40,578 bases of DNA from Lachnospiraceae bacterium (lineage in GTDB: Bacteria; Bacillota; Clostridia; Lachnospirales; Lachnospiraceae): contig JALESO010000037.1 in the NCBI GenBank assembly GCA_022781925.1, positions 1-40,578 of the forward strand, in the 5' to 3' direction. Of the stretch, positions 1-40,578 are shown piece by piece. How positions within the stretch are numbered: position 1 is the first letter of the stretch; each line of letters opens with the position of its first letter. The position numbers and the translations under genes were made by a program. The notes beneath the pieces were generated by a model that was not told where the DNA came from, ran no database searches, and saw nothing but the letters and a program-made list of their open reading frames with translations.

Positions 1-1494
1 CGTTCCACGCATCTGGATCAGCGGACCGCCTGTTTTTTCGATATAAGCCTCTGTAATGGTGACAGCACCGATATTGTCATCCTTCGGAATCTCATACATG
101 ATATCCAGCATGAATTCCTCAATGATGGAACGAAGTGCACGTGCTCCCACATTTTTCTCTTTGGCACGTTTTGCAATGGCACGCAGTGCGCCATCGTCAA
201 ACTCCAGTTTTACTTCATCCATGGCCAGTAATTTCTGATACTGCTTGATGATCGCATTTTTCGGCTCTTTCAGAATCTGTACCAGCATATCCTCAGACAA
301 TGCATCCAGTGAAAACAGGATCGGCAGACGACCGATAAACTCCGGGATCATTCCGAATTTGCGGATATCCTCTGTGGTCACCTGACGGAGCAGATTTTCT
401 TCCTTGTCATATTTATCCTTCAGATCTGCCTGGAAACCGATGGAAGCATGCTCATTCAGACGCTCTTTGATGATATCTTCCAGTCCCGGGAACGCACCAC
501 CGCAGATAAATAAAATATTGGATGTATCAATGGTTGTCATCGGAACCATCGCATTTTTGCTGGTGGCACCAATCGGCACTTCCACTTCCGCACCTTCCAG
601 CAGTTTCAGCATTCCCTGCTGTACGGATTCGCCGCTGACATCACGCTGTGTCGCGTTTTTCTTCTTCGCAAGTTTGTCGATCTCATCGATGAATACAATG
701 CCGCGCTCTGCCTTTTCCACATCATTATCTGCGGCGGTCAGAAGCTTTGACAGCACACTCTCGATATCATCACCTATGTAACCGGCCTCAGTCAGAGAGG
801 TCGCATCAGCGATGGCAAGCGGTACATCCAGAAGTTTTGCCAGTGTCTTAACCAGATATGTCTTTCCACAGCCGGTCGGTCCAACCATCAGCATATTGGA
901 TTTCTCGATCTCAACGCCATCTGCATTTGCCTCAGCGCCTGCTGCCACACGTTTGTAATGGTTGTAAACAGCCACAGACATAACCTTTTTCGCATAATCC
1001 TGTCCGACTACATAGTCATCCAGACTTGCTTTGATCTTGTGCGGTGCAGGAATCTTGCGGATATCCAGAACTGGCTCCTCTTTCTTTTTCTCTTTCGGCT
1101 TTTTCTTCTTTACTTTCTGCTGATTGCCAAATGGCAGATCAGACATGTTTACAAACTGGATGTTCGGCATTTTTCCACTGGAGAGCATATCACCGATATT
1201 GATGTCTCCCAGTCCCGGAATACCAGGCATCTGTCCCATTGTGTCAAAAGTTTTCTGCATACAGTCCTGACAGATTGCCATATTCGGAGCCACATGGATC
1301 AGCTTGCCTGCCTTGCTGGCCGGACGTCTGCACATTGCACAGAACTCGTCAAAATCATCCTTTTTCTCATTGTCCTCTGCGTGCTCATCTGTCACTACTT
1401 CACCGGTCTCCACCGGTGTCGTATCTTTTGTTTCTTCTACATCGGATACATCTTTTCCATCTGTATCCACTTCTCTGTAATCGTTATCTATCAT
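1..1494 (-). CDS. clpX: ClpX-type AAA+ unfoldase, C-terminus cut by window edge
   Basis: ATP-dependent unfoldase that would feed substrates to ClpP. The 498 codons visible are already longer than a usual ClpX (about 420 residues). Visible in order: an acidic N-terminal extension of about 50 residues, a zinc finger with two CxxC pairs (CAMC and CQDC), a Lys-rich linker, Walker A (GPTGCGKT), pore loop GYIG, Walker B with FIDEIDK, a sensor segment with RDVSGE and ICGGAF, an SIGF loop matching the ClpP-docking IGF loop, and the C-terminal small AAA domain. The start at 1494 has GGAG eight bases upstream. Oddity: the substrate-recognition RKH loop found in canonical ClpX reads SKN here (553-561). 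It could be a second, specialised ClpX paralogue, or the only ClpX in a lineage with a divergent form. Family assignment is firm; the paralogue status is inference. Confidence 0.92.
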   Translation of the reverse strand, partial: MIDNDYREVDTDGKDVSDVEETKDTTPVETGEVVTDEHAEDNEKKDDFDEFCAMCRRPASKAGKLIHVAPNMAICQDCMQKTFDTMGQMPGIPGLGDINIGDMLSSGKMPNIQFVNMSDLPFGNQQKVKKKKPKEKKKEEPVLDIRKIPAPHKIKASLDDYVVGQDYAKKVMSVAVYNHYKRVAAGAEANADGVEIEKSNMLMVGPTGCGKTYLVKTLAKLLDVPLAIADATSLTEAGYIGDDIESVLSKLLTAADNDVEKAERGIVFIDEIDKLAKKKNATQRDVSGESVQQGMLKLLEGAEVEVPIGATSKNAMVPMTTIDTSNILFICGGAFPGLEDIIKERLNEHASIGFQADLKDKYDKEENLLRQVTTEDIRKFGMIPEFIGRLPILFSLDALSEDMLVQILKEPKNAIIKQYQKLLAMDEVKLEFDDGALRAIAKRAKEKNVGARALRSIIEEFMLDIMYEIPKDDNIGAVTITEAYIEKTGGPLIQMRGT

Positions 1495-1597
1495 AAAAAA
1501 TTCTCCATTCGTCTTTCATGTACGCTCGGAATCTTTCTAAACAACTCATTCCGATCCTACATTTTATTTTCCTCAAAAATGCCGTTGAGACTTTTTT

Positions 1598-1627
1598 ATC
1601 TTACCATAGATTGACGGCTATTTTCAA
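1598..1627 (-). promoter_or_regulatory. Promoter for the ClpX gene
   Basis: On the minus strand TTGAAA (1622-1627) and TAAGAT (1598-1603) are separated by 18 bases, giving a leader of roughly 100 nt before the clpX start. It lies just downstream of the ATPase gene end, so clpX probably has its own transcription start. Confidence 0.5.
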
Positions 1628-1647
1628 CTATACTTCCCTCATTTAAT

Positions 1648-1664
1648 AAAAGCTTTATGCTTTT
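1648..1664 (-). terminator. Short hairpin right after the ATPase stop codon
   Basis: The arms AAAAGC and GCTTTT flank a five-base loop directly after the stop codon of the ATPase gene, followed by an AT-rich stretch. The stem is short, so this is a weak terminator at best. Confidence 0.35.
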
Positions 1665-3473
1665 CTATAACCCCTTCAGGTATTTTTCTACATTCCGATA
1701 CTCAATTCCATTATCTAATGCTGTTTCTTTTCCACGATATAAGACACAACGTTTTTTTATACTGCCGAATCTTTTTTCTGTCTGCTGCAATTTTTCCTCA
1801 TCCACCAGATACCGCATTTGTGCTGGAACGATCTGATCACTGTGTTTTATTTCATAACATTCACAATTATTTTCTTTTGCATCATAAATTACCATGTCAT
1901 ACTCGCCAACAGCAAATGTCAGTTTGAACACTCTTTTTTGCTTCTTTGCCGATTTATAAGTTTCCAGCAAAACAATTTCTTCCATCATTCGTCCACGTAC
2001 TTCTTCTAAAATACGCTCAGAAACCATATTTTTTTCGTATTCACTTAACGACGCAAAAAGTTCATCTTTAGTAAGTGCATGCACAAGTGCCTGGGCCTGG
2101 CAATACCGCATTCCAGGTTGTGTGAAAATAATATTTTCCAGCGGTTCTGCACCCGGAACAATTGTCTCTTCCGGAATATCCACAATCAGATCCAGTGCTT
2201 TCAGATATTCTTTGATTTCCTCCACATGTACATTAGTGATACCAACAGACTGCTCTTCTTTATTCCGAATATCCAACAAACTCATCAAGCGTTTTGTCAC
2301 CGCTTCCGTATCAATTTTGTCTAAAATATCACTGCGCCGATCAGGATTTCGGTCTTTTCTTAGCACATCTGCCGCTGAACCAAAATCATGTGATTTGAAT
2401 TTGCTGAGCAGAATCCGAAGCAAAAAACGGTGGTTCATATCTTCAATAATTCGATTAATCGCTCCTGTCAATTCACCTGCCTCATACAGTGACTGTAAAT
2501 GTCGGAAATATTCTCCATCCTGACAGCAATTTAAGGAATGCTGAATATTTTTGCAGATAGCGGTATCAATATATCTTCTGGTAGACTCATCATCACGAAA
2601 TAATGCATCTTCTGCATTCACATCGTCATCATCAAATGCCAATTCTCCTGCCCGCAGCGTTCCTCCATAGCGGATATATTCATCAATACTGTCAATTCCA
2701 AGCAGACGGCTGTGTTCCCTGAATGGAATAAATGTCGTATGAATGGTAATGGCACGATCATATAATTCCTGATGCAGTGCAAACCAGAACCCCAGTGAAT
2801 CCGTACCAGACAAAACGATTTTCATTCCCTGAACCGCATAAACATCCGAAAACAATGCTGCCGAATCAATAAAATCCGACATCAGCGTTACTTCATCAAT
2901 AAATACATTCTCATATCCCTGTTCCAGAAGTTTTTCCAGATCCCGGTTCATAGAAGCCATCGTATCTGTTGCCTTCGCTTTGATATATGCTGTTTTGGAT
3001 GCCTGTTCTGATGTCATTTTCAAAACAGCCTGACGAAGCATTGTCGTTTTTCCGGTTCGACGTAAGCCAAAAACAAGACACACCCGATCCGTTTCATCAC
3101 TTTCCAAAAACTGCTGCAATTGTTTAAAACAATCACGTTCCTGCCAGTTTTTCACACCTTTTGTCATTGCAAGAAGGCGCTGACCAGTCACAACAGAAGT
3201 TTCAAATTTTATTTCTTCCACTGCCGGTGCCGGTTCGCTGCTATAAAAATCTTTCAATTCACGCAGTTCTTCCTGTAATTGTTTCCGACGCTCTACCCCG
3301 GCAAAAATCTGCTCCCGTTCTTTCACTTTTATATATTTACTTTTACTTTTTCCGTTTTCTGTCCATTGCAAATAAGGCTGCTGTTTTCCGTTTATTTTTT
3401 TGATGTTTATGGTGCCCTGTGGCAAAACGGCGATTTCCCGTTCCAATTCTTTTATTCGCTTATAAATGTCCAT
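1665..3473 (-). CDS. AAA ATPase with C-terminal nuclease-like domain
   Basis: A 602-residue ATP-binding protein of the archaeal-ATPase/DUF4143-like class often found as orphan accessory genes; the cellular role is unknown. Visible: an N-terminal coiled-coil-like segment (about residues 1-75), Walker A GLRRTGKTT (about 150), Walker B-like NVFIDEV, a sensor-like LSGTDS, a helical middle, and a C-terminal region with GEYDMVIYD followed by CYEIKHS. The latter pair resembles a PD-(D/E)xK nuclease core. Start choice: an in-frame ATG at 3512 would lie upstream of the -10 box, so it cannot be on the transcript. The ATG at 3473 has GGGGTGA just upstream. It could be a toxin-like, defence-related or mobile-element-related gene; nothing beside it decides. 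Confidence 0.8.
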   Translation of the reverse strand: MDIYKRIKELEREIAVLPQGTINIKKINGKQQPYLQWTENGKSKSKYIKVKEREQIFAGVERRKQLQEELRELKDFYSSEPAPAVEEIKFETSVVTGQRLLAMTKGVKNWQERDCFKQLQQFLESDETDRVCLVFGLRRTGKTTMLRQAVLKMTSEQASKTAYIKAKATDTMASMNRDLEKLLEQGYENVFIDEVTLMSDFIDSAALFSDVYAVQGMKIVLSGTDSLGFWFALHQELYDRAITIHTTFIPFREHSRLLGIDSIDEYIRYGGTLRAGELAFDDDDVNAEDALFRDDESTRRYIDTAICKNIQHSLNCCQDGEYFRHLQSLYEAGELTGAINRIIEDMNHRFLLRILLSKFKSHDFGSAADVLRKDRNPDRRSDILDKIDTEAVTKRLMSLLDIRNKEEQSVGITNVHVEEIKEYLKALDLIVDIPEETIVPGAEPLENIIFTQPGMRYCQAQALVHALTKDELFASLSEYEKNMVSERILEEVRGRMMEEIVLLETYKSAKKQKRVFKLTFAVGEYDMVIYDAKENNCECYEIKHSDQIVPAQMRYLVDEEKLQQTEKRFGSIKKRCVLYRGKETALDNGIEYRNVEKYLKGL

Positions 3474-3492
3474 GCAATCACCCCGTTTCCTA

Positions 3493-3538
3493 CATAACCC
3501 ATTATAACCCATTTTTTATTTTCTATCAATGGGTTATG
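3493..3538 (-). promoter_or_regulatory. Promoter embedded in TAACCCAT repeats
   Basis: On the minus strand TTGATA (3524-3529) and TATAAT (3501-3506) are spaced 17 bases apart. The promoter is overlaid by three copies of one motif. In plus-strand terms, CATAACCCAT is at 3493-3502, TATAACCCAT at 3503-3512, and the inverted copy ATGGGTTATG at 3529-3538. Copies cover both promoter boxes, so a repressor binding them would block transcription. The regulator is not identified; autoregulation by the ATPase gene or an unlinked regulator are both possible. Confidence 0.65.
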
Positions 3539-3583
3539 TTTTTGTTTCGGGTAATTGTGTGGTTTTAAATTTTAGTTAGCGAA

Positions 3584-3653
3584 GGCGCCAGGCATCAATC
3601 TTGCCTCTGCAGCTAACAATCGCTTGCCGAGGAAAGATTGCCTGCCTGGCGCC
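3584..3653 (+). repeat. Hairpin repeat, copy A
   Basis: A near-perfect hairpin with outer arms GGCGCCAGGCA/TGCCTGGCGCC, then CAATCTT/AAGATTG and CCTC/GAGG, and apical loop GCTAACAATCGCT (3612-3624). The same loop, with one base changed, tops an unrelated stem at 17308-17369. It has no T-run, so it is not an obvious terminator. The flanks add weaker TTAGC/GCTAA pairing. Confidence 0.7.
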
Positions 3654-3944
3654 ATTTACGTTTTGCTAATTACAAAACCCCACTGCTTACCCTCACATCA
3701 TGCCACGCATGCATATCATATATTGAAACAATGAACACTATGTTGCATGCGCAATTTACAATTAGATATCTTATTACATCCTTTACCGTATAATCTTTGT
3801 CCTTTTTCAGTGTAAATCTGCGTGCACGACATAACTTTAATTTCATCATAAATGTGGATGTGTATGCGGCACGCAGTGCAGGGTGGCACAAAAATTTACT
3901 AAATTCACGAACTGAATACATTGCTGTCGCACTACGTAAACAGC

Positions 3945-3982
3945 GGGCTCAGAGCAAATTTTTCCTGACAAGCGATTGCTCG
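3945..3982 (-). repeat. Degenerate third relative of the hairpin repeat
   Basis: Read on the minus strand, this contains AGCAATCGCTTGTCAGG followed by an A-rich stretch and CTCTG. It aligns with the loop and right arm of the copy at 17308-17369. The left arm does not pair, so this looks like a decayed copy. Confidence 0.4.
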
Positions 3983-4043
3983 ATGGGCGGCAGATATAGC
4001 CTTCTTTGCTGGTGCTTAAATAATATTTCCAATACAGTTTGAG

Positions 4044-4092
4044 AAAAACATCCTCGATGCAAGGCGTCTCAGCCTGCATGAGGATGTTTTTT
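4044..4092 (-). terminator. Terminator of the aspS-gat operon
   Basis: Hairpin AAAAACATCCTC...GAGGATGTTTTTT with an inner ATGCA/TGCAT and GGC/GCC stem. T-runs occur in both directions, so it could serve either strand. It lies about 55 bases beyond the gatB stop. Confidence 0.8.
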
Positions 4093-4147
4093 CAAACGTA
4101 TTCAATAACTTATAGAGCGCCAGCCACACGATCTAAAATGCCGCCCC

Positions 4148-5581
4148 CTAAGCAAGAAGTTCCTGCAATATTGCATTCACCATCACCGGATTTGCCTTTC
4201 CTTTCATCGCTTTCATGGTCTGGCCAACAAGGAATCCCATGGCTTTCTTCTTACCATTATGGTAATCCTCCACGGACTGTGGATTTTCTGCAATGACTTT
4301 CTCAATGGTCTCTCTCAGAGCGCCCTCGTCATTGACCACCTTCAGTCCTTTTTCTTCGACGTATTTCTCCGGATCGATGTCTGATTTAAACATCTCCTCG
4401 AATACTTCTTTTGCCACGGAACCATTGATGGTGCCAGCATCTACCAGTTCGATCAGGGCAGCCAGATGCTCCGGTGCAAAACAGATTTCCTCTGCTTCCA
4501 TGCTGTTCTCTTTTAACAGACGCATGGTTTCACCCATAAGCCAGTTGGATACTTTTTTCGGCTTGCCACAGATTTTGGTGGTCTCCTCAAACAGATCGGC
4601 CATATGCTTGGTTCCGGTGATGATCTCTGCATCGTAATCCGGAATGTCGTACTCTCTGTGGTAACGCTCCAGTTTCTGCGGACGCAGTTCCGGCTGACGG
4701 CTGCGGATCTCGTTGATCCACTCCTCGGAAATGACGATGGGTGCCAGATCCGGTTCCGGGAAGTAACGGTAATCCTGCGCATCCTCTTTGGAACGCATTG
4801 CATGAGAAGATTCTTTGTTGTCATCCCAGCGACGGGTTTCCTGCACAACTTTTCTTCCCATCTCAAGAAGTTCGATCTGACGTTCCCTCTCACCCTCGAT
4901 GGCATGTGCGATGGCCTTGAAGGAGTTCAGGTTTTTCATCTCGGTACGGGTTCCGAACTTCGTTGAACCAACCTCACGAACAGACAGGTTGACATCGGCA
5001 CGCATGGAACCTTCGTTTAATTTACAGTCGGATGCCCCAAGATACTGAATGGTCTGGCGCAGTGTCTCCAGATAAGCGATCACCTCGTCTGCGGAACGCA
5101 TGTCCGGCTCAGATACGATCTCGATCAGCGGCACACCGGAACGGTTGTAATCCACGATGGAGACGTCCTCCCACTCGTCATGCACCAGTTTACCGGCATC
5201 TTCCTCCATATGGATCTCATGGATGCGCACCTGCTTTTTTCCCGCCGGTGTATCAATCTCCACATAGCCGTTGCGGCAGATCGGCAGATACAGCTGTGAG
5301 ATCTGGTAGTTCTGTGGGTTATCCGGGTAAAAATAGTTTTTCCGGTCAAATTTACTGTATCGGGTAATGCTGCAGTTTGTAGCCAGACCGACTGCCATGG
5401 CATATTCCACCACCTGTTTGTTCAACACCGGAAGGGAACCCGGCATACCGGTACAAACCGGGCAGGTGTGTGTGTTTGGTTTTCCTCCGAACTCTGTGGA
5501 ACAGGAACAGAAGATCTTTGTTTTGGTTGCAAGCTCTACGTGCACTTCCAGTCCGATGACTGTTTCATAATTCTTACTCAT
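4148..5581 (-). CDS. gatB: Asp-tRNA(Asn)/Glu-tRNA(Gln) amidotransferase subunit B
   Basis: GatB binds mischarged tRNA and carries out the kinase/transamidation step of the GatCAB complex, turning Asp-tRNA(Asn) into Asn-tRNA(Asn) and/or Glu-tRNA(Gln) into Gln-tRNA(Gln). The 477-residue length is normal. Visible: the N-terminal VIGLEVHVEL signature, the zinc-ligand cysteines (CSC and CPVC) around residues 25-45, NYFYPDNPQNYQISQ, and the C-terminal GatB/YqeY helical domain ending in GFLVGQTMKAMKGKANP. AAGGAGGA lies six bases before the ATG. It follows gatA by 15 bases and is the last gene of the operon. Confidence 0.97.
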   Translation of the reverse strand: MSKNYETVIGLEVHVELATKTKIFCSCSTEFGGKPNTHTCPVCTGMPGSLPVLNKQVVEYAMAVGLATNCSITRYSKFDRKNYFYPDNPQNYQISQLYLPICRNGYVEIDTPAGKKQVRIHEIHMEEDAGKLVHDEWEDVSIVDYNRSGVPLIEIVSEPDMRSADEVIAYLETLRQTIQYLGASDCKLNEGSMRADVNLSVREVGSTKFGTRTEMKNLNSFKAIAHAIEGERERQIELLEMGRKVVQETRRWDDNKESSHAMRSKEDAQDYRYFPEPDLAPIVISEEWINEIRSRQPELRPQKLERYHREYDIPDYDAEIITGTKHMADLFEETTKICGKPKKVSNWLMGETMRLLKENSMEAEEICFAPEHLAALIELVDAGTINGSVAKEVFEEMFKSDIDPEKYVEEKGLKVVNDEGALRETIEKVIAENPQSVEDYHNGKKKAMGFLVGQTMKAMKGKANPVMVNAILQELLA

Positions 5582-5596
5582 CTCTTCTCCTCCTTC

Positions 5597-7060
5597 CTAC
5601 GCCTGGCTCAGCGGACTGTGCTGATATGGACGCGTCTGCTCAAAACTGTATGCTGCCTGAATGATCTTTTTCTCCTGGAAACAGTCTCCGATCAGCTGTA
5701 AACCGATCGGCAGTCCCTGACTGTCCGTGCCACACGGAAGGGAAATGCCCGGAAGTCCCCCCAGGTTGACGGAGATCGTGTAAATATCGCCCAGATACAT
5801 GCTGATCGGATCCTGCAGGCTCTCGCCAAGCTTTGGTGCCGTGGTCGGTGCTGCCGGTCCGAGGATCATGTCATATTTTGCAAATGCATCGTCAAAGGCT
5901 TTTTTGATCAGCGCTTTGACACGCAGTGCTTTCAGATAATAAGCGTCATAATATCCGGAACTTAAGACGAAAGAACCAAGCATGATTCTTCGTTTTACCT
6001 CAGGTCCAAATCCTTCGGAACGTGATTTTTTATACATGTTATGAAGACCTTCGTATTCTTTGGTACGATAGCCGTATTTCACGCCATCAAAACGTGCCAG
6101 ATTGGAGCTTGCTTCTGCGCAGGCGATAACGTAGTATGCCGGGATCGCATATTTTACAAGACCAAGGTCAAATTCTTCCACGATGGCACCTTTTTCTTCC
6201 AGTACCTTTGCTGCGGCCAGCACAGCATCCTTTACTTCCGGATTTAAACCTTCTCCGAAATAATCTTTCGGGATACCGATGCGCATGCCTTTGACATCGT
6301 CCACCAGTGCAGAAGTAAAATCCGTATTTTCTCTTTTTACGGAAGTAGAATCCTTTTTATCATAAGATGTGATTGCTTCCAGGATCGTTGCACAGTCCGT
6401 CACATCTTTTGCCACCGGTCCGATTTGATCCAGTGATGAACCATAGGCGATCAGTCCGTAACGTGAGACCGTTCCGTAAGTCGGTTTGATACCGGTTACG
6501 CCGCAGAAAGAACTCGGCTGACGTATCGATCCACCGGTGTCAGAACCAAGGGCAAAGGAACACTCCTCTGCTGCCACGGCTGCGCAGGAACCGCCGGAAG
6601 ATCCACCCGGAACATGCTCTGTATTCCACGGATTTTTTGTCTCACCGTAAGCGGAAGTCTCTGTGGTACTTCCCATGGCAAACTCATCCATATTTGTCTT
6701 TCCGATAATGACCGCTCCGGCTTCCTCCAGTTTTTTCACTGCTTCTGCCGTATAGGTCGGTATAAAATTATATAAAATTTTTGAGGAACAGGTGGTCAGA
6801 AGGCCTTCGGTACACATATTATCCTTGATTGCCACCGGAACGCCTGCCAGCGGACCCGTCAGCTCTCCGGCATCGATTTTTGCCTGCACTTCCTTTGCAC
6901 GGGCAAGGGCGCCCTCTTCATCTACCGTCACAAAACTGTGCACCTGTTCTTCTTTTGCGTGTACCGCATCCAGCGCTTCCCGAACGGCAGCTTCCACGGT
7001 CACTTCTTTTGCTTTTATCTTTTTTCCCAGCTCTACTGCTGTCAAACTCATCAAACTCAT
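5597..7060 (-). CDS. gatA: Asp-tRNA(Asn)/Glu-tRNA(Gln) amidotransferase subunit A
   Basis: Amidase-signature glutaminase subunit that releases ammonia from Gln and channels it to GatB. At 487 residues it is normal length. The catalytic Lys sits in VAIKDN, and the Ser-cisSer-Lys triad elements are in the Gly/Ser-rich GGSSGGSCAAVAA and GSDTGGSIRQPSSFCG. Start choice: CGGAGGAC is only two bases before an upstream ATG at 7066 but eight bases before the ATG at 7060, so 7060 is preferred. It begins 17 bases after the end of the GNAT-GatC gene. Confidence 0.97.
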   Translation of the reverse strand: MSLMSLTAVELGKKIKAKEVTVEAAVREALDAVHAKEEQVHSFVTVDEEGALARAKEVQAKIDAGELTGPLAGVPVAIKDNMCTEGLLTTCSSKILYNFIPTYTAEAVKKLEEAGAVIIGKTNMDEFAMGSTTETSAYGETKNPWNTEHVPGGSSGGSCAAVAAEECSFALGSDTGGSIRQPSSFCGVTGIKPTYGTVSRYGLIAYGSSLDQIGPVAKDVTDCATILEAITSYDKKDSTSVKRENTDFTSALVDDVKGMRIGIPKDYFGEGLNPEVKDAVLAAAKVLEEKGAIVEEFDLGLVKYAIPAYYVIACAEASSNLARFDGVKYGYRTKEYEGLHNMYKKSRSEGFGPEVKRRIMLGSFVLSSGYYDAYYLKALRVKALIKKAFDDAFAKYDMILGPAAPTTAPKLGESLQDPISMYLGDIYTISVNLGGLPGISLPCGTDSQGLPIGLQLIGDCFQEKKIIQAAYSFEQTRPYQHSPLSQA

Positions 7061-7077
7061 TTCCATGTCCTCCGTTC

Positions 7078-7995
7078 TTATTCGCCGATTGTCTTCGGTA
7101 CTTTGAATCCGCCGTCTTTCTGCTCCGGAGCATTCTTCAGTGTCGCTTCACTGCCGTCTCCGTTTGTCACAACATCCTCGCGGAATACATTTTCAATCGG
7201 GAATACATGGGACATCGGCTCGATGCCTGTGGTGTCAAGCTCGTTCAAGAGATCGATGTAATCCAGCATATCTTCCATATCTTTTTTCGCTGCTTCTGCT
7301 TCTTCCGGGCTTAACTCCAGTTTTGCCAGAATGCCAACATACTCCATGGTGTCATCGGAAATGACATTTTTCATGGTTCCGTCCTCTGCCATCACTTTTG
7401 TGACAGATGCACCGCTGGTCTGCTCCTCTTCTTCCGGCACTTCCTCCAGTGCCACATGACTGATTTTTGCATAAACAGCAGAATCCACGATGCCCTGATT
7501 GTTTTTTGCGGACTGGCGCAGGGTTCCTTCGTAATCCATGCCTGCTTTTTTCATCACTTCACCGGAATTTGGATTTGCCACATCATGCTGTGCCCAGACA
7601 CGACCGGCTCCAACCTCTGCCATCAGAAAATGGATGACAGCCTCCAAAGCCTCCGTGGTGTAACCCTGATGCCACCAGGATTTTCCGATGCAATAACCAA
7701 TTTCTGCACTCTGAACATCTTCATCCAGCGATACCACGCTGATACTTCCGATGGGCTGCTCGATGTCATTTAATTCAATCGCCCACTGATAAAACTCATT
7801 TTTGCTGTAATCTTCTTCCCACTGCTGCAGAATCTCTGTGGTCTTCTCCACACTTTTGTGTGGCGGCCAGGTCAGATATTTTGTTACTTCCGGATCGCTC
7901 GCCCAGTTGTAATACATATTTTCTGCATCTTCTATTGTAAAACGCCGTAACGTCAGGCGTTCTGTTGCTATGGTCTGTGTTCCTGTATGTCTCAC
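7078..7995 (-). CDS. gatC: Fusion protein: GNAT acetyltransferase + GatC
   Basis: A single 305-residue frame joins two proteins normally separate. Residues 1 to about 175 form a RimJ/RimL-type GNAT N-acetyltransferase (TERLTLRRF start, [17 protein letters not shown] acetyl-CoA loop, [14 protein letters not shown]). A Glu-rich linker (EEVPEEEEQ) follows, and residues 208-305 are a complete GatC ([31 protein letters not shown]). GatC stabilises the GatA-GatB interface. The start is taken as GTG 7995, nine bases after AGGAGG; an upstream in-frame ATG at 8025 overlaps that Shine-Dalgarno. The GatC part has its own ATG at 7374, with GAGGA seven bases upstream, so free GatC may also be made. The GNAT substrate is unknown. 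Confidence 0.93.
7372..7388 (-). promoter_or_regulatory. Possible internal ribosome binding site for free GatC
   Basis: Inside the fusion frame, AGAGGA stands seven bases before an in-frame ATG at 7374, exactly where the GatC domain starts (MKNVISDD). It could give a 98-residue stand-alone GatC alongside the fusion, or be a relic of the ancestral gatC start. Confidence 0.4.
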
Positions 7996-8135
7996 GTTTT
8001 TTCTCCTCCTACATCTGAATCGCATTCTGTAACGATTCCCGGTTCTGTTGCAAATTCGCCTTTTCCAACATCCAAGAATATCCTTGCTACTTACTCATCA
8101 ACACCCATTGCAGCAAAAAACTCTCGGCTGATATG

Positions 8136-9467
8136 TTATGGCTCTAATCTGCTCAGATCTCTCGGGAACAGGGTTGCTTCCCGGACGTTATCTTCTCCGA
8201 TCAGCTGCATGGTCAGACGCTCCATACCGATACCAAGTCCACCGTGTGGCGGCATACCGTATTTGAATGCAGACAGGTAATGCTCCATGCCCTCTGTCTC
8301 CATGCCCCGCTGTGCGATCTTTTCCATTAATTTATCATACTGATGGATACGCTGTCCACCGGTTGTGATCTCCAGACCTTTATAAAGCAGGTCAAAACTT
8401 AAGGTGTAGGTCGGATCTGCCGGATCATCCATGGCATAAAACGGACGTTTCTTGGATGGATAATGTGTGACAAATACAAAATCACTGCCAAATTCTTCTT
8501 TTGCATACTGACCGATCAGATGCTCCTCCTCCGGCTCCAGGTCGTATGGATTGCGGAACTGTCTGTCGTATTTTTCTGCCACGCGCTGTTTTGCCTCATC
8601 AAAACGGATCGCCGGGATCTGGCTTACATCCGGAAGCTCGATCTGTAAAATATCCAGTTCTTTCGCATAATCTTTTTTCAGTAACTCCATGGTATACTGC
8701 AAAAATCCGGTCTCCATGGCCATGATATCTTCGAATCCGTCAATGTATCCCATCTCGAAATCAAGGCTGTTATATTCGTTCAAATGGCGTTTTGTGTTGT
8801 GTTTTTCCGCACGAAAAACCGGTGCTGTCTCAAAGACTCTGTCAAACACGCCCACCATCATCTGTTTGTAAAACTGTGGGCTCTGCTGCAGGATCGCAGG
8901 TCTGTGGAAATACTCCAGTTTAAACAGGTTGGCTCCGCCCTCGGCACTTTTTGCACCAAGCTTTGGTGTGTGGATCTCTGTAAAACCCTGGCTGTAAAGG
9001 AAATCACGGAAGCCTCTCACGATACCTTCCTGAATCCGGAAAGTAGCACGCTCCCTGATGTTTCGCAGGGCTACGGCACGGTGGTTTAATTTGGCTTCCA
9101 AGGAAGTGTTCATCTTCCATTTTGCGATTGGAAGCGGCAGGCTTTCTGCCGGCTCGGAAAGGATTTTGACCTCTTTCATGCGGATCTCGAATCCTCCCGG
9201 CGCACGCTCTTCCTTATTTAATACACCGCTCACCTCGATGGCTGCGCCTTCTTTGAGTTCCTTCAGGTCAATGGCGGTTACGCCTTCTTCATACACGCAC
9301 TGCAGCAGACCTTCTCTTTTTCGCAGGACTACAAAGGCGACTTCACCCATGTCACGCACCGTATGGACGGCTCCGTTGACGCTGATCGTCTGTCCATACA
9401 GGTCAGACGCCAGGATTTCACTGATTTCCATGGTCTCTTTTGGCATTACACCGGTCATCATTTTCAT
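8136..9467 (-). CDS. aspS: Archaeal-type, probably non-discriminating aspartyl-tRNA synthetase
   Basis: Class II synthetase that charges tRNA(Asp), and if non-discriminating also tRNA(Asn), with Asp. At 443 residues it is the short archaeal/AspRS2 type without the bacterial GAD insertion. Visible: an N-terminal OB fold, motif 2 FRAEKHNTKRHLNE and motif 3 GLGIGMERL. By my alignment to Thermococcus AspRS, its discriminating Trp26 and Lys85 correspond to His35 and Pro90 here, the pair associated with non-discriminating enzymes. ATG 9467 is chosen over GTG 9479, which overlaps the AAAGGAG. It is the first gene behind a T-box leader and is followed by GNAT-gatC, gatA and gatB, which fits indirect Asn-tRNA synthesis. 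Confidence 0.93.
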   Translation of the reverse strand: MKMMTGVMPKETMEISEILASDLYGQTISVNGAVHTVRDMGEVAFVVLRKREGLLQCVYEEGVTAIDLKELKEGAAIEVSGVLNKEERAPGGFEIRMKEVKILSEPAESLPLPIAKWKMNTSLEAKLNHRAVALRNIRERATFRIQEGIVRGFRDFLYSQGFTEIHTPKLGAKSAEGGANLFKLEYFHRPAILQQSPQFYKQMMVGVFDRVFETAPVFRAEKHNTKRHLNEYNSLDFEMGYIDGFEDIMAMETGFLQYTMELLKKDYAKELDILQIELPDVSQIPAIRFDEAKQRVAEKYDRQFRNPYDLEPEEEHLIGQYAKEEFGSDFVFVTHYPSKKRPFYAMDDPADPTYTLSFDLLYKGLEITTGGQRIHQYDKLMEKIAQRGMETEGMEHYLSAFKYGMPPHGGLGIGMERLTMQLIGEDNVREATLFPRDLSRLEP

Positions 9468-9479
9468 TGTTTCGTACAC

Positions 9480-9851
9480 TCCTTTTGCATAAAATGTTGT
9501 AAGGTGCGGGACGGAATTATTGTGAAAAAGACAAAAATCGCCCTAAGGATACGTCTTTGTATCCCAGGACGAAATAATGTTCTTTTATATTATTCCGCGG
9601 TACCACCCGCATTGAGAAAAACAATACTACAAAACACTCATGATCTGTGTCTTTCCCCACTCAGGCACGTAACGTGTGCGATCCGTACAGACCTACTGAA
9701 ATTCATAATGATATACATGAATCTCTCATTCAATCTGTCTGCTCCAGAGCGTTCCCTTTATCTCCTCCGCCAAACAGCGCTCTCAGTCGGTGACGCCGTA
9801 TTCCTGTCGGTTTCTGAAGACAAGAGTCTCCTTCTACACATTTGCTCATGA
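9480..9851 (-). ncRNA. T-box leader controlling aspS-gatCAB
   Basis: A tRNA-sensing leader that senses uncharged tRNA. The T-box sequence GGGTGGTACCGCGG is exact on the minus strand (9595-9608). It is followed by an intrinsic terminator (9532-9571). Upstream, a long Stem I region includes AGAGCG/CGCTCT. The specifier is not certain: a GAC (Asp) triplet followed by A at 9737-9739 lies 3' of that stem and is my best candidate, though an Asn specifier cannot be excluded. Leader length from the promoter is about 370 nt. Confidence 0.9.
9532..9571 (-). terminator. T-box leader terminator
   Basis: Minus-strand hairpin CGTCCTGGGATAC...GTATCCTTAGGGCG followed by ATTTTTGTCTTTTT, between the T-box sequence and the aspS start. 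It is the regulated terminator of the leader. Its apex carries AAAGAC. Confidence 0.85.
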
Positions 9852-9857
9852 TTTTGT

Positions 9858-9886
9858 ATCATAGCACAACATTTTTCAGTTTGCAA
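9858..9886 (-). promoter_or_regulatory. Promoter of the T-box/aspS operon
   Basis: On the minus strand TTGCAA (9881-9886) and TATGAT (9858-9863) are 17 bases apart, placing transcription start near 9851 at the head of the T-box leader. Confidence 0.7.
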
Positions 9887-10043
9887 GCCTTTTATCAGAC
9901 AGAACTGGAAATCTTCAGCAAACGGGGGTGCTCAGATTGTCTGATTTTTATCTCTGATATTTAAAAATACACAAATCTGATATTTGCCGAAGATTTCACA
10001 TTTCCTTTGTAAAGTGTTCAAATTGTACTGTTAATTTTATTTT

Positions 10044-11678
10044 TTATCTTTCTGCATCAAAGACCACATTTCCTTTTACAATCGTCATCAACGTCTTGAT
10101 CTGATTTATTTTTTCAACTGGTTCTCTGAACAGGTCTTTGCTTAAAACCGCAAAATCTGCCTCTTTCCCAATCTCGATACTTCCTCTGGTCTGTTCCGCA
10201 AAAGATGCATATGCGCCCTCCCAGGTAAACATCCGTACCGCTTCTTCCATCGATACTGCATTTTCCGGATACCAGGATTTTCCTGTGCTGAAATCAGTTC
10301 TTGAAACCGCATACTGTATGTTCTGCATAATGTCAAATGATTCAACCGGGCAATCTGAGCCACCACTGAGATGTACGCCCTGATCCAGGAATCTCCGCCA
10401 GTTATAGCTCTGTGCAGCCAGTTCAGTTCCAACACATTCATCCACAATATTCATATCGTATCGCAGAAAAACCGGCTGTACATAACCAAGCAGATTCATC
10501 TGTTTAAAACGATCCTGCTGCATTCGATCCATAATCTGGCAGTGCACCATACCATGTCTGCAATCCGCACGCGGATTTTCCCATTGTATTCTTTCATATA
10601 TATCCAGCATCTGCTGCAACGATGCGTCCCCTATGGCATGAACTGCAATCTGCATTCCTGCATCATGAGCTTTCTTTGCCAAATGATACAAAGCAGCCTC
10701 ATCGTAATATCTGACCCCTCGTTGTCCTTCTTCATTCTTATAATCTGCACGCATCCATGCAGTATGTGAACCAAGAGAACCATCCAGGATGATCTTCAAT
10801 GGGCCTACTTTAAACAGTCCATCTGTCTCCCCAGTATAATGTCCCTGTTTCAGAAATACATCCAGCCCTTCTTCATCCGGCAGATAACACTGCTCGTTGA
10901 TCCTGAGAGGCAGTTTTTCTTCCGCAACAAGTTCGTGATATGCTTCCAGAACCGTTTCACCATGTTCCCATGGTGTACTGTGGAAATCGTCGGTATGAAT
11001 CTCGACAATTCCCTTTTCTGCAGCTTTCTCGCAGCCATATACAATCAATTCCTTGATTTCCTCTTTTGTAAGCGGAGGCAATACATCATTGATCAGTTCC
11101 TGCGAAAATTCCTTGATCACACCATTTAATGTTCCATCTTCGAAAAATCCAAAATTCTCAAGATTCTCTATCGGTGGATGTTCCAGCAATCCCATTACTT
11201 CCAATGCCCTGGTGTTGCATACCGATACGTGAAGGCAGACACGGCGTATGGTAACAGGGACTTCCGTAGAAATCCTATCCAGATCTTTTCGGGTCGGGAA
11301 ATCATCCTGTCCCCAGTCATTTTCATTAAATCCAACCGCACGGATCCACTTATTATTCTTTTTTGCTTGTTCTATCTGTGCACCACATAATGCTATAACA
11401 TCCTCAAAAGATCTGGCTGCCTCAAGATGCACCATCTTTTCCTGTTCTGCAAAATCCAGAAGATGCATGTGACTGTCAATGAAACCCGGCATAACATAAT
11501 GTCCCTGCAGATCATATGTTTCTGTTTCTTCAGCCTGTCCACAGGCAGGCATGGACAGCATATCCTCATCACTTCCCATAGCGACGATCACACCATTTCT
11601 GCAATATACTGCACTTGCTGTATCCCAATCCGCTGCCCCGTTATAAAAATGTCCATTATACAAAATCAGGTCTTTCAT
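10044..11678 (-). CDS. YtcJ/NfdA-like metal-dependent amidohydrolase
   Basis: A 544-residue amidohydrolase_3 family enzyme; relatives hydrolyse N-substituted amides such as formamides and N-acyl compounds. The substrate here is unknown. Visible: MPGFIDSHMHLLD (metal-binding HxH), LDGSLGSHTAWM, the catalytic-site His of AVHAIGDAS, MVHCQIMD, GGSDCPVES (metal Asp), and a C-terminal composite sheet with GKEADFAVLSKDLF. AGGAGG lies five bases before the ATG. Its ATG overlaps the brnQ stop in ATGA, so the two are translationally coupled. It shares brnQ's sigma-54 promoter, suggesting BrnQ imports the substrate or that both handle branched amino-acid derivatives. That link is inference. Confidence 0.85.
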   Translation of the reverse strand: MKDLILYNGHFYNGAADWDTASAVYCRNGVIVAMGSDEDMLSMPACGQAEETETYDLQGHYVMPGFIDSHMHLLDFAEQEKMVHLEAARSFEDVIALCGAQIEQAKKNNKWIRAVGFNENDWGQDDFPTRKDLDRISTEVPVTIRRVCLHVSVCNTRALEVMGLLEHPPIENLENFGFFEDGTLNGVIKEFSQELINDVLPPLTKEEIKELIVYGCEKAAEKGIVEIHTDDFHSTPWEHGETVLEAYHELVAEEKLPLRINEQCYLPDEEGLDVFLKQGHYTGETDGLFKVGPLKIILDGSLGSHTAWMRADYKNEEGQRGVRYYDEAALYHLAKKAHDAGMQIAVHAIGDASLQQMLDIYERIQWENPRADCRHGMVHCQIMDRMQQDRFKQMNLLGYVQPVFLRYDMNIVDECVGTELAAQSYNWRRFLDQGVHLSGGSDCPVESFDIMQNIQYAVSRTDFSTGKSWYPENAVSMEEAVRMFTWEGAYASFAEQTRGSIEIGKEADFAVLSKDLFREPVEKINQIKTLMTIVKGNVVFDAER

Positions 11679-13027
11679 GCCTTTTCCTCCTGATTCTGTC
11701 TGCCTACGACAACCTGCTCTGTGGCAATATCAAAATATGTACGTTCTTTTTTCCGGTAAAGAACTCCGCAGATGCATGCGACAATAACCGTTGGAATTAC
11801 CCAGCCGAATCCAGCATCAAATAACGGAATATAGGACAATACAGCGGACAGAGCGGTAAAGGATGGAAATACCATAAGGATTGCATCCAGTGCACCAAAG
11901 ATCAGTGCTGTAAACACCGCACCTTTGTAAATACCATCATTCGGTATAAAACGGTCTACCAATCCGAGAATCGTAAATACAATAAACGGCGGGTATACAA
12001 TATGGAAGATCGGACCAGCCAGACTGATAACATTTGCTACACCGGTTCTTGCCAGTACAAATCCAACAATACAGATAATCAGCAATAATGTATTGTATTT
12101 GATTTTCTTTTTCAGAAATTCTTCAAAGAACTGTGCAATCGCCGTTGCCACCGCTACTCCGGTTGTCAGGCAGGCAAACGCTACCACAAGACCAAATAAT
12201 ACCTGTCCAATTTTTCCAAAGATGTGGTATACCATTCCGGATAACAAAGCTGTCTGATCAACATCCGCACCATAGATAGAACCACCCTGCGCCCCCACAT
12301 AAGTCAGTCCTGTATAAATCAAAAACATCAGTACAATACATACGATGCCCGCAAGCCAGGTACCTTTCTTTGTGCTTTTTTCTGTATACCCCTTCGAGCG
12401 GAATGTATTGATAAAAATATTTGCAGCCATGAGTCCCAGTGTCAGGTCACCGATCAGATATCCCTGCAGCATGGAAAATGTCAGCGGATTTTCCACATAA
12501 CTCTTCTCAACCGGAGTTCCCACCGGTGAAACAATTCCTTTGATCAGAATGATCGCCATAATAACAACCAGAATAGGTGTCAGATATTTACCGACTTTAT
12601 CAATAACGGAATCTTTCTGGCGTGCAAAAAAGTACAAAAGTACAAAAAATACGACCAGCGTTACCTCAATCGGCAGATTTGGGAAAATTGCTTTCATTCC
12701 TACCTCATGTGTGGTTGCCGCTACCTTTGGGATCGTTGTGCCAAGGCTGCAGAAAAACCATCCAACCGCACAGGAGATCGTATAAAATTTCGGATGTGCA
12801 TGCACCATCAGACATCTGACATCCGATCCCGAATTTCCGACTGCCAGCATTCCGGCAACCGGCAGGATAATTGCTGTCAGTAATAACCCCAAAGCCCCCA
12901 TACTCCATGCTTTCCCGGACAGCAGACCTACGATTGGCGGGAATACCAGATTTCCCGCACCAAAAAACGTAGCAAACAATGCGAATCCTACTACAATAGA
13001 ATCCTTAAATAGCTTTTTGTCTTTCAT
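11675..13027 (-). CDS. brnQ: BrnQ-type branched-chain amino acid:cation symporter
   Basis: A 450-residue LIVCS-family transporter with about 12 hydrophobic segments. It begins IVVGFALFATFFGAGNLVFPP, the conserved first helix of BrnQ, which transports Leu/Ile/Val with Na+ or H+. The C-terminal tail is charged and cytoplasmic. The start at 13027 has AAGGGGG upstream. The stop overlaps the amidohydrolase start by four bases. A sigma-54 promoter lies 40-55 bases upstream, with the activator gene divergent to it. Specificity could extend to related compounds. Confidence 0.9.
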   Translation of the reverse strand: MKDKKLFKDSIVVGFALFATFFGAGNLVFPPIVGLLSGKAWSMGALGLLLTAIILPVAGMLAVGNSGSDVRCLMVHAHPKFYTISCAVGWFFCSLGTTIPKVAATTHEVGMKAIFPNLPIEVTLVVFFVLLYFFARQKDSVIDKVGKYLTPILVVIMAIILIKGIVSPVGTPVEKSYVENPLTFSMLQGYLIGDLTLGLMAANIFINTFRSKGYTEKSTKKGTWLAGIVCIVLMFLIYTGLTYVGAQGGSIYGADVDQTALLSGMVYHIFGKIGQVLFGLVVAFACLTTGVAVATAIAQFFEEFLKKKIKYNTLLLIICIVGFVLARTGVANVISLAGPIFHIVYPPFIVFTILGLVDRFIPNDGIYKGAVFTALIFGALDAILMVFPSFTALSAVLSYIPLFDAGFGWVIPTVIVACICGVLYRKKERTYFDIATEQVVVGRQNQEEKA

Positions 13028-13066
13028 AGTTGAAAAACCCCCTTTAAAATTGATACTTAATTACAT

Positions 13067-13082
13067 TGCAATTTTCATACCA
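13067..13082 (-). promoter_or_regulatory. Sigma-54 promoter of brnQ-amidohydrolase
   Basis: The minus strand reads TGGTATGAAAATTGCA, matching the -24/-12 consensus TGGCACG-N4-TTGCW with the essential GG and GC at the correct spacing. The predicted start is about 28 bases before the brnQ ATG. A PAS-AAA-Fis activator is encoded divergently. Confidence 0.8.
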
Positions 13083-13119
13083 GTTTTTAAATTTCACCAG
13101 TTTTTCCTTTTTTTATATT

Positions 13120-13161
13120 GTTATCGGTCGATAACTTCTATTTTTGTTACTGTTTGGTAAC
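13120..13161. promoter_or_regulatory. Paired dyads, likely activator binding sites (UAS)
   Basis: Two 16-base dyads, GTTATCGGTCGATAAC (13120-13135) and GTTACTGTTTGGTAAC (13146-13161), share GTTA-N8-TAAC. Their centres are 26 bases apart. They lie about 70 and 100 bases upstream of the predicted sigma-54 start, the usual place for enhancer sites of Fis-type activators. Confidence 0.65.
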
Positions 13162-13294
13162 CATTCTTTCCATTTTTCCGTTTCTGCATCTATCTTCCTT
13201 GTCATATAGCCATTGTTATTGTATAATTTATTTACATGTATTGTAATATTTTTTAACACCGTATGATTTTTTTACACCAAGAAAGGAACTCATT

Positions 13295-14701
13295 ATGTTA
13301 AACAGATACCTGAACCAGATCTTAACTATGGATATATTAGCTGATTCCGTCTCAATTATCGATGATAAAGGTATTGTACGCTATTTTCAGGCCTATCGAA
13401 AAGAGCATGTTCCATTTTTTCCAAAAGACATTGTCGGAAAGCACTATATGGACGTATTTCCAAATATCAATGCCAGAGAAAGTACCGTTCTGAAAGCCCT
13501 GCAGGGCAAAACTATTTATAACAGCCTTGCACATTATACAGATGCCAAAGGACAGCCGGCAGACACTCTGGAATGTATTTATCCGATCAAATTACGCGAT
13601 CGCATCATTGGCGTCGCATGCATTGCAAGATCATTGCACACAAGCGGACGCGGCATTATCCTGACCCCGGTGGATCTGCCGGATTCAGATACCGGCATAG
13701 ATCGAATCATCGGACATTCCTCTGCCATACAGTATCTCAAAATGCAAATAAAAAAACTGTCTCAGACAAATGCAAATGTTCTGATTTATGGTGAAACCGG
13801 AACAGGAAAAGAACTCGTAGCACAGGCACTGCACGCTTCAGATTCTTCCGAAAAAAAGTTATTTTTTTCCCAGAACTGTGCTGCCATACCGGAAGCACTT
13901 CTCGAAAGTATCTTTTTTGGCACAGTAAAAGGCATCTATACCGGTGCCATTAATCGTACTGGTATCCTGGAACAGGCGAATGGGGGAACACTTTTTCTGG
14001 ATGAAATCAATTCACTCGCACTGTCAATCCAGGCAAAACTACTGAAAGCGCTTGAAGAGAAAAAATTTCGCCCGCTTGGTTCCAATACCGAAAAAAATGT
14101 TGATTTTCGAATTATTGCCGCAACAAATGAACCTCCTTTTGAATGCATCAAAAACGGAAAACTCCGTGAGGACCTTTTTTTCCGAATTGGAACGGTTATT
14201 CTGGAAATTCCCCCTTTACGAAACCGTTCTGAAGACATTCCAGATCTGGTTCATTATTTTATCAATGAAAATAATACACAGAACTATATCCCGGTTACAG
14301 ATATAACAGATGAAGCATTGGATATCCTCATCCAGTATCAATGGCCCGGAAATGTCCGCGAATTAAAAAATGTACTGGAAAGCAGTATGATCTTTGCCAC
14401 CGATGGAATCATCCGAAGCTCCAATCTGCCACAATATATTCTGGAAAACGCTTCCAGTTATACCACTGCTGTTCCTCAGAAAAATATACTTCCTCCAGGG
14501 AGCAACACCACAAAAAACAGTTTGCCTGCTATTTTCGAAGCAGATAATGCTGATTTTACAGAAAAAACGCTCAATGACTGGGAAGCCGAAATCATACAAA
14601 AGCACTTGGAATTATCCAGCAACCACACTTTGATTGCAAAAAGGCTTGGCATTACAAGACAGACACTTCTTGCCAAAATCAAAAAATACCATTTATCCTG
14701 A
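13295..14701 (+). CDS. PAS-AAA+-Fis sigma-54-dependent activator (RocR-like)
   Basis: A 468-residue enhancer-binding protein. Residues 1 to about 115 are a PAS-like sensor. A sigma-54 AAA+ domain follows, with Walker A GETGTGKE, an L1 loop, Walker B GGTLFLDEI, RIIAATN and the R-finger region LREDLFFRI. A C-terminal Fis-type helix-turn-helix (TLIAKRLGITRQTLLAKIKKYHL) follows. The sigma-54-contacting GAFTGA motif reads GIYTGA. AAAGGA lies seven bases before the ATG. The gene is divergent from brnQ, whose promoter is sigma-54 type, so it very likely activates that pair in response to a small ligand bound by the PAS domain. The ligand is not identifiable from sequence. Confidence 0.93.
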   Translation: MLNRYLNQILTMDILADSVSIIDDKGIVRYFQAYRKEHVPFFPKDIVGKHYMDVFPNINARESTVLKALQGKTIYNSLAHYTDAKGQPADTLECIYPIKLRDRIIGVACIARSLHTSGRGIILTPVDLPDSDTGIDRIIGHSSAIQYLKMQIKKLSQTNANVLIYGETGTGKELVAQALHASDSSEKKLFFSQNCAAIPEALLESIFFGTVKGIYTGAINRTGILEQANGGTLFLDEINSLALSIQAKLLKALEEKKFRPLGSNTEKNVDFRIIAATNEPPFECIKNGKLREDLFFRIGTVILEIPPLRNRSEDIPDLVHYFINENNTQNYIPVTDITDEALDILIQYQWPGNVRELKNVLESSMIFATDGIIRSSNLPQYILENASSYTTAVPQKNILPPGSNTTKNSLPAIFEADNADFTEKTLNDWEAEIIQKHLELSSNHTLIAKRLGITRQTLLAKIKKYHLS

Positions 14702-14705
14702 TTCT

Positions 14706-14760
14706 ATGGGGTGTTACTTTCACTCTTTTTTCCAAAAAAGTAACCCCCATCTTTATATTT
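14706..14760 (+). terminator. Terminator of the sigma-54 activator gene
   Basis: Hairpin ATGGGG..TTACTTT / AAAGTAA.CCCCAT followed by CTTTATATTT, starting five bases after the stop codon. Confidence 0.7.
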
Positions 14761-14854
14761 AAGAAATTATTTACTTTTTCTTCCAAAAGTTTCCTTATTA
14801 TATCATTTATAATTTCGCATATATTGACGCAGGTAATATTTACAAAAGATAATG

Positions 14855-14883
14855 ACGATATGAAAAATTTTTGTTCATATCGT
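14855..14883. promoter_or_regulatory. Perfect dyad upstream of the LtaS-like gene
   Basis: ACGATATGA (14855-14863) and TCATATCGT (14875-14883) form perfect 9-base arms separated by 11 bases, ending 20 bases before the -35 box. This fits a dimeric regulator site; no regulator is identified. The rest of the 14761-15011 gap is AT-rich with no gene. Confidence 0.45.
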
Positions 14884-14902
14884 GCATTTTATACTTTTTT
14901 AA

Positions 14903-14931
14903 TTGACTTTTTGTAAAATTGGGGCTAATAT
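14903..14931 (+). promoter_or_regulatory. Promoter of the LtaS-like gene
   Basis: TTGACT (14903-14908) and TAATAT (14926-14931) with a 17-base spacer. The predicted transcript starts about 75 bases before the ATG. Confidence 0.7.
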
Positions 14932-15011
14932 CTGTACGGTTATGTAAAATTCTTTTAACTTAATAGTAAAGTTTGTACTTTCAGTTCTACGTTTTGAGAG
15001 AAGGAGTTTAT

Positions 15012-17267
15012 ATGAAATCATTTAAGAGAGAATATTATAAGCAAAAGAAACCGATCATCATCGGTGATAATAACAAACGGAGACGGCACGGTTTTTTCAG
15101 TTTTCTGAGAAATTTTAACTTCCCGGATCTGTCCGATAATCCGAAAGTTAAGTTCATGAATAAGTTTTCACTACTGTTTCACGGACTGCTGGCATGCATT
15201 CTGGTATTTGCCATCGAATGTGTATCCAGACATTCCTTTACCTCAGCAGTAAGCTTCTGCATCAGTTCACCGCTGACATTCCTGTATAACGCGCTGCTGA
15301 TTTTTGCAACACTGTTGATCGTGTACCTGTTTAAACATCGTGCACTGGTCCGGATCATCATATCCGTATTCTGGATGCTGCTGGGTGTCATCAACGGCTG
15401 TGTACTTGCATCCCGTGTTACACCGTTTAACTTTGCAGATTTAAAACTGATCGGTGACCTGCTTTCCATGAAAAACAGCAAATATCTGTCCGCCGGACAG
15501 GAGATCGCAGTTATCGTTCTGCTGATCGCACTGGCAGCGTTCCTGATCATTTTTGCATTCAAGGGACCGAAGTTCAAAGGAAGAGTTCATCTGTTCCGCA
15601 ACCTGGGCTTACTGGTACTCTGTGTGGCAAGTATTCCTTTCATCACAAAGGCAGCCATCCATTCCGATATCCTTTCCGGATATTTCGGAAACCTGGCACA
15701 GGGATACAAAGATTATGGTTTTGTATACAGTTTTTCCGCCAGTGTCGTTGATACCGGCATGAGCAAACCGAATAATTATACAGAAGAGACCATTGATACC
15801 ATCACTGATAATGTAACAACGGATCAGACATCCATCGATACCGCTGATATGCCGAATATCATCTTTGTACAGCTGGAGACATTTATTGATCCGTATGAAT
15901 TAAACTTTTTAAGTTACTCTGAGGATCCGATCCCGAATTTCCACAAACTGATGGAAAACTATACTTCCGGATATCTGACCGTTCCGGTAGTCGGAGCAGG
16001 AACCGCAAATACAGAGTTTGAAGTGCTGACCGGAATGGGCATCCGCTTCTTCGGTCTTGGCGAATATCCGTACAAAACCGTTTTAAAAGATACCACATGT
16101 GAAAGTGCTGCTGACGTCCTTGGTGATCTCGGATATGCAACACATGCCCTTCACAACAACGGTGGTAACTTCTACGGACGTGCAAAAGTATTCTCCCAGA
16201 TGGGATTTGACACTTTCACCAGCAAAGAGCTGATGAACATTACCGAATACAACGAGATTGCTTCCTGGCCGAAAGATGACATTCTGATCAACGAGACAAC
16301 CAAGACACTGGATTCCACGCCGAACCAATCCGATTTCCTGTACACCATTACCGTACAGAGCCACGGAAGCTACCCGGATTACAAAGTATTTGAGAATCCG
16401 GAGATTCAGGTAACCGGAGGCGATACCGAAGCTGAACATTATCAGTGGGAGTATTACATCAATGAGCTTCATGAAGTTGATAAATTCATCGGCAACCTGA
16501 TCGATACCTTATCCAAACGTGATGAGAAAACCATCGTCGTTATGTACGGTGATCATCTTCCTACCCTTGGCCTGGAAGATTCTGATATGAACACCGGCAA
16601 CCTGTATGATACTACATACGTCACATGGAACAACTTTGGTCTGAAAAAACAGGATAAAGATGTGGCTGCTTACCAGCTGATGTCCTACATCACAGATCAG
16701 CTCGGCATCCATGAAGGAACCATGTTCCGTTATCATCAGTCTGAGATGAACGCAGGCGTCTCCACAGACGATGCATCTTACATCACAAACTGGGAGTTAC
16801 TGCAGTATGATCTGCTTTACGGAAACCGCTACTCCTACCACGGTGTAGATAAATATCCGGCATCTGACCTTGTAATGGGTGTGGAAGATGTTGTGATCGA
16901 CCGCATTTCCCTGAATTCCGATGAGACAAAACTGACACTCTTCGGTCAGAACTTCACGCCATGGAGTAAGGTTTATGTCAACGGTGAAAAAGTTTCCACG
17001 GAATATCTCTCCGGAAACTGCCTGGAGATTTCCATGGCAAACCTGACAGACGGTGCAGAACTTGTGGTAAATCAAGTTGGTTCCAGCAACACGATCTTCC
17101 GCAGTTCCAATACGGTTACATTCAATGCACCTGCTGATTTCGATGAGCATGATGCAGACAATGTGGAAGTACCGGATACTTCCGGGGATGATCTGGGTGT
17201 ACCGGTCGTTATCCCACCGGAGGAACAGACCACGGATGATGGGGCTGCGACGGCTACCGCACAGTAA
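15012..17267 (+). CDS. LtaS-like phosphoglycerol transferase (sulfatase fold)
   Basis: A 751-residue membrane enzyme of the lipoteichoic-acid-synthase/alkaline-phosphatase superfamily; relatives transfer glycerol phosphate from phosphatidylglycerol to cell-wall polymers. Residues 1-50 are a basic cytoplasmic tail, five membrane helices lie between about 50 and 212, and the extracellular sulfatase domain runs to about 610. Metal-site candidates are the Glu of FVQLETF, the nucleophilic Thr in VGAGTANTEF, and Asp-His in MYGDHLP; SHGSYPDY adds a His. A C-terminal IPT-like beta domain (ISLNSDETKLTLFGQNF) and an acidic, Thr-rich tail follow. The start at 15012 has AAGGAG five bases upstream; a TTG further up is ignored. 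It could make LTA or modify another wall polymer. Confidence 0.9.
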   Translation: MKSFKREYYKQKKPIIIGDNNKRRRHGFFSFLRNFNFPDLSDNPKVKFMNKFSLLFHGLLACILVFAIECVSRHSFTSAVSFCISSPLTFLYNALLIFATLLIVYLFKHRALVRIIISVFWMLLGVINGCVLASRVTPFNFADLKLIGDLLSMKNSKYLSAGQEIAVIVLLIALAAFLIIFAFKGPKFKGRVHLFRNLGLLVLCVASIPFITKAAIHSDILSGYFGNLAQGYKDYGFVYSFSASVVDTGMSKPNNYTEETIDTITDNVTTDQTSIDTADMPNIIFVQLETFIDPYELNFLSYSEDPIPNFHKLMENYTSGYLTVPVVGAGTANTEFEVLTGMGIRFFGLGEYPYKTVLKDTTCESAADVLGDLGYATHALHNNGGNFYGRAKVFSQMGFDTFTSKELMNITEYNEIASWPKDDILINETTKTLDSTPNQSDFLYTITVQSHGSYPDYKVFENPEIQVTGGDTEAEHYQWEYYINELHEVDKFIGNLIDTLSKRDEKTIVVMYGDHLPTLGLEDSDMNTGNLYDTTYVTWNNFGLKKQDKDVAAYQLMSYITDQLGIHEGTMFRYHQSEMNAGVSTDDASYITNWELLQYDLLYGNRYSYHGVDKYPASDLVMGVEDVVIDRISLNSDETKLTLFGQNFTPWSKVYVNGEKVSTEYLSGNCLEISMANLTDGAELVVNQVGSSNTIFRSSNTVTFNAPADFDEHDADNVEVPDTSGDDLGVPVVIPPEEQTTDDGAATATAQ

Positions 17268-17307
17268 TAAAATTTGTTTTGTGAATCAGTTTTACGCTAT
17301 TAAATAA

Positions 17308-17377
17308 GGAGCAGAAAAACTTACCCTGGCAGCTAGCAATCGCTTGCCAGGGAAAGTTTTCTCTGCTCCTTTTATTT
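17308..17377 (+). terminator. Hairpin repeat, copy B, acting as terminator
   Basis: Long hairpin GGAGCAGA.AAACTT.CCCTGGCA / TGCCAGGG.AAGTTTT.TCTGCTCC (17308-17369) followed by TTTTATTT. It lies about 40 bases beyond the LtaS-like stop. The loop GCTAGCAATCGCT (17332-17344) is shared, with one change, by the hairpin at 3584-3653, although the stems differ. It is also positioned to end the convergent xdhC transcript. Confidence 0.75.
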
Positions 17378-17393
17378 ACACACGTAATAGAGT

Positions 17394-18305
17394 CTAAATT
17401 ATATCCTCCACGTATACCAGCATCCGGCCACCACACACCATGCCCTGGTCTGCCGCAACTTCATTGCTCATATCCAGTGTGAAACGTCTGCTTTCTCCGG
17501 TACCAATCATGCGGAATGCTTCCCGCAGAACCTCATTTTCCGTACAGCCGCCACCGATGGTGCCAGCTGTCTGCAGATTGCTGTTGACCGTCATTAAGGC
17601 ACCTGATTTCACTGGTGTGGAACCGCTGGTATCGTACACAAGCAGCATGGCTTTTCCAACCGTGGAATCGCCCAGCATTTCGATCACCCGTGGATCCGTA
17701 TCCGTACAGGTCAGCAGCTGGCTGTGGGAACGTCTCGGTGTGCCCTTGCGGCGCTCCTCGATGAGTTCTGACACGATAGAAATGGCGATCTCCGGAACCG
17801 TCAATGCACCGATGTTCAATCCGATGGGCATATGGATCCGTGCCACTGTCTCCGGTGCATTTCCCTCTTCCTGCAGCAGATCAATAATCCCCGCCACCCG
17901 GCGTTTGGATCCCATCATACCGAGATAACGTGGAAATATCCCTTTTAAAACTTTCCGAAGACAGGTCAGATCGAACCGGTGTCCACGGGTAACGACGGTC
18001 ACATAATCATTGCTTCCGATCTGGATCTGATCAATGGCTTTCTCAAATTCTTCACAGTAAACTTCTTCCGCATCCGGAAAACAGCTGCGGTTTGCAAAGG
18101 ATGGTCTGTCGTCCACCACAATGACATGAAAACCAACTGAGGACGCAAATTTACTGATGGCCTGTCCCACATGACCGCCACCCAGAATAATCAGCCGTTC
18201 CGGCCGGTAAAATCTCCGTTCATACAGTACGTCTTCTATTTCAAGTTCCAGGGAGCCCTCCCCGGTCTGCTTTATATCATTCAGTAGTTCTCTCACACCT
18301 TGCAT
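17394..18305 (-). CDS. xdhC: XdhC-family molybdenum hydroxylase maturation factor, domain-permuted
   Basis: XdhC proteins bind and sulfurate the molybdenum cofactor before insertion into xanthine-dehydrogenase-type enzymes. Here (303 residues) the Rossmann XdhC_C domain comes first (LIILGGGHVGQAI, TRGHRFD, YLGMMGSKRR, GLNIGALTVPEIA). The XdhC_CoxI domain comes last (YDTSGSTPVKSGALM, GGGCTENEV, VCGGRMLVYVED), the reverse of the common order. Start choice: ATG 18305 has GGAG nine bases upstream. A TTG at 18383 that would overlap the upstream gene, and ATG 18320, are alternatives with poorer binding sites. It follows a MocA-like gene. No molybdenum hydroxylase is present in the window. Confidence 0.87.
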   Translation of the reverse strand: MQGVRELLNDIKQTGEGSLELEIEDVLYERRFYRPERLIILGGGHVGQAISKFASSVGFHVIVVDDRPSFANRSCFPDAEEVYCEEFEKAIDQIQIGSNDYVTVVTRGHRFDLTCLRKVLKGIFPRYLGMMGSKRRVAGIIDLLQEEGNAPETVARIHMPIGLNIGALTVPEIAISIVSELIEERRKGTPRRSHSQLLTCTDTDPRVIEMLGDSTVGKAMLLVYDTSGSTPVKSGALMTVNSNLQTAGTIGGGCTENEVLREAFRMIGTGESRRFTLDMSNEVAADQGMVCGGRMLVYVEDII

Positions 18306-18361
18306 TTTACTACACTCCATTACTTTATCCGTCTTATGCCGGGCATCGCACACCTGCCTCT

Positions 18362-19036
18362 TTATAAGCTCCGTCTGCTGCAAATATAGTTCTCTGCTTC
18401 TTTCAGCTGCTCTTTCGTATCGGTATCCATGACACAGCCACGGTCTTCCACCGGAAGCTCCATCAGCTTATCTCCAAGCTGTTTCCAGAATCCACGCAGG
18501 CCCCCACCGTCAGCACTTTCAAAGGCAAGAATATCTGGCAGAAGATCCATGCTGATCAGCGCGGGATGTCCACGCCGTCCGTCTACGATTGGAATGACTG
18601 CCTTTTTACCAGTTTCCTGCATTGCCCGCTGCAGTTGCTGATATGTCTCCGGAAGGATACAGGGCAAATCTACCAATTGGATAAAGACACGCTCATAATC
18701 TGCCAGTTCCGGCAGACCTGTCTTTATGGATGTCAAGATACTTCCATTTCCGTAATCCGGATTCCAGATGGTATGAATACAATCAGATGAATAATTTGAC
18801 TGCAAATACGTTTCGACCCGTTCATGCTCAAACCCGGTTACCACCTGGATATTACTTATATTAGCATCATACATTGTTTTGACTGTTTGGTCAATCAATT
18901 TTTTATTTAGAAATCTTGTCAGCGGTTTTGACTGACCCATACGGGTGGATAATCCTGCTGCCAGTATCAATCCCCCCACAGACTTTGTGTTGCTGCTATT
19001 TATACTGTCATTCGTATTTTTTTTTAACTCATTCAT
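18362..19036 (-). CDS. MocA/MobA-like nucleotidyltransferase
   Basis: A 224-residue NTP transferase resembling MocA, the CTP:molybdopterin cytidylyltransferase that makes molybdopterin cytosine dinucleotide for xanthine-dehydrogenase-family enzymes. Visible: GGLILAAGLSTRMGQSKPL near residue 22 (nucleotide-binding LAAGxSxRMGxxK), QLVDLPCILPE (metal-binding DxP region) and GRRGHPALI. The preceding residues are Asn/Ser-rich, and no strong Shine-Dalgarno precedes the ATG, so the start is uncertain. Placement beside xdhC supports a cofactor role over a generic sugar-nucleotide one. Confidence 0.85.
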   Translation of the reverse strand: MNELKKNTNDSINSSNTKSVGGLILAAGLSTRMGQSKPLTRFLNKKLIDQTVKTMYDANISNIQVVTGFEHERVETYLQSNYSSDCIHTIWNPDYGNGSILTSIKTGLPELADYERVFIQLVDLPCILPETYQQLQRAMQETGKKAVIPIVDGRRGHPALISMDLLPDILAFESADGGGLRGFWKQLGDKLMELPVEDRGCVMDTDTKEQLKEAENYICSRRSL

Positions 19037-19128
19037 TTTTATTCTACGATTTACTTACCTTATTTTTCATTTTCTTGTATACACTATCTGGCATATATCT
19101 TTCAATCGGAATGCTGCATCAATCTTCT

Positions 19129-19899
19129 TTATGCCTTTGTATCTTTTATCATCAGACGAATGGCATCTACCGCACTCTTGATCGCCGCCTGGGTATCATG
19201 CGCCACCGGATTTTCCAGATGCAGTTTTTCCCGCTCCTGATTGGCTACTACAAGAAAAACCGAACCGATTCTGACATGCAGATAACTTGCCACCACAAAC
19301 AATGCCGCAGATTCCATCTCGGAGGCCAGACAGCCAAGACGTTTCCATGCCTCCCACTTCTGCGTCAGCTCATATCCTACCGGCATTTTTTCCGGCTCAT
19401 GCTGACCGTAAAAAGAATCCTTGCACTGCACCACACCGATGTGACACGGATATCCGTTTGCCTTCACTGCTTCTTCCAGTTTCTGTACAATATGATAATC
19501 CGCCACCGCCGGAAATTCAATCGGCGCATACTCCCGGCTGGTTCCTTCCATGCGAACTGCTCCGGTAGCGATCACCAGATCCCCGCTTTTGACATCTGTA
19601 CGGATTCCTCCGCAGGTTCCCACGCGGATAAACACTTCTGCTCCACAGCGCACCAGTTCTTCCATTGCAATGGCCGCAGAAGGCCCTCCAATGCCCGTAG
19701 AAGTCACGCTGACCTTCTCCCCGTCCAAGTATCCGGTATAGGTCGTAAACTCCCTGTGATCGGCCACCAGACGCGCGTCATCGAAAAGTGCCGCGATCTT
19801 TGCACATCGTTTCGGATCCCCCGGCAGGATGGCATATTTTCCAACGTCTCCCTGTTTTAAGCCAATATGATATTGAATTCCGTTTTCTGTATATTTCAT
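19129..19899 (-). CDS. udp: Uridine phosphorylase
   Basis: A 256-residue NP-I family nucleoside phosphorylase that splits uridine into uracil and ribose-1-phosphate. Visible: LPGDPKR near the start (phosphate site), [36 protein letters not shown] and the catalytic-site [12 protein letters not shown]. The length matches the family. AAGGTG lies seven bases before the ATG. It belongs with salvage or catabolism; the link to the neighbouring molybdenum genes (purine or pyrimidine oxidation) is only suggestive. Confidence 0.93.
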
Positions 19900-20013
19900 A
19901 CGCTTTCACCTTCCCCTGCATATCTGCATTTAACGCAAATTATTTTAAATCGCCTTTTTCTTGCTTGTATTATAACAATATTTGTACCGTTTGAAAATCT
20001 CAGATTTGCACAG

Positions 20014-20094
20014 AAAAACATCTATCATGCACATGTAGAAACACTTCTTCGTATTTCAAAAATGCTTAACTGTTCCATTGAAGATTTAATATAG
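20014..20094 (+). pseudogene. Fragment resembling the C-terminal end of an XRE-type regulator
   Basis: A plus-strand frame ends in VETLLRISKMLNCSIEDLI and a stop, which closely resembles the last helix of small Cro/C1-type HTH proteins. No HTH core, start codon or Shine-Dalgarno is present upstream, so this reads as the decayed tail of a lost regulator gene. The remainder of the 19900-20118 gap is udp leader and AT-rich DNA. Confidence 0.4.
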
Positions 20095-20119
20095 AAAGTA
20101 GAATAATAAAAGAAAATTT

Positions 20120-20172
20120 AAACCGCTAAAACAGACAAACTTCTAATCTGTTGTCTGTTTTAGCGGTTTTCT
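20120..20172 (-). terminator. Terminator of the transporter/aminomutase-like operon
   Basis: A 19-base perfect stem AAACCGCTAAAACAGACAA / TTGTCTGTTTTAGCGGTTT with T-runs on both sides, about 45 bases beyond the symporter stop. It works in either direction. Confidence 0.85.
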
Positions 20173-20214
20173 CTCAATCTATCATCATGTATCCTGCATA
20201 TTCACTTATACAAA

Positions 20215-21552
20215 TCATTCTTTTGCTTCTGCAGCGATCTGTTTTACCTTTCCATCCATAAGTCCGCATTCTTTTTTATCAGAAACATAAGCCGGTGCGT
20301 TCCGATCTAATGTACCTTCTGTAGATGCCACACATGCAGCTACAACCAGATCTCCTGTTGAATTTGTTGCTGTATGAATCTGATCGATAATCCTGTAAAT
20401 ACCGGTTACAAGTCCGATTACTTCCACAGGCAGTCCCATTGTAGTAATCATTGTTGTTCCAATGACCAGTCCAATTTGAGGAACAGCTGCACATCCAACG
20501 GATAAAAGTGTCGCCTGTAAAACTAATGATGCCATCTGTCCGATTGTCAATTGTACCCCTGCAACCTGCGCTGCAAAAACAACGATCAATCCAAAGAAGA
20601 TACCTGTACCATCCATATTTGCCGTAGCACCAAAAGGAAGTACAAAACTTGCTGTTTCTTCCGAAATTCCAAGTTTATTTTTTGCATTTTTCATAGAAAC
20701 TGGCAATGCCGCCATAGATGTACAGGTACTAAATGCAACTAGCCAGGATTCAAATGCAACTTTCAGATATTTGATCGGGTTTACCTTTGCCACAAATAAT
20801 AACAACGGAACGTACACAATTAATAAATGTGTAAAAGCAGACAAATAATCTGTAATAATGAATTTAAAAATATTTCCTAAAATAGATGTTCCATATGTTG
20901 CCATTGCATTTGTCATAAGTCCAAAAACACCAACTGGAATGTACAGTACAATAATGTCAATAATTTTGTACATGATAGTTGCACCCATTTTAAATGCACG
21001 CTCTGCCTTAGCAGCTTTGTCACCAAGCAGCATAATTGCAACAGCTACAAATACTGAAAATACAATAATCTGAAGCATGGAACCGTTAGCAAAAGCTTCA
21101 CATATATTTGTTGGAATCAAATCCAGCAGTGTATCATATATACCCGGCATTTCAGTTACTGTTACAGAATCAACAGCTTCTGATAACACAACACCATCTC
21201 CCGGACGGATAATATTTACCCATACCAGTCCAATTGTAAGTGCCAGAGCCGTTGTTATCGTAAACAGCAATATTGTTTTTAAACCAATACTGCGCAAACG
21301 TTTCAGGTCTTTCAGTTCAGCCATAGATGATACAATGGAGAAAAATACCAGTGGCACAATCACCATCCGAATCAAATGAATAAATACATTTCCAAGGAAG
21401 GACATAAAATCACAAATTGCTGCAATCCATGACACATCACGTCCTCCAAGAAAACTGAAAATCAGTCCTAAAATAATACCTGCCACAAGTGCCAGCAAAA
21501 TAATCTGCCACATTTTCAATTTATGTTTCTTTTTTGTCTTTCCGTTTTCCAT
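20215..21552 (-). CDS. Dicarboxylate/amino acid:cation symporter (DAACS family)
   Basis: A 445-residue GltP/SstT-type secondary transporter. Visible: N-terminal helices (WQIILLALVAGIILGLIF), a Ser-rich re-entrant loop (AFSTCTSMAALPVS), the NMDGT signature (ATANMDGTGIF), and a substrate-binding tail helix with IIDQIHTATNSTGDLV. Likely substrates are glutamate, aspartate, Ser/Thr or related acids. It is second in a transcript behind the PLP enzyme, separated by 106 bases that hold a hairpin. AGGAG lies ten bases before the ATG. Joint control by the neighbouring RpiR regulator is inferred. Confidence 0.9.
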   Translation of the reverse strand: MENGKTKKKHKLKMWQIILLALVAGIILGLIFSFLGGRDVSWIAAICDFMSFLGNVFIHLIRMVIVPLVFFSIVSSMAELKDLKRLRSIGLKTILLFTITTALALTIGLVWVNIIRPGDGVVLSEAVDSVTVTEMPGIYDTLLDLIPTNICEAFANGSMLQIIVFSVFVAVAIMLLGDKAAKAERAFKMGATIMYKIIDIIVLYIPVGVFGLMTNAMATYGTSILGNIFKFIITDYLSAFTHLLIVYVPLLLFVAKVNPIKYLKVAFESWLVAFSTCTSMAALPVSMKNAKNKLGISEETASFVLPFGATANMDGTGIFFGLIVVFAAQVAGVQLTIGQMASLVLQATLLSVGCAAVPQIGLVIGTTMITTMGLPVEVIGLVTGIYRIIDQIHTATNSTGDLVVAACVASTEGTLDRNAPAYVSDKKECGLMDGKVKQIAAEAKE

Positions 21553-21596
21553 CGTGTGCGCTCTCCTTTCATTTGCAGTTCATAAAAAGCGAAAGA

Positions 21597-21622
21597 GCGT
21601 ACGAAACATCCGTTTCATACGC
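21597..21622. repeat. Hairpin between the symporter and PLP-enzyme genes
   Basis: GCGTACGAAAC-atcc-GTTTCATACGC is a stem of 11 pairs with one G-T type mismatch and a four-base loop, between two genes of one transcript. It has no T-run, so it fits an mRNA-processing or stability element rather than a terminator. Confidence 0.5.
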
Positions 21623-21658
21623 CCTTGCATGATTTCATCTTTTATTTTTTTGAAAATG

Positions 21659-23014
21659 TTACAGTTTCTTCATCACTTTACGATATGCTTCAAACGTAAA
21701 ATCAAGAATGTTATCATCATGTACTGCTGACACACTGTATCGATTGGTTGGCTTATTATAAATTCCCTCCATGAGCAGCAGATAATCGATCTTCTTTCTC
21801 ATTTCGAAATCAGATGTCTGAATATCACGGAATTTCTCAATTTTTACATCTGTAAGTAAAATGTTAAATACAGTTCCCACACCAACCGTCTGCATTGGAA
21901 TGCCTTTTTCTTTAAAAATTTCTTCCAGACCTTTTCTTAACTTGTTTGTCTGATTAACAATATCATCAAATTTTTCTTCCAGTACACCAATCGTTGCAAG
22001 ACCGGCCTTCAAAATCAACGGATGACCATTATAGGTTCCACTGTGGAAAAGGACATCTGAAGCACTGGATCTGTGACTGTTTGATACATCAAATACATCC
22101 GATCCACTTAATGGTGCTGCTTTCATAAGAATTTCTTTTCGTCCACCTACAACACCCATTGGAAGTCCTGCACCAAGCACCTTACCAAGGCAGGTCAGAT
22201 CCGGTTTGATATTGTAATATCCCTGCGCGCCTCCAAGAGAAACACGGAAACCAGTTTTTACTTCATCAAAAATCAACAGAATTCCAAGACGCTTTGTTAC
22301 TTCACGAAGTCCATCCATAAACTCCTGTGTTGCAGGACAATATCCTGTGAGAACCGGCTCCATAATGACAGCGGCCATTTCATCTTTATGTTCTTCCAAT
22401 ATTGCAGTCGTTGCCTCCAGATCATTGAACGGAAGGATAATCGTATTCTCTTTCTGGAATGGTTCCAATCCTAAGGATTCCGGAATTGGTTCTGGTTTTC
22501 TTACATCGCCTTTTACAGAATTGACACTGAGCAGAACCTGATTATATCCTCCATGATAATGTCCTTCAAACTTACCGATTTTATATTTTCCTGTATATGC
22601 ATATGCAAGTCTCAATGAAAACAGTGTTGCTTCTGTACCGGAATTTGTATAACGAATCATCTCAAGACTTGGATATAATTCCTGCAGTTTTTCTGCCATT
22701 TTTGCTTCCAGTGCATGCGGTGTACCGTACAGAATAGATCCATTTTCAATCTGCTCGATCATTGCTTTTTTTACTTCCGGATAACCATGTCCCAGAATCA
22801 ACGGACCATAAGATGCCAGATAATCAACATATTTATGTCCATCCACATCATATAACCAAGGGCCATTTCCTCCCTTCATGTGTAACGGGAACGGATCAAA
22901 GTATTTAATGTTTGCTGCAACACCTCCCGGAATAACACTTACAGCTTCTTCATGCTGCTTCTTTGATGTTGGTGCAAATGCCTCATATTCTTTCCAGATT
23001 TCTTCTAATGTCAT
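21659..23014 (-). CDS. Class III PLP enzyme, glutamate-1-semialdehyde aminomutase-like
   Basis: A 451-residue fold-type I PLP protein close to HemL: GGVAANIKYFDPFP, YTNSGTEATLFSLRLA, EGHYHGGYNQVLLS, IFDEVKTGFRVSLGG, and the PLP-lysine region CLGKVLGAGLPMGVVGG. The start is ATG 23014, eight bases after AGGAGG; an in-frame ATG further up (23047) is not preceded by one. It is transcribed with a DAACS symporter and has no heme genes nearby. A catabolic aminotransferase or aminomutase acting on an imported amino acid is therefore more likely than a heme role. The substrate is unknown. Confidence 0.88.
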   Translation of the reverse strand: MTLEEIWKEYEAFAPTSKKQHEEAVSVIPGGVAANIKYFDPFPLHMKGGNGPWLYDVDGHKYVDYLASYGPLILGHGYPEVKKAMIEQIENGSILYGTPHALEAKMAEKLQELYPSLEMIRYTNSGTEATLFSLRLAYAYTGKYKIGKFEGHYHGGYNQVLLSVNSVKGDVRKPEPIPESLGLEPFQKENTIILPFNDLEATTAILEEHKDEMAAVIMEPVLTGYCPATQEFMDGLREVTKRLGILLIFDEVKTGFRVSLGGAQGYYNIKPDLTCLGKVLGAGLPMGVVGGRKEILMKAAPLSGSDVFDVSNSHRSSASDVLFHSGTYNGHPLILKAGLATIGVLEEKFDDIVNQTNKLRKGLEEIFKEKGIPMQTVGVGTVFNILLTDVKIEKFRDIQTSDFEMRKKIDYLLLMEGIYNKPTNRYSVSAVHDDNILDFTFEAYRKVMKKL

Positions 23015-23081
23015 TTCTGTCGCCTCCTGATAATAAAAAAGGCGCATGTGTTTAAGTTTCCCTAAACCATACGTCTTTGTA

Positions 23082-23190
23082 TGTAATATTTATTTCATTT
23101 ATTTTTTCGTTGTAATGAATATATCATTTTGTTTTTATTCTGTCAATACATTTTTGCTTCTTTTTTTGTTTTTATGTAATATTTATTTCA
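23082..23190 (-). promoter_or_regulatory. Promoter bracketed by two identical operators
   Basis: On the minus strand TTGACA (23141-23146) and TATATT (23118-23123) are 17 bases apart. The 16-mer TGTAATATTTATTTCA, a near-palindrome, occurs at 23082-23097 (downstream of -10) and 23175-23190 (upstream of -35, overlapping the rpiR 3' end), centres 93 bases apart. RpiR regulators bind such AT-rich palindromes. The layout suits repression, possibly by looping. Confidence 0.7.
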
Positions 23191-23192
23191 TT

Positions 23193-24044
23193 TTATACAA
23201 AAACATCTAAATCAGTCCAAATTTCTTTCATATCAAGGAAATGTTCTTCCAGTTCTTTGTTCTTTTCTTTACCGATTGCCATCAATAATGCATCTATGAT
23301 TGCCTGTGGAGCCACAAAAGAATCCAGATATGTTGACATCTGAGCCTTTGCAAGCAGATAATAATCGGAATATGGAATAAGTGGCGAAGACAAAAAATCT
23401 GTCAGACAGGCTACTTTACATCCTTTTTTTGCCATATACTGCAAAATATTTACCGTTCTCTTCGTATATCGTTTAAAAGATATTGCAAATACAAAATCTT
23501 TTTCATTCAAACTATTTATTAAATGTTCATTATTTTGAAAATCTTCGATAAGATATACCTGCTCCACTGACAATTTCAGGTAATATTGAAAAAAGATTCC
23601 CAACCCCATGGAACTTCTTGACGCAACAATAAAAATTCTATGTGCATTGGTCAGTTCTTCCACAATCTTAAAAAACATCTCAAGATCCAGTTCATGCAAA
23701 GTATCTGTCAGATTGCGAACATCATCATAAAACACCTGCGAAACCCCCTGATCACGGCCATTATATGCACTATATGATAATGCCAGTCTGTGAGATGTAT
23801 CCATCTGATCCTGTGTTTTTTCCTGCATTTGCTTCTGCAGAGATGAATACCCGTCATAACCAAGAAAATTTGCAAAACGGACAACACTGGCTTCACTTAC
23901 ATTTGCCTCTTTTGCCAGTTTTCCTACTGTATAAAAACTTACTGCAACCTGGTGCTCCAGAATATAATCTGCTATTTTTTTCTGGGTTTTACTCATTTCA
24001 TCTCGCTTTTTTGCCATTTCTTCATATATATTTAATTGCTTCAT
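23193..24044 (-). CDS. RpiR-family transcriptional regulator
   Basis: A 283-residue regulator with an N-terminal HTH_6 domain (MSKTQKKIADYILEH, TVGKLAKEANVSEASVVRFANFLGYDGY) and a C-terminal SIS domain (IFIVASRSSMGLG, FVFAISFKRYTKRTVNILQYM, VACLTDF). SIS domains usually bind sugar phosphates, but the neighbouring operon suggests an amino-acid-derived ligand. The gene lies immediately upstream of the PLP-enzyme operon on the same strand. Its stop codon lies beside one of the two operators. Likely a local repressor or activator; the ligand is unknown. Confidence 0.92.
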   Translation of the reverse strand: MKQLNIYEEMAKKRDEMSKTQKKIADYILEHQVAVSFYTVGKLAKEANVSEASVVRFANFLGYDGYSSLQKQMQEKTQDQMDTSHRLALSYSAYNGRDQGVSQVFYDDVRNLTDTLHELDLEMFFKIVEELTNAHRIFIVASRSSMGLGIFFQYYLKLSVEQVYLIEDFQNNEHLINSLNEKDFVFAISFKRYTKRTVNILQYMAKKGCKVACLTDFLSSPLIPYSDYYLLAKAQMSTYLDSFVAPQAIIDALLMAIGKEKNKELEEHFLDMKEIWTDLDVFV

Positions 24045-24123
24045 TCAAACCAGCTCCTTTACAATATCTCCTCAACAGTATAATATAAAAAACCCTTTTT
24101 TTCCAGTTGTCCTTTTCTGCGTT

Positions 24124-24161
24124 CAAAAAAAGAAGGTCTGCTTATATTTTACAGACCTTCT
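24124..24161 (-). terminator. Terminator after the flavodoxin gene
   Basis: Perfect stem AGAAGGTCTG/CAGACCTTCT (24131-24161) followed on the minus strand by a T-run. It separates the stress cluster from rpiR. Confidence 0.85.
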
Positions 24162-24253
24162 AAATTTATATCAGTTTTCTATTATTGTTCAGGCAAATAC
24201 TCACTATTATACAAAAGTGTTCCCTGATTTTGCTCTATTACTATATATAATAT

Positions 24254-24724
24254 CTACCAGATCTTTACCCATTCCTCAATGCTCTTCTTATTCGCATGAT
24301 TGAGAAGTTTGCCTTCTACAAACTGAGCCTGCGGTGCAGACGGCTGTAACTCTTTGATGGTGTTACCGAAGCCGCTTCCGCCGGATGTTGCGAACAGAAT
24401 GATTTTTTTGCCGGAAAAATCATATTTCTCCAGGAATGTATTGATGATAGTCGGGGCTACATACCACCATATCGGAAACCCGATCACGATGGTGTCATAG
24501 TTTTCGATTGCCACATCACTTTCTGCCATTTCCGGACGGATTGTTTTGTCTGACATCTCGATGGTGCTTCTTGCTTTTTTGTCCATCCAGTTTAAATCCG
24601 CGGTTGTATACGGAACCTTCGGTGCGATCTCATACAGATCAGAACCGGATACCTCTGCGATCATTTCAGCTACTTTTTTTGTCACTCCACTTGCGCTGAA
24701 ATATGCTACTAATGTTTTGCTCAT
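24254..24724 (-). CDS. Flavodoxin-like protein
   Basis: A 156-residue FMN-binding flavodoxin of the flavodoxin_4 type: KTLVAYFSASGVTKKVAEMIAE (phosphate loop), YDTIVIGFPIWWYVAPTIINTFLE (FMN-contacting WWY) and FATSGGSGFGN. It carries electrons or reduces quinones. Start ATG 24724 follows GGAGG by eight bases; a longer frame reaching 24883 would overlap the upstream gene and is rejected. It is the last gene of the MerR-LysR-decarboxylase cluster. In related clusters it is part of an electrophile or redox response; that role is inferred here. Confidence 0.88.
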   Translation of the reverse strand: MSKTLVAYFSASGVTKKVAEMIAEVSGSDLYEIAPKVPYTTADLNWMDKKARSTIEMSDKTIRPEMAESDVAIENYDTIVIGFPIWWYVAPTIINTFLEKYDFSGKKIILFATSGGSGFGNTIKELQPSAPQAQFVEGKLLNHANKKSIEEWVKIW

Positions 24725-24752
24725 CGTCTTTTCCTCCATTTCTTTGGGTAAA

Positions 24753-25082
24753 TTATTCTCCAACTTCCCATACTTCTTTTGCCAGATTGAAAACAGCCCA
24801 TGCTTTCGGCCATCCTGCGTAAAATCCCACATGTGTAATAATGGCAGAAATTTCTTTCTGTGATACACCGTGGTCTTTTGCATTCTGTAAATGGAATTTC
24901 AGGGAAGAATCTGTGATTCCCTGCGCCATAAGTGCCACAACGGTAATAATACTTCTTGTCTTCAGATCAATATCTTCGTTGTTCCAGTTCTCACCAAAGA
25001 GAACATCATCATTGAAATGCGCAAATTCCGGAGCGAACTCTCCCAATGCATCTCTTCCTGCTATCTGTACGATTTTTGCCAT
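24753..25082 (-). CDS. Carboxymuconolactone decarboxylase family protein
   Basis: A 109-residue CMD/AhpD-like fold: NNEDIDLKTRSIITVVALMAQG, SSLKFHLQNAKDHGVSQKEISAIITHVGFYAGWPKAW. The CxxC of AhpD is absent, so it is the decarboxylase-like rather than the peroxidase-like type; the actual substrate is unknown. The start at 25082 is nine bases after AGGAGG; an upstream ATG (25103) overlaps that site. It sits 28 bases before the flavodoxin gene. A -10-like TATAAT lies about 30 bases upstream, so part of the cluster may have a separate promoter. Confidence 0.87.
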   Translation of the reverse strand: MAKIVQIAGRDALGEFAPEFAHFNDDVLFGENWNNEDIDLKTRSIITVVALMAQGITDSSLKFHLQNAKDHGVSQKEISAIITHVGFYAGWPKAWAVFNLAKEVWEVGE

Positions 25083-25161
25083 ATTTTTCTGCCTCCTGCT
25101 CATATAATTATATTATAATTCTTTTCTTCAATCATATCGAATACTTTTATCACATGTTTTT

Positions 25162-26040
25162 CTATGCTTCAAAGGCATTTATCTCCTGTATGAACAACCG
25201 TACCGCTTTTGCATAAGGAATGTTGCGTCTCCATGCGATCACGGTATTTGCCTTGATCTCCGGATAAAGCCGTCTCTGCACCAGCAGATCCTGCCGCCAG
25301 TATTGAATGGCTCCCTGAATCGACACCGGATAACCAAGCCCCTGGGCTGCCATCACACCGCCATTTGTTCCCAGATTACTGGTAAAAGAAATATTCAGTT
25401 TTTCAAAATCTTTGCCAAACCAGTTAGCAAGTTCGCTCTGTACGCCCAGACGTTCCGGCAGGATCAGTGGCAGCTCCCTCAAATCCTCTTTCGTAATATA
25501 TTCTTTCTGTGCCAGCGGATCGTCAGGCTTCATACTGACTACCCAGTAATCACTTTGCGGTATCGAAAGATATTCCAGATTTTCCTTACTCACAGGCTCC
25601 ATAAAAAGTCCGATGTCGATCAGGCCTCTGTGCATCCGCTCCAGGATCGTATCAGCCGTTCCCGTATGCAGCGCGATCTGAACCCGTGGATACTTTACCT
25701 TAAAGCTTTTGATGATCTTTGCCAGTGTCTCCACCGCAGCAAACTCGCCACAGCCAATGGTGATCACACCTTCCACGACTTCTTCATTGCCCTTGATCTC
25801 GTCCACGATCTTGTCTTCCAGATCAATGATTTCCAACGCTCTGCGTTTCAGTAAAAGTCCGTCATCTGTCAGTGTGATATTGCGTCCGCCCCGGTAAAAA
25901 AGTCTGGTTCCCAGTTCGTCTTCCAGCGCCGCAAGCTGTCTGGACAGCGTCGGCTGGGTGATATGTAATTGCTCTGCCGCTTTTGTAAAACTCTGTTCCT
26001 TCGCCACCGTCAGGAAATAATGCAATACTCTCAGTTCCAT
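25162..26040 (-). CDS. LysR-type transcriptional regulator
   Basis: 292 residues: N-terminal winged HTH (LHYFLTVAKEQSFTKAAEQLHITQPTLSRQLAALEDELGTRLFYR, shown in part) and a periplasmic-binding-like effector domain starting near GVITIGCGEF. No nearby motif identifies its ligand. It lies 27 bases after the merR gene and 79 bases before the decarboxylase gene, so it probably controls the decarboxylase-flavodoxin pair. AAGGTG is seven bases before the ATG. Confidence 0.92.
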   Translation of the reverse strand: MELRVLHYFLTVAKEQSFTKAAEQLHITQPTLSRQLAALEDELGTRLFYRGGRNITLTDDGLLLKRRALEIIDLEDKIVDEIKGNEEVVEGVITIGCGEFAAVETLAKIIKSFKVKYPRVQIALHTGTADTILERMHRGLIDIGLFMEPVSKENLEYLSIPQSDYWVVSMKPDDPLAQKEYITKEDLRELPLILPERLGVQSELANWFGKDFEKLNISFTSNLGTNGGVMAAQGLGYPVSIQGAIQYWRQDLLVQRRLYPEIKANTVIAWRRNIPYAKAVRLFIQEINAFEA

Positions 26041-26067
26041 ACCTGTTCACCTTCTACTGTGGTTTCT

Positions 26068-26475
26068 CTATTCTCCTTTGATACATTCTTTTACACAGTC
26101 TTCGTCCCAGACCAGTTTACCTGTCTTCATCGCTTCCTCGTAACGGCTGATCTTGTACGCCAGCCGGTCCATCGTCGCTTCCAGCTGTCTTTTTTGTTCC
26201 TGTAACACTTCCATCTGATTGCTCAGAAGTTCCAGCCGCGCCGGGATCGTCTCGTCGCCTTTCTGATACAGATCCAGATACTCGATCATCACTTCGATGG
26301 GCAGCCCTGCGCTGCGCATACAGATGGCAAGCTCCACCCATTTCAGATCCTGCTCCTGATAGTCCCGGATACCGCCGGACGTTCTTGTTACCTTCGGAAT
26401 CATTTTGACCCGCTCATAATACCGCAGCGTGTCCTGGCTGATGCCAAAATGCTCGGATACTTCTTTGATCGTCAT
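26068..26475 (-). CDS. MerR-family regulator (AdhR-like)
   Basis: 135 residues: MerR HTH (MTIKEVSEHFGISQDTLRYYERVKMIP, in part), a coiled-coil dimerisation helix, and C-terminal Cys (EDCVKEC). AdhR-type relatives respond to aldehydes or thiol stress. Two Cys near the end, one of them in CVKEC, could be the sensor, but this is inference. AAAGGAG lies seven bases before the ATG. First gene of a MerR-LysR-CMD-flavodoxin series, under a promoter with 19-base MerR-type spacing. Confidence 0.92.
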   Translation of the reverse strand: MTIKEVSEHFGISQDTLRYYERVKMIPKVTRTSGGIRDYQEQDLKWVELAICMRSAGLPIEVMIEYLDLYQKGDETIPARLELLSNQMEVLQEQKRQLEATMDRLAYKISRYEEAMKTGKLVWDEDCVKECIKGE

Positions 26476-26546
26476 AAAAGATCTCCTTTCCGGATTCTTC
26501 CCACTATGTCTCCATTTAATCGCACTCTCATGCTTTCTTTATCCTA

Positions 26547-26577
26547 AGTATAATATCTGGAGTTTGCTCCAAGTCAA
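26547..26577 (-). promoter_or_regulatory. MerR-type promoter with 19-bp spacer
   Basis: On the minus strand TTGACT (26572-26577) and TATACT (26547-26552) are 19 bases apart. The spacer carries the dyad TGGAG-caaa-CTCCA. This over-long spacer with a central dyad is the hallmark of MerR-activated promoters, so the merR gene probably regulates itself and the genes after it. Confidence 0.8.
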
Positions 26578-26587
26578 GGGGGTTTTC

Positions 26588-26625
26588 AAAAAATCACCCC
26601 GGTGCAAAGCACTGGAGTGATTTTT
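26588..26625 (-). terminator. Terminator of the feo operon
   Basis: Hairpin AAAAATCACCCCGGTGC / GCACTGGAGTGATTTTT with T-runs both ways, about 30 bases past the last feo gene. Confidence 0.8.
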
Positions 26626-26655
26626 AAACAAGTATTTTTTACATAGTAAGAAAAT

Positions 26656-26799
26656 TTACTTCTGTGAATGGCATCCGCCACCGCAGGATGAGCAATCGCA
26701 ACCGCAACCGCCCTTATGGTGTTTTTTATCATAAATACCTTTTCCGGTGATCAGACCAACCAGGCCGAATAAAATGATTGCTACAATTACAGTTGCCAT
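26656..26799 (-). CDS. FeoB-associated Cys-rich membrane protein
   Basis: A 47-residue protein too short for most ORF calls. It has one membrane helix (TVIVAIILFGLVGLI, about residues 3-17), then a charged His-Lys turn and a Cys cluster (CGCDCSSCGGGC). This is the architecture of FeoB-associated Cys-rich proteins encoded after feoB. It is thought to assist iron transport; the mechanism is not established. An A-rich GGAGG region precedes the ATG. It is 55 bases after feoB in the same direction, before a terminator. Confidence 0.88.
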   Translation of the reverse strand: MATVIVAIILFGLVGLITGKGIYDKKHHKGGCGCDCSSCGGGCHSQK

Positions 26800-26854
26800 T
26801 AGAACTCCTCCTTTATTAATGATATTAAAACTATTTTAGCACAAACCGAAAGAA

Positions 26855-29011
26855 TTATGCTACTTTTTTTGCCATACCGGTTGCTTCATCAACATACGGG
26901 TTCTTACGAACAAGCATGTAAATCATGAATACTAACTCGATAATAGCAACGATCAGTCCTACCGGATGAACGTTTCCTGTGAACAGGGAACCAAACTGGT
27001 AGATCATCATAGCTACAAGGTAAGCAAGACCACACTGGTATCCGATTGCTGCCCAGAACCATTTGTTGTTGTTCATCTCTCGTTTAATCGCACCCATAGC
27101 TGCGAAACACGGAGCGCACAGAAGGTTAAATACCATGAAGCTGTAAGCTGTCAGCTGTGTATAGTGAACTGCTACCTGGCTCCATACTTCCTGACCATCC
27201 TCTGCTACCTCGGAGAATCCGCCGAAGAGGACACCGAATGTAGATACAACGTTCTCTTTTGCGATCAGACCTGTGATAGTTGCAACGGTTGACTGCCAAT
27301 CACCAAATCCAAGCGGTCTGAAGATCCAACAGATAGCTCCACCGATTGCTGCCAGTAAACTGTTGTTGTTATCATCAACCATACCAAATGATCCGTCTAC
27401 TACACCGAATCCCTGTAAGAACCAGAGGATTACGGAAGAAGCAACGATGATTGTACCTGCACGTTTGATGAAGGACCATCCACGCTCCCATGTTGCACGT
27501 AATACGGAGCCAACAGTCGGGATATGGTAAGCCGGAAGCTCCATAACGAATGGTGCAACTTCACCGGCAAACGGTTTTGTCTTTTTCAGCATGATACCGG
27601 AGATAACGATTGCTGCTACACCAATGAAGTAAGCGGAAACTGCAACCAGTCCGGAACCACCGAATAATGCTCCTGCGAACAGACCGATGATCGGCATTTT
27701 TGCTCCACAAGGAATGAATGTTGTTGTCATGATTGTCATATGACGATCTCTCTCGTTCTCGATGGTACGGCTTGCCATAACACCAGGAACACCACAACCG
27801 GAACCGATCAGCATCGGGATAAAACTCTTTCCGGAAAGACCAAATCTACGGAAGATACGGTCAAGGATAAATGCGACACGCGCCATGTATCCGATCTGCT
27901 CCAGAATGGAAAGCATCAGGAATAATACCAGCATCTGCGGTACGAAACCAAGTACGGCACCAACACCGCCAACGATACCATCGTTGATCAGGCCAACTAA
28001 CCAGTCAGCACATCCGATGCTCTCAAGAGCCGGACCTAAGTTTCCACAGATCCACTCACCGAAGAGTGTATCATTTGTAAAGTCAGTAACGATTCCACCG
28101 ATGGTTGTTACGGAAATCCAGTAGATCAGGAACATGATACCTGCGAAGATCGGTAACGCAAGAACACGGTTTGTTACGATACGGTCGATCTTATCAGAAA
28201 TTGTCATGTTGTGTACTGCAGCCTTTTTGCTTACAGACTGATCACATACTTTGCTGATATAAGCATATCTCTGGTTTGTGATGATACTCTCTGCATCATC
28301 ATCCATCTCATTCTCACAGTCAACAATGTGCTGTTCGATATGAGCTTTTACGTCTGCAGGAATGTTAATATCTTTTACAGCTTCCTCATCACGCTCGAAA
28401 AGTTTCATTGCAAACCAACGAAGATATCTGTGATCTACGATTGTTTCGATAGACTCCTCGATATGTGCGATGGCATGCTCTACACTTCCTGTAAATACGT
28501 GAAGCGGAGTTGCGTCCTTTTTCTTTTCTGCTGCGTCAACGGCTTTCTGAGCTGCCTCGAATCCGCCTTCACCTTTCAGCGCACTGATTTCAACGATCTC
28601 ACATCCAAGTGTCTCAGACAGTTTCTTAACATTGATCTTGTCGCCGTTTTTACGAACGATATCCATCATGTTGATAGCGATTACAACCGGGATACCAAGT
28701 TCCAGGAGCTGTGTTGTCAGATACAGGTTACGCTCAATGTTTGTACCGTCTACAATGTTTAAGATTGCATCCGGACGCTCATTTACCAGATAACCTCTGG
28801 CAACTACTTCCTCCAGTGTATATGGGGAAAGGGAGTAAATACCCGGTAAATCCTGAATAACTACGTCTTTGTGTCCCTTTAATTTTCCTTCTTTTTTCTC
28901 AACGGTTACACCCGGCCAGTTACCTACATACTGAGAACTACCGGTCAACTGGTTAAACAGAGTTGTTTTTCCACAGTTCGGGTTACCCGCAAGTGCGATT
29001 TTGATACTCAT
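26855..29011 (-). CDS. feoB: Ferrous iron transporter FeoB
   Basis: A 718-residue polytopic Fe(II) permease. Residues 1 to about 170 are the GTPase domain: GNPNCGKTTLFN (G1), DLPGIYSL (G3) and NMMD (G4). A helical GDI-like domain follows, then Gate-type membrane domains with conserved Cys (SGCGVPGVMAS, PCGAKMP, CAPCFAAMG). GGAG lies before the ATG. It is downstream of two feoA genes, which probably modulate its GTPase. It supplies iron to an anaerobe in reduced environments. Confidence 0.97.
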   Translation of the reverse strand: MSIKIALAGNPNCGKTTLFNQLTGSSQYVGNWPGVTVEKKEGKLKGHKDVVIQDLPGIYSLSPYTLEEVVARGYLVNERPDAILNIVDGTNIERNLYLTTQLLELGIPVVIAINMMDIVRKNGDKINVKKLSETLGCEIVEISALKGEGGFEAAQKAVDAAEKKKDATPLHVFTGSVEHAIAHIEESIETIVDHRYLRWFAMKLFERDEEAVKDINIPADVKAHIEQHIVDCENEMDDDAESIITNQRYAYISKVCDQSVSKKAAVHNMTISDKIDRIVTNRVLALPIFAGIMFLIYWISVTTIGGIVTDFTNDTLFGEWICGNLGPALESIGCADWLVGLINDGIVGGVGAVLGFVPQMLVLFLMLSILEQIGYMARVAFILDRIFRRFGLSGKSFIPMLIGSGCGVPGVMASRTIENERDRHMTIMTTTFIPCGAKMPIIGLFAGALFGGSGLVAVSAYFIGVAAIVISGIMLKKTKPFAGEVAPFVMELPAYHIPTVGSVLRATWERGWSFIKRAGTIIVASSVILWFLQGFGVVDGSFGMVDDNNNSLLAAIGGAICWIFRPLGFGDWQSTVATITGLIAKENVVSTFGVLFGGFSEVAEDGQEVWSQVAVHYTQLTAYSFMVFNLLCAPCFAAMGAIKREMNNNKWFWAAIGYQCGLAYLVAMMIYQFGSLFTGNVHPVGLIVAIIELVFMIYMLVRKNPYVDEATGMAKKVA

Positions 29012-29092
29012 TTATATCTCCTCTCTACTTTTATTTTTCATAGTTTTTCATAACTGTTATTAGAATTATCTAATCCTTATGTAAAAAAGTGA

Positions 29093-29314
29093 TTACTCTA
29101 CTTCGATCATCTCAGCGTCAACTTTACGAACACTCAGCTCATAACCGCGAACGTTTAATTCGATCGGATCACCAAGTGGTGCAACCTTACGAACTTTGAT
29201 CTGTACTCCTTTTGTGATTCCCATGTCCATGATACGACGTTTGATCGGGCCTTCACCATGCAGACGTTTTACAACTACTACATCATCAACTTTTGCGTCT
29301 TTTAATGTTTTCAT
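29093..29314 (-). CDS. feoA: FeoA-family SH3-like protein, second copy
   Basis: 73 residues with the FeoA beta-barrel pattern (VVVVKRLHGEGPIKRRIMDMGITKGVQIKV, GDPIELNVRGYELSVRK; given in parts). It probably binds FeoB and adjusts its activity. Start choice: AAGGA is eight bases before ATG 29314; the more upstream ATG at 29323 is too close. It lies 26 bases after the first feoA copy and 81 before feoB. Confidence 0.9.
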   Translation of the reverse strand: MKTLKDAKVDDVVVVKRLHGEGPIKRRIMDMGITKGVQIKVRKVAPLGDPIELNVRGYELSVRKVDAEMIEVE

Positions 29315-29340
29315 AAAACTCATCCTTTCTTCTTCTATGC

Positions 29341-29553
29341 TTAAACCATAATTCTGGTTGCCATGCTTCGATCCAGTGCAATCCGGCTGTCTTTTACCTG
29401 AAGGATAATATTTCCTCCCAGTTCACTGACAACTGTTACGGATTCATCTACCACCAGTCCCAGTTCCGCAAGATGCTGACGTACGGAATCTTTTCCGGTA
29501 ATTTTTTTAATTACTACTGTTTCTCCACTTTTTGCCATCGCTAAAGGCATCAT
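29341..29553 (-). CDS. feoA: FeoA-family SH3-like protein, first copy
   Basis: 70 residues: MPLAMAKSGETVVIKKI, QHLAELGLVVDESVTVV, ALDRSMATRIMV. Same FeoA core as the downstream copy but divergent in sequence, so the two may have different partners. First gene of the feo operon. GGGAGGG lies eight bases before the ATG. Confidence 0.9.
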   Translation of the reverse strand: MMPLAMAKSGETVVIKKITGKDSVRQHLAELGLVVDESVTVVSELGGNIILQVKDSRIALDRSMATRIMV

Positions 29554-29589
29554 AATAATATCCCTCCCGAATCAGCAGATTTATCTGTT

Positions 29590-29618
29590 ATTGTACTCAG
29601 GTCAGTAAAAAATAACAA
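29590..29618 (-). promoter_or_regulatory. Promoter of the feo operon
   Basis: On the minus strand TTGTTA (29613-29618) and TACAAT (29590-29595) have a 17-base spacer, giving a leader of about 30 bases before the first feoA. Confidence 0.65.
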
Positions 29619-29631
29619 TAAATAAATGCAG

Positions 29632-29776
29632 CTATATCTCGTTAGAATATGCCACTTTGTAATAACTCCGACTACATTTCATTAACGGAATATAATAATT
29701 AATACAAACAACTACATTTCATTAGTGTTTCGCAATTTCTACTACTTACAGCTACATTTTGTTAGTTTTTCCTAAC
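29632..29776. repeat. Four-copy, 40-bp-periodic repeat array upstream of feo
   Basis: A 14-base motif occurs at 29632, 29672, 29712 and 29752: CTATATCTCGTTAG, CTACATTTCATTAA, CTACATTTCATTAG and CTACATTTTGTTAG. Every repeat begins exactly 40 bases after the previous one. The array starts 14 bases upstream of the feo -35 box. The last copy merges into the dyad GTTAG-tttttc-CTAAC (29761-29776), similar to half-sites of DtxR/IdeR-type metalloregulators. It fits a multi-site activator or repressor element. Confidence 0.7.
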
Positions 29777-29851
29777 ATCAGTATAGGAAGTTTAACACCG
29801 CTAACGACGATTGTCAAGACTTTTTTGGAAAAAATTATCATAACTGACGAC

Positions 29852-29912
29852 AAAAAAATATTGTAATCACAGGAATTCAGCATTGTGCTATCCTGATAAT
29901 TACAATATTTTT
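29852..29912 (-). terminator. Terminator of the GH3/c-di-GMP operon
   Basis: Long hairpin AAAAATATTGTAAT..ATCAGGA / TCCTGTGATTACAATATTTTTT, starting eight bases beyond the HD-GYP gene stop, with a T-run on the minus strand. Confidence 0.8.
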
Positions 29913-29919
29913 CATGAAA

Positions 29920-32454
29920 CTATTTTATATTTTCCTGCAGATCTTCAGACTCCACCAGCGTGATGCTGCCATCATCCAGGCATTCCACAAAACGATATAC
30001 CATGTCCGGATCAAATTGCCGTCCTGCGCCCTGAAGCAGCTTCTCCCTGGCCACTTCCACCGGAAATGCTTTCTTATAGCACCGTCTGGATGTCATGGCA
30101 TCAAAACAGTCTGCAATACACAAAATACGTGCTGTTACCGGAATGTCCTCCCCTGCGATCCGCCGCGGATATCCTGTGCCGTCATAACGTTCATGATGGC
30201 CGATGACCGCCGGAATAACGTAATCCAGAGACGGAAGATGCCGGATGATGTCAATGGATGCCTCCACATGTCCTTTGATGATCTCATACTCTTCCTCCGT
30301 CAGTTTTCCCGGTTTGTTCAGCACATACTCCGGAATGCCGATCTTGCCTACATCATGCAGCAGAGCGGCCTGACGGATAATCTCAACGATATCCTCGTTC
30401 ATCCCAAGTGCTGCTGCCAGAGCAGTGGCATAATATGCCACATTATTGGAATGACTGAAGGTATAATGGTCTTTTACATCGATGGCAGCTGTCAGTGCAT
30501 AGATCGTAGACTCATATTCCTGGTAAATATGTGCACGGTCTCTCGTATTTCCGCGTTCGTTACTGCTCTTAAACATCGTATCAAAGACCTGGATTCCGTT
30601 TTTTCCGCTGTGTTTTACATGATATACAGCCAGATCCACATTTTCCATCAGTTCCTTGACATTTTTTGCCGCATATGGAGCTGCACTGATTCCGGCACTG
30701 ACCGTTACCGCCTTCAGTTTCATATCCTTTCTCCGGTTATTCATGACAAAAATCTGCTTTGCAATGGATTCCACCAGATTTTTTGCGGAAAACAGATCAT
30801 ATTTCGGAAGCAGCACCGCAAATTCTTTTCCACCGTAGCGGGCGGTATAGCCACTGTCCCCTACGCTGCTGCGGATAATATCTGCGATACGCTGCAGACA
30901 GATATCTCCTTCCTTGATGCCATACAGCTGATTGTACAGTTTAAAATCATCTACGTTAATAATCGCCAGCGCCAGTGAGGCTTCTTTATTTTTCTCAAAC
31001 TCCTCATTCAGGACCTCGTAAAAATATTTCCGGTTCAACAGTCCTGTCATCTCATCTGTCCGGGCCTCAATGCACGCTTTCTCATACAGTCTCGCATTTT
31101 TGATGGCAATGGACGCCACGGATGTAATGGAAGAAAGCAGCTGTACCTCATCGTACACCAGTCCTTTTTTCGAGGACGGCGCCGTGATCAGAAGCACCCC
31201 CGCCAGACACTCTCCGTCCTTTAGTCCGGCACAGTAGCGGATCCGTTTTTTATCCAGCTGATGTTTTTCACGCTCCCACATGGATTTATATTCCACCGTA
31301 TAGCGGAACTCCCGGTAGATCAGTGGTTCCTCATGCTCTGCCAGCCACTGGATCATCGGATTTTCTTCCTCCAGTGTAAAAGCAAGATCATTCAGCGGCT
31401 GGTCACTGGTCAGACCCCGGTACGGTTCTCCCGGCGCATCCTGCATACAGATGTAAATGTTTCCAACCTCCATCAGTTCTTTTACCACATGGATCGTCTC
31501 ATCCATGATCTTCTGAAGATCCAGCGTTTTGGAGATCGCCGAACTGAATTCCTTGATTTTTTCCGCCTGATGGATCTCGTCTTTTACAAACACATTCCGC
31601 ACCAGCAGTTTCCACAGAAACGTAAACAATGCATAGATAACAAGAAATGCCACGGCAAATACAAGGGCATAAAGTGTCATATTCGCATCCATCTGCAAAT
31701 GAAGCATTTTCTGCAGATACGGAATGACATTAAAGAACACGATCACAGAAAACAGAAAGCCTACTCCATAGCAGAGACTGGAAGAGGCCAGCATCTGCAG
31801 ACGGAACAGTCTTCTGCGGATCAATGCATAAAACAGCAGGAACACATTTACCACACCACTGAGGATGTCCACAGGGAATCCGCTGAACACCGGCAGACCG
31901 ATCAGCACATTACCGGCAAACAATACAACCACACCGATCATCACCGGTTCATATTGTACTTTCATATTTGGATTCGTCCTGCAGATGCGCAGCAATTCCA
32001 TAAACAGGTGTACCAGAAATACACCGACAAGAAAAAACAGGACCAGAATCGTCGGCTTGATCTCATATACAAAAGTCGGCAGACCATTTTTTTTCACCAG
32101 ATCCGGGCATGCCAGAAAGAGTCCGTGACGGATGTTCACTACAAAACACACCAGCATCGCCACAATATAGCTTTTCCCCGCAATTCCTTCCCTGCCCCCA
32201 CCAAATGCCAGGATAAAACGATAATATGCATAAGGAAGCAGCAGAATGCCGAGCAGCGAAACCTGATACCAGAATTCATACCGCGGCCACAGCTGCGCAC
32301 GCATAAAAGCAGAGCCTCCGGTCCACAGGAGCAGACCGGTCAGCACCACCAGAAAGCTGTTTACAATTTTATTTCTTTTGGCTGCCAGAAACATCAGCAG
32401 CATAAAACCATAACACACCATGGCTATAATTGAAATATATCCGTAGGTTCCCAT
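29920..32454 (-). CDS. Membrane GAF-GGDEF-HD-GYP protein with degenerate GGDEF
   Basis: An 844-residue signalling protein. The N-terminus (to about 290) has about eight membrane helices of the 7TM/histidine-kinase-N type. Then come a GAF-like domain (about 305-470), GGDEF (about 480-630) and HD-GYP (about 655-830). In GGDEF the motif reads GGKEF (Lys543) and the first metal-binding Asp is Asn500 (INVDDFK). Both metal ligands are lost, although the substrate-contacting Asn and Asp (YNQ, EGD) remain. HD-GYP is intact: HDVGKIGIP, HHERYDGTGYP, CFDAMTS. It therefore probably degrades c-di-GMP and may use GGDEF as a GTP-sensing or dimerisation module. It is 25 bases after the GH3-like gene. Confidence 0.9.
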   Translation of the reverse strand: MGTYGYISIIAMVCYGFMLLMFLAAKRNKIVNSFLVVLTGLLLWTGGSAFMRAQLWPRYEFWYQVSLLGILLLPYAYYRFILAFGGGREGIAGKSYIVAMLVCFVVNIRHGLFLACPDLVKKNGLPTFVYEIKPTILVLFFLVGVFLVHLFMELLRICRTNPNMKVQYEPVMIGVVVLFAGNVLIGLPVFSGFPVDILSGVVNVFLLFYALIRRRLFRLQMLASSSLCYGVGFLFSVIVFFNVIPYLQKMLHLQMDANMTLYALVFAVAFLVIYALFTFLWKLLVRNVFVKDEIHQAEKIKEFSSAISKTLDLQKIMDETIHVVKELMEVGNIYICMQDAPGEPYRGLTSDQPLNDLAFTLEEENPMIQWLAEHEEPLIYREFRYTVEYKSMWEREKHQLDKKRIRYCAGLKDGECLAGVLLITAPSSKKGLVYDEVQLLSSITSVASIAIKNARLYEKACIEARTDEMTGLLNRKYFYEVLNEEFEKNKEASLALAIINVDDFKLYNQLYGIKEGDICLQRIADIIRSSVGDSGYTARYGGKEFAVLLPKYDLFSAKNLVESIAKQIFVMNNRRKDMKLKAVTVSAGISAAPYAAKNVKELMENVDLAVYHVKHSGKNGIQVFDTMFKSSNERGNTRDRAHIYQEYESTIYALTAAIDVKDHYTFSHSNNVAYYATALAAALGMNEDIVEIIRQAALLHDVGKIGIPEYVLNKPGKLTEEEYEIIKGHVEASIDIIRHLPSLDYVIPAVIGHHERYDGTGYPRRIAGEDIPVTARILCIADCFDAMTSRRCYKKAFPVEVAREKLLQGAGRQFDPDMVYRFVECLDDGSITLVESEDLQENIK

Positions 32455-32479
32455 ATATCCCTCTTATCTCACTCTGTTT

Positions 32480-34084
32480 CTATAATCCTGCATAATCCAG
32501 CAATACCTTCAGATCATAATGTGAAGGATTCATCTGGTGCAGTTTTTTTCCAGTCCGTTTCTCATAAGTCTCAAATGTTCCGCAGGTAAGAATTGTCACC
32601 TGCAGAGGATCCATTCCCAGGATCTTCTTCAGATCACGATAGTCCTGATCAATATATTTAAAATAGGTACTCAACAGTTCCTTTAAAATATTCGCACTCA
32701 TGGCATTCGTCAACAGTGCCTCCCGCTCCAGTTCCACATACATATGCAGATACGGACGGTTCTGCTCATTATATTCCTTGGCCGCCACCCAGTTTGTGAT
32801 CGGCAGCTTGGAAAGCCCGATGACATTTCGGATCCCGTTCTCTGAAATCCGTGTAAAACCGGCAATGTCAATGATCCAGGGCACACGATCCACATACTCA
32901 AACCTTGGGATCCGCGTCTCATCCTCCCGGTTCTCCAGTCCGACGCAGCGATACATATCACCACAACGGTAACGGGCAAATGCCCCACCTTTTAAAATAG
33001 TAAATACCAGCTCGTATTTTTCTCCCGGACGCACCTCGTCCATCAGATAGGTCGGCGGCACGTAAGACGGATCCTCATAATTTTTCATCATATCCTTCTC
33101 TGTGATAAACTCATAAAACGCATTATCCGGGAAGAAATACATACCCTTTCTCGTCCAGGTCTCCGTTCCCATCATAGACGGCTCCGTGCCCGCAAACAGT
33201 TCCATTGGCCGGATGCCCCAGAGTTCTTCCAGATCATCCTTGTAACACTGATTGTCCGTTCCTGCCACCATAAACCCTTTCAGGTGGAACAGATCCTTCG
33301 GAAGCAGCTCTCTCTGCTCTTTTTTACATCGGTATTTTGCCTGCAGCAGACGCAGGATCATACGCGGTTTGCATTTCAGCAGACTGGACAGATGCATGCC
33401 ACCGCCGGAGCTGGTCAGATCAGACAGGCTCTGGCTGACTGCATAAGCCACACTGCCAAGACCAAAGAAAAATCCCAGGTCTTTTTTCATTGCCATCTTA
33501 AATCCCAGCTTGTTCCGTTCGCCAAAGGTCATATTTACGGCATCTTTTACCGCCGGTAAAAATTCAATGTCGATCTCCTCTCCCAGTGCCAGTGGAAACA
33601 GTCCCGTTGCATATGGCAGCGGTGCCAGCGCGTAGAGAAATTTATCTGTGGATGCCACATCAAAAGATCCCTTTTCCCGGCTGGTAGACAGGATCAGGCA
33701 GGCCATGACATTGTTGCGATAAGTATCCAGCATGCTTCTGGTATACGGTGCGACTTTGATTGGATGCTTACCGCCTTCCCATGTCGTCTGGATCCAGATC
33801 ACAGGATTGCCCGGAAGCATATCCGGCTGCTTGGTCAGCAGGATATCCGCATAATCTTCATATTCTGTCAGCGGTACCATTTTCCGAAATTCATCCAGAT
33901 TCTTCGGATGCTTACCCTTCAGGATCGACTGTCCCAGACCGCAGTTGCTCCACAGCTTGATCTGTTCTTCCATTAACCGCCGCTGAATCTTCATATAGCC
34001 TTCCATGGACAGATCCAGAAAGCCGCAATACTGCTGCCAGATCTCATTATATTGATGTTTTTTCAATTTATCTTTTAGATTCAT
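32480..34084 (-). CDS. GH3-like acyl-adenylating enzyme
   Basis: A 534-residue member of the GH3 (auxin-responsive-promoter) family, ATP-dependent enzymes that adenylate a carboxylic acid and join it to an amine such as an amino acid. Motif II is ELFAGTEPSMMG, motif III ARYRCGD, while motif I (SSGTSxG in plant GH3) is altered to TTWEGGKHPIK. No signal peptide. Start choice: ATG 34084 overlaps the methyltransferase stop (ATGA) and follows GGAG by ten bases; an earlier ATG at 34135 lies inside the upstream gene. Substrates are unknown. Neighbours are a methyltransferase and a c-di-GMP protein. Confidence 0.82.
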   Translation of the reverse strand: MNLKDKLKKHQYNEIWQQYCGFLDLSMEGYMKIQRRLMEEQIKLWSNCGLGQSILKGKHPKNLDEFRKMVPLTEYEDYADILLTKQPDMLPGNPVIWIQTTWEGGKHPIKVAPYTRSMLDTYRNNVMACLILSTSREKGSFDVASTDKFLYALAPLPYATGLFPLALGEEIDIEFLPAVKDAVNMTFGERNKLGFKMAMKKDLGFFFGLGSVAYAVSQSLSDLTSSGGGMHLSSLLKCKPRMILRLLQAKYRCKKEQRELLPKDLFHLKGFMVAGTDNQCYKDDLEELWGIRPMELFAGTEPSMMGTETWTRKGMYFFPDNAFYEFITEKDMMKNYEDPSYVPPTYLMDEVRPGEKYELVFTILKGGAFARYRCGDMYRCVGLENREDETRIPRFEYVDRVPWIIDIAGFTRISENGIRNVIGLSKLPITNWVAAKEYNEQNRPYLHMYVELEREALLTNAMSANILKELLSTYFKYIDQDYRDLKKILGMDPLQVTILTCGTFETYEKRTGKKLHQMNPSHYDLKVLLDYAGL

Positions 34085-34677
34085 AAGCTGTCCGCTCCAG
34101 ATTGATTTCCGTTTTTTCCGATACTCTTCAGACACACCCGGATACTTTTTCCATTTGGGATCAGAAATGGTGTGTTCTGCTGGTATTCCCTGTAATTAAA
34201 AAATGTCCGCGGAAATGTCCACAGATCCTGAAAAACGATATACAGACAATTCCAGAAGATCATAAGTAAGAAGTAGATCCCGTTTTTCCATCCACCCAGC
34301 ATTCCCCACATGCATAAATATGCACCGGCGAACCACAACACGCCCGGGTGACGGCACAGACCATACACGCCTTCCGTGTATGCCCCACGCAATTTATTTT
34401 CTTCACAGTACGTCTCCTCAAAAGGAAGCGCAAAAAATAAGGTATAAATGAGCAGACCAAGAAAAAACAATGCTCCGATTCCGAATCCGATCATTGTTCC
34501 TCTGTTTCGACTACACTGCCCCCACGCAGAACAGAACTCCGCGATGACCGATGCCACGACAAGAATACTCCCCAAGGCAAAAAATTTCTGCATCAATGCA
34601 TGCTTCATGCAAATACTGTTAATATCATATATAAAATACAGAACAAAACCTGCAGTTCCTAATACAAGCTGCCACAT
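34081..34677 (-). CDS. PEMT/ICMT-like membrane methyltransferase
   Basis: A 198-residue polytopic protein with about five hydrophobic helices and the signature GLCRHPGVLWFAG of phospholipid/isoprenylcysteine methyltransferases, ending FNYREYQQNTPFLIP. It would use S-adenosylmethionine and methylate a lipid or lipid-like acid or amine. ATG 34677 has AGGAG seven bases upstream; an earlier in-frame codon at 34719 is not preceded by one. The four-base overlap with the GH3-like gene implies coupled expression. The substrate is unknown. Confidence 0.72.
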   Translation of the reverse strand: MWQLVLGTAGFVLYFIYDINSICMKHALMQKFFALGSILVVASVIAEFCSAWGQCSRNRGTMIGFGIGALFFLGLLIYTLFFALPFEETYCEENKLRGAYTEGVYGLCRHPGVLWFAGAYLCMWGMLGGWKNGIYFLLMIFWNCLYIVFQDLWTFPRTFFNYREYQQNTPFLIPNGKSIRVCLKSIGKNGNQSGADSL

Positions 34678-34710
34678 CTTCTGTCTCCTGTTTTGATTTA
34701 TATTCCCTAA

Positions 34711-34731
34711 ATATACCATTTACAGGTATAT
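34711..34731. promoter_or_regulatory. Dyad upstream of the methyltransferase-GH3 operon
   Basis: ATATACC-atttaca-GGTATAT, a perfect 7-base dyad 34 bases upstream of the methyltransferase ATG. This is the place for an operator. No regulator is identified and no clear -35/-10 was found beside it. Confidence 0.35.
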
Positions 34732-34810
34732 ATTTCCATTCAATTAAAATTCTTTTCCACAGACTTTTATGCACAGTAAATTATAATAAGGATATGCATG
34801 AAATGCAAGG

Positions 34811-34846
34811 AAAAAAATATCGCCGGTTCCAAAACCGGCGATATCA
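34811..34846 (-). terminator. Terminator of the radical SAM gene
   Basis: Perfect hairpin ATATCGCCGGTT/AACCGGCGATAT with loop ttgg and a seven-T run on the minus strand, about 45 bases past the radical SAM stop. Confidence 0.85.
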
Positions 34847-34891
34847 TTATATTATATTGATATCGGACATTAATTTATATTATTTTTAATG

Positions 34892-35494
34892 TTAATCTTC
34901 CCACGGACGAATGCGGTAAGCTGCACCCACTTCTTCACAGATTTTACGGCACTGCTCCTCCTCTTCTTTCGTGATCGTAGTTTCCACCGTTGTCATCACC
35001 ACGTGTGGTACATGGGCGGTACATTTTTTTGCGAAATCGATCATTGCATCGAAGGACTGATCTCCGAATTTACTGCGTACCAGTTCATGATAGCGCTCTG
35101 CATTCGGTGTATTCAGACTGATGGATACCGTATCCACAAGTCCTTCGAATTCCGGTGTGATATCCCGGTTCCAGATCAGATTTCCCATACCGTTTGTATT
35201 GATGCGCACCGGTTTTGCAAAGGTTTCCTTCACATAAGCAGCCACTTTCAGCAATACCGGCAATGCCTCCGTCGGCTCACCGAAGCCGCAGAATACCACT
35301 TCCTCATACTGTGACATATCAAACTTTGCAAATTCAGCAATGACTTCCTCGGCGGAAGGCTCACGCTCCAGCCACAGATTGTGGGATTCTCCGACATGAT
35401 CCATGGTCTGACGCAGGCAAAACGTACAGGCGCACGGACATTTATTAGTCAGATTCACATACAGATTGTGATGCACTTTGTATAAAATTTCCAT
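34892..35494 (-). CDS. TatD-linked-type radical SAM protein
   Basis: A 200-residue radical SAM protein. CPCACTFC supplies the CxxxCxxC cluster motif near residue 20, followed by FCGFGEPTEALP (SAM-binding GE motif), RINTNGMG and DTVSISLN. It resembles the TatD-associated radical SAM family, but no tatD is present here. Start ATG 35494 has AAGGA seven bases upstream; the GTG at 35530 lacks one. It stands alone with its own terminator. Function unknown. Confidence 0.85.
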   Translation of the reverse strand: MEILYKVHHNLYVNLTNKCPCACTFCLRQTMDHVGESHNLWLEREPSAEEVIAEFAKFDMSQYEEVVFCGFGEPTEALPVLLKVAAYVKETFAKPVRINTNGMGNLIWNRDITPEFEGLVDTVSISLNTPNAERYHELVRSKFGDQSFDAMIDFAKKCTAHVPHVVMTTVETTITKEEEEQCRKICEEVGAAYRIRPWED

Positions 35495-35617
35495 TTTCCA
35501 TTCCTTCTTTCTACGATTATTTATCTCCACTCTTTTTCTATCTCAATTTGTATACCATTCAAAAAACTGTTTTTTTAAAACACCTATGCATTCTCACGGG
35601 CTTATAAAAATGATCCT

Positions 35618-36454
35618 TTATCGTGCCAGCCATCCAAGATGATCTTCAAAACATACTCCATCTGTCAGCGGGATATCCCGTTCAATGGAACTGAGGATGC
35701 ATTTCTTGATAAATGCGGATGCCTTGCGCACCGAGGTTTCAAATGGTACACCGTTCACCGCATCCGCTGCCAGGATCGCTGAAAAAATATCGCCGGTTCC
35801 GGAACGTGATGTACCGATGCGGTGGGTCCGCAGTACTCTACATTCTTTTCCTTTCTCGTAGCAGAGGTTCGCCACAAAGCTTCCCTGAGGGATTCCTGTG
35901 ATCACGACTTTATCCGGTCCCATCCGGCTCAGTGCTTCCGCCATCTGCTCAATCTCTGCCACCGGCCATTTTTCCTTATATGGAGTGTCTGTCAGAATAC
36001 AGGCTTCCGTCAGGTTCGGTGTCAGGATATCCGCATAATGCACCAGTTTCTTCATCTCCAGACACATCTCCATGGTATACGTCGGATACGGCTTTCCATA
36101 ATCTCCCATCACCGGATCGATCAGCACAATGGTTTCATCCCTGCCAAACTCCTGCAGAAAATCCGTCACGATCCCGATCTGCTCCTTTGACCCCAGGAAA
36201 CCGGTACAGATCCCGTCAAAATGCAGATCCAACTCCCGCCACTCTGCGATATACGGTCTCATATGTTCGGTATAATCTTCAAAAAAATAGCTGTCAAATC
36301 CTGTGTGATTGGAAAAAATCGACGTAGGCACCGGACAGCACTGTATCTTCATTGCAGAAATGATCGGCAGTGACACTGCAATGGAACAGCGTCCAAATCC
36401 GGAAAAATCATTTACCACAGCAATTTTTTTCTGATTGTTATGTGATTCTATCAT
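35618..36454 (-). CDS. pdxY: Pyridoxal/pyridoxamine kinase
   Basis: A 278-residue ribokinase-fold kinase of the PdxY/PdxK type, phosphorylating pyridoxal or pyridoxamine to the PLP pathway. Visible: VVNDFSGFGRCS (substrate loop), DPVMGDYGK, PNLTEACIL and the ATP-site GTSRSGTGDIFSA (catalytic Asp in GTGD). Translation start 36454 has only a weak GGTGA upstream. It stands between the radical SAM gene and a membrane protein gene. It may supply PLP to enzymes such as the window's class III PLP enzyme, but no direct link is seen. Confidence 0.9.
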   Translation of the reverse strand: MIESHNNQKKIAVVNDFSGFGRCSIAVSLPIISAMKIQCCPVPTSIFSNHTGFDSYFFEDYTEHMRPYIAEWRELDLHFDGICTGFLGSKEQIGIVTDFLQEFGRDETIVLIDPVMGDYGKPYPTYTMEMCLEMKKLVHYADILTPNLTEACILTDTPYKEKWPVAEIEQMAEALSRMGPDKVVITGIPQGSFVANLCYEKGKECRVLRTHRIGTSRSGTGDIFSAILAADAVNGVPFETSVRKASAFIKKCILSSIERDIPLTDGVCFEDHLGWLAR

Positions 36455-36500
36455 AAAACTTTTCTGTCACCATCTTTCTCTTGCATCTCTTATACATAAC

Positions 36501-36534
36501 AAAAAAACTGACCTTTTTCAAGAGCCAGTTTTTA
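36501..36534 (-). terminator. Terminator of the small membrane-protein gene
   Basis: AAAAACTGgctc...gtCAGTTTTTTT hairpin with a T-run on the minus strand, 30 bases beyond the stop. The stem is AT-rich and short. Confidence 0.5.
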
Positions 36535-36563
36535 CTGTTACTACCATACCACTTTTCTATCTG

Positions 36564-37028
36564 TTACAATTTAGAAATCATGCTGATGACCCCCGCACTT
36601 GCCAGGGTCATGATCATTCCGGCCACTGCATTTCCGCACATTACACACAGGATCGTGACCTGCGGTTTCATATTCAGCACACCGGCAATGATGCTTCCTG
36701 TCCATGTTCCGGTACCCGGGATCGGCACTGCCACATATGCGAAAATCGCCCATGGACCGTACTTGCGGATCTTATCCTTATTTTTCAAAACCATTTTATC
36801 GATCCATCCGATGAACCGCTTAAACAAACCGTGCTTTTTGCACTCCACATAAAACCAGTGTGTAAAAAAAGCCAGAAAACAGACCACGAAAAAACTGCCG
36901 GTCAGTGCCATCAGATATGCCTGCCATGGAGCAAGCTGCAATGCCATCCCGAAGGGAATTGCCCCTTTGACCTCCACGGCCGGTATCATTGCCACTAAAA
37001 ATGTATAGATCAATTTTGGAAAAACCAT
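36564..37028 (-). CDS. Small multidrug-export-type membrane protein (COG2426-like)
   Basis: 154 residues, about four hydrophobic segments, and the signatures IPAVEVKGAIPFGMAL near the start and PIPGTGTWTGSIIAGVL in the middle. These match the putative small multidrug export family; transport has not been generally proven. GGAGG is eight bases before ATG 37028, so the GTG at 37037 is not used. It is 91 bases upstream of pdxY's position on the same strand; no operon is implied. Confidence 0.82.
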   Translation of the reverse strand: MVFPKLIYTFLVAMIPAVEVKGAIPFGMALQLAPWQAYLMALTGSFFVVCFLAFFTHWFYVECKKHGLFKRFIGWIDKMVLKNKDKIRKYGPWAIFAYVAVPIPGTGTWTGSIIAGVLNMKPQVTILCVMCGNAVAGMIMTLASAGVISMISKL

Positions 37029-37345
37029 TTGTTCCACCTCCCGACGAATTTCCTGCTTTCGGAATTTCCCTTACCACTTATTTACTCGTTATTTATCACG
37101 CAGTATCTATTTACATGTACGTCTTTGTAACGTACATTCTCATATACTTCCAATCGGTTCTAAATAAGTTGTAGCAAGTTTTTCTACCTATGTAAATAGG
37201 GTTCAGAAATTCTTAAAATTTATTCAGGATTCGACAAGAATCTCCTTCTGATTTTTCACTTTACCTTCACTGAAACCGCTGATTTTTCTATCATTCAGCG
37301 GTTCTTTTATTTCAAGAATGCCAGAGGAATCCCCGGCTCATTTAA
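37029..37345. other. Gene-free stretch between the small membrane-protein gene and trkH
   Basis: About 315 bases with no gene. It contains the dyad ATGTACGT/ACGTACAT (37115-37137) in the leader of the downstream gene, a small CCTAT/ATAGG hairpin (about 37188-37200), and the trkH hairpin terminator. The remainder is AT-rich leader sequence. Confidence 0.5.
37274..37303 (-). terminator. Hairpin after trkH
   Basis: AACCGCTGA (37274-37282) and TCAGCGGTT (37295-37303) form a 9-base stem about 43 bases past the trkH stop. On the minus strand the T-tract is poor; on the plus strand CTTTTATTT follows. Confidence 0.5.
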
Positions 37346-38836
37346 TCAGACACTTGTTTTTATATGTTTGTTTTTCTTCTGCTTGATGCGGCGCTTCAGC
37401 AGTCCCCGCCAGCTCGGCGGATACAGCAGGATCAGTACCGGGAAGATTTCCAGACGTCCCGCCAGCATATCAAAGATATAGACATACTTGCTGAATATGG
37501 ATGCATCTCCAAAGTTGCAGGCCGGACCGTACTTTCCAAGACCCGGGCCGATATTGTTAAACGTACCGAGCACAGAGGAAAATCCGCTGATCAGATCCGT
37601 TCCGTCGATACATACCAGAAACGTAGACAGAATGATCAGCAGGATATATGCCGTAAAATATACATTAATGCCACGGATGGCTTCCTCATCTACGGTTTTT
37701 CCATCCATTTTGATCTTCTTGACACTCTTCGGGAACAGATAGGAATTCAGTTCCCGCAGAGCGGACTTCACAGACAGCAAAAAACGGCTGACTTTCATAC
37801 CACCGCCGGTACTTCCGGCACAGGCTCCGATCACCATCAGAAACAGCATCACATAACGGGACAGGGACGGCCACTGGTCAAAATCCACTGTCATAAATCC
37901 TGTCGTCGTGATGATGGAACCTACCTGGAAAGATGTATCCCGCAAGTGGGTCAGTACATTTCCCACCCAGCCGTAAGTATTTGTCATAATGATCAGTATC
38001 GCCGCCAGGATCACACCAAAATAAGCCCAGACTTCTTCCATATGAAGGAGCTGCTTCCATTTGCCCAGCAGTAAAAAGTAAAAGGCATTAAAGTTCACGC
38101 CGAATAAGATCATAAAAATGGTTACTACCCACTGGATATACGGGGAACAGCTTGCCAGACTGTCATTGCGTATGCCGAATCCTCCGGTTCCCGCCGTGGA
38201 AAATGCCGTAGTCACAGACTCAAAAAAGGACATTCTTCCACACAGCAGCAGCACAACTAAAATTAATGTCAGTCCCAGATAGATCACGTACAGGATCCGT
38301 GCCGTATGCATCATACGCGGCACCAGTTTTCCCACAGCCGGGCCCGGGCTTTCCGCCCGTAGCAGATTCATGTTGGAACCGCCGGTCATCTGAATGACCG
38401 CCAGCAAAAATACGAGAACACCCATACCGCCGATCCAGTGTGTAAAACTGCGCCAGAACAGCATACAATAAGACAGGCTTTCCACGTCACTCAGGATCGT
38501 AGAACCTGTGGTCGTAAATCCGGATACCGTCTCAAACAGTGCATCCGTAAAGGACGGGATCTGTCCGCTTAGAAAAAATGGCAGACAACCGATCACACTC
38601 ATGATGATCCAGCTCATGGCTGTGGCAATACAGCCCTCTCTCATATAAAATACGTTACTCTCCGGTTTTCTATGTGTGACAAATGTACCAAACGCCAGAC
38701 TGCAGGCCGCCACCACAGCAAACCATACGCCGGGCTGTTCCCGGTAGATCAGCGCCACCAGAACCGGAATCAGCATGAACAGCCCTTCCAGTTTCATAAT
38801 CCAGCCTAATATATAGGCAATCATTGCTTTATTCAT
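37346..38836 (-). CDS. trkH: TrkH potassium channel subunit
   Basis: A 496-residue Trk/Ktr membrane subunit with four MPM repeats: VSGFTTTGSTIL, STAGTGGFGIRND, TTTGFMTVDFD, and FNNIGPGLG, the pore-loop Gly residues being conserved. It moves K+ with TrkA control. It has 13 bases to the trkA stop and is the second gene of the operon. The basic C-terminal tail is KRRIKQKKNKHIK. No odd features. Confidence 0.95.
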   Translation of the reverse strand: MNKAMIAYILGWIMKLEGLFMLIPVLVALIYREQPGVWFAVVAACSLAFGTFVTHRKPESNVFYMREGCIATAMSWIIMSVIGCLPFFLSGQIPSFTDALFETVSGFTTTGSTILSDVESLSYCMLFWRSFTHWIGGMGVLVFLLAVIQMTGGSNMNLLRAESPGPAVGKLVPRMMHTARILYVIYLGLTLILVVLLLCGRMSFFESVTTAFSTAGTGGFGIRNDSLASCSPYIQWVVTIFMILFGVNFNAFYFLLLGKWKQLLHMEEVWAYFGVILAAILIIMTNTYGWVGNVLTHLRDTSFQVGSIITTTGFMTVDFDQWPSLSRYVMLFLMVIGACAGSTGGGMKVSRFLLSVKSALRELNSYLFPKSVKKIKMDGKTVDEEAIRGINVYFTAYILLIILSTFLVCIDGTDLISGFSSVLGTFNNIGPGLGKYGPACNFGDASIFSKYVYIFDMLAGRLEIFPVLILLYPPSWRGLLKRRIKQKKNKHIKTSV

Positions 38837-38849
38837 ATGTGCCCTCCAC

Positions 38850-40247
38850 CTACCGTAAAATATCCTCTATGTCGTGGAATCCGGTATTTGTCGTAACAAT
38901 GATCACCGTATCTCCGCCCTGGATCATATCATTTCCACCCGGGATGATGATCTTCCCATTGTGATTGATACATGCCACCAGCAGGTTTTTCTTCAGTTTC
39001 AGCTGCGCCAGCGGTACATTTACCACCGGAGACTGATCACCTACCACAAATTCGATGGCTTCCACACGCTCATCAAACAGATGGATCATCGTCTCGATAT
39101 TATTATTCATGGTCGCCGTTTTGGAACGGACAAAGGCAATGATCGCCTCGGAAGTAATGTATTTCGGATAAACCACGCTTCCCAGATCCAACTGGTCAAT
39201 AACGTTGGTATATGTGATCCGGTTGATCTTCGTAACGACTTTCGCATTGGATACTTCCTTTGCATACAGCGTCAGCATAATATTTTCTTCGTCGATACCG
39301 GTCAGCGGAACCAGAGACTCTGTGTTGCAGATTCCGATCTCGTTTAACAGTTCCTCGCTGGTACCGTCACCGTTTACCACGATAGCCTGCGGGAGCAGCA
39401 CGCTCAGCTCCTCACAGCGCTCTTTTTTATTTTCCACGATCTGTACGGAGATACCGAGACCGATCAGACGTTTTGCCAGATAGTAAGCCGCACGGCCTCC
39501 GCCGACGATGATACAGCTTTTTACTTGATGGGTCTGGAATCCGTTTTTCTTCAGAAATTTTCTTCCATCCCGCACCGGTGCGATAAAACTGATGACATCT
39601 CCCGCCGCCAGTTCAAAGTCACCGCCAGGAATGTATACTTCACCGCTTCGCTCCACGGCACAGATCAGTACCGCACCAGAAAGTTCCTGCACCAGTTTCG
39701 CAATCTTTTTACCGGTCAGAATATTTCCCTCCGGCAGCTTGATACGGACCATTTCCGCATGTCCTCTGGCAAAGGGCGCAACATCCAGTGCCGTCGGCAT
39801 ATATAAGATCCGGGCGATCGCATTGGCTGCTTCCTGCTCCGGATTGATCATCATCGCCAGTCCGAGTTTTTCTTTCAGATAAGCTTTCTCTTCACTGTAA
39901 TCCGGTGTCCGCACCCGGGCAATGACCTCACAGTGTCCGGAACGTTTTGCCACCAGACAGCAGAGCAGATTCAGTTCATCAGAATCCGTCACCGCGATCA
40001 GAATATCCGTGTTTTCGATGCCAGCATCTTTCAATACCGTAAAGCTGGCCCCATTTCCAACTACACCGTACACATCATACATATTTGTCACGCTCTGCAG
40101 ACGGGCCGCATTTTTATCAATGACAGAAATATCATGGCCTTCCCTGCTGAGGCGTTCCACCAGTGTAACACCGACTTTTCCACACCCAACGATCATAATG
40201 TTCAATCCTCCACTGCGAGGATTGGTTCTTTTTTCCTTTTGAAACAT
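38850..40247 (-). CDS. trkA: TrkA potassium-uptake regulator with two RCK modules
   Basis: 465 residues with duplicated RCK domains: first Rossmann IMIVGCGKVGVTLVERL with VGNGAS, first RCK_C near 140-220, second Rossmann CIIVGGGRAAYYLAKRLIG, and a second RCK_C ending GGDTVIIVTT. It binds NAD(H)/nucleotides and gates TrkH. Start: ATG 40247 with GAGGGAG upstream is retained; ATG 40196 (GGAGG ten bases before) would start directly at the Rossmann fold and is a serious alternative. It follows a leader with a hairpin terminator. Confidence 0.94.
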   Translation of the reverse strand: MFQKEKRTNPRSGGLNIMIVGCGKVGVTLVERLSREGHDISVIDKNAARLQSVTNMYDVYGVVGNGASFTVLKDAGIENTDILIAVTDSDELNLLCCLVAKRSGHCEVIARVRTPDYSEEKAYLKEKLGLAMMINPEQEAANAIARILYMPTALDVAPFARGHAEMVRIKLPEGNILTGKKIAKLVQELSGAVLICAVERSGEVYIPGGDFELAAGDVISFIAPVRDGRKFLKKNGFQTHQVKSCIIVGGGRAAYYLAKRLIGLGISVQIVENKKERCEELSVLLPQAIVVNGDGTSEELLNEIGICNTESLVPLTGIDEENIMLTLYAKEVSNAKVVTKINRITYTNVIDQLDLGSVVYPKYITSEAIIAFVRSKTATMNNNIETMIHLFDERVEAIEFVVGDQSPVVNVPLAQLKLKKNLLVACINHNGKIIIPGGNDMIQGGDTVIIVTTNTGFHDIEDILR

Positions 40248-40309
40248 AATACTCCCTCTTCATCCTGTTGTGAATCAAGTGGACGCATGTTGTATATTTC
40301 CTATCAAAT

Positions 40310-40361
40310 AAAAAAAGATGGGCCTGCGTTCTCCTTTTGTTTATGAATTATTTTTGCCCAT
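40310..40361 (-). terminator. Terminator-like hairpin in the trkA leader
   Basis: On the minus strand ATGGGC pairs with GCCCAT across 32 bases and is followed by CTTTTTTTATTT. It starts just after the predicted transcription start and ends about 65 bases before the trkA ATG, so it could attenuate trkA-trkH. Confidence 0.5.
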
Positions 40362-40366
40362 GCTTA

Positions 40367-40399
40367 GACAGTTATACTATATCTGTCCGGAAAAAGCAA
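40367..40399 (-). promoter_or_regulatory. Promoter of trkA-trkH with overlapping dyad
   Basis: On the minus strand TTGCTT (40394-40399) and TATAAC (40371-40376) are 17 bases apart. GACAG...CTGTC (40367-40387) overlaps the -10 box and may be an operator. Confidence 0.55.
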
Positions 40400-40439
40400 G
40401 ACGAACACTATATTTTTATTGCTGTTCACATATACCAAT

Positions 40440-40510
40440 AAAAAAGTGTCTTCGACACTTCAACTCCCCTGCCCCTCAATCATGAGGGGTAAGGGGTTTC
40501 TTTTTTATTA
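40440..40510. terminator. Two hairpins before the right-edge gene
   Basis: AAGTGTC-ttc-GACACTT (40445-40461) with a T-run on the minus strand, and CCCCTgCCCCTC-aatcat-GAGGGGtaAGGGG followed by TTTCTTTTTT on the plus strand. They could be terminators for both directions or the hairpins near the end of a mobile element. Confidence 0.6.
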
Positions 40511-40531
40511 ATAATCATTCATAATAGTCTC

Positions 40532-40578
40532 ATGAGTAATGTATTACAGGATATTTTCAAAGACCATTATGAAGAAAT
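40532..40578 (+). CDS. Start of a probable IS91-type transposase, cut by window edge
   Basis: Only 15 codons are visible, MSNVLQDIFKDHYEE. They resemble the start of zinc-binding-domain IS91/IS801-type transposases of gut Firmicutes (from memory). No clear Shine-Dalgarno precedes it. The hairpins before it suit an element end. Identification is tentative because the zinc finger and catalytic domain lie outside the window. Confidence 0.45.
   Translation, partial: MSNVLQDIFKDHYEE

What the first reader, a model, noticed from the sequence alone, without database searches (positions are those of the whole stretch)
7078..7995. In-frame fusion of a GNAT acetyltransferase to GatC inside the transamidation operon
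Seen: one uninterrupted 305-codon frame has a full RimJ/RimL-type GNAT domain, a Glu-rich linker and a full GatC, between aspS and gatA. An AGAGGA plus ATG at the domain boundary (7374) would allow free GatC as well. Known: GatC is normally a separate protein of about 100 residues. Inference: the GNAT domain would sit beside the GatA/GatB interface and could acetylate a GatCAB component, an aminoacyl-tRNA or another partner, or the fusion may only secure co-expression.
Basis: partly seen in the sequence, partly recalled or inferred. Interest (0 to 1): 0.75.

Follow-up and report, generated by a model that had tools for sequence, protein, structure and literature searches.

The report
Acetyltransferase fused to amidotransferase subunit GatC
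In a group of gut bacteria around Eubacterium ramulus, the small subunit of the enzyme that makes asparaginyl-tRNA is joined in one protein to an acetyltransferase, a real and selectively maintained two-headed protein whose second job is not yet known.

Summary
The fusion is real. A 305-codon frame on the minus strand (GTG 7995, stop 7078) joins a RimJ/RimL-type GNAT domain to a complete GatC, between a non-discriminating-type aspS and gatA. It is the only GatC found in its assembly. Of 20 same-genus genomes, 16 have a GatC, and all 16 carry the same uninterrupted fusion. It also occurs in Roseburia porci and related MAGs. The GNAT part is under purifying selection (dN/dS 0.03-0.18).

Free GatC from ATG 7374 is not supported as a general mechanism. 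The codon is present in 5 of 16 genus genes, its Shine-Dalgarno match is no better than synonymous shuffles (114/300), and two fused genes lack any junction start codon.

New here: a T-box-like leader with a probable asparagine specifier precedes aspS. AsnRS, GlnRS, a second AspRS and AsnA make the operon a redundant route. One relative (L135) carries an in-frame deletion scar: its GatC begins with the GNAT start peptide. The GNAT is thus an accessory module. Its acceptor is unknown; RimL and MccE are near in fold, but MccE's catalytic Glu is absent in 23 of 23 fused proteins. My literature searches listed no description of this fusion.

The parts
7078..7995 (-). GNAT-GatC fusion gene, 305 aa, GTG start with a strong Shine-Dalgarno
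7468..7995 (-). GNAT domain, residues 1-176 (Acetyltransf_3); W31, W71, W108, G111, E115, N141, M148, E156, G157, G168, D171 the same in 23 of 23 fused proteins
   Evidence: predicted with high confidence except residues 161-170
7405..7467 (-). variable Glu-rich linker, residues 177-197; 181-196 predicted with pLDDT under 50
7366..7404 (-). pre-GatC segment, residues 198-210, conserved in the E. ramulus group, predicted as parts of two strands at low confidence
7081..7365 (-). GatC core, residues 211-305
8136..9479 (-). aspS of the non-discriminating kind (aspartate--tRNA(Asn) ligase; TIGR00458 421.5 bits, cut-off 368.4)
5597..7066 (-). gatA
4148..5581 (-). gatB
9562..9845 (-). T-box-like leader (RF00230, 57.1 bits, whole model 1-219, below the 93-bit gathering score); GGGTGGTACCGCG at 9608-9596
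9751..9753 (-). probable specifier codon AAC (Asn), position read by eye
   Evidence: alignment of 17 leaders: AAC in 15, AAT in 1 (L115), 1 not alignable there (L118)

Best explanation
It is a natural two-domain GatC subunit. The whole protein is translated from the GNAT start as the genome's only GatC. The C-terminal part does the ordinary GatC job of wrapping the GatA/GatB interface (shown: domain match, sole GatC found, operon; inferred: assembly). The N-terminal GNAT has the fold of RimL-like acetyl-CoA enzymes (predicted) and hangs on a flexible linker. It most likely carries out its own acetylation of a small primary amine or alpha-amine that is not required for transamidation itself (inferred). 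The fusion puts it at 1:1 with GatCAB and under the same control as the second, redundant Asp-tRNA(Asn)-to-Asn-tRNA(Asn) route; a T-box-like leader with an asparagine codon is present, its control is inferred. The GNAT is an accessory module that can be lost: in one relative an in-frame deletion removed it and left GatC starting from the GNAT's first seven residues.
For: Only GatC: 1 match in G000 and 1 in each of the 16 of 20 same-genus genomes that have any, all in open frames of 305-345 aa. GNAT under purifying selection: dN/dS 0.026-0.182 in the 10 of 11 pairs that could be computed. No conserved internal start. GNAT predicted with block pLDDT of 88 or more except residues 161-170; the best fold matches are GNATs, among them RimL, RimJ, MccE, bleomycin and spermidine acetyltransferases. 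Accessory: the L135 GatC begins MNHLGTK, and its 15-nt CATTTAGGAACAAAA is otherwise found, in all loci fetched by then, only at GNAT starts (L038/L203, L105, L126). Redundant route: AsnS, GlnS, GltX, bacterial AspS and AsnA in the same genome, each over its cut-off. T-box-like leader with an Asn codon. The same GNAT type is fused elsewhere to unrelated partners (FlK thioesterase, glyoxalase-like, second GNAT), which fits a module with its own activity.
Against: No activity or substrate is shown. Ser144, which aligns at low identity with the general acid of MccE and is Ser in 34 of 34 standalone relatives, is Ala in 9 of 23 fused proteins, so catalysis may be weakened in one clade. The GatC part was modelled with low confidence because GatA was absent, so docking is untested. 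Two fused genes have a strong internal Shine-Dalgarno plus ATG (L118, L120: -11.7 kcal/mol). The T-box hit is below Rfam's gathering score; the motif was not found for 6 of 23 fused loci, of which 4 hold little upstream sequence but L122 and L124 hold 5.6 kb. PMC4206432 (passage) suggests that GatCAB kept beside AsnRS, GlnRS and an Asn synthetase may be vestigial.
Confidence: 0.55

Rival explanations
1. In-pathway protection: the GNAT acetylates the alpha-amine of aspartyl-adenylate-like molecules (escaped intermediates or antibiotic analogues, as RimL and MccE do for processed microcin C) and so shields the AspRS-GatCAB route to which it is tethered.
Against: The general base Glu of MccE (E572) aligns with residue 163, which is Gly, Asp, Ala or Leu in the 23 fused and never Glu in the 34 standalone relatives. 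W43 and W59 are Trp in 34 of 34 standalone relatives, so they are not specific to the fusion. RimL score 40 bits, cut-off 184.
Confidence: 0.2
2. Hitchhiker in decay: the GNAT was captured by chance in the operon, survives because it does not hurt, and is being inactivated and deleted.
For: In-frame deletion scar in L135; 5 unfused GatCs inside the 25-row clade that holds 20 fused ones; Ser144 to Ala in 9 of 23; the redundancy of the pathway and the suggestion that such GatCAB may be vestigial (PMC4206432, passage).
Against: Purifying selection on the GNAT in each of the 10 computable pairs, including pairs inside the Ala144 clade (L115-L117 0.026). No stop or frameshift in any fused GNAT examined, and retention in 16 of the 16 genus members with a GatC.
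Confidence: 0.17
3. Two products: full-length fusion plus free GatC from an internal start, so that the fusion is only a translational arrangement.
For: AGAGGA plus ATG 7374 (-7.3 kcal/mol) in the window; -11.7 in L118 and L120.
Against: ATG 7374 in 5 of 16 genus genes and 6 of the 23 genes; its strength is reached by 114 of 300 synonymous shuffles; L105 and L130 have no start codon in the junction, and 4 of 23 have no ATG within 22 codons.
Confidence: 0.08

Closest known systems
Bacterial GatC (TIGR00135 / PF02686)
   Same: Full domain, over both cut-offs, in an aspS-gatC-gatA-gatB operon
   Different: Carries an N-terminal enzyme domain; standalone relatives are about 100 aa
Yeast mitochondrial GatF (GatC-like subunit with an N-terminal extension on GatA)
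   Same: A GatC-like part with an added N-terminal part; PMC4027206 (passages) says this was not seen in any bacterial GatCAB structure
   Different: The extension of GatF is a GatA-binding segment, not described as an enzyme
RimL / RimJ / MccE acetyltransferases
   Same: Acetyltransf_3-type fold, acetyl-CoA loop residues, a Trp aligned with the MccE adenine-stacking residue
   Different: Far below the RimL and RimJ equivalog cut-offs; MccE catalytic Glu absent; tethered to GatC
Other GatC fusions: AspRS-GatC family NF009460 (listed); GatC-GatA mutant of Mycobacterium smegmatis (PMC7541841, passages)
   Same: GatC in one chain with a partner
   Different: Different partner; the mycobacterial one was selected in the laboratory and mistranslates
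[quoted passage not shown] paper not held)
   Same: T-box control of a redundant tRNA-dependent Asn route
   Different: Whether its GatC carries a GNAT was not checked

Membership tests
GatC | Score over the curated cut-offs | tested here: met
   TIGR00135 89.9 of 47.1; PF02686 81.5 of 23
GatC | Encoded with gatA and gatB, no other GatC in the genome | tested here: met
   assembly 91% complete
GatC | Assembles with GatA and GatB | not testable with these tools
   only the fusion alone was modelled
GNAT, Acetyltransf_3 (PF13302) | Profile score and fold | tested here: met
GNAT, Acetyltransf_3 (PF13302) | Acetyl-CoA-dependent activity | not testable with these tools
   W108, G111, E115 of the binding loop (loop recalled) the same in 23 of 23
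RimL (NF007539) | Equivalog cut-off 184 bits | tested here: not met
   40 bits
RimJ (NF008072) | Equivalog cut-off 190 bits | tested here: not met
   28 bits
MccE-type acetyltransferase | General base Glu (E572) | tested here: not met
   aligned residue 163 is Glu in 0 of 23; alignment of low identity
MccE-type acetyltransferase | General acid Ser (S553) | tested here: inconclusive
   S144 in 14 of 23 fused, Ala in 9
Non-discriminating AspRS (TIGR00458) | Curated cut-off | tested here: met
   421.5 of 368.4 bits; tRNA specificity itself not testable
T-box leader (RF00230) | Gathering score 93 bits | tested here: not met
   57.1 bits, E 1.9e-10, whole model matched; called T-box-like here
T-box leader (RF00230) | Specifier codon that matches the downstream pathway | tested here: inconclusive
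   AAC in 15 of 17 and AAT in 1 of 17; position read by eye
AspRS-GatC fusion (NF009460) | AspRS and GatC in one frame | tested here: not met
   aspS and the fusion are separate genes

The most novel reading that the evidence does not exclude
A transamidosome with a built-in acetyltransferase: the tethered GNAT N-acetylates aspartyl-adenylate or Asp-tRNA(Asn) that escapes amidation, giving a quality-control or self-protection step in tRNA-dependent asparagine synthesis that switches on with asparagine starvation.
Probability: 0.13. Interest if true: 0.8.

Novelty: new variant of a known kind. Interest (0 to 1): 0.5.

Why it matters
GatC is described as a small assembly subunit. Here it is stably used as an anchor for an enzyme domain in a translation complex, across a clade of gut bacteria. 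The GNAT was met beside gatC only in the fused form (20 of 80 genome-contig loci fused, none of the other 60 with a GNAT in the DNA held), and one natural in-frame deletion exists (L135). The system therefore offers a ready-made comparison, with and without GNAT, to ask what an acetyltransferase can do beside a transamidosome.

Tried and rejected
GatC in 554- and 577-aa frames (G352, G052) looked like AspRS-GatC fusions. Reading the DNA showed a stop in front of GatC (frames of 103 aa): not fusions. L134, L150, L183 and L190 looked like partial GNAT-GatC matches; all are standalone GatCs in frames of 100-154 aa.

The first translations of genome-search loci were wrong for minus-strand matches because those loci are not turned; repeated correctly.

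Free GatC by internal initiation: rejected as a conserved mechanism. For fairness: 7 of the 19 genes with a junction ATG reach -7 kcal/mol, against 21 of 104 in-frame ATGs inside the GNAT, and three more have a GTG at -7.7 or stronger (L117, L127, L128).

Single origin: in the GNAT tree one fused clade is not rejected (p-AU 0.28). In the GatC+GatA tree, made with the simpler model, it is (0.017 for all fused, 0.0013 for the main 20). I cannot tell independent fusions from one capture with transfers and losses. Rows dropped: L019, L020 (long branches), L110, L048 (duplicates) from the GNAT tree; L119, L141, L185 (no full gatA) from the GatC+GatA tree.

L132 (VEDLKTK before GatC) may be a second deletion scar, but the likeness is weak and I do not count it.

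Neighbours of standalone GNATs (10 ORFs from L203-L208, one of them the GNAT itself) showed no common theme.

Distribution limits: samples of 396 family, 392 order and 391 class genomes overlap, and their match tables were cut or thresholded.

Print: the searches listed no paper on a GNAT-GatC fusion by title or abstract; the library holds open-licence PMC papers only, and I read passages of five papers at most.

Full report
What is there. The finding's coordinates hold, on the minus strand. GTG 7995 to the stop at 7078 encodes 305 residues. Pfam finds Acetyltransf_3 and GatC, both far over their cut-offs, and NCBIfam finds gatC over its equivalog cut-off. The gene order is aspS, fusion, gatA, gatB. 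It is the only GatC found in the 2.93-Mb assembly, 91% complete. The nearest named genomes are Eubacterium ramulus strain 21 and ATCC 29099, at 96 and 93% identity of the fusion protein.

It is conserved. Of 20 genomes of the genus (own included), 16 have a GatC and all 16 have it as this fusion, with no stop, at 62-100% identity. Of the 4 without a GatC, 3 also lack GatB; in the fourth (G017) the contig begins inside gatA. Outside the genus the fusion occurs in G065, in G685 and G698 of another genus whose member G715 has a standalone GatC, and in Roseburia porci and several MAGs named Roseburia, Eubacterium or Lachnospiraceae. Of the 80 best genome-contig loci, 20 have a GNAT in the operon, and in all 20 it is in frame with GatC; none of the other 60 shows a GNAT beside gatC in the DNA held. 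In the class sample of 391 genomes, 13 had a match at E up to 1e-70: the own fusion and 12 that cover the GNAT part only.

Both halves are under selection. For 11 pairs of fused genes the GNAT dN/dS could be computed in 10 and is 0.026-0.182 (the highest in a pair with saturated dS). GatC is lower in 8 of the 9 pairs where both could be computed; the exception is L120-L121. The linker is variable, and the 13 residues before GatC are conserved in the genus. AlphaFold2 gives the GNAT with block pLDDT of 88 or more except residues 161-170, the linker 181-196 below 50, two weak strands at 198-202 and 208-212, and GatC with low confidence on its own.

The internal start. ATG 7374 (residue 208) exists with AGAGGA before it, but 11 of 16 same-genus genes have a CTN codon there. 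The computed match is -7.3 kcal/mol against -10.2 for the true start, and 114 of 300 synonymous shuffles do as well. L105 and L130 have no ATG, GTG or TTG at all in the junction. L118 and L120 do have a strong candidate (-11.7) at another codon. Internal starts may exist in single species but do not explain the fusion.

Origin and loss. The fused GNATs fall in two neighbouring groups; one clade is not rejected (p-AU 0.28). By GatC plus GatA the fused genomes are not one clade (p-AU 0.017), and L130 and L131 lie far from the main group, with GatC parts closest to standalone GatCs. So the arrangement was either made more than once with the same kind of GNAT, or moved and lost. Loss is documented. 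In L135, which sits beside E. ramulus in the tree with modest support (86/78) and a long branch, GatC starts MNHLGTKVVDENGVKHNTISDETMEYV. The first seven residues are a GNAT start, and the 15-nt CATTTAGGAACAAAA within it is found elsewhere, in all loci fetched by then, only at GNAT starts (L038/L203, L105, L126). The following residues resemble the pre-GatC segment of fused relatives. I read this as an in-frame deletion of the GNAT from a fused ancestor; the GNAT is then not needed for the operon to persist.

The pathway. aspS is of the non-discriminating kind. The same genome also has AsnRS, GlnRS, GluRS, a bacterial-type AspRS and AsnA, each over its cut-off; the AsnB family gave only a 57-position fragment match. 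GatCAB is therefore redundant here. Deinococcus and Thermus likewise carry AsnRS, GlnRS and GatCAB and use an extra archaeal-type AspRS to make asparagine on tRNA; the same paper suggests that GatCAB kept beside an Asn synthetase, AsnRS and GlnRS may be vestigial (PMC4206432, passages). A T-box-like leader lies at 9845-9562, below Rfam's gathering score, with the probable specifier AAC. Over 17 fused-gene leaders the codon is AAC in 15, AAT (also asparagine) in L115, and not alignable in L118. The motif was found upstream in 17 of 23 fused loci and in 45 of 60 unfused genome-contig loci, so it belongs to the operon and not to the fusion.

Reading. The best-supported view is a bifunctional GatC: standard GatC plus an accessory acetyltransferase that shares its expression and place. 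Whether it acts inside the pathway is open; the in-pathway idea has attractive context but fails the catalytic-residue test. I rate the find as real, not described in what my searches listed, and of middling interest until a substrate is known.

Noticed in passing
window 9562-9845 (-): T-box-like leader with a probable Asn specifier in front of aspS, below Rfam's gathering score but with the T-box sequence intact.
   Followed up: yes
L135 4986-5324 (+): Standalone GatC that begins with the GNAT start peptide: an in-frame deletion scar.
   Followed up: yes
L193, L195, L108, L041: The same GNAT type fused in frame to an FlK-type thioesterase, a glyoxalase-like domain or a second GNAT.
   Followed up: partly
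L115-L121, L124, L125: Nine fused GNATs have Ala in place of a Ser that is the same in 34 of 34 standalone relatives.
   Followed up: partly
L130 3189-4967 (+): A fused operon with a bacterial-type AspRS (592 aa) in front instead of the non-discriminating archaeal type seen in the other fused operons where aspS is held.
   Followed up: no
window 1665-3512 (-): 615-aa protein with an AAA_14 / nSTAND-like ATPase domain downstream of gatB.
   Followed up: no
L132, 5' end of gatC: GatC preceded by VEDLKTK, possibly a second, more worn GNAT deletion scar.
   Followed up: partly
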